Source: Labilithrix sp.
GTDB lineage: Bacteria > Myxococcota_A > Polyangia > Polyangiales > Polyangiaceae
Length of the DNA stretch: 64,000 nt
NCBI GenBank assembly: GCA_019637155.1
Contig: JAHBWE010000007.1
Coordinates: 310,001-374,000 of the forward strand
Direction: 5' to 3'
The position numbers and the translations under genes are program-made. Positions 1 through 64,000 of this stretch are shown here, one piece after another (position 1 is the stretch's first letter; each line of letters opens with the position of its first letter). The notes below the pieces were generated by a model that was given only the letters and a program-made list of their open reading frames with translations, was not told the origin of the DNA and ran no database searches.

Positions 1-1238
1 ACGTCGTCGACGCTGCGGCGCGCGCAGCCGAACTCGACGCCGAGCTTGCCCTCGGGATCGAGCTCGAACGCGGTGCACGTCGCGGCGCAGAGCTCGATCT
101 TCTTCGGGTCGGTCGTCGAGTCGAAGCGCCAGCCCTTCGTGTTCGCGCACGCCGCGTCGTAGCCGAGCGGCTCCACCACGCCCTTGCCGGTCGTGAAGTG
201 GACGTTGACCTTGGAGAGGTCGAGCGTCTGCCCCGCCGGCGGCGGGGGGATCGCGACGTCGCAGGAGAACGTGCTCTTCCGGATCTCGTTGATGCGGTCG
301 AGGAACTCCTTCTGCGTCTGGACGGGATCGCTCGTGTCGACGCGCGTGAGCGTGGTGCCGCCCGCGGTCGAGAGCGCCTCGAGATCGTCGAGGTTCGACT
401 TCACGTCGGAGACGCCGATGACGTAGGTCGGCACGACGTCCTTGATCGCGGCGACCTCGGCGGCGACGTTCGTGATGTTGTCGTCGGCGGCGGTGCATCC
501 CTGCGGGTAGCCGTCGGTGAGGAGGACGATGGCCGTCTTGCCGTCGGCGTGGTCCTCGGCCCACTTCTTCACGATCGGCCCCATCGCCTTGAAGACCGCG
601 CGCGTCGGCGTACCGGGAATGGTCGTCGTGGCGGGCCATTTCGACGAGAACGTGGTCGAGCTCGTCACCGGGAGCGCGGTCATCGGAACGTCCAGGGTCT
701 CCGCGGAGGATGCGTAGGTGGACACGTCGCAGAAGGACGGCGTCCCGCCACCGCCTCCTCCTCCGCCGCCGCCTCCTCCTCCACCGCCACCGCCTCCGTC
801 GCTCTGGGACGGAAAGAGCTCAAGCCCCGCGGTGATGCCCTTCGAGAGCGGATCCGTGACGAACGCCTTCAACGCCTCCGTGATGGGCACCCACCGCTTC
901 GCTCTCTCCGCCTCCGGGAAGCTCATACTCAACGACTGATCGAGGATGAAGAACAGGTACGCCGGCTTCCGCTGCGTGTCGGCGCTGTCCGCCGCGCACG
1001 CGCCGCCGTCCGGGACCGGAGAGGGATCGCCGCTCGTTCCTCCGCTGGTGCCGCTGGTTCCGCCGCTCGTGCCGTCGCCGATGTTGCCGGAGGTGCCCGT
1101 TCCTCCGTCGCCGCCGCCGATGTTCCCTGTCCCTGTGTTCGCTCCATCTCCTGCCCCGCCGTCGGAGCTTGTCCCGCAGGCGAGAGCGGTTGAGACGAGA
1201 GCGAGACCGGCCGCGAGGGTGGATCGGAAGGACCTCAT
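1..1238 (-). CDS. vWA-domain lipoprotein, C-terminus cut by window edge
   Basis: Exported lipoprotein with a von Willebrand factor A domain. The ATG at 1238 opens a signal peptide ending in the lipobox STALAC (Cys21). A Gly/Ser/Thr-rich linker of about 60 residues follows, then a vWA domain beginning FFILDQSLSMS, where DxSxS is the MIDAS metal-binding motif. Within the domain an uninterrupted Gly tract is encoded at about 748-800. Further vWA strands are visible (AIVLLTDGYPQGC, PTYVIGVSD). The later part is Cys-containing and continues past position 1 without a stop, so the C-terminus is missing. vWA lipoproteins of this type are common in myxobacteria and usually mediate protein contacts at the envelope; the partner is unknown. 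The gene is divergent from the one at 1432. Confidence 0.88.
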   Translation of the reverse strand, partial: MRSFRSTLAAGLALVSTALACGTSSDGGAGDGANTGTGNIGGGDGGTGTSGNIGDGTSGGTSGTSGGTSGDPSPVPDGGACAADSADTQRKPAYLFFILDQSLSMSFPEAERAKRWVPITEALKAFVTDPLSKGITAGLELFPSQSDGGGGGGGGGGGGGGGGGGTPSFCDVSTYASSAETLDVPMTALPVTSSTTFSSKWPATTTIPGTPTRAVFKAMGPIVKKWAEDHADGKTAIVLLTDGYPQGCTAADDNITNVAAEVAAIKDVVPTYVIGVSDVKSNLDDLEALSTAGGTTLTRVDTSDPVQTQKEFLDRINEIRKSTFSCDVAIPPPPAGQTLDLSKVNVHFTTGKGVVEPLGYDAACANTKGWRFDSTTDPKKIELCAATCTAFELDPEGKLGVEFGCARRSVDD

Positions 1239-1431
1239 GCTTGAAAAGCGTATCGGTATAAACGCGCAAATCAACGTGTGGTTTCGCGCAGCTATCGGCA
1301 CTCCAGCTTAGGAAGTGTTCTGCTCGAATTGCGCATAGTTAGAAATCGGATGGCGCCTGTCCCTGGATCGAGCTACCTGACGCACGCCCACCTCTGCCCA
1401 CCTGGTGGTCAGAGCATCCAGGAGATCACGA

Positions 1432-3255
1432 ATGGCCGTTCGGAACTGCGCGCTCTTCTCCTCTGCCGTCCTCGTCATGATGGCGGTCGGTTGCTCGGAT
1501 ACGAAAGACGACTCCGCGACGTCGGAGCTCGCGGTCGTCAACGACATCACGTGCAACATCGCGCGCGGCGCCTTCGTCGCGCGGAGCGAGACGAACGCGG
1601 ACGGCGAGCTCTCTGTCTCCTGCCCGGGCACGTTCAACGTCCTCTTCAACGGCCAGCCGATCCAGGGCCAGTCGCAGTCGTTCTCGGTGAAGCCGAAGGA
1701 GGGCGTGAACCTCATTCACGTCGAGACGGTGGACGCGAAGGGCGTCACGAAGGCGAACGAGGTCTCGTTCCTCTTCGGTACGTTCGCCGATCCCCGCCTC
1801 GTCACGAACAAGGCCGTGTCGGTGCGCATCGGCGCGAACGGCATGAGCGCGCCGGGCCTCCCGGTCCTCCCGCTCCCGGTCGGCCCCACGAACGTGACGC
1901 TCTCGCAGATCGGCACGCAGGTCCTCCGCGATCAGGGCAACCTCCTCGCGCGTCTCGACGGCATGGGCAAGGACGTGAGCGGCGCCGGCTTCGGCGCGAG
2001 CATCACCCTCGACCGCTCGAGCTACAACCCGAAGTCGGCGACGATCCGCCTCTCGGCGCGCGAGGGCGGCCTTCGCCTCGAGGCGATCATCACGAACGTC
2101 GAGAGCACGATGACGTGGCGCGCGTGGGCGCCGTTCGGCATCGAGGCGAGCGATCAGCTCTACACCTCGGTCGACCGCATCCGCGTCGTCGCCGACGTGA
2201 ACGTCCGCTTCGACGCCGCGACGAAGTCGCTCGTGGCGACGCTCGGCGCGACCGAGACCAAGGTCGAGGGCGTCGACCTCGACGACACCGGCCTCGGCAA
2301 CATCCCGCTCATCGGCGACCACCTCGAGGACGCGGTCGCGGCCGGCGCGGAGTGGCTCATCAACCGCTTCGCCGATCCGCTGGTCGCGATGGTGAAGGAC
2401 CAGGTCCTCCCCGATCTCTCGTTCAGCCTGAACCAGTTCCGCCTCCCCGAGCGCGTCGACGTTCCGTTCCTCGGCGGTCAGGTCGAGCTGAAGCAGGACC
2501 TCGACGGCGCCGCGTTCAAGTCGGTCGGCTCCGAGCTCTCGCTGGCGGCCGCGGTGCTCGCGCCGGCGAACGCGAAGAAGACGCTCTCTGCTCCGGGCTG
2601 GCTCACGCACCCGGCGAGCGCGCCGACGTGGGAGACGGACAAGCAGTTCGGCGCGTCGCTCTCGGTCGACTACGTCAACCAGGCGCTGTTCTCGGTCTGG
2701 CGGCAGGGGCTCCTCAACCGCCAGCTCATCGATCACGTCGAGATGCTGGGCATCAAGACCGACGCGATCGTGCTCGACGCGAAGCTCCCGCCGGTCCTCC
2801 TCGCGGCGGAGGACGGCTCGGGCGTGAACATCAACCTCGGCGAGCTCCAGCTCGACACCGTGTATCATGCACAGGCCGGCGGCCAGGCGCGCGTCCGCCT
2901 CGCGGTCTCGCTCGTCACGAAGGCGAAGCTCTCGATCGAGAACGGCGGCGAGTTCCTGAAGATCCTCCCCGCCGGCGACGAGACGGCGACGCAGCTCTCC
3001 GCGCGCCTCATCGGCGTGGAAGAGGGCAAGCAGGCGGCGGCCGACGAGCTCTCGGGCATGCTCGACCTCTTCACGCCGTACCTCCAGACGCTGATCTCGA
3101 ACGACATCGACCTCCCGCCGATCGCGATCCCGGGCGTCGACCTCGGCATCATCTCGCCCGCCTTCGCCGGCCGCGAGGGCCGCTTCGACGGCGCGATCCA
3201 GTTCGACCCGAACGCCTCGCGCGTGCTCGTGCAGGGCAACCTCGTCGCGCGCTGA
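1432..3255 (+). CDS. Lipoprotein with probable BPI/TULIP-like lipid-binding fold
   Basis: Protein of 607 residues. The ATG at 1432 follows an AGGAG box (about 1419-1423) and gives a signal peptide ending in MMAVGC; an in-frame GTG at 1405 lacks that context. A short Ig-like stretch comes first (about residues 30-130), then a long amphipathic beta region. Around residues 410-430 the text SVDYVNQALFSVWRQGLL resembles the conserved helix of the C-terminal BPI/LBP/CETP half, and the later LPPIAIPGVDL and final beta strands also fit that family. Known TULIP proteins bind lipid in a hydrophobic groove, so a lipid-binding or transfer role in the periplasm or outer membrane is inferred from pattern recognition only. 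No operon partner: the next gene is convergent. Confidence 0.75.
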   Translation: MAVRNCALFSSAVLVMMAVGCSDTKDDSATSELAVVNDITCNIARGAFVARSETNADGELSVSCPGTFNVLFNGQPIQGQSQSFSVKPKEGVNLIHVETVDAKGVTKANEVSFLFGTFADPRLVTNKAVSVRIGANGMSAPGLPVLPLPVGPTNVTLSQIGTQVLRDQGNLLARLDGMGKDVSGAGFGASITLDRSSYNPKSATIRLSAREGGLRLEAIITNVESTMTWRAWAPFGIEASDQLYTSVDRIRVVADVNVRFDAATKSLVATLGATETKVEGVDLDDTGLGNIPLIGDHLEDAVAAGAEWLINRFADPLVAMVKDQVLPDLSFSLNQFRLPERVDVPFLGGQVELKQDLDGAAFKSVGSELSLAAAVLAPANAKKTLSAPGWLTHPASAPTWETDKQFGASLSVDYVNQALFSVWRQGLLNRQLIDHVEMLGIKTDAIVLDAKLPPVLLAAEDGSGVNINLGELQLDTVYHAQAGGQARVRLAVSLVTKAKLSIENGGEFLKILPAGDETATQLSARLIGVEEGKQAAADELSGMLDLFTPYLQTLISNDIDLPPIAIPGVDLGIISPAFAGREGRFDGAIQFDPNASRVLVQGNLVAR

Positions 3256-3269
3256 GTCTCTCTCTCAGC

Positions 3270-3290
3270 GTCGGGGGCTCTGCCCCCGAC
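3270..3290. terminator. GC-rich hairpin just after the lipoprotein stop
   Basis: A perfect 9-bp stem GTCGGGGGC / GCCCCCGAC with a TCT loop begins 15 bases after the stop at 3255. A second small hairpin (GGTCGC-TTC-GCGACC) lies at about 3326-3340. No T-run follows, so this is either an atypical terminator or a REP-like element between convergent genes. Confidence 0.5.
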
Positions 3291-3344
3291 ACCCCCGCCC
3301 CAGAACACGGCCCGCCGAAGCGGCGGGTCGCTTCGCGACCGCTG

Positions 3345-3628
3345 GCGCGGCCGCTTTCTGGGGCCCCGGGCAGCCCTTGGGTTCGTGGGCCCGACGGGCG
3401 CGGGCGCTTTGGAGGCTGGGCAGCAACCTCACGACCGCGACTTGCCGCGGGCGCTTTTGGAGGCCGGGCAGCAACCGCATGCGTGAGCGCGGCGCTTTCT
3501 GGAGCCCGATCTTTCTGGGGCCCCGGAAGCAGCTCGCGTCCGCGAGCGCAGGTGCCTTCTGGGGCCCCGGAAGCAGCTCGCGTCCATGAGCGCGGGTGCT
3601 TTCTGGGGCCCCGGGGGCAGCTCGTGGG
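3345..3628. repeat. Degenerate tandem GC-rich repeats between convergent genes
   Basis: This gene-free stretch between 3256 and 3631 holds about seven imperfect copies of a unit built on GCTTTCTGGGGCCCCGG followed by a variable (A)GCAGCTCGCGTCC-type tail. Copies start near 3353, 3404, 3452, 3492, 3511, 3553 and 3597, spaced about 20-50 bases. The last two full units (3511-3550 and 3553-3595) are nearly identical. The GGGGCCCC core is self-complementary, so each unit can form a short hairpin. No plausible ORF occupies the interval. Confidence 0.75.
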
Positions 3629-3631
3629 CGG

Positions 3632-4072
3632 TTACTTCTTCTCTTCGGTGGTGAGCTGCGGAGTGCGCGGGGAGATGCTGATCTTGCGCGGCTTTGCCTT
3701 TGGCAGTTGGGCGATGCGGACGGTGAGGACGCCGTCGGCGAGATCGGCGGTGAGCTTCTCGGGGTCGACGGTGTCGGGGAGGGTGAAGGACTTCGTGAAC
3801 GCGCCGTATGCACGGCCGAGCCACACCTTGTCCTTGTCGTTGCCCTCGTAGCGGCGCTGTCCCTTGATCGTGAGGACGCCGTCGTCGAGCGTGATCTCGA
3901 GGTCGTCCTGCTTGAGGCCCGGGACGTCGGCGGTGAAGACGATCTCGTCTTCGTTCGCGCGGACGTCGACCGCGGGCGTGAAGCTGCGGACGGTGGAAGC
4001 CGTGCCGCTCGCGCCGGTCATGACGTCGTCGAGGAGGCGGTCGAGCATCGGAAACGCATACGAGCTGAGCAT
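3632..4072 (-). CDS. Hsp20/alpha-crystallin small heat shock protein
   Basis: Small heat shock protein of 146 residues, the normal length for the family. It acts as an ATP-independent holdase in the cytoplasm. After a short N-terminal arm the alpha-crystallin domain runs from about residue 40 (TPAVDVRANEDEIVFTADVP) to the diagnostic strand GVLTVRI near residue 115, and ends with a short charged tail. The ATG at 4072 is preceded by AGAGG. An 18-bp perfect palindrome lies about 50 bases upstream and may be an operator. The gene stands alone, facing the lipoprotein at 1432 across the repeat cluster. Confidence 0.95.
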   Translation of the reverse strand: MLSSYAFPMLDRLLDDVMTGASGTASTVRSFTPAVDVRANEDEIVFTADVPGLKQDDLEITLDDGVLTIKGQRRYEGNDKDKVWLGRAYGAFTKSFTLPDTVDPEKLTADLADGVLTVRIAQLPKAKPRKISISPRTPQLTTEEKK

Positions 4073-4123
4073 GGAGATACCTCTTGCTTAGGGTTGTCGG
4101 ACATGAAGCCGAGCTCTGCCAAT

Positions 4124-4141
4124 CGCCCGTAATTACGGGCG
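4124..4141. promoter_or_regulatory. 18-bp perfect palindrome upstream of hsp20
   Basis: CGCCCGTAATTACGGGCG is its own reverse complement, has an AT-rich centre in GC-rich DNA, and lies 52 bases upstream of the hsp20 ATG. It looks like a dimeric repressor or activator site. It does not match the CIRCE consensus recognised by HrcA. The regulator is unknown. Confidence 0.45.
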
Positions 4142-4361
4142 TTTGACGAACATCAGCGATTTCGTGCCAACCTAGATAAGACCGCCTCTCGACCGATCAA
4201 GGGGGCCCGACACGGCGAAGCCTGATCCAATCGATCAGATGTCACTCGCGCGAACCAAAACCGAGGGGCCCAGGATCCGGGCGCGGTGCTCTATTCATGT
4301 GATTATAGGTACTTGCATCGGTGTAGGTCATGGACCGACATGTGCTCTATTGCTCCGTACC

Positions 4362-4958
4362 ATGAAGCTCTCGCTCGCCGTCGTCGCTCTTGGCCTCGCC
4401 CTCGCCGCTTGCGCGGGGAGCTCGTCGGACGCGGACAACGCCGGCGTCTCCGTCGGCGAGGTGAACGCCGACGCGGAGATCACGATGGCGAACTGGATCT
4501 CGCATCCGAAGATCGTCGAGGTGCGCCGCATCGTGGAGGAGATCGACGTCGCGAGCTTCGCGACCGTGACGAAGGAGCTCTGCGAGGGCTCGACGCACGG
4601 CGAGCTCGAACGCACGAAGCTGACCGACGCGCACGGCGTCGTGCGCGAGCTCGTCATCGGCTCGGGCTCCGAGGACAGCGCGCAGACCGACAGCTACTAC
4701 TACGACGCGGCGGGCACGCTCCGCTTCGCGTTCCTCACGCACGCCGACGTGCACGGCAACCAGTCCGAGCTCCGCGTCTACAACGACGCCGCTGGCCACC
4801 GGATCTGGGAGGTCTCGCGCGCGATCTGGATCGGCGATGAAGACCCGACGACGGAGATCACGAACGCGCCGTTCGAGCCGACCTCGGACACAGTCGTCCT
4901 CGACGCGCTCGCGACGACGCCGGCGGCGTGGTTCGACGCGCCGGAGCGCTGCGACTGA
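4362..4958 (+). CDS. Lipoprotein of unknown function
   Basis: Protein of 198 residues. The ATG at 4362 was chosen because it starts a typical lipoprotein signal (MKLSLAVVALGLALAACAGS); the longer open frame from 4239 lacks any signal. The mature part is polar, with a beta-rich middle (DSYYYDAAGTLRFAFLTHAD) that resembles a single YD/RHS-like strand pair, but no family can be named. The next gene starts 16 bases after the stop, so the three genes from 4362 to 6923 are probably one transcript. Confidence 0.8.
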   Translation: MKLSLAVVALGLALAACAGSSSDADNAGVSVGEVNADAEITMANWISHPKIVEVRRIVEEIDVASFATVTKELCEGSTHGELERTKLTDAHGVVRELVIGSGSEDSAQTDSYYYDAAGTLRFAFLTHADVHGNQSELRVYNDAAGHRIWEVSRAIWIGDEDPTTEITNAPFEPTSDTVVLDALATTPAAWFDAPERCD

Positions 4959-4974
4959 TCCTAGAATCGACGCG

Positions 4975-5790
4975 ATGCGCCTCGCCGCCGTCGTGCTCGC
5001 GCTCCTCACGGCGCTGCCGGCGACGGCCCACGCCCAGAAGAAGAAGCCGAAGCGACCGAAGAAGCCGCGGACGGAGCAGCCGAGGCCGCGCGAGAAGCCG
5101 CCGCGTGCGCCGCGTGCGCCGCATGCGCCGCATGCGCCGCGTGAGAAGCCGGACGACGAGGGCATCCCCAGCCACGCGGATGCTCCGGACCGCGCGCCGG
5201 CGCGGATCGACACCGATCTCGAGGAACGAGACGCACCGCGCGAGACGAACCCGTGGGTCGCGTCGGGCACCGCGAGGCCGCGCGACGCGGAGGCGGGGGC
5301 GGCGGACAAGGGAGCGGACGCGCCGAAGCGCGCGAGCGACTGGGTATCGCGTCCGGTCCTCGTCGGCGCGTACGGCGGGTACGCGTCCGAGAACTACCGC
5401 ATCGGCTTCGGCGCGCGCGCCGGCTACGCGATCCAGGACACGTTCTACGTCGGCGCCGCGTTCACCTATCAGCTCGGCGTCATCGTCGCCGGCATCAAGT
5501 ACGCGGGCTTCTACCCCGCCGCCGAAGGCGGCTACGACTGGCACTTCCAGAGCTTCACCCTGCGGCCGTACGTGGGGCTCGGCCTGTTCTTCGCCCGAAC
5601 CTCCGGCGTCGGCGAGACGGAGACCGGCGGGGGTTGGTTCTCGATCTACCCCGCGCTGTCGCTCGACTATCAAATCGCGAATACGGGCGCCTTCCTCGGC
5701 GTAGACAGTCGCGTGCTCTTCATCGCCGGTGCCCCGGACAGTCGCGATCCGTCGCTGTGCCTCTTCGCGGTGGGAGGGCTTCGGTTCTGA
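4975..5790 (+). CDS. Exported protein with basic linker and outer-membrane beta-barrel-like C-terminus
   Basis: Protein of 271 residues. It starts with a Sec signal ending ATAHA-Q (cleavage near residue 20). A Lys/Arg/Pro-rich low-complexity segment follows (about residues 21-130, with four PRAP/PHAP-like repeats), then alternating aromatic beta strands (VGAYGGYASENYRIGFGARA, RPYVGLGLFFARTSG) and a terminal Phe. The last 150 residues fit a small outer-membrane barrel of the OmpA/OmpW-like kind, and the terminal Phe agrees with BAM-dependent insertion. The basic linker could contact peptidoglycan or LPS. The stop overlaps the next ATG (TGATG), indicating translational coupling. Confidence 0.8.
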   Translation: MRLAAVVLALLTALPATAHAQKKKPKRPKKPRTEQPRPREKPPRAPRAPHAPHAPREKPDDEGIPSHADAPDRAPARIDTDLEERDAPRETNPWVASGTARPRDAEAGAADKGADAPKRASDWVSRPVLVGAYGGYASENYRIGFGARAGYAIQDTFYVGAAFTYQLGVIVAGIKYAGFYPAAEGGYDWHFQSFTLRPYVGLGLFFARTSGVGETETGGGWFSIYPALSLDYQIANTGAFLGVDSRVLFIAGAPDSRDPSLCLFAVGGLRF

Positions 5791-6923
5791 TGCGCGCTCT
5801 CCTCTCGATCCTCGTCTCGATCGTCTCGATCGCCGCGTGCTCGACGCCGAAGCGCGCGCCCACCCCCGCCGCGTCGTCGGCCGCGCCGCCGGCGACCAGC
5901 TCCGCCGCCACCGCCGCGAGCGCGACGCCGCCGTCGATCGACGCCGCCGCTCCGGCCGCGTCCTTCGCGCTTCGTGACGTCCCGCTCGCGCGCGCGCCGG
6001 GGCGCGGTCCGATCAAGGTCGAGGGCGCATACCCGACGCCGCTGAACGTCGGGATGAGCGACGCCGCGCAGGCGTTCGGGTTCATGAGCGACGGCAAGAC
6101 GTTCGCGTATTGCCAGTTCGATCAGTGCTGCGTCGAAGACGCCCACTGGTGCAACCTCGTCGACGAGAGCGGCGCGGTCCGCGCGCTCGTGTCGCCGCGT
6201 ATCTTCGAGCCCGGATCGAAGAACGAGCGGCGAACGGTGGGCGAGCTGAAGGCGTTCCCGAAGAAGGAAGGGCTGACGTCGCTCGGCCCGCCGATCGAGA
6301 TGACGCAGAAGCCGCCGCCGCCGAAGGGCGAGCTCCTCTACGGCGACGAGATTACGCTCGTCGTCCGCGAGATCGCGCCGACGGAGAAGGACGGCGCCAC
6401 CACCATCGCCGGCTCCGTGCGCATCGGCGGCAAGCTCGCGGGCGAGCAGCCCGTGTTCGTGGCGTTCCCGCCGACGCCGCCGTTCTGCGCCACGTACGCC
6501 GACGTCTGTTTCGGGGCGCAGCTGAACGCCCTCGCGGTGTCGCCGTCGGGCGAGGACCTCGCGTTCGTCGTGTACATCCGGAACCCGAGCCACGGCTCGA
6601 CCTTCACCCATCTGCGCGTGAGCGCGTCGAGCTTCGCCGCGAGCGTGTTCAACGACACCGCGATGACGCATCACAAGAAGAAGGAGTGGCCACGCGCGGC
6701 GGAGCTCTTCACGCGCGCGGTCTACGCCGATCCGACGAAGGAGCTCTTCGCCTACAACCTCGCGTGCGCGCTGTCGCAACAGAAGGACCCCCGCGCCGAG
6801 CACGCCCTCCGCCACGCGATCGCCCTCGGCGGCGAACCGGTGAAGAAGCGCGCCCTCGCCGACGCCGACTTCACCGCCGTGATGAGCGAGCCCTGGTTCA
6901 CCGCCCTCGTCCGAGCTCCATGA
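5790..6923 (+). CDS. Lipoprotein with TPR-like C-terminal segment
   Basis: Protein of 377 residues. The ATG at 5790 overlaps the upstream stop. The signal ends in SIAACS (Cys near residue 16) and is followed by a Pro/Ala-rich linker. The centre (about residues 85-280) is a Cys-containing beta domain (CQFDQCCVEDAHWC) of unknown family. The end (about residues 290-360) contains helical text typical of a tetratricopeptide pair (WPRAAELFTRAVYADPTKEL, AYNLACALSQQKDPRAE). Such repeats normally bind protein partners. No specific role can be assigned. Confidence 0.8.
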   Translation: MRALLSILVSIVSIAACSTPKRAPTPAASSAAPPATSSAATAASATPPSIDAAAPAASFALRDVPLARAPGRGPIKVEGAYPTPLNVGMSDAAQAFGFMSDGKTFAYCQFDQCCVEDAHWCNLVDESGAVRALVSPRIFEPGSKNERRTVGELKAFPKKEGLTSLGPPIEMTQKPPPPKGELLYGDEITLVVREIAPTEKDGATTIAGSVRIGGKLAGEQPVFVAFPPTPPFCATYADVCFGAQLNALAVSPSGEDLAFVVYIRNPSHGSTFTHLRVSASSFAASVFNDTAMTHHKKKEWPRAAELFTRAVYADPTKELFAYNLACALSQQKDPRAEHALRHAIALGGEPVKKRALADADFTAVMSEPWFTALVRAP

Positions 6924-6955
6924 CCTTCCCGCGGGCGCCGGCGCGGGAGGGTCCG

Positions 6956-7372
6956 TCAGAGCGCGAGGAGCTCGATCGCCGGTGGTTCTACCGTGAAGTC
7001 GCTGAAGCGGATCCACGTCGGGCGCACGCGGAAGTAGGTGATGTTCGGCCATTGCTCGCGCTCGAGGCCGTCGGGGAACTTCGTGAGGTAGACGTGCTTC
7101 AAGCGCTTCAGGTCCTCGCCCGCGGGCTCGTCGGCGACGCCCTCGATCTGCGCGGTCTTGCCCTCGTCCCAGCCCATCACGAGCGCGATGCGCGGGTCCG
7201 CGCGGAGGTTCACCGCCTTGCGCGTGTCCGTCACCGTGTCGAAGACGAGCTCGAGATCGTCCGTGACCGCGACGCCGATCACCGCGGCTTGCGGCGCGCC
7301 GGCGGTCGTCACCGAGGCTTCTACCGCCCATTTCTGCGCGCGGAGGAACTCGACGAGCTCACGCCGATTCAC
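6956..7372 (-). CDS. Pyridoxamine 5'-phosphate oxidase-like FMN-binding protein
   Basis: Protein of 138 residues with the split-barrel fold of the PNPOx-like family, which binds FMN, F420 or heme. Diagnostic text includes PQAAVIGVAVTDDLELVFDT, the strand-turn RKAVNLRADPRIALVMG, and KTAQIEGVAD. These small stand-alone members are usually general stress-type or flavin-reductase-like proteins, not the vitamin B6 enzyme. The GTG start at 7372 overlaps the upstream stop as GTGA, so it is translationally coupled to the phosphatase gene at 7369-8310. Confidence 0.85.
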   Translation of the reverse strand: MNRRELVEFLRAQKWAVEASVTTAGAPQAAVIGVAVTDDLELVFDTVTDTRKAVNLRADPRIALVMGWDEGKTAQIEGVADEPAGEDLKRLKHVYLTKFPDGLEREQWPNITYFRVRPTWIRFSDFTVEPPAIELLAL

Positions 7373-8310
7373 TGCAGGAGCTCGGACATGCGCGCCTCGG
7401 TGATCGCGAGGCCCTGCTCGCGCGCCGCGCGCATGACGGAGCGGGCCTCCGCCTCCTCGATCACGCCGAGCTTCACGAGGATTGCGGCCGCCTCCGCGTA
7501 GTCGTTCACGAGGTGAAGGCCGCTCACGCGCGCGGGGTCGATCTCGTCGACCTTGAGGATGAACCCCGCGACGACGCGGTCGGGGTGCTTCGCGATGACG
7601 TCGCGCTGCACGTCGGCGTCGACGTGCGTCGAGTCGCCGAAGAGGATGAAGCGCTGCGTGCCGGTGCGCGCGAAGATCTTCTCCATGTCGCGCACCTTCT
7701 CCGGCCGCGCGATGAACGGCGCGCCCGAGGTGCCGGTCTCGATCGGTCCGGTCGGGACGCCGTGCGCCTCGAGGTACGCCGGGACCTCGAGGATGCGATC
7801 CGGCTTCCGCGCGGTCACGTAGTACACGTCGCCTTCGCGTCCGCCGTTGCGATGCTCGAGCAGCTGGTACAGCGCCGCGATGCCCGGGACCGCGGGCTTC
7901 GACAGCTCCGGGTTGGCCTTCGGGATCAGCGTGTCGTCGAGGTCCGAGATGAGCCCGATCTCCGCGTCGCCGCTCGTCGGGGCGCAGCGCGTCGTCTTCG
8001 CGTACGCAAGGATGGTGGAGAGCGCGGCGGGCCCGACCTGCGGGACCGCGTCGAGCGCCTCGAGGCTCGCGAGCGGACGATGATCGACGATCGACTTCGC
8101 CGCCGCGCGGCTCAACCCCACCTCGTCGTCGAGCACCTCGAGCGAGAGGTCGTTCGCGACCGCGAGCATCGCCCCCGCTTCGCAGCTCCCCTCCGCCGGC
8201 GCTTCGAACGCGGTCGCCGCGCTCTCCGCGGAGGCGTCCGAGCCCGCGTTCGCCGCGCACGCGCCGAGGAGAGCCGTCAGAACGACGATGGGTAGGAGGC
8301 TTCGCGACAT
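7369..8310 (-). CDS. Lipoprotein with HhH segment and APP1/DUF2183-type HAD phosphatase domain
   Basis: Protein of 313 residues. The ATG at 8310 gives a lipoprotein signal (MSRSLLPIVVLTALLGAC). Residues about 45-105 resemble a helix-hairpin-helix pair (LSRAAAKSIVDHRPLASLEA, VPQVGPAALSTILAYA). The main domain (about residues 115-280) begins GLISDLDDTLI, the DxDxT nucleophile motif of HAD phosphatases, and continues with YYVTARKP and FILFGDSTHVDADV. This is the arrangement of the APP1 (DUF2183) family, whose yeast member dephosphorylates phosphatidate. A phospholipid-phosphatase role at the envelope is inferred. An HhH module, usually DNA-binding, on a lipoprotein is unusual. Confidence 0.85.
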   Translation of the reverse strand: MSRSLLPIVVLTALLGACAANAGSDASAESAATAFEAPAEGSCEAGAMLAVANDLSLEVLDDEVGLSRAAAKSIVDHRPLASLEALDAVPQVGPAALSTILAYAKTTRCAPTSGDAEIGLISDLDDTLIPKANPELSKPAVPGIAALYQLLEHRNGGREGDVYYVTARKPDRILEVPAYLEAHGVPTGPIETGTSGAPFIARPEKVRDMEKIFARTGTQRFILFGDSTHVDADVQRDVIAKHPDRVVAGFILKVDEIDPARVSGLHLVNDYAEAAAILVKLGVIEEAEARSVMRAAREQGLAITEARMSELLQ

Positions 8311-8450
8311 GTAGGAGTTATGCGCGATCTGCGCAGAGGCGCCAGGCCGTTTCAGAACCCTCGGGGACCCAAGGGCCGCCTTCGATCCGCGTGATCTCCT
8401 TGAAATTACAGCCGTTACAACCCGGCCCGTTCGCTGCTCCATGGCGGAGC

Positions 8451-9806
8451 GTGCGGACCATTTGTTTCCTTCTCGTCACCGTCCTCGTCGCCTGCGGCTC
8501 CTCCATCGACGTCGACGACGCGGAGGCGGACGCCGACGCCCAGCTGGCCGCGGCGCCGACCCCACGTCCGACGCCGACGCCCACGCCCACGCCCACGCCG
8601 AGCGCGGAGCCGACGATCTGGCCGAACGCGAAGAGCCGCGCGACGAGCGATCCGTGGCTCGTCGCGAACCATGACCGCCTGCGCGAGATGCGGCCGAAGG
8701 TGCTCACGATCAACTTCGACAACGACGCCACGTCGAAGGCGCGCTGGCGGACGCGCGTCGAGGAGGTCATCGCCGGCCTCGCGGAGGGCTCGCGCTACCA
8801 CGGCTACGACGACGACCGCGCGACGCCGTTCCTCCGCTACGAGGTCGCGAAGTGGGTCGACCTCTCGGACCCCGCGCCGGTCGAGGGATGGAAGCACGCG
8901 GTCTCGACGAAGTACCCCGTCCGCTGCGCCGGCGACGCGTTCTACAAGTTCGACTACGCCGCGCTCTTCGAGAAGCCCGAGATGACGGCGGCGTTCGGCG
9001 CGCCGCTCTGCGACCTCTTCGCCCGCGGCGACGTCCACGAGGTGTGGCTCTACGCCAACGGCGATCCCGAGCCGTACACGTGCCCCGACGGCACCGTCCT
9101 CCCCGACATGGGCGCGGCCGAGATCCTCGAGTCGAAGCCGATCTACGCGAACGGACGCGCGACCGGCCGCTTCGAGCGCTGCGCCGGCAACGGCTGCCTC
9201 GGCGACCGCGACTTCGCCGCCTTCGAGGCGTGCGGCCGCACGGTGCGTGTACTTTACATAAATTCCTCGCGCGGCCCCGGCTGCGCGCTCCACAGCGCGG
9301 GCCACGGCTACGAGCGGATGGCCAACAGCGGCGCGGTCCCCGAGCTGAAGCCGCGCTTCGCCGCGTTCGCGGGGCTCGATCTCCGCGAGCGCCATCGCCT
9401 CCCGTTCGACAGCTGGTACGCGTGCAACGCGGACGACTCGTGCCGCACGTTCACGGGACCGAACGGCGTCGACTGGCAGGTCGGGAGCAAGCGCGGTCAC
9501 GTCGAGCCGTACGACCAGCCGTGCGGCAACGTCCACTTCGCGCCCAACGCGCGCAAGGACTACGACGAGAACGACACCCAGGTGCTCTCGAGCTGCGCGC
9601 ACTTCGGCCTCCGCGACGGCGCGAACGGCAAGGACGCGGCGGAGCTCTTCTCGCGCGCGACGTATGCACAGTACAAGGAGCTCGCGCCCGACTGCGGCGG
9701 CGCCTGGCAGGTGTACTGGCGCCAGAGCTTCCCCGGGCTCGACAACGTCGCGAAGGACGCGAAGGGGAAGTCGCAGCGGAACTGGTGGCCGTACCTCTTT
9801 TACTGA
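8451..9806 (+). CDS. Large Cys-rich lipoprotein, unknown function
   Basis: Protein of about 451 residues. The GTG at 8451 begins a short hydrophobic signal (VRTICFLLVTVLVAC); an in-frame GTG at 8391 would add 20 residues and cannot be excluded. A (TP)n linker of about seven repeats follows the lipid anchor. The mature domain is rich in aromatic residues and contains many paired Cys, suggesting disulfides (RCAGNGCLGDRDFAAFEAC, WYACNADDSCRTF). HSAGHGYERM may hold metal ligands. I do not recognise the family. A short AT-rich patch at 9249-9264 stands out inside an otherwise GC-rich frame. The 3' end overlaps the convergent gene at 9800 by a few bases. Confidence 0.8.
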   Translation: MRTICFLLVTVLVACGSSIDVDDAEADADAQLAAAPTPRPTPTPTPTPTPSAEPTIWPNAKSRATSDPWLVANHDRLREMRPKVLTINFDNDATSKARWRTRVEEVIAGLAEGSRYHGYDDDRATPFLRYEVAKWVDLSDPAPVEGWKHAVSTKYPVRCAGDAFYKFDYAALFEKPEMTAAFGAPLCDLFARGDVHEVWLYANGDPEPYTCPDGTVLPDMGAAEILESKPIYANGRATGRFERCAGNGCLGDRDFAAFEACGRTVRVLYINSSRGPGCALHSAGHGYERMANSGAVPELKPRFAAFAGLDLRERHRLPFDSWYACNADDSCRTFTGPNGVDWQVGSKRGHVEPYDQPCGNVHFAPNARKDYDENDTQVLSSCAHFGLRDGANGKDAAELFSRATYAQYKELAPDCGGAWQVYWRQSFPGLDNVAKDAKGKSQRNWWPYLFY

Positions 9807-10135
9807 AGCGCGCCGAGGAGGACGGGACCGGCGAGGAAGCTCGCGAGGTTCGCGGCCGCGGAGGCCGCGATCGCGCGGCCGCCATCGCCTCGCGGATCGA
9901 GGAGGCGCGCGTAGACGAAGGCCTCCGCCGCGAACGAGAGCGCTTCACCGCTCACGAGCGCGACGGCGGGCCAGGGGAGGATATCGAGCCACACGCGGTT
10001 GAGGAGCGTGTTCGTGACCGCGTTCGCGACGAGCGCGAGCACGGCCGCTCGCCCGCGAACGCGAGGATGGAACGCGATCACGATCGGCGCCTCGACGACG
10101 AGCGTGACGAGGAGCGCCGCCGTCGCCCCGCTCAT
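9800..10135 (-). CDS. Small multi-pass membrane protein
   Basis: Protein of 111 residues, almost entirely hydrophobic, with three to four predicted membrane helices (ATAALLVTLVVEAPIVIAF, AAVLALVANAVTNTLLNRVW, SFAAEAFVYARLL, AANLASFLAGPVLLGAL). No catalytic motif is visible. It lies 43 bases downstream of the exported protein at 10179-10745 on the same strand and is probably cotranscribed with it, so the two may form one membrane unit. Family not recognised. Confidence 0.75.
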   Translation of the reverse strand: MSGATAALLVTLVVEAPIVIAFHPRVRGRAAVLALVANAVTNTLLNRVWLDILPWPAVALVSGEALSFAAEAFVYARLLDPRGDGGRAIAASAAANLASFLAGPVLLGALQ

Positions 10136-10178
10136 CGGGCCTCGCGTTTCGGCGCGAGCTTCGTCGTCGTCGGCCCGC

Positions 10179-10745
10179 TCATCGGGTCTTGCGCTTCAGC
10201 AGGCGGCGGACGCCGTACACGAGCGCCGCGACGAACAGGACGATCACCGCGAGCGCGGCGGCGCCGAGCTTCGCGAGGCCGCCGGTGTACGAGCAGATCG
10301 TCGGGCTTGAGCCCCACGGGACCGACGCGACCTTGGCGCGGACCGGCGCGACGCACGGACTGCCCGGCGCGGTCGTCACCTTGATCTCCTCGAAGTAGCT
10401 CGTCGAGCACGCGGAGGAGACGCACTCGTAAGGACGCTCGAAGCCGTAGCGGTACGTCCCCGGCTTCACGCACGCGTCGACGTAGGCGCGTCCGTCGTCG
10501 TCAGCGCCGGCTTCGGCTTCGGCGCACGTGTCGATGCGGACGACCTCGCCGCTCCCCACGTCCTGGCGAAGGAGCGCCTCCGAAGGCGAGCAGCCACGGC
10601 GATCGAAGTTGACCGGCGTGACGACCACCGCGCCGCCGTCGGTCACGCGCGCTTCGTAGCCGACCGGACGCGCGCAGTTCGCCGCCGCGACCCGCGCGAC
10701 GACGAGAGAGGCGAGGAGCGTCGCCGCGAAGGAGGCTCGATGCAT
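10179..10745 (-). CDS. Exported, C-terminally membrane-anchored Cys-containing protein
   Basis: Protein of 188 residues. The signal peptide is cleaved near ARVAAA-NC. The mature domain has about ten Cys in pairs (CVSSACSTSYFEEI, GSPCVAPV), consistent with disulfides outside the cytoplasm. One membrane helix lies near the C-terminus (LGAAALAVIVLFVAALVYGV), followed by a basic stop-transfer tail RRLLKRKTR. It therefore faces the periplasm with a C-terminal anchor. It is likely cotranscribed with the small membrane protein that follows. Function unknown. Confidence 0.8.
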   Translation of the reverse strand: MHRASFAATLLASLVVARVAAANCARPVGYEARVTDGGAVVVTPVNFDRRGCSPSEALLRQDVGSGEVVRIDTCAEAEAGADDDGRAYVDACVKPGTYRYGFERPYECVSSACSTSYFEEIKVTTAPGSPCVAPVRAKVASVPWGSSPTICSYTGGLAKLGAAALAVIVLFVAALVYGVRRLLKRKTR

Positions 10746-10875
10746 CGACGACGCGCGATCGTACCGCGAACGCGACTTTCAGATCCTCGCCAAGCGCTCG
10801 TCCTTCCACCACATTTCAGGACCGACGCGCGATCGTCACTTGAGGTCCCGCCGCGATGTGTCACGGAGGCGTCCC

Positions 10876-11751
10876 ATGAAGCTCGCCGCCGTGCTCGCCG
10901 CCCTCTCCGTGACCGCCGCTCTCGCCGGCTGCGCCGCGCCGAACGACGCCGACGCCCCCGCCGCCTCGAGCGAGGTCGCCCTCACGACCTTCACGCCGCT
11001 CGATCGCGTCACGCCGGCCGAGGTCGCCGCCGCTTACGCAGAGGACGTGAGCGCCCACCTCGAGACCTGCCGCGCCGCGCATCCGTCGATCGCAGAGGTC
11101 GACCGCGACAACCTCCGCGTCTTCGCCCGCGTCGGCAACGTCTCGTACTTCGACGTGAGCGAGGCGATCGAGGCGCTCCTCGACGAGCGCGGCCTCGACG
11201 CGATCGCGCCGGGCGAGGTGCCGACCCTGCTCGAGCCGCTCGCGCTCCGCGAGCTCGGCGCGCACGTCGACGGCGACGGCTTCTACGCGCCGCCGCGCGA
11301 AGGGCAGCTCCAGTTCTACTACGCCGAGCTCCACGCTCGCGAAGCCAAGGCGCACGCGCTCGCGACGGCGCCGGGCGGCAAGAGCTTCACCGAGATCCGC
11401 GCGCTCTGGCGCAACGTGCAGAGCGCACGCAATACGCTCGACTCTTCGTGGCTGCGCCCGCAGAGGGTCTCCGCCGAGCCTTCGCTCACCGAGATCCGGA
11501 AGGCGATGCGCGTCCCGTTCGACGCGCACTTCGAGAGCTGGGGCAACACCGCGGTCGCGGAGTTCGGCGAGGCCCACGAGGGCCCGAACGGCACGCCCGC
11601 CTTCGCTCCACTCGCGACCTTCCTCGAGAGCGACGCGATCAAGAAGCGCTGGCTCTTCCAGGCCTACGACGCGAGCGGCAGCACGAACATCCTCGTCGTG
11701 CTCGACGAGCACGATCAACTGTGGGGGATGCAGATGGGCTACTCCGAGTAG
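10876..11751 (+). CDS. Lipoprotein of unknown function
   Basis: Protein of 291 residues. The ATG at 10876 follows a clear GGAGG box and begins MKLAAVLAALSVTAALAGC, a lipoprotein signal. The mature protein is mostly helical and acidic, with no repeats and no recognisable catalytic motif. The last strand pair (NILVVLDEHDQLWGMQMGY) is beta. The gene at 11766 follows after 14 bases, so 10876-14978 may be a single operon of four surface or membrane proteins. Confidence 0.8.
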   Translation: MKLAAVLAALSVTAALAGCAAPNDADAPAASSEVALTTFTPLDRVTPAEVAAAYAEDVSAHLETCRAAHPSIAEVDRDNLRVFARVGNVSYFDVSEAIEALLDERGLDAIAPGEVPTLLEPLALRELGAHVDGDGFYAPPREGQLQFYYAELHAREAKAHALATAPGGKSFTEIRALWRNVQSARNTLDSSWLRPQRVSAEPSLTEIRKAMRVPFDAHFESWGNTAVAEFGEAHEGPNGTPAFAPLATFLESDAIKKRWLFQAYDASGSTNILVVLDEHDQLWGMQMGYSE

Positions 11752-11765
11752 TATCCTCGGACGGA

Positions 11766-13010
11766 ATGCGGCGCGGACGAAAACGTTTCCTCGCCGTCTT
11801 CGGCTGCTTCGCGGTCCTCGCGACGCTCGGAGGTCTCCGCGCGAGCGCGTGGCTTCGCGCGCACGGCCTCACCGCGATGGAGTTCGCGACGGAGCTCTCG
11901 CGCGACGAGCCGCGCTTCCAGTGGAAGAGCATCGACCGGAAGCACTGGCAGGCGATCGCGACCGGCGCGGAGGAGACCACCGCCGAGACCGACGCGCGCG
12001 AAGGAACGGGGCGCGGCTGCCCGGCCGGCATGGTCCGCGTCCGCGGCGGCTTCCGGCAGGAGGCGCGGGGCCAGTCGACGGGCGCGATCGAGCGCTTGCA
12101 GGACGGCACGTGCACCGACTGGATCAGCAAGGAGTTCCCCGCCCGCTGCCGCACGTTCGACGCGGAGAAGATCGCGACCGCCGTCGCCGCGATCCCGGTC
12201 GAGCCGCTCGACTTCTGCATGGATCGGTTCGAGTACCCGAACGTGCGCGGCCAGTATCCGATGATCGTCGCGACGTTCCGCGAGGCAGAGGCGATCTGCA
12301 AGAAGGACGACAAGCGCCTCTGCACCGAGAACGAGTGGACCTTCGCGTGCGAAGGCGAGGAGGTCCGTCCGTATCCGTACGGACACACGCGCGACGACAC
12401 GGCGTGCGTGATCGATCGACCCTGGCGCGCGTTCACCGAAGGCGCCCTCCAGCCGCGCGACGGCAACAAGGCGCGGGACGAGCTCGATCACCTGTGGCAG
12501 GGCGAGCCGTCGGGCTCGCGCCCCACGTGCCGGAGCCCGTTCGGCGTCTACGACATGACCGGGAACGTCGACGAGTGGACGCGGAGCGTGAACCCGACCG
12601 GCTATCGCTCGATCCTGAAGGGCGGCTACTGGGGTCCCGTCCGCGCGCGCTGCCGCCCCGCCACGCGCGCGCACAACGAGGACTTCGTCGCGTACCAGCA
12701 AGGCGTCCGCTGCTGCGCGGAGACGCGCGCGGTCCCGGACGAGCCCGAAGCGGGCGCGGAGGCCGACGCCGGCGCAGACCCGGACGCGGGGGCGGAGCCC
12801 GACGCAGCGGTCGCGCAGCTCGCCGCGCCGCCGGACGAGCCGCCCGCGCCGGACGACGACGAGCTCGTCGCGATCCAGAACGAGCGCGCGCGCGGCTGCG
12901 CGACGGCCGGCGGCGCCGGCTCGTGGTGGCCGCTGCTCGCTATCCTCGTCGTGCTCGTCCGGCGTCGAAGGCGCTCCTCGCGTGTTTTGCCTGCTACCTT
13001 CGAGCGATGA
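11766..13010 (+). CDS. FGE-sulfatase-fold protein with MYXO-CTERM-like tail
   Basis: Protein of 414 residues. An N-terminal membrane or signal segment (residues about 8-30) precedes a formylglycine-generating-enzyme-fold domain (about residues 80-325): CPAGMVRVRGGF, DFCMDRFEYPN, RLCTENEWTFACEG, YDMTGNVDEWT, KGGYWGPVRARCRPATRAH, GVRCC. In true FGE two Cys bind copper near the GGSF-like strand; here only one is in place, so sulfatase activation is doubtful and a structural or binding role is more likely. An Asp/Ala/Glu linker leads to a terminal RGCATAGG box, a hydrophobic helix and RRRRR, the MYXO-CTERM pattern for surface sorting. The stop overlaps the next ATG (ATGA). Confidence 0.88.
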   Translation: MRRGRKRFLAVFGCFAVLATLGGLRASAWLRAHGLTAMEFATELSRDEPRFQWKSIDRKHWQAIATGAEETTAETDAREGTGRGCPAGMVRVRGGFRQEARGQSTGAIERLQDGTCTDWISKEFPARCRTFDAEKIATAVAAIPVEPLDFCMDRFEYPNVRGQYPMIVATFREAEAICKKDDKRLCTENEWTFACEGEEVRPYPYGHTRDDTACVIDRPWRAFTEGALQPRDGNKARDELDHLWQGEPSGSRPTCRSPFGVYDMTGNVDEWTRSVNPTGYRSILKGGYWGPVRARCRPATRAHNEDFVAYQQGVRCCAETRAVPDEPEAGAEADAGADPDAGAEPDAAVAQLAAPPDEPPAPDDDELVAIQNERARGCATAGGAGSWWPLLAILVVLVRRRRRSSRVLPATFER

Positions 13011-13663
13011 CGGTCCGACGCATCGTCGCGCTCGCCTCGCCGCTCGCCGCCGCGCTCGTTCACTGCAGCAACCCGCAGTCCTCGTGCGACGACGCGCGCG
13101 TCATCTTCGCCGGCGACGTCGAGCCGAGCCCGCAGCTCACGATCGTCGACGACAAGAACGTGCCGATCGCGGTGAGCGGCGCGCCGGTCGTGCGCGTGTC
13201 GTTCGAGAAGAGCTCGAACGTCCAGAGCGTCCGCATCCCGCTGTCGAGCGCGGGCGCCGACCCCGCGAGCGAGCGCTACGTGTTCGTCGAGTTCCCGGCC
13301 GGCCCGCAGCTGCTCGCGACGAACGTCGGCGACTACCTCACCGCCGGGAGCCTCCGCGCCTTCGTCTACGCGGCGGGGTGCTCCCAGAACGCGACGGTCA
13401 CGACGACGAAGTCGCAGGTCCTCGCCGCGCGCGGCACCATCGACGCGACGGCGAAGACGGTCGACGGCGACTTCTACCGTCGCATCGCGGTCGAGATCGA
13501 CTGGGAGAACGTCGGCTGCAGCATCGGCTCGGTGAAGGGCCGCGTCGTCTTCGCCGTGTCGCCGACCCCCGGCAAGGTCGAGGCCGCCTGCGAGTCGGAC
13601 AAGTACACCCTCGTCGGCGACGCACAAGCTCCGCCTCCGGTCACGAGCGGCGACGGCGGTTGA
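13007..13663 (+). CDS. Putative lipoprotein, unknown function
   Basis: Protein of 218 residues. The ATG overlaps the upstream TGA (ATGA), indicating coupling with the FGE-fold gene. The N-terminus MTVRRIVALASPLAAALVHCS is a plausible lipoprotein signal with a non-classical box (LVHC). The mature part is beta-rich with several Cys (SSCDDARVIF, AAGCSQNATV, ENVGCSIGS). No known domain is recognised. Its position suggests it works with the FGE-fold protein at the surface. Confidence 0.75.
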   Translation: MTVRRIVALASPLAAALVHCSNPQSSCDDARVIFAGDVEPSPQLTIVDDKNVPIAVSGAPVVRVSFEKSSNVQSVRIPLSSAGADPASERYVFVEFPAGPQLLATNVGDYLTAGSLRAFVYAAGCSQNATVTTTKSQVLAARGTIDATAKTVDGDFYRRIAVEIDWENVGCSIGSVKGRVVFAVSPTPGKVEAACESDKYTLVGDAQAPPPVTSGDGG

Positions 13664-13676
13664 GCGCGATGGTGCA

Positions 13677-14978
13677 GTGAAGAAGGGCGGCGTCCTCCGC
13701 ACCGTTCTGTGGTTCGCCGGCGCGTACGTCGTCGCGTTCGGCGTCAGCGCGCTCGAGCCGAGCAGCCACCTCTGGTCGCTCTTGCGCGCGCTCACCGACG
13801 ACGACGACCTGCGGTTCGCGCTCGCGCGGCTCTACTACATGGCGGCGACCGTCTTCGGCGTCTCGTACATCGTATCGCTCGCGCTCGCGACCGTGCTCGC
13901 GCCGGCGGGCTTCGCCGGCCGCGTGCTCTTGCGGGCGGCGGTGCGCGCGGGATACCGCGATCGACTCGACCCGGTGCGCGCCTTCTCCCAGCGGCACCCC
14001 CGCATCGTGACCGCGCTCCTCGCGCTGCCGGCGGTCGCGTGGGCCTGGTTCATCGCCACGAGGGTCGCCGACGGCGGCGGCTGGGACCGGATCCTGCCGG
14101 GCGCCGTCCTGCCTGCCGCGATCGTCGTCGCGGCGCAGGCCGCGCTCGCGCGTCGCGGCTGGCGCGCGCTCCTCGCGCCGACGCTCCCGGACGCGGAGAC
14201 GCGCGGCGAGAGGGCGACGGCGGAGGGCTTCACCTTCGACGCGGTCGCGGTGACGACGGAGACGCTCGCCGCGGTCGGCGGGCTCGCCGCGTTGTCGGTC
14301 GCGATGGTCACCGCCGCCTTCACGCTCTCGGTCTCCACCCTCGTTCATCATCCTCTCTTCCGCACCGCGCTCCTCGCGTACCTCGCGCTCGCGCTCGGCG
14401 GCGCCGCGCTCTTCCGTCGGACGTCACGCATCGACGTCGGCTTCGACGGCATCTTCATCAGCGGCAGCGCGCGCCGCCGCTTCGTGTCGTTCGCCGACGT
14501 CGACGGCGTGCGCGCGAGCCAGCTCGGCCTCGAGCTGCTCCGCGGTGAGCGCGTCGTGCTCCGCCTCCAGCTCCACGGCGAGGACGCGACGCGACGCGAC
14601 GCCCTCGCCGATCGCATCCGCGCCGCCATCGCCGCGGCGGAGGCCCAGCGCCGCGAGCCCGCGGTCGACTTCCTGCGGAGCGCGTCGACGGAGGAGGTCG
14701 GTCGCGCGGCGGGCGGCTCTTCGACGTACCGCGAGTCGGCGCCGACGCGCGACAAGCTGTGGGACCTCCTCGAGAGCCCCGCCGTCGACGCGGCGGGCCG
14801 CAAGGCCGCCGCCTCCGCGCTCGCGAAGGACGGCACGACGGAGGAGCTCACCCGCCTCCGCGTCGCGGCGGAGCACTGCGCCGATCCCTCCGTCCGCGCG
14901 CGCATCGAAGAGGTGCTCGACGACCAAGAGCTCCCCGAGGAGCCGGAGAAGCACCGCATGGTGATGAGGGGCTCCTGA
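13677..14978 (+). CDS. Multi-pass membrane protein with PH-like cytoplasmic domain
   Basis: Protein of 433 residues starting at a GTG 13 bases after the previous stop. Membrane helices lie near residues 8-25, 55-80, 105-125, 140-155, 200-225 and 230-245. A soluble domain follows (about residues 250-330: IDVGFDGIFISGSARRRFVS, ERVVLRLQLHGED) that resembles a bacterial PH-like domain, then a helical tail with a HEAT-like pair. The fold assignment is tentative and no enzyme motif is seen. It may sense or organise the envelope proteins encoded just upstream. Confidence 0.78.
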   Translation: MKKGGVLRTVLWFAGAYVVAFGVSALEPSSHLWSLLRALTDDDDLRFALARLYYMAATVFGVSYIVSLALATVLAPAGFAGRVLLRAAVRAGYRDRLDPVRAFSQRHPRIVTALLALPAVAWAWFIATRVADGGGWDRILPGAVLPAAIVVAAQAALARRGWRALLAPTLPDAETRGERATAEGFTFDAVAVTTETLAAVGGLAALSVAMVTAAFTLSVSTLVHHPLFRTALLAYLALALGGAALFRRTSRIDVGFDGIFISGSARRRFVSFADVDGVRASQLGLELLRGERVVLRLQLHGEDATRRDALADRIRAAIAAAEAQRREPAVDFLRSASTEEVGRAAGGSSTYRESAPTRDKLWDLLESPAVDAAGRKAAASALAKDGTTEELTRLRVAAEHCADPSVRARIEEVLDDQELPEEPEKHRMVMRGS

Positions 14979-15022
14979 CCCGCAGCCGTCGCTCTCGACG
15001 ACGACACGTGTAGGCTGGCGCG

Positions 15023-16529
15023 GTGCGTGGCGCGTTGCTCCTCGCTCTGTTCGCGATCGTCGCTGCGTTCGTGCTCGGCGAAAGCTACATCGGACGACTC
15101 CCGAACCACGCGGGGTACCGGCTCGTTCACGTCGAGGACCACGTCGCGTCGCCGCCGCCCGAGCGCGCGCGCCGCATCGTCGTGATCCTCGTCGACGGGC
15201 TGCGGCGCGACGCGGCCGAGGCGACGAAGAGCGCTCAGCGCCTCGCCGCGCGCGGCCAGTGCCGGATCTCCGATCAGGGGAGCTACACCGTCTCGCGCCC
15301 CGTCTATGCGCTGCTCTCGACCGGCATCGAGTCCGATCGCAGCGGCGCCCGGAACAACGACCTCACCGCGCCGCTCGCGGCCGAGTCGTTCTGGGAGGTC
15401 GCGCGCCGCGCGGGCCTCCGCGTCCGCGCCTCGAGCCATCTCCCGTGGTTCGCGCAGCTCTTCCCGCGCGGCTTCGACGAGCTGCGGCACTTCCCCGAGC
15501 ATGAGCGCGACGTGTTCGCGTCGACGCCGATCGAAGACGTGCGCTTCGACGTCGACCTCTTTCACCCGCTCTACGTCGACGAGGCCGGCCACATGCACGG
15601 CGCACGCTCCGCCGAGTACGCCGCCGCCGTCGCGCGCGCCGACGCCGAGATCGCGGGCCTCCTCGAGCGCGTCGACCTCGATCACGACGACGTGATCCTC
15701 ACCGCCGACCACGGCCATCGCGCCGATGGGCGGCCACGGCGGCGACCAGCCCGAGATCCGCGAGGTGCTCGCGTGCTTCGCGGGCCCGCGCGTCCGCCAC
15801 CGCGAAGACCGCCGCCCCTTCGACGGGCGCCTCACCGCGCCGCTCCTCTCCCTCCTCGCCGGCGTCCCCTTCCCCGCCCAGATGCGCGCGGGCGAAGACC
15901 ACCTCGACGACCTCTGGGAGATCGTCGAGCTCGACCCAGCGTTCGAGGCCGACCGCCGCGCCGCGATCGCGCGCTTCCGCGCCGCGAACGAGGAGCAGCT
16001 CACGGCGTGGCTCGGCGGCGGGCCCGGCACGTGGTCGCGGCTCTACGCGCGCGAGCGCCACGGGCAGTGGCTCCGCATCGGCGTGCTCGCCGCCGCCGCG
16101 ATCGCGTTCGTCGCGTTCCGCGCGCGACGTCACCCGCGCGACGTCGTCTTCCTCGCCGTCCTCGCGCTCGCGGTGTGGCTCGCGCATCACGCCGTGCTCG
16201 GCGACTTCGACTACACCGTCATCAACCGCAAGATGATCTTCATGCGCAAGGCGTCCGCGGCCGCGGTCGTCGCCGTCGGCGCGGCGTGTCTGCTCCACCG
16301 CGCCGTGCGCGGCAGCACGCTCGCGCACCGCCTCGTCACCGCGCTCGTCCTCGTGCTCGTCACGAACCTCGGCCACGTCTTCGTGTACGGCTGGCCGCTC
16401 GGCTTCCCGCTCCCGCCGCAACCCGCGCGCTACCTCCCGTTCTTCATCGGCTTCCCTCAGGTCGCGCTCGCGCTCGCGCTCGTGGTCGCGTCCAGCGCGC
16501 GCTGGAGGGCGCCTTCGAGGAACACGTGA
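15023..16529 (+). pseudogene. Alkaline-phosphatase-superfamily phosphodiesterase/transferase, frameshifted
   Basis: Two frames together encode one enzyme. The GTG at 15023 starts a signal-anchor, then a type I phosphodiesterase/nucleotide-pyrophosphatase-like domain: IVVILVDGLRRDAA (first metal Asp), YTVSRPVYALLSTG (nucleophile region) and DVILTADHGHRA. The second metal motif continues as MGGHGGDQPEI in the next frame from 15726. It is followed by VLACFAGPRV and a C-terminal membrane region with about five helices. The shift lies between about 15712 and 15728 and equals one extra base. The architecture (periplasmic hydrolase plus membrane domain) resembles PIG-N/PIG-O-like phosphoethanolamine transferases. 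Either the gene is inactivated or the base is a sequencing error. Confidence 0.8.
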
Positions 16530-16571
16530 GACAACCCGGTCGCCCAGTACCGCGCCGCATTCCACTCCCGC

Positions 16572-16979
16572 TCACGGCGCGAAGCGTACGAGCGCGTCCT
16601 CCAAGGGCAGCTCGCGCGTGACCTTCTTGAAGCTCGTCTCCTTCGCGGGCTGCACCTCGAACGTATCGATCGCCCACGGCACGCCCTCCGCGCCGAGCGG
16701 CGAGGCGGCGTCGCTCACGTGGACGTGGAGGTGCGGCTCGGTCGAGTTGCCGGTGTTGCCGACGAGCCCGAGCACTTGCCCTCTCTTCACGCGGTCACCG
16801 ACCTTCACCCTCACGCTGCCCGGCTTGAAGTGCGCGTAGAGCGCGAAGCGCTTCTTTCCGAAATCGAGGACGACGTGGTTGCCCGCGACCGTCTCCAGCG
16901 TCACCGCTTCGGCCGTGCGCCCCGGCGTGTTCTCCGCGATCCCGTCCTTCGTCTCGACGACGACGCCGTCCGCGATCAT
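16572..16979 (-). CDS. Short M23-type peptidase domain lacking the first zinc ligands
   Basis: 135 residues from ATG 16979 (an in-frame GTG at 17006 is possible). The second half of a lysostaphin-type M23 domain is clear: NHVVLDFGKKRFALYAHF, VKVGDRVKRGQVLGLVGNTG, and EPHLHVHVSD with the catalytic HxH. The segment that normally supplies the first zinc ligands (HxxxD, before the ADGVV turn) is absent, because the frame begins right at IADGVVVE. It starts within or next to the end of the lipoprotein gene at 16997-17641. Known M23 enzymes cut peptidoglycan cross-bridges; this one is either a non-catalytic binding domain or a 5'-truncated gene. Confidence 0.7.
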   Translation of the reverse strand: MIADGVVVETKDGIAENTPGRTAEAVTLETVAGNHVVLDFGKKRFALYAHFKPGSVRVKVGDRVKRGQVLGLVGNTGNSTEPHLHVHVSDAASPLGAEGVPWAIDTFEVQPAKETSFKKVTRELPLEDALVRFAP

Positions 16980-16996
16980 AGATGCAGCCCTCGCGA

Positions 16997-17641
16997 TCAG
17001 GGACACACGGTGAACGGCGCGACGCCGCGGACGGAGCCGGACTCGGGGAGGTTCGGGTTCGACGTCGTGAGGTCGAGCGAGACGGCGCCGTCCGCCGGCG
17101 TCGCGTGGACGAACTGCGCGGTGCCCTTCGCGATCGCGGCGGAGGAGAAGCTTTGCCGGAAGCTCGCGGTGATCGCGTCTTGCCGTGGATCGGGCACGTC
17201 GGTGCGGTACGACGAGCCGGGCGGGACCGGCCAGCGAGCCTGAAGCTCGATCTCGACGACGCGATCGTTGCCGCGCGGGATCATCTGCGACGCCTCCGCG
17301 CACGTCGCGGCGCGCTCGTAGATCTTGATCGTCGACTGCGTCACGTCGAAGCCGTCGCGATCGGTCGAGCACTCCCCCGTCCCGGTCAACGCGGACGAGC
17401 ACTTGCGGAACGGCCGGTTCGGGCGAACGAGGAACGCGGAGCGCGCGACGAACGCCGCTCCGCCCATCGTCCCCGAGAGCGTCGCTTGCGGCGCCGCTCC
17501 TCCTTGCGGCGACGGCGCGGCTTGCATCGGAGCGCCGGGTGCCGGCGCGGGCGCGATCTGAACAGGCTGCGCCGCAGGCGGCGGCGGGTCGCTCGCGCAC
17601 GCGACGAGCAAGCAGGCAAGCACGGGCACACGTGTCTTCAT
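16997..17641 (-). CDS. Lipoprotein with Pro/Ala-rich linker
   Basis: Protein of 214 residues. MKTRVPVLACLLVACASD is a lipoprotein signal. A Pro/Ala/Gln linker (about residues 20-50) precedes a beta-rich domain starting LSGTMGGAAFVARSAFLV, which resembles the opening of a family of short myxobacterial lipoproteins that report ion or small-molecule content. Cys pairs (FRKCSSALTGTGECST) suggest disulfides. Function unknown. Its stop lies next to the start of the truncated M23 gene, so the two are probably cotranscribed. Confidence 0.78.
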   Translation of the reverse strand: MKTRVPVLACLLVACASDPPPPAAQPVQIAPAPAPGAPMQAAPSPQGGAAPQATLSGTMGGAAFVARSAFLVRPNRPFRKCSSALTGTGECSTDRDGFDVTQSTIKIYERAATCAEASQMIPRGNDRVVEIELQARWPVPPGSSYRTDVPDPRQDAITASFRQSFSSAAIAKGTAQFVHATPADGAVSLDLTTSNPNLPESGSVRGVAPFTVCP

Positions 17642-17822
17642 GAGGCGAGCGACGATACCAGCCGACCATGATGTCCGGGATCACCCATGGACCATGAGGA
17701 TGGATCATCGATGCCTTGCGTCATCACCCCGCCGCGAGGCCCTTCGTCCCCCCACACCCTGTTAATTCAATGGGTTGGCGCTGGATCATACGACGGCCTC
17801 CTACCTGCACTTACAAGTCGGC

Positions 17823-19037
17823 ATGGTCGCCAAGCGAACGGTCTGTCTCCTGGTTTCGTCTCTCGCTGCGCTCGGCGTGGCATGCACGGAGGCGAGCCCG
17901 CCGGACACCTCGAGCACCGAAGACCCCGTCGTCACGGACATCCTCTCGATGGACCGCAACGACGACGGGACGTACCGCGTTCGGTGCCTCGACTCCGCGA
18001 CCGGTCAACCGTACGTCGAAGAGAGGGTCACCGGCGACGAGATCAGGAACGACGCCGTCTGCAAGCGCAGCCCGTCCGCCGCGACGCCGGCGGCGCGCGG
18101 CACGTTCACCTGCGCTGGCAACGCCGAGGTGATCGCGCAGTTCTTGGGCGCCGACGGCACGGAGAAGTCGTTCCGGATCGCGACCGGCAACTGGGACACC
18201 TGCCGCTCCGTCGCGGCGAAGCTCGCCGAGACGCGCGCCCTCATCAGCGGTACGAGCCTCATCGCCGTCTGCGGCGGCAACGCCGAGGTCATTCGCTACT
18301 CCGTCACCCCGAACGGCGACGTGCGCGCGCTCCAGAAGATCGCGACCGGCAACTGGGACACCTGCCGCGCGATGCAGAACGAGATCAACCAGGCGAGCGC
18401 GATCGGCGCGGGCGTGCGCGGCTCGTTCCTCTGCGGAGGGAACGCCGAGCTGATCGCTCACTTCTTGATCCCCGACGGCACGGAGAAGTCGTTCAAGATC
18501 GCGACCGGCAACTGGGACACCTGCCGCTCCGTCGCGGCGAAGCTCGGCGAGACGCGCGCCGTCATCAGCGGCACGAGCCTCATCGCCGTCTGCGGCGGCA
18601 ACGCCGAGGTCATTCGCTACTCCGTCACTCCGAACGGCGACGTGCGCGAGCTCCAGAAGATCGCGACCGGCAACTGGGACACCTGCCGCGCGAAGCAGAC
18701 CGAGATCAACCAGTCGAGCGCGAGCGGCACGGGCGTACGCGGCTCGTTCGCCTGCACCGGGAACGCCGAGGTGCTCGCGCAGTTCTTGGCCCCCGACGGC
18801 ACGGAGAAGTCATTGAGCATCGCGACCGGCAACTGGGACACCTGCCGCTCCGTCGCGACGAAGCTCGGCGAGACCCGCGCCCTCATCAGCAGCACGAGCC
18901 TCATCGCCGTCTGCGGCGGCAACGCCGAGGTTCGCCGCTTCTCGATCACGCCGGCGGGAGAGGTCCGCGAGCTCGAGAAGATCGCGACCGGCAACTGGGA
19001 CACCTGCCGCGCCAAGCAGGCCGAGATCAATCGCTGA
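17823..19037 (+). CDS. Lipoprotein built from exact 107-residue tandem repeats
   Basis: Protein of 404 residues. The ATG at 17823 gives a lipoprotein signal (MVAKRTVCLLVSSLAALGVAC). After about 70 residues the rest consists of three 107-residue repeats (18099, 18420, 18741; the last is cut short by the stop). Each repeat contains two related modules of 54 and 53 residues that end in the same motif IATGNWDTCR. The first module carries GNAEVIAQFL-DGTEKSF; the second carries LIAVCGGNAEV and SVTPNGDVR. One Cys at the start and one in the motif give two Cys per module, probably a disulfide. Such repeats usually make extended binding or adhesive rods. Unknown family. Confidence 0.88.
   Translation: MVAKRTVCLLVSSLAALGVACTEASPPDTSSTEDPVVTDILSMDRNDDGTYRVRCLDSATGQPYVEERVTGDEIRNDAVCKRSPSAATPAARGTFTCAGNAEVIAQFLGADGTEKSFRIATGNWDTCRSVAAKLAETRALISGTSLIAVCGGNAEVIRYSVTPNGDVRALQKIATGNWDTCRAMQNEINQASAIGAGVRGSFLCGGNAELIAHFLIPDGTEKSFKIATGNWDTCRSVAAKLGETRAVISGTSLIAVCGGNAEVIRYSVTPNGDVRELQKIATGNWDTCRAKQTEINQSSASGTGVRGSFACTGNAEVLAQFLAPDGTEKSLSIATGNWDTCRSVATKLGETRALISSTSLIAVCGGNAEVRRFSITPAGEVRELEKIATGNWDTCRAKQAEINR
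18099..19037 (+). repeat. Three 321-bp direct tandem repeats inside the lipoprotein gene
   Basis: The string GCGACCGGCAACTGGGACAC occurs at 18180, 18342, 18501, 18663, 18822 and at about 18984. The spacing alternates 162 and 159 bases, giving an exact period of 321. Units are 18099-18419, 18420-18740 and 18741-19037. High nucleotide identity between units indicates recent expansion or gene conversion. Confidence 0.92.
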
Positions 19038-19115
19038 CGCGAAGCGTAGCCCGCGGCGCCGGGGGAAGTAGCCTTCCACCGCCGCGTGCTCCTACGATGG
19101 GGCCCCGTGAGCTCC

Positions 19116-21404
<2,289 letters not shown>

Positions 21405-21425
<21 letters not shown>

Positions 21426-23195
21426 GTACGAGACGAGCGTGGTCACGATCGCGAGGAGCGCGATGCGCTCCCACGTCGGGCGGTAGCGCGCGACGGCGGC
21501 GGGCTTCGCGGGCGCGGGCGCCGCGGGCGGGGGCGGCTCGAGCGGGACGACCGACTCCACCGTCGCGGCGGTGCCGGAGACGGCGACGGCCGGCTCGGGT
21601 GCGACGAGGAGCTTCTGCCCGACCTCGGTGTTCGCGACCGTCGCGGGCCCCACCGGCGGCGCGCGCTCGGAGCGCTCGATGCTGACGTGGAGGACGTCGT
21701 CGCTCGACGGCGGCCCGAGCGACACCTTCGCGAACTGATCGGTCCAGCGGCGCGCCCCGCGATCGGTCGCGAACGGGAGGAGCGCGCGGCCGAACGCCAT
21801 CACCGACGAGTGCCGGCTCTCGCGCTCGGCCGCGAGCGCGCGCGAGACGACCGTGACGAGGGCGGGCTCGAGGCCGGGCTTCGCGTCGGCGAGCGGCGTG
21901 AACGTGCCCGCGAGGACGTTGCTCACGAGCTCGAGGAAGCTCTCACCGCTGTAGAGCGGTCGCCCGGTCAACATCTGGTAGAGGACGGCGGCGGCGGAGA
22001 ACTGGTCCGCGCGCGCGTCGAGGTCCTTCTTCCCGAACGCCTGCTCGGGCGGCATGTACTGCGGCGTGCCGATGAGCGACGAGGTGACGGTGAGGTCGCT
22101 CTTGTCCTGCGTCGTGAGCTTCGCGATGCCGAAGTCGAGCACCTTCGGCTCGATCCCGCCGCGGTCGTCGGCCGAGAGCATGATGTTGCTCGGCTTCACG
22201 TCACGATGCACGACGCCCTTCTCGTGCGCGGCGTGGAGCGCGCTGAGGACCGGCAAGATGAGGTCCACCGCGCGCGACGGCGCGAGCGGCGCTTCCCGAT
22301 CGATGAGATCGGCGAGCGACTCCCCGGCGAGGAGCTCCATCACGATGTACGGGACGTTCATCGGATCGCCGTCGGGCTGGCGCTTCCGTGTCTGCGACGC
22401 CGTCGCGGCGGGATCATCCGCGGCGTCCTTGAGCGGCGTGCTCGGCGGCGCGCTCGGACGCACCGACACGCTGCCGGAGTCGATCAAGCGGACGACGTTC
22501 GGGTGATTGAGCTCGCCGATCAGCTTGCTCTCGCGCTCGAAGCGCTCGAGGTGGACGCGATCGCTCCGCGCGCCGAGCACGTCGGGGCGGAGGTGCTTGA
22601 GCGCGACCTCCCGGTTCGTCGAGATCTGGCGCGCCTTGTAGACGACGGCGAAGCCGCCCTCGCCCCGCTTCTCGAGGATCTCGTAACGACCGCAGAGCAC
22701 GGTGCCGGGCGCGATGCCGAACGTCACGTCGACCTTCGTCGCCGCGGCGGCGGCCGCCTTCGCCGCCTCCGCCTTCATCGCGAGGTGCGTCTCGAGGCGC
22801 GCGAGGAGGACCGGGAAGTCGATCGGCTTCGTGACGTAGTCGTTCGCGCCCTTCTTGAGCGCGTCGACGACGGAGGAGCTGTCGTCCTTCGCCGTCGCCA
22901 TGATGACGGCGAGCTGCGTCTTCGCGTGCTTCTCGCGCAGCTTGGTGAGCACCTCGATGCCGCTCATGCCCGGCATCATGACGTCGAGGAGGATCGCGTC
23001 GTAGGTGACCTTCGCGCACGCCTCGAGCGCGGACGGACCGTCGGAGGCGATGTCGACCTGGTAGCCCTTGCTCTTGAGGCGGCGCGAGAGGAGGTTCGAG
23101 TTGTCGTCGTTGTCGTCGACGACGAGCAAGCGCATCGGCTGCGACGGGGGCTTCCCCGACGACGGCTTCGACGACGACACGACGGGCTCGCTCAT
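21405..23195 (-). CDS. Receiver domain fused to Ser/Thr protein kinase, C-terminal membrane anchor
   Basis: Protein of 596 residues. Residues 20-140 form a response-regulator receiver (LLVVDDNDD, AILLDVMMPGM with Asp71, ATAKDDSS, YVTKPID). A protein kinase domain follows from about residue 170: GEGGFAVVYKA, VALKHL, HRDVKPSNIM, DFGIA, GTPQYMPPEQ. A 40-residue polar insert interrupts the N-lobe before the hinge. A Pro/Ala linker and one terminal helix (ALLAIVTTLVSYLLA) anchor it. This joins two-component input to Ser/Thr phosphorylation in one chain. ATG 23195 was preferred over GTG 23207; either way the start lies at the stop of the upstream regulator gene, so the two are one operon. Confidence 0.93.
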
Positions 23196-23203
23196 GGCCC
23201 TCT

Positions 23204-23617
23204 TCACGCCCCCTTCGCCGGTGGCTGGGGCATCGCGGAGCCGCCGTGCGGCTGGGCGAGGAGGGCCGTCATCTTGGTGATGAGCCGCTCGATGTCGACC
23301 GGCTTGGTGTCGAAGTCGTCGCAACCCGCCTCGGTCGCCTTCCGCCGATCCTCGGCCATCGCGTGCGCGGTGAGCGCGATGATGCGCATCGTCGCGCAGC
23401 TCGCGTCCGCGCGGAGCTGCCGCGTCGCCTCCCACCCGTCGATCTCGGGGAGGCTCATGTCCATGAGCACGAGGTCGGGCTTCTCCGCGCGCGCCTTCGC
23501 GACGCCTTCGGTCCCCGTCGTCGCGAGGATCACCTCGAACCCTCGCCGCGACAGCCGCCGCGCAAGCATGTCACGGTTCATCTCGTTGTCTTCGACGAGC
23601 AGGATCCTGGGAGGCAT
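23204..23617 (-). CDS. Single-domain response regulator (CheY/DivK-like)
   Basis: Protein of 137 residues consisting only of a receiver domain: acidic pocket LLVEDNE, phospho-acceptor Asp53 in LVLMDMSLPEIDGWE, conserved Thr/Ala in IIALTAHAM, and Lys in DFDTKPVD. There is no output domain, so it acts as a phosphate carrier or protein-contact switch. The text (MNRDMLARRLSRRG, LPEIDGW) is of the DivK kind. It is the first gene of a two-gene unit with the receiver-kinase fusion and faces the hybrid kinase gene; the three probably form one relay. Confidence 0.92.
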   Translation of the reverse strand: MPPRILLVEDNEMNRDMLARRLSRRGFEVILATTGTEGVAKARAEKPDLVLMDMSLPEIDGWEATRQLRADASCATMRIIALTAHAMAEDRRKATEAGCDDFDTKPVDIERLITKMTALLAQPHGGSAMPQPPAKGA

Positions 23618-23704
23618 GCGGTAGCCCGACCAAAGAGGTTACGACACCCGGCGCGGAAGCGCTCGCCGTCGAGCATCGCGGCTTCCTCGTACCGTCGTCC
23701 TACC

Positions 23705-23721
23705 TTGGCGCACGAGGTGCA
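23705..23721 (+). promoter_or_regulatory. Possible sigma54-type promoter upstream of mvaS
   Basis: TTGGCGCACGAGGTGCA contains GG and GC separated by exactly 10 bases, the spacing of -24/-12 promoters. The -24 box differs from TTGGCAC at one position and the -12 box is GTGCA in place of TTGCA. It lies about 85-100 bases upstream of the mvaS start and points toward it. Weak sequence-only call. Confidence 0.28.
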
Positions 23722-23818
23722 CTATCGCGCCGCGCCGCCCCGACCGTTCGCGGCGCGTTCCGGACCGGCCGGGGATCTCCGCGTTGCCGTGCTCGCGCGC
23801 CACGTCATGTTCATCCTC

Positions 23819-25054
23819 ATGAACCGTTCGTCCGTTGGTATCGACGCCCTCGCGATCGCCGCGCCCCGCACCTTCCTCGAGCTGACCGATCTCGCCGCGG
23901 CGCGCGGCGTCGCCCCCGAGAAGTACACGAAGGGCCTCGGCGCCGTTCGGATGGCGATCGCGGATCGGCACGAAGATCCGGTGACCCTCGCCGCCGACGC
24001 GGCGCTCCGCATGTTCGCGCGGAGCGGCGCGGATCCGGCGCGCGTCGGGTTCTGCGCGGTGGGCACGGAGACGGCGGTCGACCACTCGAAGCCGGTCGCC
24101 TCGTACGTGCACGGTCTCCTCGGGCTGCCGCGCGCGGCGCGGGTCTACGACGCGAAGCACGCGTGCTTCGGGGGGACCGCGGCGCTCCTCGCCGCGTGCG
24201 AGTGGATCGCGAGCGGCGCGGCGAAGGGACGGACCGCGCTCGTCGTCTGCTCCGACATCGCGCGCTACGCCCTCGGCTCGCCGGGGGAGCCGACCCAAGG
24301 CGCCGGCGCGGTCGCGATGCTCGTCTCCGAGAGCCCGCGCCTGCTCGAGATCGAGATCGGCAACACCGGGAGCTACGCGCGCGACGTGCACGACTTCTGG
24401 CGCCCGCTGAACCGGCGCGACGCGCTCGTCGACGGACACTTCTCCGTCTCCTGCTACCTCGACGCGCTCGCGGGAGCGTACGGCGCGTTCGCGACGGAGG
24501 ACCGCGGCGCGCCGCTCGCCCGCTGCGCGTATCACGTGCCGTACGTGAAGATGGCGATGAAGGCGGACCGCCATCGCGCCGCGATCGAGGGCCTGAGCGA
24601 GGAGGAGGCGGAGCGGCGCTTCGCGCGCGAGGTGCGCCCGTCGCTCGCGTTCGCGGCCGAGGTCGGCAACGTCTACACCGGCTCGCTCTACATGGCCGTC
24701 GCGTCGCTCCTCTCCGCGGAGGCGGACGCGCTCGAAGGCGAACGCGTCGGCCTCTTCAGCTACGGCTCGGGGTGCGTCGCCGAGTTCTTCGCCGCGCGCG
24801 TCGCGCGAGGAGCCGGCGCGTTGGTCCGCGCGCTCGATCTCGGCGCCCCGCTCCGCGATCGCGTGCGCCTCTCGATCGAGCAGTACGAGGCGATCCGCCG
24901 AGCGGAGAGCGACGAGGTCGTGGTCGGCGATAGGGACGTGAACCTCGGTGAGCGCGCGGTGTTCCTGGGGATCGATTCTGCGGAGCGGCGAGCTTACTCG
25001 GTCAACGTCGAGGGCTTTGCCCCCGACGCCTCCTCGGGTCGCTTCGCTGCGTGA
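23819..25054 (+). CDS. mvaS: Hydroxymethylglutaryl-CoA synthase
   Basis: Protein of 411 residues that aligns by eye along its whole length with bacterial MvaS. It condenses acetyl-CoA with acetoacetyl-CoA to HMG-CoA, the committed step toward mevalonate. Catalytic residues are present: Glu84 in GTETAVDHSK, Cys116 in KHACFGGTAAL, and His239 in CAYHVPYVKM. Other hallmarks are GEPTQGAGAVAML, VHDFWRP, GNVYTGSLYM and GLFSYGSGC. An ATG 12 bases earlier (23807) is an alternative start. No other mevalonate gene is nearby. In myxobacteria HMG-CoA also feeds the alternative isovaleryl-CoA route, so the enzyme may serve isoprenoid or branched-chain lipid supply. Confidence 0.95.
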   Translation: MNRSSVGIDALAIAAPRTFLELTDLAAARGVAPEKYTKGLGAVRMAIADRHEDPVTLAADAALRMFARSGADPARVGFCAVGTETAVDHSKPVASYVHGLLGLPRAARVYDAKHACFGGTAALLAACEWIASGAAKGRTALVVCSDIARYALGSPGEPTQGAGAVAMLVSESPRLLEIEIGNTGSYARDVHDFWRPLNRRDALVDGHFSVSCYLDALAGAYGAFATEDRGAPLARCAYHVPYVKMAMKADRHRAAIEGLSEEEAERRFAREVRPSLAFAAEVGNVYTGSLYMAVASLLSAEADALEGERVGLFSYGSGCVAEFFAARVARGAGALVRALDLGAPLRDRVRLSIEQYEAIRRAESDEVVVGDRDVNLGERAVFLGIDSAERRAYSVNVEGFAPDASSGRFAA

Positions 25055-25066
25055 CGTCACCGGGTC

Positions 25067-25948
25067 TCACTCCGCGGTGATGACGACGTCGTCGATCCAG
25101 ACCGTCGCGCTGGTGGTCTGGTAGAGGAGCGCGGCGCCGAGCTCGATCGTCGCGGTGGTCGGCCGCGGCCACGCATAGGGGAGCTCGACGTTCGAGAGGT
25201 ACGTGACGCCGTCGACGCGAGCGTCGATCCGAGAGGTCGTCGTCGTCAGCTTGATGACGACGTGGTGCCAGACGTTCTGCGTGAGCGCGCCGCGTCTCGG
25301 CTCGAAGATGTTGCCGTACTCCTGAAAGTACGACTGCTGCGTCGAGACGAAGAAGAAGAAGTCCTCCCCCGGCGGATCCGGCGGCGTGATCCGGAACGGC
25401 GAGACGACGCTGCCGCCGGCGCTGGGGAGGCCGTCGAAGCGAACCCAGAAGTCGACCGTCAGCGACGTGTTCACGACCACGTTCTTCCGCACGATCGCCG
25501 GATTGCCCATCGTGCTCACCGCGCGCAGCGAACGCGGCGACGAGTGGGCCGGCGGCGCGTTCACGAGAAGGACCGACGCCCCCAAACCGAGCGCCGGCGG
25601 CTCCCATCCTGCCGGCACGCTCGCGTCGGCCGGATCGTCGAAGTCCGCGCAGAACGTCGCGGTCGAGCCGGTGCAGAACGTCGTCGGCCCCGTCGCGTCG
25701 CGGACGTCCGGCTCCGCGTCGCGGACGTCGGCTCCCGCGTCGCGGACGTCCGGCTCCGCGTCGCGGACGGAGGGCGCCGCGGTGTCGCCGTCGAACGCGT
25801 CCGGCGACGCCGGCGCGTCGGGGAGCGAAGCCGCCGCGGCGTCGTCCTCCCCCGCGTCGATCGCGTCCGGCGACGCGCCGACGATCGAGAGCCCGCACGC
25901 CATCGTGGAAGCCACCGCGACGACGACGACGCCCCGCACCCTCCTCAT
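25067..25948 (-). CDS. Lipoprotein with Asp/Ala repeats and LamG-like domain
   Basis: Protein of 293 residues. The signal ends in ASTMACG (lipobox). Residues about 25-90 are acidic low complexity and include four short repeats of the type VRDAEPDVRDA. The C-terminal 200 residues look like a concanavalin A/LamG jelly roll: TVDFWVRFDG, WHHVVIKLTT, TATIELGAALL and a final WIDDVVI strand. Such domains often bind carbohydrate or surface polymer. No catalytic residues can be named. The gene is convergent with mvaS. Confidence 0.85.
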   Translation of the reverse strand: MRRVRGVVVVAVASTMACGLSIVGASPDAIDAGEDDAAAASLPDAPASPDAFDGDTAAPSVRDAEPDVRDAGADVRDAEPDVRDATGPTTFCTGSTATFCADFDDPADASVPAGWEPPALGLGASVLLVNAPPAHSSPRSLRAVSTMGNPAIVRKNVVVNTSLTVDFWVRFDGLPSAGGSVVSPFRITPPDPPGEDFFFFVSTQQSYFQEYGNIFEPRRGALTQNVWHHVVIKLTTTTSRIDARVDGVTYLSNVELPYAWPRPTTATIELGAALLYQTTSATVWIDDVVITAE

Positions 25949-25993
25949 CCGACGCAGCGTAGCGCAAGAGCCGCGCGCATATCGTTCGCTATA

Positions 25994-26009
25994 GTGAAGC
26001 CAACTTCAC
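25994..26009. promoter_or_regulatory. Inverted repeat, probable operator upstream of desaturase
   Basis: GTGAAGCCAACTTCAC has two perfect 6-base arms separated by four bases. It lies 39 bases upstream of the -35-like hexamer of the desaturase promoter, in the divergent AT-rich intergenic region 25949-26084. A dimeric regulator could control either flanking gene from here. Confidence 0.45.
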
Positions 26010-26047
26010 GCAATCAACACCACACCTCGTTGCATCCGCTACGATCG

Positions 26048-26076
26048 TTGCGCACTTCGTTAAACAAGATATATAT
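26048..26076 (+). promoter_or_regulatory. Sigma70-like promoter giving a near-leaderless desaturase mRNA
   Basis: TTGCGC (26048-26053) and ATATAT (26071-26076) are separated by 17 bases. The start point would be about 26083, within two bases of the ATG at 26085. No ribosome binding site precedes that ATG, which fits a leaderless transcript. A TATAAT string overlapping the ATG (26081-26086) has no matching -35 box. Confidence 0.5.
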
Positions 26077-26084
26077 CCATTATA

Positions 26085-26942
26085 ATGACAGGCCGATCGC
26101 CGACGACGAGGAGCGCGCTCGGCGCGTGGTTCATGCGCGTGCATGGGCCGACCTGGATCGTGGCCGTGACGATCTACGGCTCTTGGATCGGGCTCACGCT
26201 CGCCCACGCTCGCGTGCCGCTGCCGATGCTCGCCGTCCTCGGCGGCGTCGTGATCGCGTGGCACGGCTCGCTCCAGCACGAGACCATCCACGGCCATCCG
26301 TCGGGGCCGCGCTGGCTCGGCCGGGCGCTCGGCGCGCCGCCGCTCTCGCTCTGGCTGCCGTACGAGATCTATCGCGACACGCATCGACGGCATCACGCGA
26401 CGCACCGGCTCGCGGATCCCGCTCACGATCCCGAAGCTCCGACGGAGCAGAGCGCGCTCGGTCGCCTCGTCCTCGGGCCACCGCGGACGATCGGGGCGTT
26501 CCTCTGGAGCGAGCTCGGCGCCGTCGTCCGGGGAGAGCCGGGGCACCGGAGGGCGTGGGCCCTCCACGCCCTCGCCGTCGCCCTCGTGCTCCTCTGGCTC
26601 GTCGTCGTGGCGCGTCTCCCCTTGTGGAAGTACGTGCTCGCCTTCGTCTATCCCGGCGCGTCGCTCACGCTGCTGCGTTCCTTCGCCGAGCATCGCGCCG
26701 ACGTCGTGCCCGAGCGGCGAACGACCGTCGTCGAAGCCGGCCTGTTCTTCCGCCTGCTCTTCTTGAACAACAACCTCCACGTCGCGCACCACGCCGCGCC
26801 GCGCGCGCCCTGGTTCGAGCTCCCCCGCCTCTGGGCGGAGCAGCGAGCCTCGGTCGCCGCCCGCGCGCCGGACCTGATCCACGCGGGATACTCGGCGATC
26901 GTCCGAGCGCGGCTGCTGCGACGGACGGACGAGGCGGCCTGA
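26085..26942 (+). CDS. Membrane fatty acid desaturase-type enzyme
   Basis: Protein of 285 residues. Non-heme di-iron membrane desaturase or hydroxylase with the three His boxes: HETIHGHP (near residue 65), HRRHHATH (near 105) and HVAHHAA (near 230). Four to five membrane helices surround them (WIVAVTIYGSWIGLTLAHA, LPMLAVLGGVVIAWHGS, ALAVALVLLWLVVVARL). The family introduces double bonds or hydroxyls into lipids or carotenoids; the substrate cannot be told from sequence. ATG 26085 has no RBS (possibly leaderless); an in-frame ATG at 26133 is an alternative. The stop overlaps the next start (TGATG), tying it to the PhnD-like gene. Confidence 0.92.
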   Translation: MTGRSPTTRSALGAWFMRVHGPTWIVAVTIYGSWIGLTLAHARVPLPMLAVLGGVVIAWHGSLQHETIHGHPSGPRWLGRALGAPPLSLWLPYEIYRDTHRRHHATHRLADPAHDPEAPTEQSALGRLVLGPPRTIGAFLWSELGAVVRGEPGHRRAWALHALAVALVLLWLVVVARLPLWKYVLAFVYPGASLTLLRSFAEHRADVVPERRTTVVEAGLFFRLLFLNNNLHVAHHAAPRAPWFELPRLWAEQRASVAARAPDLIHAGYSAIVRARLLRRTDEAA

Positions 26943-27745
26943 TGGCGGAGCGGCTCGCGAGCCTCGCGATGTACGACGGCGGAGAGCTCGCCGCCGCGAA
27001 CGACGTGCTCTGGAGCGCCGTCGCGCGCCGGCTCGAGCGCCTCGGCATGCGCGAGGTCCCGCGCCGGCTCGAGCGCGATCGCGCGCTCGACGACGTCTGG
27101 TCGAGCGATCGCCTCCTGTTGGGGCAGACCTGCGGCTACCCGTTCGCCGCTCGCTTCCGCGGGCGGCTGCGTCTGATCGCGACCCCGCGATACTCCGCGC
27201 CCGGCTGCACCGAGAGCGGGCATCGGACCTTCGTCGTCGTCCACGCCCGCTCCACCGCGCGGAGCCTCTCCGCGCTCCGCGGGACCCGCGCCGTGATCAA
27301 CGACGTCGAGTCGATGACGGGGCGGCACCTGCTCGGGGACGCGATCGCCGCCGCGGGCGGCGCACGCGGCTTCTTCGCGAGCGTCGAGGTGAGCGGGAGT
27401 CACGCGCGCAGCCTCGCGTCGGTCGCCGCGTGCGCGGCCGACGTCGCGGCGATCGACTGCGTCTCCTTCGCTCACCTCGCGCGCGCGGCCCCGGAGATGG
27501 TCGCCGAGACGCGGATCATCCACCGTACGCGGCGAACGCCGGCGCTGCCCTTCGTCATCTCTTCCGCGTGCGGCGACGTCGCCTCGTCACTCGTCACGCG
27601 CGCCCTCGTCGACGCCCTCGCCGACCCGTCCACCGCCGACGCCCGCCGCGCCCTCATGCTCGTCGGCGTGAAGCGCCTCGCCCCGAGCGCCTACGACGGC
27701 ACGCTCGCCGTCGCCGCGAACGCCGACCGAGTCTTCGACGCCTAA
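26942..27745 (+). CDS. PhnD-like substrate-binding-fold protein without signal peptide
   Basis: Protein of 267 residues resembling the phosphate/phosphonate ABC-transporter binding family: opening ASLAMYDGGELAAANDVLWS, LLLGQTCGYPF, RGTRAVINDVESMTG and VAAIDCVSFAHLA. There is no N-terminal signal, so unlike true PhnD it should stay in the cytoplasm. No permease or ATPase gene is adjacent. Translational coupling with the desaturase suggests a linked role, such as sensing or presenting a small ligand, but this is inference. The end overlaps the convergent gene by four bases. Confidence 0.85.
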   Translation: MAERLASLAMYDGGELAAANDVLWSAVARRLERLGMREVPRRLERDRALDDVWSSDRLLLGQTCGYPFAARFRGRLRLIATPRYSAPGCTESGHRTFVVVHARSTARSLSALRGTRAVINDVESMTGRHLLGDAIAAAGGARGFFASVEVSGSHARSLASVAACAADVAAIDCVSFAHLARAAPEMVAETRIIHRTRRTPALPFVISSACGDVASSLVTRALVDALADPSTADARRALMLVGVKRLAPSAYDGTLAVAANADRVFDA

Positions 27746-29682
27746 GGGCACGTGATCGTCTGGCGGAGCGTGACGGTGCGGACGAGGCTGTTCGGAGCGA
27801 AGGTGAAGTTGACGGTCTCGGCGATGTCGTCGAGCGAGTCCGGGGCCGCCGGCACCGGCTTCGGGGTGACGGTGATCGTCGCGTTGGCCTGTATCGATCC
27901 GCTCGCGGGCGCGACGGTGAAGCTCGCCGGCGTGTCGGACGAGTAGGTCGTGGCCGCGCCCGTGTTCGAGAGCGAGAACGTCTTCGCCGCCGCCTGCTGC
28001 CCGCACTTCGTCGGGCCGAACGTGACCTCGTCCGGCCCGTCGAACGCGTTCGCCGTCACGCTGTAGAGCTGGAACTGCGTGATCTGGGCCGGCTCGTACC
28101 TCGACGAGAAGCAGCGCGCCTTGACGTTGCGGTTGATGACGGTGGCCCCGATGCTGATCGCGCCCGGCGTGTAGAGCGTGCTCGACGCCGTCGGCTCGCT
28201 CGCGTCGGTCGTGAACCGGACCTCCGCGCCCGGCGTCTTGCACGAGAGCTTGACGTCGATCGTGTGGCCGTAGTTCCCGCCGAGCGGGCTGAAGGTGACG
28301 TTCGACACGCGCGGCCGCGTCACCGTGACGGCGTAGCGGGCCGTCTTCGTGCCGTCCCCCGAGGTCACGGTGTACGTGACGGGGCTCGTGAAGTTCTGCG
28401 CCGTGCCGGCCGGAGGATCGATCGTCTTTCCGATCCACTGGATCTCGGGGGTGAGGTTCGTCAGATCGGCGCCGGTCTCGAGCTTCACGTCGATGGACTC
28501 CGTCAAGGTCGAGACCATCCCCTCCACGCCGTTGATCTTGAACGATCGGATCTCCGCCGCGTCGGCGTCGACGATGACCGCGGTCACCGTGTAGTCGCGC
28601 GTCGAGCCGTCGTAGGCGGTGACGGTATACGTGACCGGGTTCGTGAAGTCTTGCGGCTGGAGGCTGGCGGGGCTGATGCTCTTTCCGACGAAGGCGATCG
28701 TCGGGACGAGGTTCTTGAGGTCGGGGGTGGCGCCGTACGGGAACTCGAGGTCGATCTCGTCGGCGCCGAAGGTGTAGAGCGTGACGGCGCCGGGGACGAC
28801 GAACGACTCGATCCGCTTCGTGTCCGGCAGCGCGATCGACACGTGCACGGTGTAGACGCGCTCGCTGCCGTCCGCGGCGGTGACCGTGTACAGGACCTTC
28901 TTGTCGAAGTCCTGCGCCACGGACGGGTCGGGCTCGATCTTCGCGCCGCTCCACTTGATCGTCGGCACGAGCCCTTTGTCGTTCGTCCCCGGCGGGAGCG
29001 ACACGAAGATGTCGCTCCCCGCGATCGTGCCCGTGACGCCGGCGACGGCGAAGGACAGGATCTCCTTCGCCCCCGGACCGGCGGGCACGCTCGATCCGTC
29101 GAGCGGCACGATCGGGAGCGCCGCGTCGCGCCCCGCGACCTGGTCGTAGGGCGGCAAGGTGTCGACGTCGACGATCGACGAGCCGCACAGGCCCGTCGCC
29201 GGCTGACAGCTCTCGCGCGGGAGCGGGCACGTCGAGACGTAGCGGCCGCTCGGATCGACCTCCACCTGGTACGCGCACGCCGCGGAGAGGACCATCGTCA
29301 GCGCGAGCACGCGATCGGAGGGGACGCGCACCTCGGCCTCCCGCAGCACGATCGGCGTGTCGCCCGCCGCGTCGATCTTGCGCCCGATCACGCGGACGAG
29401 GGCGTTCTGGCTCGGCGCGGTGCCCGCCGCGATCGTGATCGTCGCCGGCAGCGTGGCGTCGGCCGGCATCCGGTAGTCCTTCGCGATCAGCGGCTCGCCG
29501 AACGTCCCCGGCGTGACCTCCTGGCTTATCTCGACGCGGAACGCGTTCATGTCCTCGATCGAGAGATCGGTCGTGATGATGACGACGAGCCCGCCCTCGT
29601 TCGTCGTGCTGCCGCCGCAGGCGAAGAACCCGAGCGTCACGGTGAGCAAGAGCACGAGGAGAAAGACGAAGCGCTTCAGCAT
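27742..29682 (-). CDS. Lipoprotein with repeated Ig-like domains and chitobiase-C-type domain
   Basis: Protein of 646 residues. A signal with lipobox LGFFAC precedes an N-terminal domain (about residues 25-175). Three beta domains of about 90 residues follow, each with an NP/T-TIKW/AF/QWIGK-type strand and a closing PVTYTVTAxDGST-type strand. This is the pattern of DUF5018/cadherin-like Ig domains. Next comes a chitobiase/hexosaminidase C-terminal-type domain (GHTIDVKLSCKTPGAEVRFT), then a terminal ASPM/SPD-2-like beta domain (CGQQAAAKTFSLSNTGAAT). This is a long surface rod. It lies downstream of the PEGA and kinase genes on the same strand and may be their cotranscribed output. Confidence 0.87.
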   Translation of the reverse strand: MLKRFVFLLVLLLTVTLGFFACGGSTTNEGGLVVIITTDLSIEDMNAFRVEISQEVTPGTFGEPLIAKDYRMPADATLPATITIAAGTAPSQNALVRVIGRKIDAAGDTPIVLREAEVRVPSDRVLALTMVLSAACAYQVEVDPSGRYVSTCPLPRESCQPATGLCGSSIVDVDTLPPYDQVAGRDAALPIVPLDGSSVPAGPGAKEILSFAVAGVTGTIAGSDIFVSLPPGTNDKGLVPTIKWSGAKIEPDPSVAQDFDKKVLYTVTAADGSERVYTVHVSIALPDTKRIESFVVPGAVTLYTFGADEIDLEFPYGATPDLKNLVPTIAFVGKSISPASLQPQDFTNPVTYTVTAYDGSTRDYTVTAVIVDADAAEIRSFKINGVEGMVSTLTESIDVKLETGADLTNLTPEIQWIGKTIDPPAGTAQNFTSPVTYTVTSGDGTKTARYAVTVTRPRVSNVTFSPLGGNYGHTIDVKLSCKTPGAEVRFTTDASEPTASSTLYTPGAISIGATVINRNVKARCFSSRYEPAQITQFQLYSVTANAFDGPDEVTFGPTKCGQQAAAKTFSLSNTGAATTYSSDTPASFTVAPASGSIQANATITVTPKPVPAAPDSLDDIAETVNFTFAPNSLVRTVTLRQTITCP

Positions 29683-29697
29683 CTCTCTTCTCCTCCC

Positions 29698-30555
29698 TCA
29701 GCGAAAGGTCGCCATCCGGACGCCGCCGAGCGTGCCTTGCGGCGGCGGCACTTGCTTGTCGTCGGACGAGAACAGGAAGACGCCGCCGACGACGAGCGCC
29801 GCGACGACGACGACGGCCGCGCCGCCGACGACCCACGGCACGATCGATCGCTTCTCCGGCTCGAGCGTGACGTCGAGCGTCTCGGTCGCGCCGCTCTTCA
29901 CCTCGACCGTCCTCGTCGACGTGATCTTGCCGCTCTCGGAGACCTTCACCTCGTGGCTGCCGGCCGAGACCGCGCCGTCGAAGCGGCCGATCGCGGTCGG
30001 CTTGCCGTCGATCGTGATCGCGGCGCCGCTGCCGCTCACGACGACGAGGCGACCCGTCGCGCCCTCCGCCTTCGGCGCCTCACCGAACTGGATGAGGACC
30101 TGGCGGTTCTTCTCGCCCTCGCGCAAGACGAGCTTCTCCGTCTGCGGCGGAGAGCCGGCGAGGACGAACGTGAACGTGTGCTCGCCCGGGTCGACGCTGA
30201 TCGGCTTGCCGTCGACCTCCTTCGCGAGCGACTCGCCGTCCATCGACACGCTCACCGCGGTCGTGTCCTGCGCGCCGTCACGAGCGGTGAACGTGATGGT
30301 GGGGATCGCGGCCTCGAGCTCGGTGACGCGCAGGTTGCAGTCGTCGCGCACGAGGCGCGGACACGCCGCGTTCGTGCACTTGAGGAACGACGCGCGAGCA
30401 GCGCGCAGCGAGCCGCGCTTCTTCAGCGCGTCGCCCTCTTCGTTCGCGGAGATGCACTGCGCCTTCGTCGGGTTGGCCGCGCGGGCCGACCGGCCGACGA
30501 GCAGGATCGTGGCGACGACGACGACGAGCGCGAGCAGCTTCTTCAATTGAGACAC
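29698..30555 (-). CDS. PEGA-domain protein with C-terminal membrane helix
   Basis: Protein of 285 residues. The GTG at 30555 overlaps the end of the upstream kinase gene; a TTG at 30546 (TTGA overlap) is an alternative. The signal peptide ends LLVGRSARA-A. The helical start (GDALKKRGSLRAARASFLKC) precedes two PEGA-like domains (AAITIDGKPTAIGRFDGAVS, GSHEVKVSESG). Near the end is one membrane helix (WVVGGAAVVVVAALVVGGVF). PEGA proteins coupled to eukaryote-like kinases are frequent in myxobacteria; the pair probably forms an envelope-linked signalling unit. Confidence 0.87.
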   Translation of the reverse strand: MSQLKKLLALVVVVATILLVGRSARAANPTKAQCISANEEGDALKKRGSLRAARASFLKCTNAACPRLVRDDCNLRVTELEAAIPTITFTARDGAQDTTAVSVSMDGESLAKEVDGKPISVDPGEHTFTFVLAGSPPQTEKLVLREGEKNRQVLIQFGEAPKAEGATGRLVVVSGSGAAITIDGKPTAIGRFDGAVSAGSHEVKVSESGKITSTRTVEVKSGATETLDVTLEPEKRSIVPWVVGGAAVVVVAALVVGGVFLFSSDDKQVPPPQGTLGGVRMATFR

Positions 30556-32006
30556 TCCGGCTTCCAGCGCTTGTTCCCCTTCGCGTCGTAGGTGTAAGGC
30601 ACGTTGCAGTCGGGTTGGGCGGCCGCCGGGGCGGGGCGCGGGCGCGGCGGAGCAGGGCGCGCCGACACCGCCGGCTTCGGCGCGAGCGATGGCGCCGGGG
30701 TCGGCGCGGACGCGCTCGCGATCGCGGTCGGGGTCTCGACCGGCGCGGCGGGGGGAGGCGGCGGGGTCGCGACCGCGACGCTCGGCGACGCGACGGCGTC
30801 GTGCGCGGAGGGCGCCGGCGAGAGCTTCGGAACGACGACGAAGATGACGACGATCGTCGTGAGCACCGCGACCGCCGCGACGAGCGCGATGACGAGCGCG
30901 TGGCTCGTGGCCGGAGGCGGGAGCGTCACCACCGGCGCGGGCATGCTGTCGCCCGCGGCCCACGCCTTGCCGGTCGTCATCATGCCGATCGGACCGGTCC
31001 GCGGCGTGATGACGGCGATGGGCAGCGACGGGCCGGTGGGATCCATCGGCATCGTCCGCGCGCTCTCCGCGGCGGTCGGCGGCTTCGACGCGCGCGGGAC
31101 GCCGGCGGCGCGGTAGACGCCGAAGATGCGCTCGGCCGAGGCGCGGCCCGCGAGCGACGCGAAGGAGTGGAGCTCCATCGCGAGCGCGGCGACGTCGGGG
31201 TAGCGGTGCGCCGGCTCCTTCTGGAGGCATCGCTCGATCGCGGCTTCGAGGCCGGGCGGGACGTCGGGGCGGAGCGTGCGGACGGGGACCGGCGGGTCCT
31301 GGAGGATCGTCGCGCAGAGCTCGGGCAGCGTCGTCCCGCTGAACGGCGGCGCGCCGGTCAGGAGCTCGTGGATGATCACGCCGAGCGCCCAGATGTCGGT
31401 GCGCGCGTCGACGTCGCGGAGCGAGCGCATCTGCTCCGGGGCCATGTAGAGCGGCGATCCGAGGACGGCGGAGTTGGTCTTCGTGACGCCGAGGTCCGCG
31501 CCGCCTTCGCCGGTGACCTTCGAGATGCCGAAGTCGAGCACCTTCACGAGCGGCGTCTGATCGGCGCGGCGAGCGATGAAGAGGTTCGCCGGCTTGAGGT
31601 CGCGATGGACCATCCCCTGGACGTGCGCCTCGGCGAGCGCCTCGCAGGCCTGGAGGACGAAGTCGACCGCGTCCGAGACGGACTGCGGGCCCTGGTTTCG
31701 GAGGAAGGCGTCGAGGTCGGTCCCCGCCAGGTACTCCATGACCATGAACGGCGCGCCGTTCTCGAGCTCGCCCACGTCGAGGATGCGAACGACGTGCTCG
31801 CTCCGGATCTTGCGCGCGGCCTTGGCTTCGCGCTGGAAGCGCGCGACGAGCTCGCTCTCCTTCGCGAGGTGCGCATGGAGAAACTTCACCGCGACCGGCT
31901 CGTCGATCTGCAGGTGCGTGGCCGCGACCACCACCCCCATCCCGCCCTCGCCCAGGATCTTGTCGACCCGGTACTTCCCGGCGAGGACCGATCCGACGAC
32001 CGTCAT
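30543..32006 (-). CDS. Ser/Thr protein kinase with transmembrane segment
   Basis: Protein of 487 residues. The kinase domain (residues 10-275) has all key elements: GEGGMGVVVAA, VAVKFLHAHL (Lys), HRDLKPANLF (catalytic Asp), DFGISKV, GSPLYMAPEQ and DIWALGVIIHELL. A linker leads to a membrane helix (about residues 370-392, ALVIALVAAVAVLTTIVVIF), then an Ala/Pro-rich extracytoplasmic region ending in a short Cys-containing segment (CNVPYTYDAKGNKRWKPEC). This is the layout of a PknB-like receptor kinase with a small external sensor. Its stop overlaps the PEGA gene. It is divergent from the diheme lipoprotein gene at 32208. Confidence 0.94.
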   Translation of the reverse strand: MTVVGSVLAGKYRVDKILGEGGMGVVVAATHLQIDEPVAVKFLHAHLAKESELVARFQREAKAARKIRSEHVVRILDVGELENGAPFMVMEYLAGTDLDAFLRNQGPQSVSDAVDFVLQACEALAEAHVQGMVHRDLKPANLFIARRADQTPLVKVLDFGISKVTGEGGADLGVTKTNSAVLGSPLYMAPEQMRSLRDVDARTDIWALGVIIHELLTGAPPFSGTTLPELCATILQDPPVPVRTLRPDVPPGLEAAIERCLQKEPAHRYPDVAALAMELHSFASLAGRASAERIFGVYRAAGVPRASKPPTAAESARTMPMDPTGPSLPIAVITPRTGPIGMMTTGKAWAAGDSMPAPVVTLPPPATSHALVIALVAAVAVLTTIVVIFVVVPKLSPAPSAHDAVASPSVAVATPPPPPAAPVETPTAIASASAPTPAPSLAPKPAVSARPAPPRPRPAPAAAQPDCNVPYTYDAKGNKRWKPECLN

Positions 32007-32207
32007 GACCGCCGATTCTAGCCGGAGTCGACCGGACGCATCTTCCGATCATCTCTGGATCGCGGAAGGCCCCATCGATCTGAAATGACGAGCAAAGTGC
32101 GGGTGCGCTGCTGGCGGAGTTTTCTGCTCATGCTTTGCTGAAGGGGCCGTGATGGCGCTCGCGACGAGAGGTCGCCGAGCGTGACGTCGCGTGCGGAGGG
32201 AGACGGG

Positions 32208-33722
32208 ATGCAAGCGAGGACCACCGCTGTGCGGTTCGTGGTGCGTGCACGGCTCGGAGCCGCGTTGGGGGCGAGCGTCGCCGCCGGCGCGCTCTTCGCG
32301 TGCAGCAGTGACGAGGCGAGGCACGCGCCCGCGCCGGCGCCCGCGCCGGGGGAGGTTCGCGCGGAGGCGCCCGCGCGCGAGACGCCTGCGCGCGAGACGC
32401 CCGCGAGCGAGACGCCCGACAACGGGCGCGCCGGTGTCTGTGGCGAGGGTGATGACGCGGTGCTCGACGTGCTGTGCGGCGACGCGAAGCCGACGAGCCT
32501 CCTCGAGCTTCGCGAGCGGCTCGGCCTCGTCGGCGAGGATCGCTCGCACCTCCTTGGAGCGATCGCGAGCACGACGTCGCTCGCCGTGCGCACCGTGTCC
32601 GAGGCGAACCCGCGCGTGATCTTCTATGGCTCGGATGCGCGCTCACGCTCCGTCTACCTCGCCTTCGCGCGCGGCGCCGCCGTCGTCGAGCTCGCCGCCG
32701 CCGATCGCCGGACCGGAGAGCTCACCTTCTACCTCGTCCGCTTCGAGCCGCGCTCGGGTCCCGACTCGCTGTTCCTCCCGGCGATGGAGAGCGACTGGAC
32801 CAACGTCACCTTCGCGCGCGACGAGGACCTCGAAGACACGGCGTCCGACTGCCTCGGTTGCCACCGCCCCGACGGACCCGGCACCAAGAAGCGCGTGATC
32901 TTCCGCGAAGACGAGCAGCCCTGGCTGCACTGGATCGGCGACAAGACCTACGCGTCGAGCGCGGGGTCCTGTACCCCGGAAGACTGCCCTTCGCGCGACT
33001 ACGATCCTCGTGCCATGCGCGACCCCGGCGTCGCGGTCGCGGAGGCGTTCGCGAGCGTGCACCCTCTCGACGAGACGTACGCGTCGGTCCCCGTCCGCGA
33101 GTTGATCACACACCGGTACTACGGGCTCCACAACTTGCTCGAGCAAGACGGATTGAGCCGCGACGCGGGCGACTTCTTTCGCACGGCGACCGTCGTCGAG
33201 GAGGTGAACGCGTCGGCGCCGGGACAACCCTTCCTCAACGTGCCGATCGGCGTGAGCCCGACCTGGGACGCCAACCGCGCCGCGTCTCTGCGCGAGCGCG
33301 CGGTGCTGCCGTTCCCGTACCACGACGCGAAGGCGAGCGATCCCGCGCGGCTCGCGGACTACGCCGAGAAGTACCGCGCGATCGTCGCCGGAGAGGCGAG
33401 CGCGGCGACGCTGCCCTCCGCGCGCGAGCTGCTCCTCCCCGAGGCGCGCCGCGCGCTCCTCGTCGAGATGGAACCGGACCTGTCGGGCGACGAGGTCCTC
33501 GCTCGCGCCTGCTCGCAGTGCCACAACGAGGGCGTCCGCTCGGGCCTCCGCCGCAGCGGCTTCGACGCGAGGCACCCCGACCGCGCGAGCCGCGCGATGA
33601 AGGACGCCGCGATCGCGCGGATGCGCCTGCCGGCCGACGATCCGAGCCACATGCCTCCGGCCGTGTTCCGCGATCTCGACGACGCCTCGCGCGACGCCGC
33701 CATCGCGCGGCTCGAACGCTAG
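32208..33722 (+). CDS. Lipoprotein with two cytochrome c-type heme motifs
   Basis: Protein of 504 residues. ATG 32208 follows a GGAGGG box and begins a long lipoprotein signal with box ALFACSS. A Pro/Ala and ARETPARETP repeat linker follows. Two CxxCH motifs are present: SDCLGCHRPDGPGTKKR (about residue 220) and ARACSQCHNEGVRSG (about residue 435). A large non-heme stretch separates them. Met and His residues near the second site (DPSHMPPAVF) could be axial ligands. A periplasmic electron-transfer or peroxidase-like role is possible; the family is not recognised. Its TAG overlaps an in-frame TAG of the opposite strand. Confidence 0.85.
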   Translation: MQARTTAVRFVVRARLGAALGASVAAGALFACSSDEARHAPAPAPAPGEVRAEAPARETPARETPASETPDNGRAGVCGEGDDAVLDVLCGDAKPTSLLELRERLGLVGEDRSHLLGAIASTTSLAVRTVSEANPRVIFYGSDARSRSVYLAFARGAAVVELAAADRRTGELTFYLVRFEPRSGPDSLFLPAMESDWTNVTFARDEDLEDTASDCLGCHRPDGPGTKKRVIFREDEQPWLHWIGDKTYASSAGSCTPEDCPSRDYDPRAMRDPGVAVAEAFASVHPLDETYASVPVRELITHRYYGLHNLLEQDGLSRDAGDFFRTATVVEEVNASAPGQPFLNVPIGVSPTWDANRAASLRERAVLPFPYHDAKASDPARLADYAEKYRAIVAGEASAATLPSARELLLPEARRALLVEMEPDLSGDEVLARACSQCHNEGVRSGLRRSGFDARHPDRASRAMKDAAIARMRLPADDPSHMPPAVFRDLDDASRDAAIARLER

Positions 33723-33829
33723 CGCGCGACGCGCACCTCGTCGTCGCAGCCGGTGACCCTCGCGACCGCGTCGAAGGTCCATTGCTTGGAGAGCCAACGC
33801 TCAGGCGCACGTTCCTCGTCCCGGAAGCG
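33719..33829 (-). other. In-frame 36-codon extension after the TGA of the propeller/SUKH gene
   Basis: Directly after the TGA of the 33830-38059 gene, and in the same frame, lie 36 sense codons ending at a TAG. About 31 of the 36 have G or C in the third position, and the text (WLSKQWTFDAVARVTGC) looks like coding sequence. The gene context TGA-C is known to be leaky. Either the TGA is a recent nonsense mutation or some product is extended. Confidence 0.45.
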
Positions 33830-36800
33830 TCACGGCGACGGCATCGGAACGCCGAGCGTCTCTGCGAAGGCGCGGAAGGAGGGCGCGACGACGCGGTCGC
33901 CGAGCAGCACCGAGCCGTAGCGCTCGCCCGGCGCGGCCTCCTGCACGAGCGGATCGCCGTCGGCCGTGCGCGCGACGACGACGTTCGCTCCGACGGTGTC
34001 GGGATCGCCGCGGTCCTTCAAGCCGAGGACGCGCGCCACTACGACGCCGGCGGGGTGCGTGAACGGACCTTCGTGCCCCTCGACGTGGGCGCGGAGGTAG
34101 CGCACGTAGTCGATGAGCGGCGACGCGTACACCTCGTGGCCGTACGCCCATTTGTGGAGGCGCTCGAAGAAGCGCTCCTCCGCCGCCCGTTCTTTCTCGC
34201 GCTCGGCGTCGGCGGGGGGCGTTCCGCCGAGCTTCGTGATGGCGCTCGCGACGTAGCGCTCCAGGCGCAGGGCCTCGTAATGCATGTAAGGCGCATGCGA
34301 CTCGTTCTCGCGCGCGATGTCGGCGAGGACGGGCAGCGCGCGTTCGTCGCCGTGATCGCCGAGCCAGAGGACCACGTTGTAGCGGTAGATCGTCGTCGGA
34401 TCCGCGGCGAGGGCGAGGACCGCGTCGAAGCCGCCCTCGGCGTACATGCGATCGAGGAGGAAGCGATACGCAGGGCGCGGCGGAGGAAGGTCCGGGAACG
34501 TGCGCGCGGCCTCGTCGCGTTCGATCGGCTCGTCGACGTACGCGAGCCAACGGAGGCCGGCGCCGTCGGCGGTCGCTCCGGCGCGGAGCGCGCGGAGGAC
34601 GCCGATCTTCAAGCGCTGGCGCACCGCCTCGTGGTCGCCGGCGCCCCAGTCCGCGAGCGTCGCCGGCGTCAGCAGCGGGACGAGCTCGCGCACGAGGACG
34701 TCGAGCCCCGCCTCGATCCCGAGGCGCTTCCACGCCGCGGCGGCGTGGAGGTACGCCGGCACGTTGGAGGTCACGTCCCGCTCCTGGCGCTCGCGCGCGA
34801 GGACGTCGCGCGCGATCTCCTGGATGCGCGGCAAGCTCGAGGGGAAGCGGACGGCGAGCTCGCTGAGGCAATGCAGGACGAAGGCGCCCTGCGACACGCC
34901 GAACGCCGCGGCGATCGGCTCGACGAGGTCCTCGGCGGCGTGCGCCGCGAGCGCGTCCGTCACCGTCCTCATCAGGGCATGCTCGCCGCCGGTGACGCCG
35001 ACCGGCACCTTCGCGAGACGATGCGCGAGGCCGCGGAGCGCCTCCGGCGTCGCGATGCGCGCGAGCGCCTCGTTCACCGCAAAGGCGAGCTCGTCGTCGT
35101 CGGCGAGCTCCTCGAGGTCGAAGCCGTTCGCGGCGTACTCCGCGCGCGCGGCGGCGACCTCAGGCTCGAGCTTCGCTTCGTCCTCGGGCGGAGCGAGGAA
35201 GGCGAGGAGCTTCGGCACGCACGACGCGGCGCGCGCGGCGCCGAGCACGCGCGCGATCGCGGTGCGTTTCCACGTGTAGCGCTCCTCTTCGCCGAGGAGC
35301 GGCTCGAGCGCCGCGACGATGCGCTCGCGATCGACGGTCTGCCGAAGCGCGAGCGACGCGAGCGGATACGACACGTCGAAGCCCCACGTCGACGGCGCGG
35401 ACGGCTCCGGCATCGCCGGGACGAGCGCCGTCTCGTCGTCTTCGTCCTCTTCGTCGTCCTCCTCGTCTTCCTCCTCCTCCTCGTCTTCGTCCTCTTCCTC
35501 TTCCTCGGGCTCCTCCGCCTCGGGATCGCGGACGAGCGCGCCGACGAGGAGCGGGACGAGGTCGAGGTGTCCGTGCTCGCCGAAGCACTCGCAGGCCTCG
35601 TCGCGCTTGAAGTCGAAGCGGGAGCCGTCGTGGGAGTAGCCACCGCCGAGGACGTAGTCGATGCAATCGAACCCGACGCCGAGGGAGGGATCGGCGCGGA
35701 GCTCGCGCGCGATCGCGTCGTGGTAGGGCGCGTCGGCGAGGTTCTTCCACGCGAGGTCGACGAGGCCGGCGCGCCCGCGGGCCTCCTTCTCGCGCGCGAC
35801 GAGCTCCGCGATCTCGACGGCGCGCGCGGCCGCGGCGGCGCGGGCGGCCGCTCTCTCGGCGGCGCGTTCTTCCGCGCGTTGCGGATCGAGGTCGAGGGCG
35901 CGAATGGCGGCGAGGCGCGCGGGCCAGTCCTCGAATTCACCGAGCTTGGTGCGTCCGGCGCGCAGCTCGTCGATGAGCGCCACCGCGTCGCGCACGATGC
36001 GAGCGCGGTGCGCGCGGCCGATCGGGGCGAACCGCGCGTAGAGGTCCTCGTTGCCGAAGAGGTAGAAGCGCCAGAGGAGGTAGAGCGCGAGCGACATCTC
36101 GCGCGGCGCGCGGTCCACCATCTGCTCGAGGAGCTCGCCCTCGAGCAGCGGGTTGCCCTTCGCTGCCTCCGGGACGTCGGAGACGTCTTCGTAGCTCTCC
36201 TGCGCGAGCGCGATGCGGATCCATGCGCTGCGCGCGGCGGCGATCATGCCGCGGGGCAGCTCGGGCTGGTAGTGACCGCTCCGCGACCAGGTCGGCGGGA
36301 GCGGGAACTTGTCGCTCGTGAAGTGCCAGGTCGGGCGCACGTTCGGGCGGACGCGCTCGAGCGCCGCGAGGAACGCGCGCTCGGAGAGCTTCTCGCGCTC
36401 GAACGCCTCGAACAGCGCGCACATGAAGAAGAGCGACGAGAGGTCCTTCGCGACGATCATGTCGTACGCGTTGGTCTCGTGGTCGAAGCCGACGACCTCG
36501 CCGCGCTCGAGGTCGAGCATGTAGTGATCGCCGTTGCCCTGCGAGCCGATGTCGAGCAGGCCCGCGAGCGCGCGCTGCACCGTCTGGTTGTCTCCGTCGT
36601 CGATCGCGGCCTCGAAGAGGTTCGAGTCGCCGCCGCCGGGCCAGAAGCCGGCCGGATCGCGCTGACGGAAGTAGACGGTCCACTCGAAGAGCGCGGAGTC
36701 CATCTTCGGGTGCTTCTCCCAGAGCGCGAAGAACGCCTTCAGCTGCTCCGACGGCTCGACGCCGTAGATCTCCGCGTAGCGCGCGAGATCGGCGGGGCTC

Positions 36801-38059
36801 CCCGAGAGAACGAGCTCGTCTTCCTCCTCGTCCTCGTCCTCGTCGTCTTCGTCGCCCTCGTCTTCGTTCTCGTCCTCGTCGTCTTCCTCCTCCTCTTCTT
36901 CCTCTTCCTCCTCTTCTTCCTCTTCCTCCTCCTTGACCTCGACGAGGCGTGCGAGCACCTCGTCGGCGCCTTCGGTGAGGAAGGTCGAGGGGTCGGCGGC
37001 GAGGAAGAGCGCGTCGAGCTCGCCTTCCTTCGCGGCGAGGACGTCCTCCGCGCCCTCCCACGGGCCGCGACCGTCGGTGGCGACGCGCACGAGGAAGCCG
37101 TTGTTACCGGTGACGATCACGCCGCCGGCGCCGTCCGCGACGGCGCACGTGAAGTTGCGACGACCGACGAGCTTGCCGTAGTCGAGGTCGGACCCGTCGG
37201 CGTTCGCGAGGGGCACGCTGCGGAAGGTACGCCCGTCGTCACTCGAGACGCGCAGCGCACCGTCGCCGTTGTTCCCGACGAGGAGGATGTGCTCCTTGGC
37301 CCCGCGCTTGCTGCCATACGTCCGCCCAGGCGCGTGCCTCGATCCGCTCGCGCCCGCCCCGAGCGAGGCCCGCTCGCCGCCCGGCTCGAACGGGAGCAGC
37401 GCGATGTAGTTGCGCGTGTCGAGGTCGTCGAACGTCGGACCGGCGAGCTTTTCCCACGCGCCGCCCTCTGCGCGCCGGTAGGCGATGCCTTCGTTGCCGG
37501 CCGTGATGAGCGTCCCCTTGCTCGTGCGCACGAGCGCGTTGAGCGAGCCGTCGGCGTCGAGCTCGAGCACGAGCCCGTCCTTCGTGAGGCGCCAGAGCTT
37601 TCGCTCGAGGACGAAGAGCGTGCCGTCCACGACGACGACCCACGCGGCGCCCTCCGCGTTCGGCGGCGACACGTCGTTCCACGCTCCGCTGTCGCCGCGA
37701 AGCACGGTGCCCTCGTCGGTCGCGATCCAGAGCTCGCCGTCGTGACGCGCGACGGAGATGATGCGGCCTTTCGCCGGGAGCTTCTCGGACGTCCACGTCT
37801 CGCCGCGATCGGGCGAACGATACAGATGCCCCTCCTCACCGCCCGCGACGAGCGCGTCACCGTCGGCGACGAGCCCTTGGAGGAAGCTGTTCGCCGAGAC
37901 CGTCCGCACGTGCAGGCGCTCGATCGCCTTCGCGCGCACGAGCTGCGTCTCGCCGAAGTCCCCCGCGAGCCCGAGGATGTCCGTCCCCGAGACGACGAGG
38001 TTGTCGGGCCCGTTGACGCGTGGGTTGGGAGCGCCAAAGAGCATCGCACGAAGAGTCAT
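33830..38059 (-). CDS. 1409-residue protein: beta-propeller, polyacidic tracts, SUKH-like and HEAT-like regions
   Basis: ATG 38059 (MTLRAMLFGAP) was chosen because coding texture starts there. Residues 1-370 show repeated propeller blades of BNR type (HLYRSPDRGETW, ALRVSSDDGRTFRS, GNNGFLVRV). Residues about 376-415 are almost pure Glu/Asp. A SUKH (SMI1/KNR4)-like region follows (about 416-600: LARYAEIYGVEPSEQLKAFF, GDHYMLDLERGEVVGFDHE). An Ala/Glu/Arg helix comes near 720-760, a second acidic tract near 848-878, then HEAT-like helices to about 1330. No signal peptide is seen. SUKH domains occur in toxin-immunity proteins. Function unknown; a cytoplasmic scaffold or immunity-type binder is the inference. 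Confidence 0.85.
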   Translation of the reverse strand: MTLRAMLFGAPNPRVNGPDNLVVSGTDILGLAGDFGETQLVRAKAIERLHVRTVSANSFLQGLVADGDALVAGGEEGHLYRSPDRGETWTSEKLPAKGRIISVARHDGELWIATDEGTVLRGDSGAWNDVSPPNAEGAAWVVVVDGTLFVLERKLWRLTKDGLVLELDADGSLNALVRTSKGTLITAGNEGIAYRRAEGGAWEKLAGPTFDDLDTRNYIALLPFEPGGERASLGAGASGSRHAPGRTYGSKRGAKEHILLVGNNGDGALRVSSDDGRTFRSVPLANADGSDLDYGKLVGRRNFTCAVADGAGGVIVTGNNGFLVRVATDGRGPWEGAEDVLAAKEGELDALFLAADPSTFLTEGADEVLARLVEVKEEEEEEEEEEEEEEEEDDEDENEDEGDEDDEDEDEEEDELVLSGSPADLARYAEIYGVEPSEQLKAFFALWEKHPKMDSALFEWTVYFRQRDPAGFWPGGGDSNLFEAAIDDGDNQTVQRALAGLLDIGSQGNGDHYMLDLERGEVVGFDHETNAYDMIVAKDLSSLFFMCALFEAFEREKLSERAFLAALERVRPNVRPTWHFTSDKFPLPPTWSRSGHYQPELPRGMIAAARSAWIRIALAQESYEDVSDVPEAAKGNPLLEGELLEQMVDRAPREMSLALYLLWRFYLFGNEDLYARFAPIGRAHRARIVRDAVALIDELRAGRTKLGEFEDWPARLAAIRALDLDPQRAEERAAERAAARAAAAARAVEIAELVAREKEARGRAGLVDLAWKNLADAPYHDAIARELRADPSLGVGFDCIDYVLGGGYSHDGSRFDFKRDEACECFGEHGHLDLVPLLVGALVRDPEAEEPEEEEEDEDEEEEEDEEDDEEDEDDETALVPAMPEPSAPSTWGFDVSYPLASLALRQTVDRERIVAALEPLLGEEERYTWKRTAIARVLGAARAASCVPKLLAFLAPPEDEAKLEPEVAAARAEYAANGFDLEELADDDELAFAVNEALARIATPEALRGLAHRLAKVPVGVTGGEHALMRTVTDALAAHAAEDLVEPIAAAFGVSQGAFVLHCLSELAVRFPSSLPRIQEIARDVLARERQERDVTSNVPAYLHAAAAWKRLGIEAGLDVLVRELVPLLTPATLADWGAGDHEAVRQRLKIGVLRALRAGATADGAGLRWLAYVDEPIERDEAARTFPDLPPPRPAYRFLLDRMYAEGGFDAVLALAADPTTIYRYNVVLWLGDHGDERALPVLADIARENESHAPYMHYEALRLERYVASAITKLGGTPPADAEREKERAAEERFFERLHKWAYGHEVYASPLIDYVRYLRAHVEGHEGPFTHPAGVVVARVLGLKDRGDPDTVGANVVVARTADGDPLVQEAAPGERYGSVLLGDRVVAPSFRAFAETLGVPMPSP
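35428..35518 (-). repeat. Second Glu/Asp codon tract in the giant gene
   Basis: On the coding strand this is a run of GAG/GAA/GAC codons covering residues about 848-878 (E5-D-E-D-E5-D-E-E-D-D pattern). It forms a purine-only microsatellite-like stretch, prone to length change in whole codons. Confidence 0.8.
36816..36934 (-). repeat. First Glu/Asp codon tract in the giant gene
   Basis: About 40 codons, nearly all GAG, GAA or GAC, encode a 17-residue pure Glu run followed by mixed Asp/Glu at residues about 376-415. The plus strand reads as an unbroken CTC/TTC/CTT array. It separates the propeller from the SUKH-like region. Confidence 0.85.
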
Positions 38060-38101
38060 GGCCGCGACTCTACCGCCCCACGAGCCACGCCGGCCGAAGA
38101 T

Positions 38102-38380
38102 CGCTCGGGGGCCACGTGGTGCAAGGCATTCCGGCGCGCGTACGAGCATGGCCTCCCCGACCGGCCATGCCCTCATTGCGCCGGCCCGTCGATCGCCCTT
38201 GGTCGAACGTTCAAAGCTCCTCCTCGCGCCGACGCGAAGCAGTGGGACAAAGTTCGATATCTCGTCGAGAACGGTCTCCGGTTTCAAACCATCTACGACG
38301 GAAAGAAGACCGCTTCGTATCCCAAAGACATGGCGGAGGCCCGCGTCTTCGTCGCGCGATATGCAGGCCGCGGGCCTCGT
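38102..38380 (+). pseudogene. Zinc-ribbon protein remnant without a start codon
   Basis: An open frame reads AFRRAYEHGLPDRPCPHCAG, then SIALGRTFKAPPR, DAKQWDKVRYLVENGLRFQ and AEARVFVARY. This is coherent coding-type text with a CPHC knuckle. No ATG, GTG or TTG lies in frame between 38060 and the CPHC. Third positions are less GC-rich than in neighbours. It may be a 5'-damaged gene, or a start may have been lost by a small indel near the out-of-frame ATG at 38166. It is divergent from the giant gene. Confidence 0.4.
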
Positions 38381-38455
38381 CGAAATGTCGAGCCCGAGGA
38401 TGGCGGAGTGGTCGAGCGCGCGTTACGCGCCGTCGCGCGCCGGTCGAGAGCGGCG

Positions 38456-38800
38456 ATGACCCCGTTGCCGAGAGACGCTTCGCAGAAGCTCTGGACCGCG
38501 CTGATCGATGACGACAAGCGCCACTTCATGCTGCTCGACCCGGGCTCCTGGCCCGCACGCGCGTTCGCCTCGGCTCGTCGCATCTCGTCCTTCCCGGCGA
38601 ACCTGCTCCTCTATGACGCGTGGGTCGTCTTCTGGTCGCGAAGCGCCGCCGCGATCGTGAAGGGACCTGCGCTCGGCGACCTCGCCTCGGAGATACTGAT
38701 GCACGACGACGAGGGCGTCATCGCGCTCAACACGAACACCTACGAGGTGCTCTTCTCCGTCGGCGGTCATGGAACATGGATGTTGGGCCGGCGAGACTAG
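38456..38800 (+). CDS. Small protein of unknown function
   Basis: Protein of 114 residues from ATG 38456 (weak GAGAG box upstream); the frame also extends back to the zinc-ribbon remnant, but the joining segment is Arg-rich and non-coding in texture. The text is globular (FMLLDPGSWPARAFASARRI, LLLYDAWVVFWSRSAAAIV, NTNTYEVLFSVGGHGTWML). It resembles the C-terminal half of SUKH-type immunity proteins only vaguely. It ends four bases inside the next convergent gene. Family not recognised. Confidence 0.6.
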   Translation: MTPLPRDASQKLWTALIDDDKRHFMLLDPGSWPARAFASARRISSFPANLLLYDAWVVFWSRSAAAIVKGPALGDLASEILMHDDEGVIALNTNTYEVLFSVGGHGTWMLGRRD

Positions 38801-39168
38801 CGCGCGCCGACGATCTCGGTCGTGGGGATGACGCGGAGCGGTACCGTGCGCACGAGGTTGTGGTCGCGCTTCGGCCAGTCGCCGTGGAGCCGGACCTCGT
38901 AGTCGCCGGGCTGCGACGGAGCCTGGAGCTGCATCCCCTCGGCGCTCCGCGGCACGCTCCGGTAGTCGCTCCGGTACTCCGTGGGCGCTCCGACGGGAGC
39001 GATGACAATCCAGTACTGGTCGACCGCGCGTCCGTTGATCGGCCGGTCGAAGCGGGCCCACACCGTCGTGTCGGCGACGACCGGGTTCGGCTCGACCGTC
39101 ATCTTCGGACGTTCGTTGCAGCCAGCGAGGAGCAGAGTGACAAATGACACGAGCACGAACGTTCGCAT
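38797..39168 (-). CDS. Small lipoprotein with Ig-like beta fold
   Basis: Protein of 123 residues. ATG 39168 follows a perfect AGGAGG box and starts MRTFVLVSFVTLLLAGC, a lipoprotein signal. The mature 105 residues are alternating beta strands (MTVEPNPVVADTTVWARFD, DQYWIVIAPVGAP, PGDYEVRLHGDWP) that look like a single immunoglobulin-like domain. It is probably cotranscribed with the DUF4177 gene 58 bases upstream. Function unknown. Confidence 0.85.
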   Translation of the reverse strand: MRTFVLVSFVTLLLAGCNERPKMTVEPNPVVADTTVWARFDRPINGRAVDQYWIVIAPVGAPTEYRSDYRSVPRSAEGMQLQAPSQPGDYEVRLHGDWPKRDHNLVRTVPLRVIPTTEIVGAR

Positions 39169-39226
39169 GGGATTCCTCCTGCGCGAAGAGATGCAGCGCG
39201 CGTGCCGGCGACCGAAGAGGTAGCCG

Positions 39227-39415
39227 TCAGCGCGCCGCGCCGAGCGTCTGCATGAAGAGCAAGTGCACGTCGTGCGAGTGGCCGTGTCGCGTCCGCACGA
39301 CCGTGGCGACGAGCTTCCAGCCCTCCGCTCCCATGCCGTCGAGACGCTGCGTGAATCCTTCGCTGCCGAGCTCCGAGATCTCGATCGTGAGCGTGCGGTA
39401 GCTGTAGCGTTCCAT
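39227..39415 (-). CDS. DUF4177-like small protein
   Basis: Protein of 62 residues, about the usual size for the DUF4177 family. The pattern fits: an opening beta strand YSYRTLTIEI, then LDGMGAEGWKLVATVVR, in which the GAEGW motif is the family hallmark, and a closing strand HDVHLLFMQ. ATG 39415 is preceded by GAGG. These proteins are small cytoplasmic alpha/beta units of unknown role. Confidence 0.75.
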   Translation of the reverse strand: MERYSYRTLTIEISELGSEGFTQRLDGMGAEGWKLVATVVRTRHGHSHDVHLLFMQTLGAAR

Positions 39416-39599
39416 GTTCCACCTCGGCGAACGAGACGTCGGTGCAAGCGTTCGGCCAAACGAGGCTCTCGCGGCTCGAGCGCGAGGAGCTCAGGCGGAC
39501 ACGCGCTCCTCGCGCCGGCGTGCAGGCTTTGCGTCGACGCCGTGTTGGTACGATCTTCGCTGACTTGATCCGTCGCTGCAGGACTGGGACCTTGATCGG

Positions 39600-41807
39600 G
39601 TGGGTCGCCAGCTGCCCGTCCTCATCACGGCGCTGAGCGCGCAGAGCGCGCGCGAGCTCGAGGAGGCAGCGCGTGTCGGGCGTGACGTTTGGGTACCCCT
39701 CGAGCGGGAGCCCGCGCAGGGCGGCCCGCACGTCCTCGAGGTGTACACGGCGGAGCTGGACGTCCCCGTCCGCCTGCTCGCCGAACCGCTCGGCATGCGC
39801 GGCGAGCACGGCAGCGCGCTCCGGCTCCGCGCCTGGCCGACCGAAAGGACCGAAAAGACCGAGAAGACCGAGAAGGCCGTCAAGACCGAGAAGGCGCGGA
39901 AGACGCCGGACGTCGCACGAAAGACGCTCGCGGGAGGACGCTTCGAGCTCCTCTCCCTCATCGGCGAAGGCGCCGTCGGCGCCGTCTACCGAGCGCGCCA
40001 CACCGGCCTCAACACCACCGTCGCGGTGAAGGTGCTGCACGGGGCCTTCCAGCGGGACACCGAGTTCTGTCGCCGCTTCTACGCCGAAGCGCTCGCGATG
40101 AGCCGCCTCGACCACGCGAACCTGATCAACATCCACGACTTCGGCCAGGAGCCCGACGGCCTCCTCTACATCGCGATGTCATGCGTCGAGGGCTTCACCT
40201 TGCGCGAGCTCATCCAGCGCGAGCGGCGGTTCGACGTGCCGCGCGTCGCCGCGTTGATGCTCCAGGTCTGCGCCGGGCTCGGGCACGCCCACGGCCGCGG
40301 CCTCATCCACCGCGACGTGAAGCCGGACAACATCATGATCGTCACGAAGGAGGACGACGACGGGCACACCGCCGAAACCGTCAAAGTTCTCGATTTCGGA
40401 TTCGCGGTGCCGCCGAGCGTATCGGGCGAGGTCGCCCAGCGACTGGCGGGCACGCCGGTGTACATGTCGCCCGAGCAATGCCGCGGCGAGGAGCTCGACG
40501 CACGAAGCGACCTCTACGCGTGCGGCATCATGATGTACGAGCTCGCGACGGGGACGGTGCCGTTCCTCGCGCACGACGCGGTGACGCTCCGGCAGATGCA
40601 CATCGACGCCCCTGCCCCGCTCATCGCTCCCAAGCGCCCCGACATCGATCCCCGCTACGAGCGGATCGTGCAGCGGGCGCTCTCCAAGGACCGCGAGCAC
40701 CGCCAGGCGAACATGATGGAGCTCCGCGCGGAGCTGAAGGGTCTCCTCCTCCCCGAGCCGACGCCCGAGGTTCGGGAGGTTCGGACGGAGGGCCCGCCGT
40801 CCGCGCCCCATCCCGCGACGCCCTCGCCGCCACGCGCCGCCGCCACCGACGACGACGACTGGCTCGAACGAGGAACCGGCTACGACATCAGGACGCCTGC
40901 GAGCACGCTCGCGGACGGCCTCGCGCGCGACGCGAGCTCGTGGCTGGGAGAGCTGTCGCGCGAACGCAACCCGCGCGCGTTCACCCGCCGCGTCGACGAG
41001 CTCGACGGCGCGGTGCGGATGCTGCTCGAGCGCGCCGACGCGAAGACGCTCTCGCGCGTCTCCGCCGTCGTCGCGGGCCTCGTCGATCACGATCGCGAAG
41101 AGGCGGGGCGGAACGCGCTCGCCGCGGTCGCGCGCCTCTTCGCCAACCCCGATCTCCTCGCCCCCATCGCCACCGCTCTCCTGACGCGAGACCCCGGCGA
41201 TCCGCAGCGGAGCGCCGCCGCCGATCTCGTCGCGCAGGCGCGCATCTCCGGCGCGGTCGCGCTCTACGGCGCGCGCGCCAAGCTCGCCGCGGATCCGCGC
41301 GTCCGAGTCACGTTCGTGACCACGATGAAGTCGCTCGGCGCCTCCGCGCGCCCGGTGTTGCGCGCGGCGCTCGAGCGGCTCTACGAGCAAGGAGCGACCG
41401 GCCAGCATCGCGGCGCGACGGAGCTCGCGGAGGACGTGCTCCTCGCCGTACCGAAGGGCAACGACGACCTCACCGGCGAGCTCGTGGTGAAGTTCGCGCG
41501 CTCGAACGTGGCCAGCATCGCCCGCGCCGCCGCGCGAGCGCTCCCGCGCGTGTGGGGCCTACGCGCGCGTCCGGTCCTGCTCGATCTCGTCCAGCACGAG
41601 GACGACGGCGTCTGCCTGGCGGCGGTCGTCGGCCTCCACGAGATGGACGCGATCGACCTCGAGGCCGTCGCGCGCATCGCCGCGCAAGTCGCCGCCGGTC
41701 GCGTACGCACGCAGCAGCTCCAGCTCGCCTTCGCGACCGCGCTCCGCTCCGCGACCACGAGCGCCCGCGCCGACGCGATGTCCGTCCTCGCCCGGCTGCC
41801 CCGCTGA
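39600..41807 (+). CDS. PilZ-like / Ser-Thr kinase / HEAT-repeat protein
   Basis: Protein of 735 residues from GTG 39600. Residues 1-80 look like a PilZ-type beta domain common at the front of myxobacterial regulators (RQLPVLITALSAQSARELEE). A charged linker of repeated EKTEKTEK units (about 85-105) leads to the kinase domain (about 110-385): GEGAVGAVYRA, VAVKVLHGAF, HRDVKPDNIM, DFGFAVP, GTPVYMSPEQ. The rest (about 430-735) is a chain of HEAT-like helix pairs (AVARLFANPDLLAPIATALL). There is no membrane segment. PilZ domains often bind c-di-GMP, but the RxxxR motif is not evident here, so nucleotide control is uncertain. Confidence 0.9.
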   Translation: MGRQLPVLITALSAQSARELEEAARVGRDVWVPLEREPAQGGPHVLEVYTAELDVPVRLLAEPLGMRGEHGSALRLRAWPTERTEKTEKTEKAVKTEKARKTPDVARKTLAGGRFELLSLIGEGAVGAVYRARHTGLNTTVAVKVLHGAFQRDTEFCRRFYAEALAMSRLDHANLINIHDFGQEPDGLLYIAMSCVEGFTLRELIQRERRFDVPRVAALMLQVCAGLGHAHGRGLIHRDVKPDNIMIVTKEDDDGHTAETVKVLDFGFAVPPSVSGEVAQRLAGTPVYMSPEQCRGEELDARSDLYACGIMMYELATGTVPFLAHDAVTLRQMHIDAPAPLIAPKRPDIDPRYERIVQRALSKDREHRQANMMELRAELKGLLLPEPTPEVREVRTEGPPSAPHPATPSPPRAAATDDDDWLERGTGYDIRTPASTLADGLARDASSWLGELSRERNPRAFTRRVDELDGAVRMLLERADAKTLSRVSAVVAGLVDHDREEAGRNALAAVARLFANPDLLAPIATALLTRDPGDPQRSAAADLVAQARISGAVALYGARAKLAADPRVRVTFVTTMKSLGASARPVLRAALERLYEQGATGQHRGATELAEDVLLAVPKGNDDLTGELVVKFARSNVASIARAAARALPRVWGLRARPVLLDLVQHEDDGVCLAAVVGLHEMDAIDLEAVARIAAQVAAGRVRTQQLQLAFATALRSATTSARADAMSVLARLPR

Positions 41808-41845
41808 GCCGCGAGGCGCCGCGGGGAGCGAGCCGCGAGGCCGGG

Positions 41846-42529
41846 TCACAGCCAGCGGTACGCTCGTTCGAGCACCGCGGCGGCGTCGGTGGTGACGAGC
41901 GCGCCGTGCGCGAGGACGATGCGCTCCGCTCCCCACGCGACCATGCGCCCGATCTGCTCCTTCGCCGCGGCGCGATCGCGGATGAAGAGGCGCTCGAGCA
42001 ACGTCGGCCCCGGCGCGCGGAGGCCCGTCATGAAGGCGACGGCGCGCGTCACGGCCGACGGATGACGCGCGAGATCGAAGACGACGTCGCTCGTGATCAT
42101 CGTCCTCGTCGCAGGATGGAAGAACACGACCTCGTTCTGGAGCGGAAGGGCGGTGAAGGCGACCTGCTCGAGATCGCCGCGCCACTCCGCGTCGCCGGGC
42201 ACGCCGTCGCCGAGCTCACGGCTCCAGCGAACGTCGGAGCGCTTGGCGGCGAGGCCGGGGCAGCCGGACACCGACGCCGCGGGGTACGCGCGCGCCCAGT
42301 CGCCGACGAAGAGGTGATGATAGAGGCACGGCGCGACGATGGCCGCGACCGGACCGAGCCGATCGACGGCCTCGCGCGTGGCGTCGTCGAGCGCGACGGG
42401 CGAGTGGACGAAGAGGCCTCCGCCGGCGAGGCGGACGACGGTCATGCGCGTCCCGACCTCGAGCCCGACGAAGCGCAGCCGCCGCTCCGCGATCCAGAGC
42501 CCGTCGTCGATCGGCGTGAGGCTGTTCAC
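41846..42529 (-). CDS. DUF4336 metallo-hydrolase-like protein
   Basis: Protein of 227 residues from GTG 42529. It matches the DUF4336 pattern by eye: DDGLWIAERRLRFVGLEVG, RMTVVRLAGGGLFVHSPVAL, VAPCLYHHLFVGDWARAYP, VVFFHPATRTMITSDVVFDL and the closing VLAHGALV. The family is related to the metallo-beta-lactamase fold but lacks the canonical HxHxDH; the HH and late His/Asp are the likely metal ligands. Substrate unknown. It lies 17 bases after the PEGA-like lipoprotein gene on the same strand. Confidence 0.88.
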   Translation of the reverse strand: MNSLTPIDDGLWIAERRLRFVGLEVGTRMTVVRLAGGGLFVHSPVALDDATREAVDRLGPVAAIVAPCLYHHLFVGDWARAYPAASVSGCPGLAAKRSDVRWSRELGDGVPGDAEWRGDLEQVAFTALPLQNEVVFFHPATRTMITSDVVFDLARHPSAVTRAVAFMTGLRAPGPTLLERLFIRDRAAAKEQIGRMVAWGAERIVLAHGALVTTDAAAVLERAYRWL

Positions 42530-42546
42530 TGCCAGCGAGTCTACCG

Positions 42547-43242
42547 CTAGAAGCGCACGCCGAGCCCGCCGCCGACGGTGGGACCGCGCGGGCTGGGGGT
42601 CGGGCTCGGAGTCCACTGCGTGGTCGAGCCCTCCTGGTGAACGAACGGCGAGACGAAATAGAGCGTGCTGCCGAAGGCGATCGACGTGGCGCCGGCGATC
42701 GCGAACGTCTGCATCCCGGTGTCCGCGCGGCGCATGTTCCCCTCCGTCACCCCGAGCGCGATGCCGAGCGCCGCCGCGCCGAGCAGCATGAACGTGACGC
42801 CGAGCGGCTTGCCGATGCTCACCGATTGCTGGCCGAGCGTGTGGTTCACGACCTCGGTCGCGTGCGTGACGTGAACGGGGACGAAGCTCCGGCGCGTCTG
42901 ATGGCGCGAGCCGATCCCCTCGAGCACGAGCTCGTAGTCGCCGTACGGCATCCCGAGCGAGCATGGCGTGGAGGTGCAGAGCACCGTGCCCGGCTCCACG
43001 TAGTGGGTCTCCCCCTGCGCCGTCGTCACCTCGCCGCCCGACGCGAGGAGGACGCGCGCCGGCACGTCCGTCGTGACCAGCACGCGCGCGCCTCCGTTCG
43101 CCGGCGGGACGAGCGCCTCCTCCGCGGCCGGCATGCTCTGCGGCGGCGGCGGCGGCGGTTTCAGATGGACCGTGCCGCAGCCGGTGCCGGCGAGCGAAGC
43201 CGCAGAGAGCAGCGCGATGGCGAGCGGTCGGACGGAGGGCAT
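42547..43242 (-). CDS. Lipoprotein with PEGA-like domain and two membrane helices
   Basis: Protein of 231 residues. ATG 43242 gives a signal with box LAGTGC. After a Pro-rich linker, a PEGA-like beta domain runs from about residue 50 (GARVLVTTDVPARVLLASGG) to about 115. Two hydrophobic helices follow (GVTFMLLGAAALGIALGV, AIAGATSIAFGSTLYFV), then a Gly-rich tail ending in Phe. The lipid anchor together with helices suggests an inner-membrane location facing the periplasm. It is probably cotranscribed with DUF4336. Confidence 0.82.
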   Translation of the reverse strand: MPSVRPLAIALLSAASLAGTGCGTVHLKPPPPPPQSMPAAEEALVPPANGGARVLVTTDVPARVLLASGGEVTTAQGETHYVEPGTVLCTSTPCSLGMPYGDYELVLEGIGSRHQTRRSFVPVHVTHATEVVNHTLGQQSVSIGKPLGVTFMLLGAAALGIALGVTEGNMRRADTGMQTFAIAGATSIAFGSTLYFVSPFVHQEGSTTQWTPSPTPSPRGPTVGGGLGVRF

Positions 43243-43343
43243 CGACACGTGGGAGAGCAAATGCCGAGCCGCGAGATCCCGGCCCACTCGTCGCGCCTTC
43301 TGGTCCGGTGTGTCCCCTCGTTCTCACTCGCGCGTCGCGAATC

Positions 43344-45143
43344 TCACCAGCTCGGCAGCGGCTCGGTCGCGCGAAGGAGCCAGGCGTGCGCCTCGCCCTC
43401 GACGAGAGGCGCGAGCCGCTTCCGGACCTCGGCGTGGTACGCGTCGAGCCAGGCGCGCTCGCGCGCGTCGAGCTGGGTCGGATCGATGCAGCGCACGTCG
43501 ATCGGGCAGAGCGTCAGCGTCTCGAACGCGAGGAACTCGCCGAGCTCCGATTTTCCGGCGGGCACGGTGAGGACGAGGTTCTCGATCCGCACGCCCCACC
43601 GCCCCGGCCGGTAGAGACCGGGCTCGTTGGAGGTGATCATCCCCGGCTCCATCGTCGCGTGCGCGAGCGCCGCGGCGCCGGGCGAGATCCCCTGCGGCCC
43701 TTCGTGCACGGCGAGGAAGTACCCGACGCCGTGACCGGTCCCGTGACCGTAGTCGGAGAGCGTCGCCCAGATCGGCGCCCGCGCGATCGCGTCGAGCAAG
43801 CCGCCGCGGACGCCGCGCGGGAAGCGCGCGAGCGAGAGCTGGATCATGCCCTTCAGCACCGCGGTGACGTCCCGCTTCTGCTCCGCCGACACGGCGCCGA
43901 TCGCGACGACGCGCGTGATGTCGGTCGTGCCGCCGAGGTACTGGCCGCCCGAGTCGACGAGGAGGAGCCCGTCTCCCTCGATCGTCGCGTGGCTCTCCGG
44001 CGTCGCGCGGTAGTGGGGCATCGCGCCGTTCGCGTTCCATCCCGCGATCGTCGCGAAGCTCGGCCCGACGTAGCCGCGTCGCTTCCGCGCGGCGCAAGCT
44101 TGCTCGTCGATCGTGAGCTCGGTGACGCGCTCACCGCGCGCGAGCGCGCCCTCGAGCCACGAGAAGAGCTCGGCCAGCGCGGCGCCGTCCTTCTCCATCG
44201 TCGCGCGGACGTGCGCGATCTCCTCGTCCGTCTTCTGCGCCTTGAACGGCACGGTGGGGTTCATCGCCTCGACGACCTTCACGTGCCCCGGCACCGCGAG
44301 CGTGAGCCCGAGGGTGACGCGCGCGGGATCGAGGAGGAGCGCGGCATCCGCGGGCAGCGCCGCCAGCGCCGACTTCGCGTCCGCGTACGGCGCGAGGCGC
44401 ACGCCGTCGGCGGCGAGCCGCGCCGCGATCTCCGGCGGGACCTTGCCCTCTCCGACGAAGAGCACGACCTCGCTCGGCCCCACGAGCAGGTGCGCGAGGA
44501 AGACCGGGTTGTAGTCGACGTCCGCGCCGCGGAGGTTGAGGAGCCACGCGACGTCGTCGAGCGTGGAGACGAAGTGCCACGCCGCTCCTTTCTCCGTCAT
44601 CGCCGCGCGGAGGCGCGCGATCTTCGCCGCGCGCGTCACCGTCGCGTGCGGCGCGACGTGCTCGTAGATCGCCGCCGCGGGCAACGGCGGCCGATCGGTC
44701 CACGCCTCGCCGACGAGATCGAGATCGGTCCGGAGCGTCGCCCCGCGCTTCTCGAGCGCGGACTTCAGCGCCTTCGACGCCGCGTACCCGAGGACGTCAC
44801 CGAACACCGCCACCGCGCCGCCCTTCGGGACGTTCTCGCCGAGCCAGTCGATGTGCGCCGCGCTCCCCGACGCGGGCAGCGACATCCGCGTGATGCTGGA
44901 GCCGGCGAGCTGCGCGTCGGCCTGCGTGAAGTAGCGGCTGTCGACCCAGAGCCCCGCGAAGCTCGGCGTCACGATGAGCGTCCCGACGGATCCGGTGAAC
45001 CCCGACGCCCACGCGCGGCCCTGCCAGTGCTCGGGCAGATACTCCGAGAGGTGCGGATCCGCCGACGGCACCACGAGCGCGGCGACCTGATGACGAGCGA
45101 GGAGCTCACGCAGAGCGTCGATACGAGCAGAAGACGAGGTCAT
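43344..45143 (-). CDS. pepP: Xaa-Pro aminopeptidase (M24B)
   Basis: Protein of 599 residues, the long three-domain form of aminopeptidase P. It removes N-terminal residues that precede proline, in the cytoplasm. Two creatinase-like N-domains (residues 1-310) precede the pita-bread catalytic domain. Metal-site motifs are in order: LLLVDSGGQYLGGTTDITR (two Asp), YGHGTGHGVGYFLAVHE (His), SNEPGLYRPG (Glu) and WGVRIENLVL (Glu). The start MTSSSARIDALRELL is typical for the family. The gene is monocistronic by spacing. The symbol pepP is used by family, since the long form is not orthologous to E. coli PepP in detail. Confidence 0.94.
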   Translation of the reverse strand: MTSSSARIDALRELLARHQVAALVVPSADPHLSEYLPEHWQGRAWASGFTGSVGTLIVTPSFAGLWVDSRYFTQADAQLAGSSITRMSLPASGSAAHIDWLGENVPKGGAVAVFGDVLGYAASKALKSALEKRGATLRTDLDLVGEAWTDRPPLPAAAIYEHVAPHATVTRAAKIARLRAAMTEKGAAWHFVSTLDDVAWLLNLRGADVDYNPVFLAHLLVGPSEVVLFVGEGKVPPEIAARLAADGVRLAPYADAKSALAALPADAALLLDPARVTLGLTLAVPGHVKVVEAMNPTVPFKAQKTDEEIAHVRATMEKDGAALAELFSWLEGALARGERVTELTIDEQACAARKRRGYVGPSFATIAGWNANGAMPHYRATPESHATIEGDGLLLVDSGGQYLGGTTDITRVVAIGAVSAEQKRDVTAVLKGMIQLSLARFPRGVRGGLLDAIARAPIWATLSDYGHGTGHGVGYFLAVHEGPQGISPGAAALAHATMEPGMITSNEPGLYRPGRWGVRIENLVLTVPAGKSELGEFLAFETLTLCPIDVRCIDPTQLDARERAWLDAYHAEVRKRLAPLVEGEAHAWLLRATEPLPSW

Positions 45144-45182
45144 CCACCCTGCGTAGACAACTCGCGGCCCACAGACCAGCCC

Positions 45183-46451
45183 TCAGCGCGCGCCGGCGTC
45201 CGCAACCTGCGCGAGGCAGGCCTCGTAGCGCGTGTTCACGCACGTGCCGGCGTCGGAGCACTCGAGCCCTGTCGAGTCGGCGCACCGCGTGTTCGGGGCG
45301 GTGCACGCCTCTCCGCGGTTCGCGACGTGAACGCAGGTCTTTCGATCGCTGGTGGCGTCGACCGACCGGCACCGCGCGTCGCCCGCGCACCACCCCTCCG
45401 AGCAACTCTCTCCGAGTCCGGGCACTTGGGCAGGAGGACTGCACCCGCCGCCTACGCACGAGCACGCCCCGCCGATGCACCAGAGGCCCTCCGCGCACTG
45501 CTCGGTGTACGCGCACGGCTCCCCTCGAGCGAGGCGCGCCACGCACGTGCCGGTGCAGTGCGCAGCCTCGACGCAGGGGAGGAAGCCCACATAACAATCC
45601 TCGCCGATCGCGGCCGCCGCTTCGCAGGTGCCCCCGTCGTTCCGCTCGTTGCAGAACGCTCGCTCGTCGCAGACGCCGCCCGGCCCACACCGCTCGCCGA
45701 TCGGCGCTCTCGGCACGCACGTGTATCGACTCGGGTCGCGCTCGTCCGGCATGTGCTTGCAGACGCTTCCAGCGGCGCACGGGCGCGACGAGGAGCACTC
45801 CAGCTCGGGCCGCGGCTTCATAGGGACGCATCGCTTCGTGGCGACGTCGCAGCGCTGACCCCGGGGGCAGACGAGCCCGTCGTCCGGGGATCCTGGAGGT
45901 GCCGGAAGAGTGCACACCTGTCCCTCCGCGTAGACGCCGGCGCACGTCCCGCAGGCGCTCGCCGTGCCCGCGTCCGAGTCCGGGGACCGGTTGCACGTCC
46001 CGCTCGCGCACTGAGACCCCTCGATGCAGGCCGCCCCGGCCTCGAGCGTGCCGAACGTCTGGCACGCCAAGAGGACGCCGCCGCGGACGTCGTCGCACGA
46101 CTGCGCGCGCAGCTCGGCCGCGCACGCCAGCATGCCGTCGATCGTGCGCGTCGTCCCGGGCGCGAAGAAGTACTCCGGACACCGATTCCTGGTGCTCTCG
46201 AGGCACTCTTCGAGGGCAGCGGCAGACTGCTTCTCGCACTCCGCGCGGCGCTCGCACGTCGCGTTCATGTACTCGAGGCAGGCGGACATCTCGGTCCCCG
46301 GCGGCCCCGCGTCTTGGCTCCCCTCGCCGTCCGCCCCCGCGTCGGAGGTCGAGGCAGCTGCGCCGCGATCGTCGTCGTCGGAGCACGCGATGAAGAGCGC
46401 CGCTCCGAGCCAGACGACGACACATGTTCCCAATGCGACCCGTCGTTGCAT
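45183..46451 (-). CDS. Cys-rich (Dickkopf-like) lipoprotein
   Basis: Protein of 422 residues. The signal ends in LFIACSD (lipobox) and is followed by an acidic Ala/Asp linker. The rest holds about 40 Cys in repeated short knots with the pattern xGxxCxxxxxCxxG-x-C (CIEGSQCASGTCNRSP, PCAAGSVCKHMP, GPGGVCDERAFC, PCAYTEQCAEGLWCIG). This pattern resembles the Dickkopf N-terminal Cys-rich modules that are common in myxobacterial lipoproteins. The high disulfide content places it outside the cytoplasm. Role unknown; surface binding or an enzyme-resistant coat are possibilities. Confidence 0.88.
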   Translation of the reverse strand: MQRRVALGTCVVVWLGAALFIACSDDDDRGAAASTSDAGADGEGSQDAGPPGTEMSACLEYMNATCERRAECEKQSAAALEECLESTRNRCPEYFFAPGTTRTIDGMLACAAELRAQSCDDVRGGVLLACQTFGTLEAGAACIEGSQCASGTCNRSPDSDAGTASACGTCAGVYAEGQVCTLPAPPGSPDDGLVCPRGQRCDVATKRCVPMKPRPELECSSSRPCAAGSVCKHMPDERDPSRYTCVPRAPIGERCGPGGVCDERAFCNERNDGGTCEAAAAIGEDCYVGFLPCVEAAHCTGTCVARLARGEPCAYTEQCAEGLWCIGGACSCVGGGCSPPAQVPGLGESCSEGWCAGDARCRSVDATSDRKTCVHVANRGEACTAPNTRCADSTGLECSDAGTCVNTRYEACLAQVADAGAR

Positions 46452-46571
46452 TTTCCTCCCACGGCCCCCGAAGCGGCGTGGATGGACGTCGCCGCGGGCG
46501 GATCATTCAAGCCCATCGCTCGAACGCGCTTTGGGTCGCAGTTCCAGCCCGCCCGTGCAACGCTAGGCAGG

Positions 46572-48125
46572 ATGTCTCGTCGCTCGCTGCGCACGATCTT
46601 CGCCTTTTGTTGCGTCGCTCTCCTCTCTTCCTCGGCAGCGGCCGAGACGCGCACGGTCGGAGCCGGGAAGCAGCACGCCTCGCTCGCCGAGGCGCTGGAG
46701 GTCGTCGCGCCGGGGGACGTCGTCGAGGTCTACGACGACGAGACGTATCCGACGACCGGCGAAGGCGGCGCCGTCGCCAAGCGGCACGGCTCGCCGACGG
46801 GGAAGATCACGATCCGTGGGATGAAGAACGCGCAAGGCAAGCGCGTGAAGCTCTCGGGCGGCAAACAAGGCGCGCTCTTCCTCCAGGGCAACCACTACGT
46901 CGTCGAGGGGTTCGAGATCACGAACGGCACCGAGACGTGCGTCACGCTCCGCGCGAACGACGTCACGATCCGCGACAGCGTCGTCCATGACTGCCCGCGG
47001 CACGGCATCCTCGCGCTCGACGAGGGCATGGGCTCGCTCACGCTCGAGTACGTCGAGGTCTACAAGGCGGGGCTGGAGGAGGAGGGCCAGGCGCTCAAAC
47101 ACCCGATCTACGTCTCGTCCGACGCGAACCCGACGACGGGCTTCCCCGGCTCCGTCTTCCGGATGGAGCACTGCTACGTCCACGACGCGCGCGACGGCAA
47201 CAACGTGAAGAGCCGCGCGGAGCGGAACGAGATCCGGTTCAACTGGATCGAGGGCGCCGGGTACTACGAGCTCGAGCTCATCGGCCCGGACCTCGCGCAG
47301 GCGGACGTCGCGCGCCACTCGGAGGTCATCGGCAACGTCTTCTTCAAGACGAACGCACGATCGCACATGGTGCGCATCGGCAGCGACGGCAGCGCCAACT
47401 CGAACGGCCGCTACCGATTCGTGAACAATACATTCATCCTCTCCGCCACCACCGAGGGCCTCCTCCGCGCGGAGCAGGTCATCGACAGCCTCGAGTTCAC
47501 GAACAACGTCGGCTGGCGGTTCGGGCGGAGCATCAACTCGGTCTTCCGGCGGTCGGAGACGGAGTGGCTGAAGGGCACGCCGCGCATCAGCGGCGCGAAC
47601 AACTGGTTCCCGACCGGATCGGAGGACGTCCCGGAGGAGCTCGAGGGCACGATCCTCGGCGGCGATCCCGGCTTCACCTCGACGAGCCCGCTCGACCTGC
47701 GACCGAAGGCGAACGGCGCGCTCGCCGACAAGGGCACGGCGACCTCGCCCTCGCCGGAGGGCGCCGCGTTCCCGAACCCGTTCGCGATCCCGCCGGCGTT
47801 CGTCCCCGGCCAGCGCGCGGTCCCCCGCGCCGGGAGCCCGCTCGAGCGACCGCGGAGCGGCGCGCCCGACATCGGCGCGTACGAGGTCGGGAGCGACGCG
47901 CCGCCGGGCAGCGCGGGCGCAGAGGAGGACCAGCCGGCGCCGGGCGAAGATCCGAGCGCGGAGGACGGCGACGACGACGACGATCGCACGAGCGGTCGCG
48001 GCAAGACGCGCGACATCGGCACCTGCGGCTGCCGCTTCGTCGGCGCCCGCGGCGAGCGCGCCGCCCTCGCGTTCGGTCTCGCCGTCGTCGCGCTCGCGTA
48101 CGCGCGCCGGCGTCGTCAGGGCTGA
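46572..48125 (+). CDS. Parallel beta-helix surface protein with MYXO-CTERM-like tail
   Basis: Protein of 517 residues. A Sec signal (cleavage near SSAAA-E) precedes a right-handed parallel beta-helix of pectate-lyase-like PbH1 coils (about residues 30-400). Ladder-type repeats are visible (NHYVVEGFEITNGTETCVTL, NDVTIRDSVVHDCPRHGIL, SEVIGNVFFKTNA, YRFVNNTFILS). A closing PDIGAYE motif is typical of such choice-of-anchor beta-helix proteins. An acidic linker leads to GTCGCR, a hydrophobic stretch and RRRR, a MYXO-CTERM-like sorting tail. Polysaccharide binding or cleavage is likely; no catalytic residue can be assigned. Confidence 0.88.
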   Translation: MSRRSLRTIFAFCCVALLSSSAAAETRTVGAGKQHASLAEALEVVAPGDVVEVYDDETYPTTGEGGAVAKRHGSPTGKITIRGMKNAQGKRVKLSGGKQGALFLQGNHYVVEGFEITNGTETCVTLRANDVTIRDSVVHDCPRHGILALDEGMGSLTLEYVEVYKAGLEEEGQALKHPIYVSSDANPTTGFPGSVFRMEHCYVHDARDGNNVKSRAERNEIRFNWIEGAGYYELELIGPDLAQADVARHSEVIGNVFFKTNARSHMVRIGSDGSANSNGRYRFVNNTFILSATTEGLLRAEQVIDSLEFTNNVGWRFGRSINSVFRRSETEWLKGTPRISGANNWFPTGSEDVPEELEGTILGGDPGFTSTSPLDLRPKANGALADKGTATSPSPEGAAFPNPFAIPPAFVPGQRAVPRAGSPLERPRSGAPDIGAYEVGSDAPPGSAGAEEDQPAPGEDPSAEDGDDDDDRTSGRGKTRDIGTCGCRFVGARGERAALAFGLAVVALAYARRRRQG

Positions 48126-50575
48126 CGCGGGAGGTCCGCGTCGAAGCGCGGGTAGATCTTCCGGTTACCGTGCGACCAGTGGCAGATGCCGACCACCTTC
48201 GCGAACGTCGTGCCGACCGGGAACGTGTTGTCGAGCTCGCGCCAGACGAAGTCGTCGACGCGGACGCCGCCCGTCACCACGAGCTCGTCGAAGTCGAGCG
48301 GCGCGTCGGGGTTCGCGTCGGTCACCGCGACGGGGCCGTCGATCGCGCAGAGCATGCCTTCGAGCTTCTCGCCGCCGCTCCCGTCGTAGTCCGCCGGCAC
48401 CGCGATCGGCGCGATCGCGAGCGTCGTCCCCGCGTCGACGACGGTCACCTTCGGGTTCGTGAGCTCGCTCGTGCCGTCGAACTCGATGTAGTCGCCTTCG
48501 ACGTCGACCTCGTTGCCGACCTTCACTCCCGGTTGGGCGCTGCCCGTGAAGACGAACAGGCCGCCGAGCTCGGTCGCCGTCGCGTCCTGGACGAAGAAGC
48601 CGAGGCCGGTGGTGCCCGTCTTCACCGCGGTGACGACGACGCCCTTGATCGAGGGCCGCGACGAGCCCGGGGTCGGGTGTCGCGGCGAGCTCGGATCGCG
48701 AATGTCGGCGATCGAGAGCGTCACCGGCGCGACGCCGCCCGGGCTCGCGCCGCAAGCCGGGTCGGGATCCTCCGGGCAAGGATCGGACGCGTTGGGGACG
48801 CCGTCGCCGTCCATGTCGTCCGCGTCGGGCGGCGTGCAGCTCTCGCCGGCGTCGAACGGGCAGCGGTCGCACGCGTCGCCGATGCCGTCTCCGTCGACGT
48901 CGCCTTGCGCGCCGTGATCCATCGGGCGGATCGGGTTGAAGACGCTCGGGCAGTTGTCGTCCGCGTCCGCGACGCCGTCGCCGTCTTTGTCGCCGGCGGT
49001 GATCCCGTCGTAGACGGAGGCCTGATCGTCGCTCGCCGTCGCGCCGCGCGCGGGCTCGCAGCTCGGCTCGTTCTTCGGCGTCTCGCCTTTGCAGTAGAAG
49101 AGCGGATACACGGCGTTGGCGGCGGTCTGGAGATCGGCGAGCGTCACCCCCGCCGCCGCGTCCTTCCTCACGCACGCCTTCTTCGTGAACTTGCAGACGG
49201 CGAGGTCTTCGCAGTCGCCGTCGCCGATCTCGGAGACGAGCTCGCTGTCTCCGTACATCGTCTTGCCGCCGCGGAGGACGAGGATCGTGTCCTCGACGCC
49301 CGCCTCGATGACGGCGCGATACCCGCGCGCCTGGGTCGCGTCGAAGAGGGCGACGTCGGCGACGAGGCCGGCCTTCAGCTGGCCGATCGTGTCGGCGGTG
49401 CCGGTCGCGTAGGCGGCGTGGACGGTGACGGACTGCCAGAGCTGCCGATCGGTGAGCGCGCGATCGAAGTATTTCCGATTCAGGTCGTCGGCGCATTTCA
49501 GCTCGCGCGCGACGTTCATCGAGCCCGAGGGGAGCCAGTCGGTGCCGAGCGCGATCGGGACTCCGAGGTGGGCATATTCGGCAATCGGCGCGGTATTGCC
49601 ATAAAGCGATATGTTCGAGCGCGGGGACCAAACCAATATCGCGAGGTCGTCGCGATATTGCCGAATGTCGCCCGGATTCACCGCCACGCCGTGGATGACC
49701 GCGGTCTGGCGCTGGATGAGGTCGTGCGTCGGATCCGAGACGCCGGGGAAGGTGTTGCTCTGGCACAGGAACTCGGCGTGAGCTTCGTCGTCGACGCCCT
49801 CCGCGACGTGCGGGAGGTACGCCTTCGTGTTCGCGATGTCCGTCGTCTTCTTTCGATTGGACGGGAATCGATTGCACGTCTTGGCGAGCGTCCCGCTCGA
49901 GTCGTTGAGCGGGAACGTGTCCGACACCGCGAGCTTGACCGGGAGCCCTTCGAGCTGCCGCGTGTTGCTGTCGATGTTGCGCGCGAGGCCCGGCGCGCCG
50001 CTGCCCGCGGAGCCGCCGCTCGCCGTCGACGTGAGGCCGCTCATGATGAAGCGGAGCTCCGCGGCCGCGACGGCGTTCCTCACCGTCGGCGCGTTGGTCC
50101 GGATCACGGTGTGGCCGCGGAGCCCTTTCCGCCAGTCGTGCCGGTGCTCGTAGCGCTCGCTCGCCGGCCGCGGCGGCGGGTTGTTCGCGAAGGAGATGTG
50201 ATCGTGCGCGTTGATGAGCCCCGGCGAGACGACGACGTCGGTGCACGCGATCTTCGTCGCCGCGTCGTAGCCGGCGGCGCTCGAGCACGACGCGCCGGCG
50301 CACGCGATGACGCCGTTCGCGTCGATGAAGAGCTCGCCGTCGGCCGGTCCCTCGGGCAGGAGCAGCGTGCCGGCGATGACCTTGGACGCGTCGCCCCTCT
50401 TCGTGACCTTGCAGAGGTGTTTGGTCGCCGTCCCGTCCGGGTTCTGGGTTGGCGTCGCCGACGGCGCGACGACGGCGGCGCCGGAGAGCGCGCTGTCCTC
50501 GTGCTCGCCGCACGCGACGAAGCCGAGGACCGCGGCGAGCGGACACACCGCGACCATGCTGCGACGAAGCGACAT
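48116..50575 (-). CDS. Exported amidohydrolase with TSP3 repeats and OB-like C-terminal domain
   Basis: Protein of 819 residues. ATG 50575 gives a lipoprotein signal ending GFVAC. The amidohydrolase domain (about residues 45-470) has VVSPGLINAHDHISF (metal HxH), TAVIHGVAV (metal His), VPIALGTDWLPSGS (metal Asp) and the closing GLVADVALFD. Calcium-binding thrombospondin type 3 repeats follow (DKDGDGVADADDNCP, DVDGDGIGDACD, DMDGDGVPNASDPCP), then an OB-fold-like module (SIKGVVVTAVKTGTTGLGFF). It is probably a surface hydrolase for a cyclic amide or related substrate. A patch of AT-ending codons lies at 49560-49690. The 3' end overlaps the convergent gene by 10 bases. Confidence 0.9.
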   Translation of the reverse strand: MSLRRSMVAVCPLAAVLGFVACGEHEDSALSGAAVVAPSATPTQNPDGTATKHLCKVTKRGDASKVIAGTLLLPEGPADGELFIDANGVIACAGASCSSAAGYDAATKIACTDVVVSPGLINAHDHISFANNPPPRPASERYEHRHDWRKGLRGHTVIRTNAPTVRNAVAAAELRFIMSGLTSTASGGSAGSGAPGLARNIDSNTRQLEGLPVKLAVSDTFPLNDSSGTLAKTCNRFPSNRKKTTDIANTKAYLPHVAEGVDDEAHAEFLCQSNTFPGVSDPTHDLIQRQTAVIHGVAVNPGDIRQYRDDLAILVWSPRSNISLYGNTAPIAEYAHLGVPIALGTDWLPSGSMNVARELKCADDLNRKYFDRALTDRQLWQSVTVHAAYATGTADTIGQLKAGLVADVALFDATQARGYRAVIEAGVEDTILVLRGGKTMYGDSELVSEIGDGDCEDLAVCKFTKKACVRKDAAAGVTLADLQTAANAVYPLFYCKGETPKNEPSCEPARGATASDDQASVYDGITAGDKDGDGVADADDNCPSVFNPIRPMDHGAQGDVDGDGIGDACDRCPFDAGESCTPPDADDMDGDGVPNASDPCPEDPDPACGASPGGVAPVTLSIADIRDPSSPRHPTPGSSRPSIKGVVVTAVKTGTTGLGFFVQDATATELGGLFVFTGSAQPGVKVGNEVDVEGDYIEFDGTSELTNPKVTVVDAGTTLAIAPIAVPADYDGSGGEKLEGMLCAIDGPVAVTDANPDAPLDFDELVVTGGVRVDDFVWRELDNTFPVGTTFAKVVGICHWSHGNRKIYPRFDADLPRQP

Positions 50576-50713
50576 CGGCCACGCTCCTACCCCGGGAGCC
50601 GGCCGGCGCACGCAACCATCGAACGTCATACGGAAATGAGACGTTTTCTCCCTGCGCGATCTGCGCAACGTTTCACGGAGGGTTCATTCCGGCGGTGGAT
50701 CGCGCGTCGTAGG

Positions 50714-51742
50714 ATGAAGCTCGTGCGGCTGGCCCTGACGCTCGCGGCGAACCTGCTCTACGTGAACGCCGTCCTTTGGATGGTCGAGATGATCGGGCGC
50801 ACGTTCACTCCCGCGCTGCATCTCGCCGGGACGGCGCTCACGGTGGCGCTCGTCTTCGGCGCGCTCCTCGTCCTGGCGCGGCATCCGCTCCCCACGCTCG
50901 TGTCGGCCGGAGTCCCCGCCGCGTTCGTGCTCGTGTGGCTCGCCACGACGGGCGCAGAGCGCGGATGGCGCGAGCTCCTCGAGATGCTCGTTCCGCTCCT
51001 CGCTTGGTGCGTGGGCCTCGGCGGCCCGCTCTTCGTGGTGAACCGCCTCCTCCTGCCGTGGGTCCTGCGCGCCGGTGCCCCTCCGCGGAGCGCCGTGGTC
51101 GTCGTCGGCGCGGCCCTCCTCGTCGCCGGCGTCGCGCTCTTCTTCCATCACGCGCGCGACGCCGCGCAGCGGAAGCGCTGGGAGTCCGAGCAGGTCGCGG
51201 CGCGCGAACGGGAGCGCGTGCGGATCGAGCGCCTGCGGGAGTCGGTCGCCGCCGGCGATCGAAGCAAGGCCTGCGAGTACTTCGCGAGCGATCCGTCGGC
51301 GAAGCCGGAGCTGTTCGAGCCGTGCCGGCGCTGGGTCGACGGCCTCGCGGACGCGGCCACGCGCTGGAGCGAGCTCGAGCACTTCTGCCAGGGATCGAGC
51401 TTCAAGAAGTGGAGCGAGCAAGACCGCGTCGACGGCGGCTCCTTCCTCCGCCGCGAGCCCGTCGTGCCGCCCGCACATCAGGCGTGGTTCGTGGCCACGT
51501 ACCTCGAGACCTGGATGTCTCTCGACGACCACCGGCTCTTCCAGCAGAGCGACAAGATCGCCGGCGCGCTCTACGCCGTCGACGAGCGCCGCGACGTGAA
51601 GTGGTCGCCCGACACGTACCGCGCCGTGCACGACCGCGCGCCGAAGATGATCGCACGCCTCGAGGAGGCGCTCACCTGTTCACCGTCCACCGAGGAGCGC
51701 GCACGAGGCGACTCCCTCCTCCACACGCTCACGACGCGCTGA
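50714..51742 (+). CDS. Membrane protein with four N-terminal helices and soluble tail
   Basis: Protein of 342 residues. ATG 50714 (after a TAGG box) begins MKLVRLALTLAANLLYVNAV. Four helices lie in residues 5-160 (HLAGTALTVALVFGALLVLA, LVSAGVPAAFVLVWLA, LVPLLAWCVGLGGPLFV, VVVVGAALLVAGVALFF). A charged coiled-coil segment follows (RERERVRIERLRESV), then a helical soluble domain with several Cys and Trp. No known family. It may link an envelope signal to a cytoplasmic or periplasmic helical domain. Confidence 0.78.
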   Translation: MKLVRLALTLAANLLYVNAVLWMVEMIGRTFTPALHLAGTALTVALVFGALLVLARHPLPTLVSAGVPAAFVLVWLATTGAERGWRELLEMLVPLLAWCVGLGGPLFVVNRLLLPWVLRAGAPPRSAVVVVGAALLVAGVALFFHHARDAAQRKRWESEQVAARERERVRIERLRESVAAGDRSKACEYFASDPSAKPELFEPCRRWVDGLADAATRWSELEHFCQGSSFKKWSEQDRVDGGSFLRREPVVPPAHQAWFVATYLETWMSLDDHRLFQQSDKIAGALYAVDERRDVKWSPDTYRAVHDRAPKMIARLEEALTCSPSTEERARGDSLLHTLTTR

Positions 51743-51829
51743 CGCTACGTTCGCCGCCCGCTGCGCGGCGTCGGCTGCTGCGGGACGCTACTCCGTAGCG
51801 CGCGGAGCCGATTCGTGCGATCCGGGGGC

Positions 51830-52699
51830 ATGAGAATCGTCGCCCGCTCCCTCGTCGTCGCGCTGTTCGGCCTCGCCGCCGCCCTCGCCCCGACCAGCGC
51901 ATCCGCGTTCCCGCAATCGACTCACCCCGCGATGAAGGATCCGTCGAAGGCGACGGAGAAGGCGCCGGACTCGTTCCGCGCGAAGTTCACGACGACGAAG
52001 GGTGACATCGTCTTCGAATGTACCCGTTCGTGGGCGCCGAACGGCGTCGACCGATTTTACAATCTCGTCAAAATTGGCTTCTTCGACGACGTCGCCCTCT
52101 TCCGCGTCGCGAAGGGCTTCGTGGTGCAGTGGGGCATCCACGGCGATCCGCAGGTCAGCAAGGTCTGGAGCGACGCGAACCTGCCGCCCGACCCGGTCGT
52201 GGAGTCGAACAAGCGCGGCATGCTCACCTACGCGATGGCGGGCCGCCCCGACACGCGCTCCACGCAGCTCTTCATCAACTACAAGGACAACGTCGGCCTC
52301 GACGGCCAAGGCTTCGCCCCCATCTGCAAGGTGGTCGAGGGCATGGAGACCGCCGACGCCTTCAACGGCGAGTACGGCGAACAAGTCACCGGCAAGCAGG
52401 GCGAGATCCAGTCGAAGGGCAACGCGTACCTGCACGAGGCGTGGCCGAACCTCGACTACATCAAGACGGCGGTCATCACCGGCGACGGCGCAGCTCCGAG
52501 CACGCCGAAGAGCGACACCGGCGGAAGCAGCCAGGAGAGCCCGGGCATCATGCCCTTCGTCCTCGGCGCCATCGTGCTCGCCGCGGCCCTCTACTTCCTG
52601 ATGGGTCGAAAGAGCCCCCCCGAGCCGGCCAAGGAGCCGCCGGCGACACCGAAAAAGAAGAAGAAGGCGAAGACGGACGACAAGTCGACGAAGGAATGA
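51830..52699 (+). CDS. Exported cyclophilin-type peptidyl-prolyl isomerase with C-terminal anchor
   Basis: Protein of 289 residues. ATG 51830 follows GGGGG and begins a Sec signal cleaved near ASA-F. The cyclophilin domain (about residues 45-215) is recognisable: FTTTKGDIVFEC, VDRFYNLVKIGFFDDVALFR, FVVQWGIHGDP, GMLTYAMAGRPDTRSTQLFI and FAPICKVVEGM. The usual active-site Arg/Phe/Gln set is present in this text. A membrane helix (MPFVLGAIVLAAALYFLMG) and a Lys-rich tail follow. It should assist folding of envelope proteins while held at the inner membrane. Confidence 0.92.
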   Translation: MRIVARSLVVALFGLAAALAPTSASAFPQSTHPAMKDPSKATEKAPDSFRAKFTTTKGDIVFECTRSWAPNGVDRFYNLVKIGFFDDVALFRVAKGFVVQWGIHGDPQVSKVWSDANLPPDPVVESNKRGMLTYAMAGRPDTRSTQLFINYKDNVGLDGQGFAPICKVVEGMETADAFNGEYGEQVTGKQGEIQSKGNAYLHEAWPNLDYIKTAVITGDGAAPSTPKSDTGGSSQESPGIMPFVLGAIVLAAALYFLMGRKSPPEPAKEPPATPKKKKKAKTDDKSTKE

Positions 52700-52712
52700 G
52701 CGGGCTCGGCGC

Positions 52713-53576
52713 TCACTCCGGCTCGACGCGACGGACGCGCTCGAGCATCCGGTAGAAGCTCGTTCGCGCGACCCCCGCCTGCTCGGCGGCCAGCGCGACC
52801 ACCCCGTCCGCCTGCGCGAGGACGCCTTCGAGGTAGCGCTCGTCGAATCGCTCGAGGAGACGTCGGCGCGCCTCGTGGTACGGAAGCTCCATCAAGCGCG
52901 ACAGGGCCCAGTCCTCGGCGGGCGCCTGGTCTCCGAGATCGGTGGCCGCCGCGCCGAACACCGCGTACCGCTCGACGACGTTGCGGAGCTCACGCACGTT
53001 GCCGGGCCAGGCGTAGGCGCCGAGCATCGCCGCAAAGTCCGAAGGAAAGGCCAACCCGCGCGCGCTCGCGCGCGGGGTCGCCGCCAGGATGGCGCGCGCG
53101 ATGAGGAGGATGTCCTCCGGCCGCTCGCGGAGAGGCGGGACGATCAAGTGAATGACCGCGAGGCGATAGAAGAGGTCGCTCCGGAACTCGCCGACGCGCG
53201 CCGCCTCGGCCAGACGACGGTTGGTCGCCGCGACGACGCGCACGTCGACCGGCCTCGCCTTCTGCGCCCCGACCGGGCGGACCTCGCGCTGCTCCATCGC
53301 GCGGAGCAGCTTCGGCTGCAGGTCGAGCGGGAGCTCGCCGATCTCGTCGAGGAAGAGCGTCCCTCCGTTGGCCTCCTCGATGACGCCCCGGCGCGCGCGA
53401 TCGGCGCCCGTGAACGCGCCGCGCTCGTGACCGAACAGCTCGCCCTCCACCAGGTTCGGGGCGATCGCGCCGCAGTCGACGACGATGAACGGGCCGTCGC
53501 GCCGCGGGCTCCTGTCGTGGATCCCCCGCGCGAGGAGGTCCTTGCCGACGCCGCTCTCCCCTTCGAGCAGCTCTGT
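52713..53576 (-). pseudogene. Sigma54-dependent activator, 5' end missing (AAA+ and Fis HTH only)
   Basis: From the junction near 53576 the frame reads the AAA+ domain of an enhancer-binding protein: Walker A GESGVGKD, GERGAFTGADRARRG-type sigma54 contact loop (seen as HERGAFTGA), Walker B GGTLFLDEIGELP, sensor VAATNRRL, FYRLAVIHLIVPPLRER, and WPGNVRELRNVVERY. A C-terminal Fis-type helix-turn-helix follows (VVALAAEQAGVARTSFYRML). Everything before Walker A, including the sensor (usually FHA in myxobacteria) and the start codon, is absent. Upstream on the same strand lies the antisense of a kinase gene. It is probably not expressed. Confidence 0.85.
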
Positions 53577-54944
53577 CTCGCGGTGCACTACGCCCACGAG
53601 CGCGGCGTGGTCCACCGCGACATCAAGCCCGGCAACATCATGCTCGGGTCGTACGGCGAGGTGTACCTCCTCGACTGGGGCGTCGCGAGCATCGCCGGCG
53701 TCTCCGACGACGAGGCCGAGGCGTTCACGGACGTGCCGCCGGTGCACACCGCGCCCGGCGCCGTCCTCGGCAGCCTCGAGACGATGGCGCCGGAGCAGGC
53801 CGCCGGTGGCAAGGCGACGCCGGCGACGGACATCTACGCGCTCGGGGCGGTGCTCTTCCACATCCTCGCGCTCGAGCCGCTGCACGAGGCGAGCAGCTCG
53901 GACGCGGAGGCGCGCGAGGCGCTCGCGCTCCGCATCCGCGGTGGCGTCGACGCGAGACCGACGACGCGACCGCGCGGAGAGGAAGTCGCGCCCGAGCTCG
54001 AGGCCCTCTGCGTGGAGGCGACGCGCACCCACCCGAACGACCGCATTCCGACCGCGCTCGCCTTCCACGAGAGGCTCGAGTCCTTCCTCGACGGCGATCG
54101 GGACCTCGCGCTTCGGGCGGAGAGCTCGCAGCGCCACACCACGGCCGCGCGCGCGGCGCTCGCAAACGCCGGCGACGACGGGAGCGCGTTCCGCGAGGTC
54201 GGTCGCGCGCTCGCCTTCGATCCCACCAATCGCGACGCGCTCGCGATGCTCGTCGAGCTGCTCACGTCCGTACCCCGCGAGCCTCCGGCCGAGGTGATCG
54301 CGGAGGAACGCGTCGCGCTGGCGCGCCGCCTGCGCGTCGGGGCGCTCGCCCTCTCCGCCGGGTACGGCGCGGTCGCGTGCTACGGCTGGGCGGCAATGGC
54401 GCTGGGGCTCCGCGAGCCGTCGGTGTTCGGCGTCATCTCCGCGCTATGGGTGGCCTCGTTCGCCGCGGCGCTCGTGGCGGCGCGGTGGCCGTCGTATGCG
54501 GCCCTGTCGCTCGCGTGCGGCGGCGGCGTCGCGGCGAGCACGTACATCACGAAGATCTACAGCCCCTTCCTCGTCGTGCCGCTCTTCCTCACGATCCACG
54601 CGACGCTCTTTGCCTTCGTCGGCCCGGCGCGGCTGCGCCTCGGGATGGTCGCCGCCGCGTGCGCCGGCTGGACGCTCAGCGTCTACGGTCACGCGCTCGG
54701 GGTCTTCCCCACGACGTTCGAGCTCGTGAACGACGCGGTCCTCATCCGATCGCTCGCGCTCCGAGGCTCGCCGTCGTGGGTCACGGCGTACCTCTACGTG
54801 GCCGGCCTCACGACGTTGGTCGCGCCCGCGTTGATCGTGGGCGCCATCCGCGGCGCGTGGCAGCGGAACGAGCGCGCGCTACGGCTCCAGGCGTGGCGGC
54901 TCCGCCAACTCGTGCCCGCGGAGGACGCCGGCCCGCGCTCGTGA
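53562..54944 (+). pseudogene. Ser/Thr kinase with multi-pass membrane tail, N-lobe missing
   Basis: The readable sequence begins in the middle of a kinase domain, FEQLCLAVHYAHERGVVHRD, then KPGNIMLG, LLDWGVASI, APGAVLGSLETMAPEQAAGG and DIYALGAVLFHIL. The N-lobe with Gly-loop and Lys is absent, and no suitable start lies in frame before the antisense activator sequence. A linker of helical repeats (about 54150-54300) precedes five to six membrane helices (ALSAGYGAVACYGWAAMAL, WVASFAAALVAARWPSYAAL). Without ATP-binding residues it cannot be an active kinase. The 5' ends of this gene and the activator meet within about 15 bases. Confidence 0.85.
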
Positions 54945-54986
54945 AGGCCGACTCGTCGAGGGAGCCGCTATGATCCGGCGACGCCG

Positions 54987-56048
54987 ATGCGCCGCTCCGT
55001 CGTCTCGCTCCTCTTCGTCGCGGCGGCGGGCGCGTGCACCGCGCCGCGAGCGCCGCCGGCGCCGCTCCTGCCGGCGCCGGCGGTCGCGATGCCGCGGCCG
55101 TATCGGCAGCGCCTCGCCGTCGCGCTCGCGCGCAACACCACGTGCGTCGGCTGTCACGAGCAGGAGGCGGCGGAGTGGCGAGGCTCGATGCACCGGCACG
55201 CGTTCGACAACCCCGCGTTCCAGGCCGCGCTCGCGTTCGAGCCGTCGCCCTTCTGCCGCGGCTGCCACGCGCCCGAGTCCGATGCGGCCCGCGCCCCCGA
55301 GCCCGCCGTCGCCGCGCTCGGCGTCAGCTGCGTGACGTGCCACGTCACGGACGAGGACGGCGCCGTCCTCGCCGCGCCGTCACCGCGCCGCGGGCAGCGA
55401 GCGGCGCCGCACGCCGTGCTTCGCTCGGCGGCCTTCGCGCAGACGGCCGGCTGCGCGTCATGCCACGAGTTCGCGTTCCCCGCCGCGCCGCACGACGACG
55501 ACGACGCGCACTTCATGCAGACGACGCTCCGCGAGCACGCGCGCTCCCCCGCCGCCGCGGAGGCGTGCGCGAGCTGCCACATGCCGCTCGTCGAGGGGCG
55601 GCGATCGCACGCGTTCGCCGAGACGCGCGACGCGGCCTGGTTGAAGGATCGCCTCGCCGTCCACGTCGAGCTCGTCGAGGGACGGAGCCTCCGCCTCACG
55701 CTCACGCAGCGCACGCCGGGCCACGCGTTCCCGACCGGCGACCTCTTCCGCCGCCTCGAGGTCGGCGCCGAGCGGCGCGACGACGGCGATCGCGTGCTCG
55801 GTCGCGAGGTCCGGCACCTCGCGCGACGCTTCCAGCTCGTGCCTGGTCACAGCGCGCGCGCGCTCCTCGGCGACGATCGCGTCTTCGACACGCCGCAGGT
55901 CGTCGATCTCCCCATCGCGCCCGGCGCCGGCGAGCGCGTCGCGTGGTGGGTGACCTACCAACGCGTCGCGACGGTCTTCGCGGGGGACGATCCGGCCGCG
56001 GCGAAGATCGAATCCGAGGTCCCTCTCCACGACGGTGTGCTCCCATGA
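54987..56048 (+). CDS. Pentaheme c-type cytochrome lipoprotein
   Basis: Protein of 353 residues. The signal ends VAAAGAC (lipobox, Cys17). Five CxxCH heme-binding motifs follow: CVGCH (about residue 53), CRGCH, CVTCH, CASCH and CASCH, all within residues 53-200. The spacing and text (QEAAEWRGSMHRHAFDNPAF, CHMPLVEGRRSHAF) resemble the cytochrome c554/multiheme group of periplasmic oxidoreductases. The C-terminal 150 residues form a beta domain (TQRTPGHAFPTGDLFRRLEV) found after such heme modules. It probably carries electrons at the periplasmic face. The stop overlaps the next ATG (ATGA). Confidence 0.92.
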   Translation: MRRSVVSLLFVAAAGACTAPRAPPAPLLPAPAVAMPRPYRQRLAVALARNTTCVGCHEQEAAEWRGSMHRHAFDNPAFQAALAFEPSPFCRGCHAPESDAARAPEPAVAALGVSCVTCHVTDEDGAVLAAPSPRRGQRAAPHAVLRSAAFAQTAGCASCHEFAFPAAPHDDDDAHFMQTTLREHARSPAAAEACASCHMPLVEGRRSHAFAETRDAAWLKDRLAVHVELVEGRSLRLTLTQRTPGHAFPTGDLFRRLEVGAERRDDGDRVLGREVRHLARRFQLVPGHSARALLGDDRVFDTPQVVDLPIAPGAGERVAWWVTYQRVATVFAGDDPAAAKIESEVPLHDGVLP

Positions 56049-56459
56049 CGACGATGCGTACGATGGGCGCCGCGCGCCTCCTCGCCTGCGTAGGCTGCGT
56101 AGGCTGCGGGACGAAGGCGCCGTCGACGTCGACGCCGTCTTCGCGATCGAGGGCGCGCTCGTCGTCTTCGAGGGACAGAAGGTCGGCGAGAACCACCTCG
56201 TCTCGCTCCACGGCAAGTACCCCGACAGCGTGGACGCCATCTACGTCACGAGCCAGGGCCGCGCGCCCGCGCCGACGTACGCGTCGGTCACCGGCAAGGC
56301 GGTGCGGCACACGGAGGCGCAGGGCGGCGGCATGGGCGAGATCTTGCCCGCGCGCGTCGGCGAGTCGACGCTCTGTCACGCCCCGAAGTCGCCACGGAAG
56401 ATCGAGATCGTGCCCCTGAAGCGCCTCCGAGCTCCGGAGAACGCGAGACGGACCCATGA
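56045..56459 (+). pseudogene. Frameshifted small lipoprotein gene
   Basis: ATG 56045 overlaps the stop of the cytochrome gene and begins a lipoprotein-like signal MTTMRTMGAARLLACVGC. This frame turns into Ser/Arg-rich noise after about 56120. A neighbouring frame then reads coherently: DVDAVFAIEGALVVFEGQ, ENHLVSLHGKYPDSVDAIYV, KAVRHTEAQGGGMGEILPAR and RKIEIVPLKRL. That frame has no stop before the next gene, so a second shift near 56440 is also likely. The signal region carries a 9-base tandem duplication (TGCGTAGGC twice). It was probably cotranscribed with the cytochrome when intact. Confidence 0.6.
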
Positions 56460-57616
56460 GTGCTACGGTGCGGCGCATGTGGACGTCGAGCTGGATGAAC
56501 TCCGAGTTGCAGGCCTTTCGCGAGCAGGTGCGCCGCTTCGTGGCGACGGAGCTCACGCCGCACCAGGAGCGCTTCGCCGCGCAGCAGCACGTCGACCGCG
56601 AGATCTGGACGCGCGCGGGCGAGCTCGGCGTCCTCTGCGCGGACATCCCCGCGGAGTACGGCGGCGCGGGCGGCACCTTCGCGCACCAGGCGGTGCTCTT
56701 CGAGGAGCAGGCCTACGCGGGCGACACGGCGATGAACGTGTCCGTCCACGTCATCCTCGCGCACTACATCCTCAACCAGGGGACCGAAGCGCAGAAGCAG
56801 CGGTTCCTCCCGCGCATGTCCTCCGGCGAGCTCATCGGCGCCATCGCGATGAGCGAGCCCGGCGCGGGCTCCGACCTCCAGGGCATCCGCACCACCGCGC
56901 GCCTCGAAGGCGACCACTACGTCGTCAACGGCAGCAAGACGTTCATCTCGAACGGCTACCTCGCCGACCTCATGGTCGTCGTCTGCCGCACGAGCGACGC
57001 GCCCGGCTCGAAGGGGATCTCCCTCCTCCTCGTCGAGACGAAGGACGCGCCCGGCTTCAAGGTCGGGAAGAAGCTCCACAAGCTCGGACAGAAGGGCAAC
57101 GACACGTGCGAGCTCTTCTTCGAGGACGTCAAGGTCCCGAAGGAGAACCTCCTCGGCGAGGTCGAGGGCCGCGGCTTCGGGCAGCTCATGACGGAGCTGC
57201 CGTACGAGCGACTCATCATCGCGGTCTACGCCGTCGCCGCGATCGAGCGCGCCGTCGACCTGACCGTCGCGTACACGAAGGAGCGCAAGGCCTTCGGCAA
57301 GACGCTCCTCGAGTTCCAGAACACGCGCTTCAAGCTCGCGGAGGCCAAGACGCACGCCGTCGTCTCGCGGACGTTCCTCGACAAGTGCATCGAGGAGCTC
57401 ATCGCCGGCCGCCTCGACACGGTCACCGCCTCGATGGCGAAGTACTGGACCTCCGACCTCCAGTGCCAGGTCATCGACGACTGCCTCCAGCTCTTCGGCG
57501 GCTACGGCTACACCGTCGAGTACCCCATCGCCCAGATGTTCGCCGACGCCCGCGTCCAGCGCATCTACGGCGGCGCCAACGAGATCATGAAGGAGCTCAT
57601 CGCCCGCTCCCTCTGA
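56456..57616 (+). CDS. Acyl-CoA dehydrogenase, long-chain type
   Basis: Protein of 386 residues, the normal length. This FAD enzyme catalyses the first step of fatty acyl-CoA beta-oxidation. Signatures are EYGGAGGTFAHQAVLFEEQ, IGAIAMSEPGAGSDLQGIRT (FAD/substrate contact), YVVNGSKTFISNG, ERKAFGKTLLEFQNTRFKLA and the terminal RIYGGANEIMKELIARSL. The text PYERLIIAVYAVAAIERA, with AKYWTSDLQCQVIDDCLQLF, matches the long-chain (LCAD) subgroup. The start at 56456 has an upstream GAGACGG; 56477 is an alternative. There is no electron-transfer flavoprotein gene nearby. Confidence 0.93.
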   Translation: MSATVRRMWTSSWMNSELQAFREQVRRFVATELTPHQERFAAQQHVDREIWTRAGELGVLCADIPAEYGGAGGTFAHQAVLFEEQAYAGDTAMNVSVHVILAHYILNQGTEAQKQRFLPRMSSGELIGAIAMSEPGAGSDLQGIRTTARLEGDHYVVNGSKTFISNGYLADLMVVVCRTSDAPGSKGISLLLVETKDAPGFKVGKKLHKLGQKGNDTCELFFEDVKVPKENLLGEVEGRGFGQLMTELPYERLIIAVYAVAAIERAVDLTVAYTKERKAFGKTLLEFQNTRFKLAEAKTHAVVSRTFLDKCIEELIAGRLDTVTASMAKYWTSDLQCQVIDDCLQLFGGYGYTVEYPIAQMFADARVQRIYGGANEIMKELIARSL

Positions 57617-57928
57617 TCTCGCCCGCCGCGGTCGCTCCGTTCATTCGAGCGTCGCAGGTCGCCGCCAAGCGACGAGGGCTGGATCCCCAAAACTCTCGGT
57701 GAGGTGGCGACGATCGCCGCCGAGAGCTCGCTCACGAATCGCAACAGTGGCGGATCGATGTCGACGAGCAATTCGACGAGATTGGTCGCGTTCGGGCTCC
57801 CGGTGAACGCCGTCGCCCCCGTATCCGCCGTATCCGCGTACGCCAATCCACGGCCCCGAAACCGTTCGGAGCGCTTCGAGATTCCCTTCTCGCGACTCGC
57901 GCAGCTCGGCTGCGACACACACGGTCGG
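57617..57928. other. Intergenic stretch without a supportable gene
   Basis: Only short frames occur here on either strand. A minus-strand frame (57565-57918) has a locally coding-like piece (ATNLVELLVDIDPPLLRFVS), but its end runs antisense into the acyl-CoA dehydrogenase gene. A short GCGGATAC-type triple repeat (about 57818-57836) lies inside. It is probably decayed accessory DNA next to the toxin-antitoxin module. Confidence 0.5.
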
Positions 57929-57957
57929 TTGACCGGTTAGCTACAAAAATGTAGAGT
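57929..57957 (+). promoter_or_regulatory. Sigma70-like promoter of the toxin-antitoxin operon
   Basis: TTGACC (57929-57934) and TAGAGT (57952-57957) are separated by 17 bases, close to consensus and unusual in this GC-rich window. The antitoxin ATG follows 12 bases after the -10 box, leaving a leader of only about five bases. The spacer contains the inverted repeat described separately. Confidence 0.6.
57941..57954. promoter_or_regulatory. Operator-like inverted repeat in the TA promoter spacer
   Basis: CTACA-AAAA-TGTAG is a perfect 5-base inverted repeat lying between the -35 and -10 boxes. A ribbon-helix-helix antitoxin bound here would block RNA polymerase, the usual autoregulation of such modules. 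Confidence 0.55.
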
Positions 57958-57969
57958 TTCGAGTTGAGC

Positions 57970-58239
57970 ATGTCGAAAGATACGCAGATTTCAGCCCAGA
58001 TCTCCGCGACTACGCGCGAGTTGATGGAGAGGCACGTCCGCAAGACCGGGGTCAAGAAGGGGCATCTGATCGAGCAAGCGCTCCTGCACCATCTGCAAGC
58101 GCTCGACGAGATACCGGCCGAGTACGTCGTCCACCCGCGCATCGTCGTCCCGCGGAAGACCGGCGAGGAGATGCTCCGCAAGGCGGAATCTGCCGAGCCG
58201 ACCCCCGCGCTCCGCGAGCTGATGCGCGATGGAGATTAG
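57970..58239 (+). CDS. Ribbon-helix-helix antitoxin (TacA-like)
   Basis: Protein of 89 residues from ATG 57970. The N-terminus DTQISAQISATTRELMERHV with KKGHLIEQALLHHL is a ribbon-helix-helix DNA-binding domain of the DUF1778/TacA kind. The C-terminal tail (PRIVVPRKTGEEMLRKAESA) would wrap the toxin. The gene overlaps the GNAT gene by 11 bases, antitoxin first, as in TacAT modules. The promoter with an internal palindrome directly upstream suggests autorepression together with the toxin. Confidence 0.83.
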   Translation: MSKDTQISAQISATTRELMERHVRKTGVKKGHLIEQALLHHLQALDEIPAEYVVHPRIVVPRKTGEEMLRKAESAEPTPALRELMRDGD

Positions 58240-58753
58240 GGCGCTCCGCCCGAACGACGATCGCTCGCTCTTCCAGTCTGGCGACGAAGCGCTCGACCGC
58301 TTCTTCCGCCGGTACGCGGGCCAGAATCAGTTTCGGCACTACCTCGGTGTGACCTACGTCGCCATCGACGCCGATCGTGTCCTTGGCTTCGCCACCGTAG
58401 CACCGCGTCACATCGACATCGAGGACCTGCCGGAGCGTGCGCGGAAGAAGCTGCCCCGCTACCCGTTGCCGGTACTCGGGCTCGCGCGTCTGGCCGTCGA
58501 CAAGTCTGCGCAGTCGATGGGACTCGGCGGACGTCTCCTGCGCTTCGTGCTCGAGCTCGCCGTCAGGATGGCCGACGAGGTCGGCTGCGCCGGGATCGTA
58601 GTGGACGCGAAGCCCGGCGCCGTCGACTTCTACGCGAAGTACGGCTTCGCGCCGTTCGATCTGCTCGAGGGCCAGTCAGAGGCGCGTCCGCTGCCCACGC
58701 CGATGTGGCTTCCGATCCAGGCGATCAAAATCGCCGGCGACCCCGCTCATTGA
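58229..58753 (+). CDS. GNAT acetyltransferase toxin (TacT-like)
   Basis: Protein of 174 residues, the usual TacT length. Characterised members acetylate aminoacyl-tRNA and stop translation. Family text is present: the beginning EIRALRPNDDRSLFQSGDEA and DRFFRRYAGQNQFRHYLGV (FxxxxAxxxQ type), acetyl-CoA binding loop QSMGLGGRLLRF, GIVVDAKPGAVDFYAKYGF (catalytic-type Tyr) and the closing PLPTPMWLPI. The overlap with the antitoxin gene ensures coupled synthesis. The pair sits among decayed genes, as is typical of mobile accessory islands. Confidence 0.88.
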   Translation: MEIRALRPNDDRSLFQSGDEALDRFFRRYAGQNQFRHYLGVTYVAIDADRVLGFATVAPRHIDIEDLPERARKKLPRYPLPVLGLARLAVDKSAQSMGLGGRLLRFVLELAVRMADEVGCAGIVVDAKPGAVDFYAKYGFAPFDLLEGQSEARPLPTPMWLPIQAIKIAGDPAH

Positions 58754-59000
58754 CGAGGATCCACGTCGGGGCGGTCATCTCGATCGAGTCCTGCAAATGA
58801 TGACTGTTGAACGGCGTCGTGACCCACGCGCGCTCTTCGTCGTGAGGTCGAACAGATCGTCATGATCCGAGGCCCGCGAGCTGTGGCCAACTGCGCCGAT
58901 GCTCGCGCAACCTGCGCAGCGTGGGTCCGGATGAACGCCGGGATATCCACGTTCGGCGATCCAGTTGTTGGGCGCGGCGGCTCCCGCGAGCGCGTTTCCG
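58728..59000 (-). pseudogene. Decayed gene remnant spread over three frames
   Basis: On the minus strand one frame reads VDIPAFIRTHAAQVARASAQ, a second reads HDDLFDLTTKSARG, and a third ends with ERAWVTTPFNSHHLQDSIEM followed by TAPTWILVNE near 58750. Each piece looks coding and they follow each other with one-base shifts near 58863 and 58832. No intact frame remains and no family is recognised. This explains the otherwise gene-free interval 58754-59040. Confidence 0.35.
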
Positions 59001-59040
59001 CGCACATTGAGTGGGCACACGATGTGCGTCTGAGGCCCAC

Positions 59041-60510
59041 ATGACTTGCCTACGGGTCGCCCTCCTGAGCGCTGCGACGTTCGTCGCGTGCGCGCGGGAT
59101 GACGCGGAGACTGCGTCGGCGCCGGCGTACCAGACCGACGAGAGCGGCGTGACCAGGCTCACGTTCGACGGTGATGCGCCAAGTGGCGGTCCGGATCACT
59201 TCTTCATCCCGTTCGACGTGCCCCCGGGGATCGCCGAGATCCAGGTGCGCCACGACACCCTCGCGCGCGCGAACATCCTCGACTGGGGGCTCGATGACAG
59301 CGCCGGCACTCGCGGCTGGGGCGGCGGCACGAGCGAGCCGGCCGTCGTCAACGAGAAGGCGGCCTCCCCCGGGTACGTGCGTGGCGCGATCAAACCCGGC
59401 CGCTGGAGGGTCGTCGTCGGCAAGGCGAAGATCGCAAAAGCGCCCGCGACCTATCACGTCGAGATCGAGCTCCGTACGACGGCGACGCTCCAGCCACAGA
59501 CTGACCGCAAACCCTACCTACCGCGCGTCGCCTCGCGCGAGGCTCGGTGGTACGCGGGCGATTTCCACGTCCACTCCCGCGACAGCACGGACGCGACTCC
59601 CTCGGTCGACGACATCGCGGTCTACGCGCGCGCGCACGGGCTCGACTTCGTCGAAATCTCCGACCACAACGTGTTTGGCGGCCAGGACTATTTCGCCGAA
59701 GCGGCGGCGGCCCACCCCGATCTCCTGCTGCTTCCAGGCGTGGAGTTCACCACCTACGCCGGTCACGCGAACGGGATCGGCGCGACGCGTTGGGTCGATC
59801 ACAAGATCGGTCAGCCCGGCGTCACGATCGACGGCGCGGTGGCCGCGTTCAAGGAGCAAGGGGCCCTCTTCGCCATCAATCACCCCAAGCTCGACCTCCA
59901 CCAGTGCATCGGCTGCGAGTGGCGGCACGACCTCGACGGATCGAAGATCGATGCCGTCGAGATAGCGAACCTCGGCCTGGCGAGCGGCGGCGCGATCATG
60001 CTGCCAGGCGCGATCGGCTTCTGGGACGCCCTCTGCGCCCGCGGCCACCACGCAGCCGCGCTCGGAGGCAGCGACGACCATCGCGCCGGCACGGCGACGG
60101 GCATGTTCGCGAGCAGGCTCGGTGAACCGGTCACGATGGTCTTCGCCGAGGAGCTGAGCGCGGCCGGGATCCTCCAGGGGATCCGCAACAACCGCACCGT
60201 CGTGAAGCTACGCGGCGCGGCCGATCCGATGGTGGACCTCACCGCAGAGCCCGGCACGGCGACGGAAGCGGATGGAACGCGCCACCTCCGCGCGAAGGTG
60301 ACCGGGCTCGCCGGCGTCCCCGGCGCGACCGTACACGTGCGCCTCGTCAAGAATGGCCTCGCGGAGCCGCCTGTCCTCGTGCCGGCGGATGGTTTCACGC
60401 ACGAGGTCATCGTCACCGCTCCCACGACGGGGGAGGATCGGTACCGTGCCGAGGTCCTCGTCAACGGCTTGCTTCGGACCATTACTAGCAACGTATTCCT
60501 CCTCCATTAG
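59041..60510 (+). CDS. CehA/McbA-type PHP-domain metallohydrolase lipoprotein
   Basis: Protein of 489 residues. ATG 59041 gives a lipoprotein signal ending TFVACA; the earlier GTG at 59011 does not. A beta domain (about 25-150) precedes the PHP domain (about 165-400): WYAGDFHVHSRDSTDAT, GLDFVEISDHNVFGG, LLLPGVEFTTYAGHANGIG, ALFAINHPKLDLHQCIGCEW and GGSDDHRAG. These supply the His/Asp/Glu cluster for two to three metal ions. A C-terminal beta domain ends it. CehA/McbA-type enzymes hydrolyse esters or phosphoesters; the natural substrate here is unknown. Extracytoplasmic by the lipid anchor. Confidence 0.9.
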   Translation: MTCLRVALLSAATFVACARDDAETASAPAYQTDESGVTRLTFDGDAPSGGPDHFFIPFDVPPGIAEIQVRHDTLARANILDWGLDDSAGTRGWGGGTSEPAVVNEKAASPGYVRGAIKPGRWRVVVGKAKIAKAPATYHVEIELRTTATLQPQTDRKPYLPRVASREARWYAGDFHVHSRDSTDATPSVDDIAVYARAHGLDFVEISDHNVFGGQDYFAEAAAAHPDLLLLPGVEFTTYAGHANGIGATRWVDHKIGQPGVTIDGAVAAFKEQGALFAINHPKLDLHQCIGCEWRHDLDGSKIDAVEIANLGLASGGAIMLPGAIGFWDALCARGHHAAALGGSDDHRAGTATGMFASRLGEPVTMVFAEELSAAGILQGIRNNRTVVKLRGAADPMVDLTAEPGTATEADGTRHLRAKVTGLAGVPGATVHVRLVKNGLAEPPVLVPADGFTHEVIVTAPTTGEDRYRAEVLVNGLLRTITSNVFLLH

Positions 60511-60845
60511 CCCCCACCCAGCGCGGCTTCGCCGCGCTGCCTCCCCCTTGCCCGTGCTCGGGCCTTCGGCCCTGCGCGCGGACGGGGGAGGAGCTTGCTC
60601 GTTGGTCGGTGCGTTCGTGTGACCGGACGCTGCGGGAGGTGAGCTCCCATCGCCCATGCTTCGCGGCGCGGATGCGCGCCGAGCTACGGGACGCGCACCT
60701 TCCGCGCCGCGCACGAGCGCCGCGCTCCTTCCCCACCGCCATGGCGCGGCACGCAAGCTGCGCTTGAGCCTTCGCTCGGCGCGCATCCGCGCCGCTCAGG
60801 AGGCTTCATGTTTGGTCGCTCGCTCGTCACCCCGGCTCACGCGCT
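60510..60845 (+). repeat. Direct repeat copy A, DUF559-associated, with truncated DUF559 start
   Basis: This block begins GCCCCCACCCAGCGCGGCTT and ends with 13 codons (MFGRSLVTPAHAL at 60808) that equal the start of the DUF559 gene. It contains hairpins (GCGCGGC-TTC-GCCGCGC; GGGCC-TTC-GGCCC) and a perfect 20-base inverted repeat with arms 60665-60684 and 60774-60793. An AGGAGG box before the truncated start is retained. The same block recurs at 60854-61229. Confidence 0.9.
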
Positions 60846-60853
60846 CGGGATGG

Positions 60854-61229
60854 GCCCCCACCCAGCGCGGCTTCGCCGCGCTGCCTGCCCCTTGTCCGTG
60901 CTCGGGCCTTCGGCCCTGCGCGCGGACGGGGGAGGAGCTTGCTCGTTGGTCGGTGCGTTCGTGCAACCGGAAGATTGCATATCTCGGCGGGACATGCGGT
61001 GTCTTAATCGAGCTGCGGGAGGTGAGCTCCCATCGCCCATGCTTCGCGGCGCGGATGCGCGCCGAGCTACGGGACGCGCACCTTCCGCGCCGCGCACGAG
61101 CGCCGCGCTCCTCCCCCACCGCCATGGCGCGGCACGCAAGCTGCGCTTGAGCCTTCGCTCGGCGCGCATCCGCGCCGCTCAGGAGGCTTCATGTTCGGTC
61201 GCTCACTCGTCACCCCGGCTCACGCGCTC
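60854..61229 (+). repeat. Direct repeat copy B, upstream of and into the intact DUF559 gene
   Basis: Nearly identical to copy A, but about 40 bases longer because of a different, more AT-rich segment (about 60962-61010). The inverted-repeat arms lie at 61048-61067 and 61157-61176. The final 39 bases are the first 13 codons of the intact DUF559 gene, and divergence from copy A begins at codon 14. Together the two copies form a tandem duplication with period 344 at their left ends. Confidence 0.9.
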
Positions 61230-61562
61230 ATCCTCGAACAGCGCGCTCGCACCATGCGCTTCGCGCCTACCCGCGGCGAGGAGTGCCTCTGGCGCGTCCT
61301 CTCCGGCTCCAAAACCGGCTTCGCCTTCCGTCGCCAGCTCGTCATCGCGAATCACATCGTCGACTTCGCTTGCACCAAGGTCCGCCTCGCCGTCGAGGTG
61401 GACGGTGGCGCTCACCAAGGGCGCGAGCCACACGATGCCCAGCGGGACCGCGAGCTCGAGGCACTCGGCTGGAGCGTCGTCCGCATCCCGGAGCAGCTCC
61501 TCTTCTCCAACCTCGAGGAAGCTGTCCGCCGCATCCTCGCTCGCGCCATGCGGGCGCGTTGA
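61191..61562 (+). CDS. DUF559 (Vsr-like) nuclease-fold protein
   Basis: Protein of 123 residues, the usual DUF559 size. ATG 61191 follows a perfect AGGAGG. Family text is ARTMRFAPTRGEECLWRVLS, FRRQLVIANHIVDFACTKVR, LAVEVDGGAHQGREPHDAQRDRELEALGW (shown in part) and VVRIPEQLLFSNLEEAV. The VDFAC...VEVDGGAH arrangement supplies the acidic residues of a PD-(D/E)xK/Vsr-type endonuclease site. Its role in the cell is unknown. The upstream 376 bases, including a 20-base inverted repeat, are duplicated, so the gene may travel as a small repeated element. Confidence 0.9.
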   Translation: MFGRSLVTPAHALILEQRARTMRFAPTRGEECLWRVLSGSKTGFAFRRQLVIANHIVDFACTKVRLAVEVDGGAHQGREPHDAQRDRELEALGWSVVRIPEQLLFSNLEEAVRRILARAMRAR

Positions 61563-61582
61563 GGCCACGATAGCATCGCGTG

Positions 61583-62209
61583 ATGGCGAGGCGTGGCTGG
61601 GCAACCGGAGTCGTCGTGCTCGTCGCGATCGCGGCCGGCGGCGGTGGCGGCGTCTACCTCTACAAAGAGGCGATCGGGACGGGCACGGACGCGGCGCATC
61701 GCGATGGTGGTCCGGGCGATGCCTCCGTCGACGCGCGAGCCGGTCGCGGGAAGTCGAAGGTGGCCAAGAAGGGCCGCACGCGCGGGGGCAAGTCGCACGC
61801 GGGTCCCAAGCCGAAGGGCGGCGGCGACGACCAGGGCGACGAAGGCGACGACGACATCGCCGAGCCCTTCAATCCGCCCTTCCGCGGTCGCGGCCCGGCC
61901 GGGCCGACGTACGACGCGGCGATCGCGTCGTACAAGCGGGAGATCAACATGGGCGCCAGGGCCGAGCCCGATCTCACCGACGCTCAGCTCTCGGGTCCGA
62001 TGCACAACGGCGCGTTCGTGGGCGAGTGCGGCGCGCCCGACAACATGAAGGTGACGGTCAAGGTCGCGATCCGCGGAGGCCGCCCCGCCGGCGTCAGCGT
62101 CCACACGAGCCCGCCCGATCCGGACGTCGCGGGCTGCATCGACCGGTATGTGCGCACGTTCTCGTGGCCGTCGAGCAGCAAGATGGATTCGTTCACCACG
62201 ACCTACTGA
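61583..62209 (+). CDS. Membrane-anchored protein with AgmX/TonB-C-like C-terminal domain
   Basis: Protein of 208 residues. One N-terminal helix (ATGVVVLVAIAAGGGGGVYLY) anchors it. A Lys/Gly/Asp low-complexity linker (about residues 35-110) spans outward. The last 75 residues resemble the AgmX/PglI C-terminal module: MHNGAFVGECGAPDNMKVTV, RGGRPAGVSVHTSPPD, AGCIDRYVRTFSWPSS. In myxobacteria these end-domains occur on gliding- and envelope-related proteins. GTG 61580 directly before ATG 61583 is an alternative start. Confidence 0.78.
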   Translation: MARRGWATGVVVLVAIAAGGGGGVYLYKEAIGTGTDAAHRDGGPGDASVDARAGRGKSKVAKKGRTRGGKSHAGPKPKGGGDDQGDEGDDDIAEPFNPPFRGRGPAGPTYDAAIASYKREINMGARAEPDLTDAQLSGPMHNGAFVGECGAPDNMKVTVKVAIRGGRPAGVSVHTSPPDPDVAGCIDRYVRTFSWPSSSKMDSFTTTY

Positions 62210-62223
62210 CCACGCTTGCGCAG

Positions 62224-63060
62224 TCATCGAACGATCGTGCGCAAGCATCGATCGGTCTGGGCGACGTAGCCGGAGCCGAAGATCGCGACGTGCACGAGCA
62301 GGAAGTAGAGCTGGTAGAGCGCGACGCGATCGGTGTGGCCGGGGAGGAGAGGGAAGCTCTCCTCGTACGCGTCGAAGGTGCGGCGCGGGAAGCCGCCGAA
62401 GAGGCGCATCATCGCGAGGTCGAGCTCGCGCGCGCCGCCGGAGACGGCGGGATCGAAGACGCAGGGCGTGCCATCTCCCGCCGCGCACGCGTTTCCGGAC
62501 CAGAGATCGCCGTGCAGGCGCGCGGGCGGCTCGGCGTCGCCGACGAGCTCCTCCATCCGCTCCGCGACGCGGTCGACGAGCGCGCGCGTGCTCGCCTCGA
62601 GGTCACAGCGCTCCGCGAGCGCGAGGATCCTTTCGTCGCGATAGAAGTCCGCCCAGCGAGCGTGCGGGGTGTTGCGCTGCTCGGTGAGCCCGATGAAGTT
62701 GTCGCGATCGAGACCGAACGACGGCGCGCCGCTTCGATGCAGCTCGGCCAACGCGTGTCCGAAGCGCTCGGCGGAGGCGCCGTCCAGGGCGCGGAGCTCG
62801 AGCGCCTCCAGCACGAGGAAGTCGTCGCCGCGCGCGAGCACGTCGGGCACGCGGAGCGCGCGAGGGCCGCGCAGGAAGGCGAGCCCGTGCTCCTCGGCGT
62901 CGACCATCGCCCGAGCGCGCCGATCATGCGGCGCCTTCACGAAGACGCGCCTCCCGTCGCAGAGCTCCACCACGCCCGCGCTCGGCGGCGACGATGCGTC
63001 GCGCGGGCGCGAGCCGAGCGCGCGCTCGAGCGTCGTCGCGAACGTCGGCGCGGCCGTCAC
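62224..63060 (-). CDS. Fructosamine kinase-like protein
   Basis: Protein of 278 residues of the fructosamine-3-kinase/APH fold. The family phosphorylates sugar-protein adducts (deglycation) or related small molecules in the cytoplasm. Evidence: RRVFVKAPHD (ATP Lys), HALAELHRSGAPSFGLDRDN, NFIGLTEQRN, catalytic loop LHGDLWSGNA, metal-binding FDPAVSGGARELDLAMMRLF and FDAYEESFPL. The GTG at 63060 overlaps the upstream stop as GTGA, so it is coupled to the low-molecular-weight phosphatase gene. That pairing is well known in bacteria and suggests joint action on phosphorylated adducts. Confidence 0.9.
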   Translation of the reverse strand: MTAAPTFATTLERALGSRPRDASSPPSAGVVELCDGRRVFVKAPHDRRARAMVDAEEHGLAFLRGPRALRVPDVLARGDDFLVLEALELRALDGASAERFGHALAELHRSGAPSFGLDRDNFIGLTEQRNTPHARWADFYRDERILALAERCDLEASTRALVDRVAERMEELVGDAEPPARLHGDLWSGNACAAGDGTPCVFDPAVSGGARELDLAMMRLFGGFPRRTFDAYEESFPLLPGHTDRVALYQLYFLLVHVAIFGSGYVAQTDRCLRTIVR

Positions 63061-63548
63061 AGCGCGTGCTTCCGGCGGAGGCCGGCGAGGAGCGCCGTGC
63101 AAGCCTCGACGCAGATGTCGACGACCTCCTCGAAGCCCTCGCGCTCTCCGTAATAGGGATCGGGCACGTCCGCGTCGCGTGGACCGTCGAGCACGTGGTC
63201 TCGTGCGAGCGAGATCTTCGCCTTCATCGCGTCGGTCGACGCGAGCCGAAGGAGGGACTCTACGTGCGTCGTGTCCATCGCGACGACGTAGTCGAAGCGA
63301 TCGAAGTGGTGCGCCTTCCAGTGCTGGGCGCGGCTCTCGAGGCGATAACCGCGCGCCTCCGCGGCGCGGATGGTGCGCGGATCGGGGCGCTCGCCGACGT
63401 GCCAGCTCCCGATTCCGAAGCTCTCGACGTGAAAGGTATGCGCGAGCCCAGCCTCCGCGACGAGCTTCTTGAAGACTCCCTCCGCCGTAGGCGACCGGCA
63501 GATGTTCCCGGAACAGACGAAGCAGACTCGGATCTTCCCGTCGCTCAC
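63057..63548 (-). CDS. Low-molecular-weight phosphotyrosine phosphatase
   Basis: Protein of 163 residues. The phosphate-binding loop VCSGNICRSP gives C12-x5-R18-S, and the general acid is Asp in VPDPYYGE near residue 133. Other family text is AEGVFKKLVAEAGL, SFGIGSWHVGERPD, SRAQHW and FDYVVAMDTTH. It acts on phosphotyrosine or small phosphate esters in the cytoplasm. ATG 63548 is the start; the stop is shared with the GTG start of the fructosamine-kinase-like gene. Confidence 0.94.
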   Translation of the reverse strand: MSDGKIRVCFVCSGNICRSPTAEGVFKKLVAEAGLAHTFHVESFGIGSWHVGERPDPRTIRAAEARGYRLESRAQHWKAHHFDRFDYVVAMDTTHVESLLRLASTDAMKAKISLARDHVLDGPRDADVPDPYYGEREGFEEVVDICVEACTALLAGLRRKHAL

Positions 63549-63641
63549 ACCTCTTGTTTATCCTGAAACGACGGAAACAAGCTCGCGCAGAGTGTTTACG
63601 GCACCGTGTTCCGACCTGCCGGCACGAGCCAGCTCTCGCGG

Positions 63642-64000
63642 TCAGAAGGCCGTCGACGGGATCCGTACGGGCTGCGTGCCCGCGTCACCGTCGCCGAGCG
63701 TGCCGTCTGCATGACGCGCGGAGATGTCCAGGACGTTCGGACCAGACTCCTCATCGAAGCGCCAGTAGCCGACGAGACCGGGCTCGTTGCCGGTGAGCGG
63801 CTTCCCCATCGTCGCCTGGATCTCCGCTGCCGTTCGGACGACGTTCCAGGCGCGGACCTCGTCGATGCTCCCCTCGAAGAAGTGAGCATTACCGAAATTC
63901 GCGCCGATATCCATGTTGGGATTCGCCGTGAGGGAAGTCGTGCTCATGCCGGACGGCGTCCCGTCCACCACGCCGTTCACAAAGAGGGTGACGGTCCCCG
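63642..64000 (-). CDS. LamG-domain protein, N-terminus cut by window edge
   Basis: The C-terminal 119 residues of a larger protein; the frame is open past 64000. The text is the second half of a concanavalin A/LamG jelly roll: TLFVNGVVDGTPSG, IGANFGNAHFFEGSIDEVRA and WNVVRTAAEIQATMGKPLTG. A short closing segment follows (GLVGYWRFDEESG, VLDISARHADG) that looks like the start of a second LamG copy. Such domains usually bind surface sugars. Export signals would lie outside the window. Confidence 0.85.
   Translation of the reverse strand, partial: GTVTLFVNGVVDGTPSGMSTTSLTANPNMDIGANFGNAHFFEGSIDEVRAWNVVRTAAEIQATMGKPLTGNEPGLVGYWRFDEESGPNVLDISARHADGTLGDGDAGTQPVRIPSTAF

Follow-up and report, generated by a model that had tools for sequence, protein, structure and literature searches.

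In the 64,000-nucleotide stretch of Labilithrix sp. DNA that was analysed (the window; 70.5% GC, from a genome of 10.1 Mb), a predicted repeat lipoprotein was encoded on the forward strand at 17823-19037. The reading frame began with an ATG at 17823, ended with a stop codon at 19035-19037 and encoded 404 residues; a longer frame starting from a TTG at 17775 was also possible. By translation, residues 1-20 resembled a signal peptide and were followed by a candidate lipid-attachment cysteine at residue 21 (LGVAC; 17823-17885, forward strand). An N-terminal adapter domain of about 45 amino acids was placed at residues ~35-81 (17925-18065, forward strand) by a profile match with an E value of 3.3e-16, which is not an independent value, as this copy was one of the 11 profile rows. 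The repeats were confined to 18099-19034, residues 1 to ~85 consisting of the signal peptide, a linker and the separate adapter domain.

Alignment resolved the repeat region into three 321-base units, each composed of an A module (53 amino acids) and a B module (54 amino acids), with strict A/B alternation over six modules on the forward strand. The A modules were module 1 (18099-18257), module 3 (18420-18578) and module 5 (18741-18899), and the B modules were module 2 (18258-18419), module 4 (18579-18740) and module 6 (18900-19034), the last having 45 amino acids and terminating, by translation and alignment, within or just past its own helix. Module 6 also formed the C-terminus of the protein, and the translation contained no separate C-terminal head domain. 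Tandem Repeats Finder reported an array at 18095-19030 with a period of 321, 2.9 copies, 90% matches and 0% indels, and a second repeat scan found copies beginning at 18088, 18409 and 18730 (spacings of 321 and 321), copies 2 and 3 being 92% and 86% identical to the first. Identity at an offset of 321 was 0.89, whereas 1000 codon shuffles averaged 0.34 and never exceeded 0.40.

The original prediction described exact 107-residue repeats. The period was exact at 321 bases, but the sequences of the units differed (DNA 85-92% identical), with pairwise identities of 92.2, 86.2 and 85.5% for nucleotides and 85.0, 79.8 and 77.8% for amino acids; the most similar were units 1 and 2. The division of each repeat into a pair of 54/53-residue modules was borne out by the string ATGNWDTCR, which occurred six times at spacings of 54, 53, 54, 53 and 54, with I preceding every copy. 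IATGNWDTCR, said to end the half-repeats, was indeed present in all six, but it coincided with a predicted strand-3-to-helix junction, with the helix after it, and not with the module end. Sixteen of the 54 alignment columns were invariant (C5, G7, N8, A9, E10, G20 and I27-R36), and the repeat region contained 12 cysteines, corresponding to two invariant cysteines per module.

Because the A and B modules were 38-43% identical in the pairs reported, while the units were far more alike, the alignments indicate that an old duplication of the half-unit preceded more recent duplications of whole AB pairs. The predicted recent expansion was moderately supported: in-phase modules 2 and 4 had identical codons at 45/47 positions, above the 32.3 expected from codon usage, but the units had diverged by 8-15% and in-phase modules 2 and 6 were less clear (27/34 identical codons, 23.5 expected). 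Gene conversion between A and B modules is not claimed, as their codon identity was near expectation (e.g., 15/19, with 13.2 expected). A 30-base core was identical in all six modules, with a naive chance of 5e-7 that was calculated with codon frequencies taken from three genes of the window and treated related copies as independent. Estimates of dN/dS by NG86 were 0.91 for units 1-2, 0.60 for units 2-3 and 0.49 for units 1-3, and YN00 gave 0.29 for units 1-2; given the high GC3 these values are crude and settle neither strong purifying nor positive selection, and the NG86 value near 0.9 also fits weak constraint. The repeats and the downstream gene had nearly equal GC3 values (0.96 and 0.97), a pattern fitting a resident gene, whereas GC3 dropped to 0.875 over the signal peptide and adapter.

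The gene following the repeat lipoprotein encoded a histidine kinase. Another genome of the same genus (G100) contained two neighbouring stretches matching the downstream kinase genes; its histidine kinase relative was 54% identical and had an opposite-strand reading frame upstream. In a further genome of the genus (G102), the phosphodiesterase-like gene that lies farther upstream in the window had a relative, 66% identical across 219 residues, with an opposite-strand frame after it. The repeat lipoprotein was not found by tblastn in four fetched same-genus regions (G100, G102, G091 and G099, the latter two fetched around relatives of a gene located at about 24 kb), indicating that the gene was gained here or was lost or moved there. 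The repeat lipoprotein is not in a conserved operon with the kinase, and a promoter and terminator scan found nothing. The phosphodiesterase-like gene (15032-16445, forward strand) matched its G102 relative in two frames that met near 15730, with 65% and then 53% identity on either side of the frame change, a frameshift that is genuine or else reflects a sequencing error.

The module had not been recognised in the original prediction, and searches across family, structure-sequence, phage, plasmid and contig collections likewise gave no convincing match. No Pfam model scored above its cut-off, the best being TGS (E 5.1e-4, 20.5 bits against a cut-off of 22.2), which matched a single module (residues 161-200) of the six; the best NCBIfam score was 15.3 bits against a cut-off of 398, and RCC1 had no match in the repeat lipoprotein up to E 10. 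The best PHROGs match (E 8.9e-4, a family of unknown function) was rejected, no stretch passing by itself, as were scattered PDB sequence matches (best E 0.076 with the protein and 0.083 with the profile) and a single Streptomyces plasmid match (E 1, 27% identity). The phage collection contained no module match at E<=1. Contig-collection scans, which detect only relatives having the short peptide patterns used, gave 30 pattern matches with the protein and 189 with the profile in GTDB genome contigs, and 8 and 79, respectively, in viral contigs; 0 were confirmed in either collection. A narrow literature check found neither the peptide GNWDTC nor a description of the module or the adapter.

Among 98 genomes of the family, the full protein matched in two, its own and one (G078) with a signal-plus-adapter match. 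The module profile (A1) matched in 3/108 family genomes at E<=0.01 and 2/317 class genomes at E<=0.003, its own included in both, and in 1/377 phylum genomes at E<=0.003, which was its own; these sets overlap, with one genome per species, and up to 21 (class) or 17 (phylum) first-look candidates were scored per genome. When the threshold was relaxed to E<=1, 45 of the 108 family genomes matched, again including its own, and no tandem set was seen outside the window. The profile search suggested with the original prediction recovered six modules in their own gene and, elsewhere, isolated weak matches only.

Matches in G025 (E 0.003 and 0.004) and G073 (E 0.005) were treated as chance, approximately one being expected per 317 genomes at E 0.003. 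In G025, two adjacent copies of a Cys-rich protein (contig C298; L006 and L009) had one match each, with a module-like GNAEATGQF...ACRS (E 0.003); this stretch is suggestive of a possible remote relative of the module, and is otherwise due to chance. The G073 match (L007) spanned profile positions 15-49 only. Four genomes of one genus (G073, G005, G092 and G051) all matched these positions, a pattern suggesting that they share a protein in which a similar short stretch occurs. The L007 reading frame contains LTAGTWDTASAMAAGVEQ, and in G073 a large reading frame adjoins it.

The adapter followed the consensus DIxSMxxRPDGxFDVxCxDG...VTAxQI...VC, and its profile (A6) had 42 positions, among which D, DG, V, C ... 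C were invariant. Thirteen strong matches were found in 4/108 family genomes, seven of them in the genome studied (the repeat lipoprotein included) and six in three relatives; 11 of the 13 had served as profile rows and two (L053 and L056) were new. At E<=0.01 the count rose to 6/108, including two genomes with weak matches. An earlier five-row profile had matched 1/60 family genomes, its own, and in the class 5/317 genomes matched at E<=0.001, all of the same family, with no more than 23 candidates per genome scored. A single-sequence search, which is independent of the profile, matched L002 (E 4.7e-6) and L003 (E 1.4e-4) across the signal peptide and adapter. No Pfam model matched the adapter in any adapter protein checked. 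The C-terminal partners were RCC1 repeats in L036 of the genome studied and L004 of G078 (strong matches to Pfam PF13540/PF00415) and a four-copy, Cys-rich module of ~60 residues in L034 and L038, for which no Pfam model scored above cut-off. The C-terminal parts of L035, L039, L041, L053 and L056 had no Pfam match at E<=0.001, and those of L002 (two proteins) and L003 (one protein) had none above cut-off. The adapter is an undescribed domain, absent from the description in the original prediction, and its partner differs from gene to gene. The two L002 proteins (G000:C8, 550-1473 and 1480-2307) were adjacent adapter lipoproteins with poly-serine linkers.

The lipobox consensus is [LVI][ASTVI][GAS]C, from which the GVAC of the repeat lipoprotein departs by a glycine at position -3. 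With start codons picked by eye, the strict pattern was present in 4/13 adapter proteins and a relaxed pattern of our own making in 8/13. A cysteine nevertheless preceded the adapter DG by 26-32 residues in 13/13 of these proteins, and for this reason a lipid anchor at a near-constant distance is the simplest reading. The predicted assignment as a lipoprotein draws its support from this family context, its own lipobox being imperfect.

Structure prediction, which had also been suggested as a check, gave a topology for the module and no confident fold match. One AB unit was modelled with AlphaFold, the other two units serving as the alignment (three sequences), and the five models had pLDDT values of 68-78. 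In the unit model (mean pLDDT 78, pTM 0.64), each module was predicted to fold as beta-beta-beta-alpha; in the first module, strand 1 contained C9 and the opening turn of the helix contained C39. The full-length single-sequence model was of low confidence (pLDDT 58.5, pTM 0.39) and agreed with the unit model in the B modules, but had a helix instead of strand 2 in each of the three A modules. The adapter was the best part of this model (68-88 in ten-residue blocks), predicted as three strands and a short helix. Searching solved structures with the unit model, Foldseek gave a best E of 0.046 and no confident match, and VIA gave a best Z of 6.0, a level that may mean merely a common arrangement. 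These top VIA matches, PH-domain halves 7vmb and 3ulb (Z 6.0 and 5.8), were similar to the module in strand/helix arrangement across ~50 residues, but they covered part of the PH domain only, at 14% and 6% identity; propellers and fucose-binding lectins scored lower (lectins Z 4.8 and below). A viral structure match (best E 4.7e-3, TM 0.20) was rejected, and Foldseek matches found with the model of the whole protein (best E 0.012, TM 0.19) were not considered meaningful, given its low confidence.

We propose, with moderate confidence, that the gene encodes an outer-membrane lipoprotein in which a lineage-specific anchor carries a multivalent binding array stapled by disulfides. A lipid anchor would hold the protein at the outer membrane, with the lineage-specific adapter just beyond it, and the adapter would in turn hold the C-terminal array of six modules, modelled as beta-beta-beta-alpha folds and arranged as three AB pairs. 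One disulfide probably staples each module, running from a cysteine at the end of strand 1 to one in the opening turn of the helix. Two loops would carry the invariant polar residues, GNAE in the beta1-beta2 turn and TGNWDTCR between beta3 and the helix. Judged by the predicted strand order rather than by model coordinates, an antiparallel meander would bring both loops to the same end, on the same side as the Cys pair, forming the same small putative site on every module. Six such sites in a row could allow multivalent binding of an extracellular ligand, such as a glycan, a peptide or the surface of another cell. The repeat architecture, the invariant columns, the Cys pairs, the unit model, the sharing of the adapter with lipoprotein-like proteins, some of them also repeat-bearing, and the resident-like GC3 of the repeats were counted in favour of this reading, and the glycine at -3, the low-confidence full-length model, the disagreement over strand 2 of the A modules and the NG86 ratio near 0.9 for units 1-2 were counted against it; the invariant residues could also be structural only. 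The role of a surface rod or adhesin, put forward in the original prediction, is plausible as a candidate function.

More tentatively, the adapter family may represent lineage-specific surface display, in which a lipid-anchored adapter has been fused, within one bacterial family, to changing extracellular partners, some of them newly born, tandem-expanded modules. A report on vesicles of Myxococcus xanthus (PMC4158809) describes many putative lipoproteins and an RCC1-repeat protein, and by analogy a surface or vesicle role for the adapter proteins is plausible. Should the adapter prove to be a general module for display or sorting, it would provide a handle for finding exported, fast-changing surface proteins of these bacteria, as well as an instance in which the birth of a new module could be observed.

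Other readings of the array were weighed. The array could serve as a passive spacer or stalk, or as a structural component of the matrix or envelope, providing length or rigidity with no binding. Duplication of whole AB units would preserve the exact period under such a role, and the invariant Cys, Gly and Trp may define the fold; the invariant polar N, E, D and T, however, cluster in two loops, and a protein that ends at module 6 has no C-terminal head to present. Because no head domain follows the array, the passive role is weaker than the binding array, and we consider it rather unlikely. Inhibitors are commonly built of small cysteine-paired tandem modules, a design that the array shares, and the modules could be inhibitor-like or carbohydrate-binding, shed or carried in vesicles to act against prey or competitors, in which case more copies would raise avidity. 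The many putative lipoproteins and the RCC1-repeat protein described for M. xanthus vesicles (PMC4158809) are in line with such a role, as RCC1 is one of the adapter partners. The module matched no inhibitor or lectin by sequence and none confidently by fold, fucose-binding lectins being among the lower structural scores, and an inhibitor or lectin function appears improbable.

An orphan gene confined to this lineage, under weak constraint, expanding and decaying with no settled function, was judged more improbable still. No convincing relative of the array was found in the other genomes searched, the gene was absent from the regions fetched around related neighbour genes in four same-genus genomes, and the NG86 ratio approached unity between the two closest units, as expected of such a gene. 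The frame, however, has stayed open across six modules with more than a quarter of the alignment columns invariant, and the lower ratios (NG86 in the other two comparisons and YN00 for units 1-2) also argue against it.

The multivalent array that we favour can be compared with other repeat proteins of the family. A sister repeat lipoprotein in the genome studied (L034; G000:C6:343083-344078, minus strand) had the same adapter and four modules of ~60 residues, and its relative in G084 (L038; G084:C87:22218-23171, minus strand) was 43% identical to it. Both resembled the repeat lipoprotein in joining an N-terminus of signal peptide, cysteine and adapter to a C-terminal tandem array with conserved cysteines, but their module (FGRSDSC...DGRC...AC) differed, with four cysteines per module and four copies in both species. 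The hhalign probability between the L034 module and our module profiles was 0.3% (Neff 1.7 and 2.6), and L034 matched at full length in 2/38 relatives. In the adapter-RCC1 proteins L036 and L004, the C-terminal part likewise repeats on the same adapter, but the repeats are the known RCC1, unlike the orphan module of the repeat lipoprotein. A three-module protein in G069 (L050; G069:C5:18073-18651, minus strand) had tandem modules and matched the adapter profile weakly (E 2.4e-4), over positions 16-41 only, and its modules, by eye, contained a cysteine, a DG ~15 residues on and a second cysteine, as in our module. It differed in its 42-residue modules and in lacking, by eye, a lipobox; no Pfam match was above cut-off, the hhalign probability against our module profiles was 0.2%, from a small number of sequences (Neff 1.7 and 2.2), and a profile of its modules matched in 2/106 family genomes (G069 and one weak match in G020), leaving the genome studied here unmatched. 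Tandem-repeat surface lipoproteins are common and already known as a class; in the present case the repeated module has no detected relative in the collections searched and is carried on an undescribed adapter.

Follow-up and report, generated by a model that had tools for sequence, protein, structure and literature searches.

The question raised by this locus is why a gene for a small DUF559 nuclease is preceded by two copies of its own upstream region, each ending in the start of that gene. The window, i.e. the whole 64,000-nt stretch of Labilithrix sp. DNA analysed here, contains copy A (60510-60846) and copy B (60854-61229), which are 97–99% alike outside 39 bases specific to B.

The duplicated leader and its nuclease gene

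Comparison of A with B reveals a direct repeat of 118 nt (60510-60627 and 60854-60971, 97% identity) and another of 218 nt (60629-60846 and 61012-61229, 99% identity). Repetition of 218 nt at 99% identity excludes chance as the source. Both copies end in the 13 starting codons of DUF559 (MFGRSLVTPAHAL), the sequences part at codon 14, and an intact continuation is present after B only (61191-61562). This repeat comparison confirms the original prediction in its description of nearly identical copies with structured leaders, a ribosome-binding site, 13 shared codons and a split at codon 14. The inverted repeat, predicted to be perfect over 20 bases, is indeed perfect, but its outer perfect part is 22 nt long, within 27-nt arms that are 93% complementary. 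In both A and B, a GGAGG-type ribosome-binding site lies downstream of this inverted repeat. The features are as follows.

60510-60592, forward strand: copy A module 1, comprising the foot GCCCCCACCC, hairpin 1 (60519-60539) and hairpin 2 (60540-60591); fold z -4.1
60663-60795, forward strand: copy A module 2, a 22-nt perfect inverted repeat (60663-60684 and 60774-60795) around approximately 89 nt, followed by the ribosome-binding site
60808-60846, forward strand: truncated DUF559 of copy A, 13 initial codons
60847-60853, forward strand: A/B junction, the seven bases GGGATGG, unrelated to the gene
60854-60936, forward strand: copy B module 1, comprising the foot GCCCCCACCC, hairpin 1 (60863-60883) and hairpin 2 (60884-60935); fold z -5.0; similar sequences occur in genus-mates
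60973-61011, forward strand: segment of about 39 bases, present in B and (longer and diverged) in copy D, missing in A and copy C
61046-61178, forward strand: copy B module 2, arms 61046-61067 and 61157-61178, with the ribosome-binding site immediately after; fold z -5.0
61191-61562, forward strand: DUF559 gene, 123 aa, a one-domain PD-(D/E)XK nuclease (PF04480)

Predicted single-strand folding is 4–5 standard deviations better than that of shuffled sequences for module 1 of A and B and for module 2 of B. A match to Rfam mir-2071 in the leader was rejected as a GC-rich chance hit (24.6 against a gathering score of 100). The window unit has a palindrome on its left but none on its right, and inspection by eye revealed no target-site duplication at A/B or at copy C.

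The predicted protein matches PF04480 (E 1.2e-26; 93.2 bits against a gathering threshold of 20.6), with the family-invariant alignment columns E30, D58, E69, D71 and H75 intact. Its structure model (pLDDT 91.8) has as its nearest solved structure NGO0050 (3hrl), of the same Pfam family (profile E 1.7e-28). The same fold is found in the Vsr-like homing endonuclease I-Bth0305I (3r3p; Foldseek E 7e-5, profile E 7.7e-6), and structure search also relates the fold to that of Vsr. The Vsr family model TIGR00632 is not matched (14.2 bits, where 97.85 is required), and Pfam gave no Y1 transposase domain in the protein. Only 1 of 50,697 phage records and 37 of 72,556 plasmid records contain DUF559; because of this rarity, an origin as phage or plasmid cargo was rejected. 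Membership of a defence family was also rejected, the PADLOC matches being weak.

Block copies in the genome, genus and order

A search of this genome and its relatives for the block of about 340 bases, as proposed in the original prediction, found four copies in the genome itself. These are not dispersed but lie together within 11 kb of contig C7: A, B with its gene, C with its gene (L011 9096-9764) and the diverged copy D. An intact DUF559 gene follows two of the four blocks, a truncated start one and no gene the remaining one. The expectation that every copy would precede a DUF559 gene was therefore wrong, since copy D and solo palindromes lack one. Homology between B and C has its right limit at the DUF559 stop codon, and these two copies share their ends with no transposase inside. 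Copy A has a mosaic composition: over the initial 118 nt it departs from C at 1 base and from B at 4, and over the final 218 nt from B at 3 and from C at 11. A/B may reflect either insertion into an older DUF559 gene or tandem duplication followed by gene conversion. High-copy dispersed palindromes were not encountered in this genome. A further partial DUF559 gene adjoins the 3' end of rpoC, approximately 15 kb away.

Two details were also noted. At the rpoC 3' end, a DUF559 3' part is fused after a short frame resembling a transposase start (L017, G000:C7:385969). About 1.6 kb upstream of A/B, a gene fragment (window 58754-58886) is 86% identical over 134 nt to part of the gene 3' of copy C (L011 10065-10198).

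Such an arrangement could have arisen if DUF559 were an ordinary chromosomal Vsr-like repair nuclease whose leader is structured and regulatory, A/B being the product of local tandem duplication and gene conversion with no selfish function. The restriction of the blocks to 11 kb, the mosaic of B and C seen in A, and the scarcity of DUF559 in phages and plasmids are consistent with this, and a report on the DUF559 protein VsrA of Caulobacter proposes that it is a mismatch-repair enzyme (PMC12907096). It is nevertheless quite improbable, given the failure to match the Vsr model, the 15–34 copies in some relatives with near-identical units dispersed, and, as described below, the palindromes that lie downstream of DUF559 as well and an empty site.

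The full block is not present in genus-mates, where conservation is limited to the palindrome at the 5' end and to portions of the 3' half; some of these copies have no DUF559. In G117 and G122, module 1 and module 2 are separated by other genes, at the place of the extra segment of B. Amongst 13 copies of module 1, 10 of 29 pairs show a double compensatory change, which supports the two-hairpin palindrome at the 5' end of the block. The outcome named in the original prediction as its refutation, a block found only here or with no DUF559 association, was not obtained.

DUF559 adjoins the rpoC 3' end in the genus-mates G117 and G121, is represented there by remnants in G122 and is lacking there in G120. 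Homing to the rpoC 3' end was rejected as the main mechanism; the position is real for this genus, yet in other genera, and for other copies, DUF559 is located elsewhere. In G122, three rpoC 3'-end fragments (L079, contig C79, 4259-4320, 5065-5160 and 6621-6787), each abutting module 1, lie near an intact rpoC, and two of the three are nearly contiguous within rpoC. From their order, it is as if units had been inserted successively while the intact rpoC end was retained. The same locus contains, on the reverse strand at 5900-6470, two small genes resembling by eye a DUF433/DUF5615 toxin–antitoxin pair, between module 1 and a module 2 remnant with DUF559. Within the family, loci of the PHP-type gene upstream in the window (relatives approximately 50–58% identical) have no DUF559 or modules outside this genome.

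Across the family and order, DUF559 is present in 69 of 183 genomes, with up to 34 matches per genome (G153 34, G084 27, G071 25, G078 15 and G082 15); multicopy DUF559 genes are frequently fragments or at contig ends. Hairpins upstream of DUF559 in Polyangiales are enriched approximately tenfold at -200 to -10. The layout seen in the window recurs in G084 (5 contigs) as an 805-bp unit of two hairpins, leader, DUF559 and 3' end, whose copies are approximately 99% identical and occur both dispersed and head-to-tail; no transposase is found inside it and no target-site duplication was seen by eye. At another G084 locus, one DUF559 gene is preceded by four tandem leaders. This is an A/B-type architecture of separate origin, the junction lying at the ribosome-binding site in G084 and at codon 13 in the window. 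Solo left ends also occur in relatives, one of them directly behind a stop codon.

Several G084 loci combine DUF559 with other mobile DNA. Group II introns (Rfam RF02005/RF00029) lie in or beside DUF559 leaders at L098, L107 and L118; an IS110-like element, identified by eye, interrupts one leader copy in the region of hairpin 1 (L109 2425-4079); and at L103–L108 a 2.2-kb repeat, in several copies, is common to an IS91-like transposase (by eye) and one DUF559 type. The 98–100% identity of the copies of this last repeat could suggest that DUF559 units are passengers of neighbouring transposons, for example IS91-like or IS110-like. We regard this as highly improbable, as the G084 805-bp unit and window copies B and C share their ends irrespective of any transposase and contain none. 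In addition, leaders are interrupted by the introns and the IS110-like insertion, which must therefore have arrived later.

Palindromes beside DUF559 in other phyla

A genome scan for DUF559 gave 80 loci. In 37 of 70 loci the gene lies between exact inverted repeats, compared with 54 of 2919 control pairs (1.8%). Bracketing was seen in 14/19 alphaproteobacterial, 12/19 Bacteroidota and 10/18 other-phylum loci, and in 1/14 from Myxococcota. Strong hairpins are present at 3.28/kb upstream and 3.26/kb downstream of DUF559, compared with 0.24/kb and 0.78/kb, respectively, around other genes at these loci. The palindromes of the association have the foot GCCCCC[T/A]CC together with hairpins of the CCTCCCC..GGGGAGG type, and alphaproteobacterial DUF559 genes are commonly located directly between inverted palindromes of the CCCTCCCC/GGGGAGGG type. 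In the Myxococcota loci sampled, bracketing is rare and a CCCTCCC-type motif is not enriched, so that it is the layout which ties the window to the general pattern.

The palindromes also occur without the gene. In G205, palindromes that elsewhere bracket DUF559 enclose merely a short spacer; by their anatomy, these gene-bearing and gene-free pairs are an autonomous/non-autonomous pair. An empty site, of the kind to be looked for under the original prediction, exists in Shinella, where two genes lie 9 nt apart. The same genes are separated in Sinorhizobium K101 by 762 nt, consisting of a palindrome pair, DUF559 and a second palindrome pair.

At the level of whole genomes, a generic palindrome pattern was counted in 80 alphaproteobacterial genomes against the same pattern reversed. 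Of the 24 genomes having a strong DUF559 match, 18 showed palindrome excess, as did 3 of the 56 others (odds ratio 53, p 4e-10, with no phylogenetic correction), at a threshold of at least 9 that was chosen after the counts were seen. A threshold-free rank test of excess against DUF559, again with no phylogenetic correction, gave p 5e-8, and amongst genomes of at least 3.3 Mb the excess was found in 15/18 with DUF559 and 1/19 without. Six of the 24 DUF559-positive genomes show no excess. The main exception to the association is the alphaproteobacterial genome G213, with counts of 59 versus 12 and neither DUF559 nor Y1_Tnp detected. Y1_Tnp, the RAYT-type transposase, is absent in 14 of the 18 palindrome-rich DUF559-positive alphaproteobacteria, as it is in G084, G117, G121 and G122.

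DUF559 was also found within conserved gene pairs, namely sufB/sufC (annotated) and ruvC/ruvA (recognized by eye), at L288 (Sphingomonas plasmid NZ_CP155753.1), L291 and L297.

Positions of this kind are what would be expected if DUF559 were a free-standing homing-type nuclease gene that enters gene ends or existing palindromes, the palindromes being landing pads or terminators spread by other means and the leader no more than a 5' untranslated region. Similarity to I-Bth0305I, the location beside the rpoC 3' end in four genus-mates, and the rpoC fragments by module 1 in G122 would agree with such a gene, and certain insertion sequences have been reported to target REPs (PMC1525189). Landing pads, however, would not be expected to show an excess almost confined to genomes with DUF559, nor to differ in subtype between the DUF559 copies of a single genome, as these palindromes do. 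We therefore judge this explanation unlikely, although it deserves more weight than local duplication of a repair gene.

Known systems and a possible mode of spread

The closest parallel is with REP/REPIN sequences and their RAYT transposases, the REPtrons (PMC3116915, PMC3733652). Both systems have short inverted palindrome pairs in many intergenic copies, an enzyme gene between or beside its cognate palindromes, and solo as well as gene-bearing forms; for DUF559, high-copy dispersed palindromes are a feature of most alphaproteobacteria that carry the gene. They differ in that a DUF559 PD-(D/E)XK nuclease replaces the HUH/Y1 transposase, and the window palindrome has no GTAG tag. A search for the defining Y1 enzyme showed most of these genomes to lack it; the DUF559 units are REPtron-like, yet are not REPtrons. 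CGTC-tagged REPs, which predominate in alphaproteobacteria and were reported in 2013 without a dedicated transposase (PMC3733652), are likewise abundant palindromic dimers. Their published stems, however, are 8–9 bp long and begin with A/T (PMC3733652), and the CGTC tag was found in only 12 of 122 hairpins near DUF559 and in neither A nor B. Assignment to the CGTC-tagged REPs was rejected, as the tag is mostly missing at DUF559 palindromes.

Amongst related nucleases, I-Bth0305I carries the annotation of a mobile intron protein, whereas the window has a one-domain gene with palindromes and no intron. As a difference from the Vsr mismatch endonuclease, no methylase gene was noticed next to the window gene. 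NGO0050 and Caulobacter VsrA belong to the same Pfam family; the searched passages of the VsrA report give no link to palindromes or mobility (PMC12907096).

We consider it just about probable that the stretch in the window is a miniature selfish unit, composed of a module 1 palindrome, a module 2 leader and the DUF559 nuclease, REP- or REPtron-like in organization and part of the wider DUF559–palindrome association. The self-propagating element envisaged in the original prediction gains partial support from the tie between block and DUF559, the multiplication of units in relatives, the recurrence of tandem leaders in G084, the palindrome link across phyla and the empty site; the full block, on the other hand, proved to be local. 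Within the association the window unit is unusual, having few copies and a left palindrome only. More generally, the association of DUF559 with short GC-rich palindromes across phyla suggests an undescribed kind of miniature selfish DNA. No earlier description of such a system was found in the open-access literature, subscription papers and preprints lying mostly outside the search.

Mobilization of the palindromes, or of itself, by DUF559 is inferred, and could proceed as follows. Single-stranded palindromes would fold into hairpins, as structure prediction and the compensatory changes indicate. DUF559 may then bind, nick or cut at or beside the palindromes, or at the target. Repair or recombination could copy the palindrome, alone or with the enclosed gene, into new intergenic sites, often just past stop codons. 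Finally, recombination between nearby copies would give rise to tandem leaders and to mosaics like A/B, of which the mosaic itself is observed. Gene-free copies, such as D and the solo palindromes, would represent the non-autonomous form.

A broader proposal, which we offer tentatively and rate at somewhat less than an even chance, is that palindrome-mobilizing elements of a separate class, represented in several phyla, have DUF559 as their founding enzyme. By acting on DNA hairpins, this PD-(D/E)XK nuclease would spread both its own gene, between palindromes, and gene-free palindrome pairs, which would explain the abundant palindromic repeats of alphaproteobacterial genomes that lack RAYTs.

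The Caulobacter report describes a DNA damage response caused by VsrA in cells that lack a cytosine methylase (PMC12907096), which is the only in vivo evidence met here for DNA damage by a DUF559 protein. That response gains new light if proteins of this family act on palindromes. Repeats of the REP type are widespread, and DUF559, in travelling with one class of them, is a testable candidate for their spreader; this suggests a function for the family. If true, there would be a second enzyme lineage, besides the HUH transposases, for palindrome-based miniature elements.
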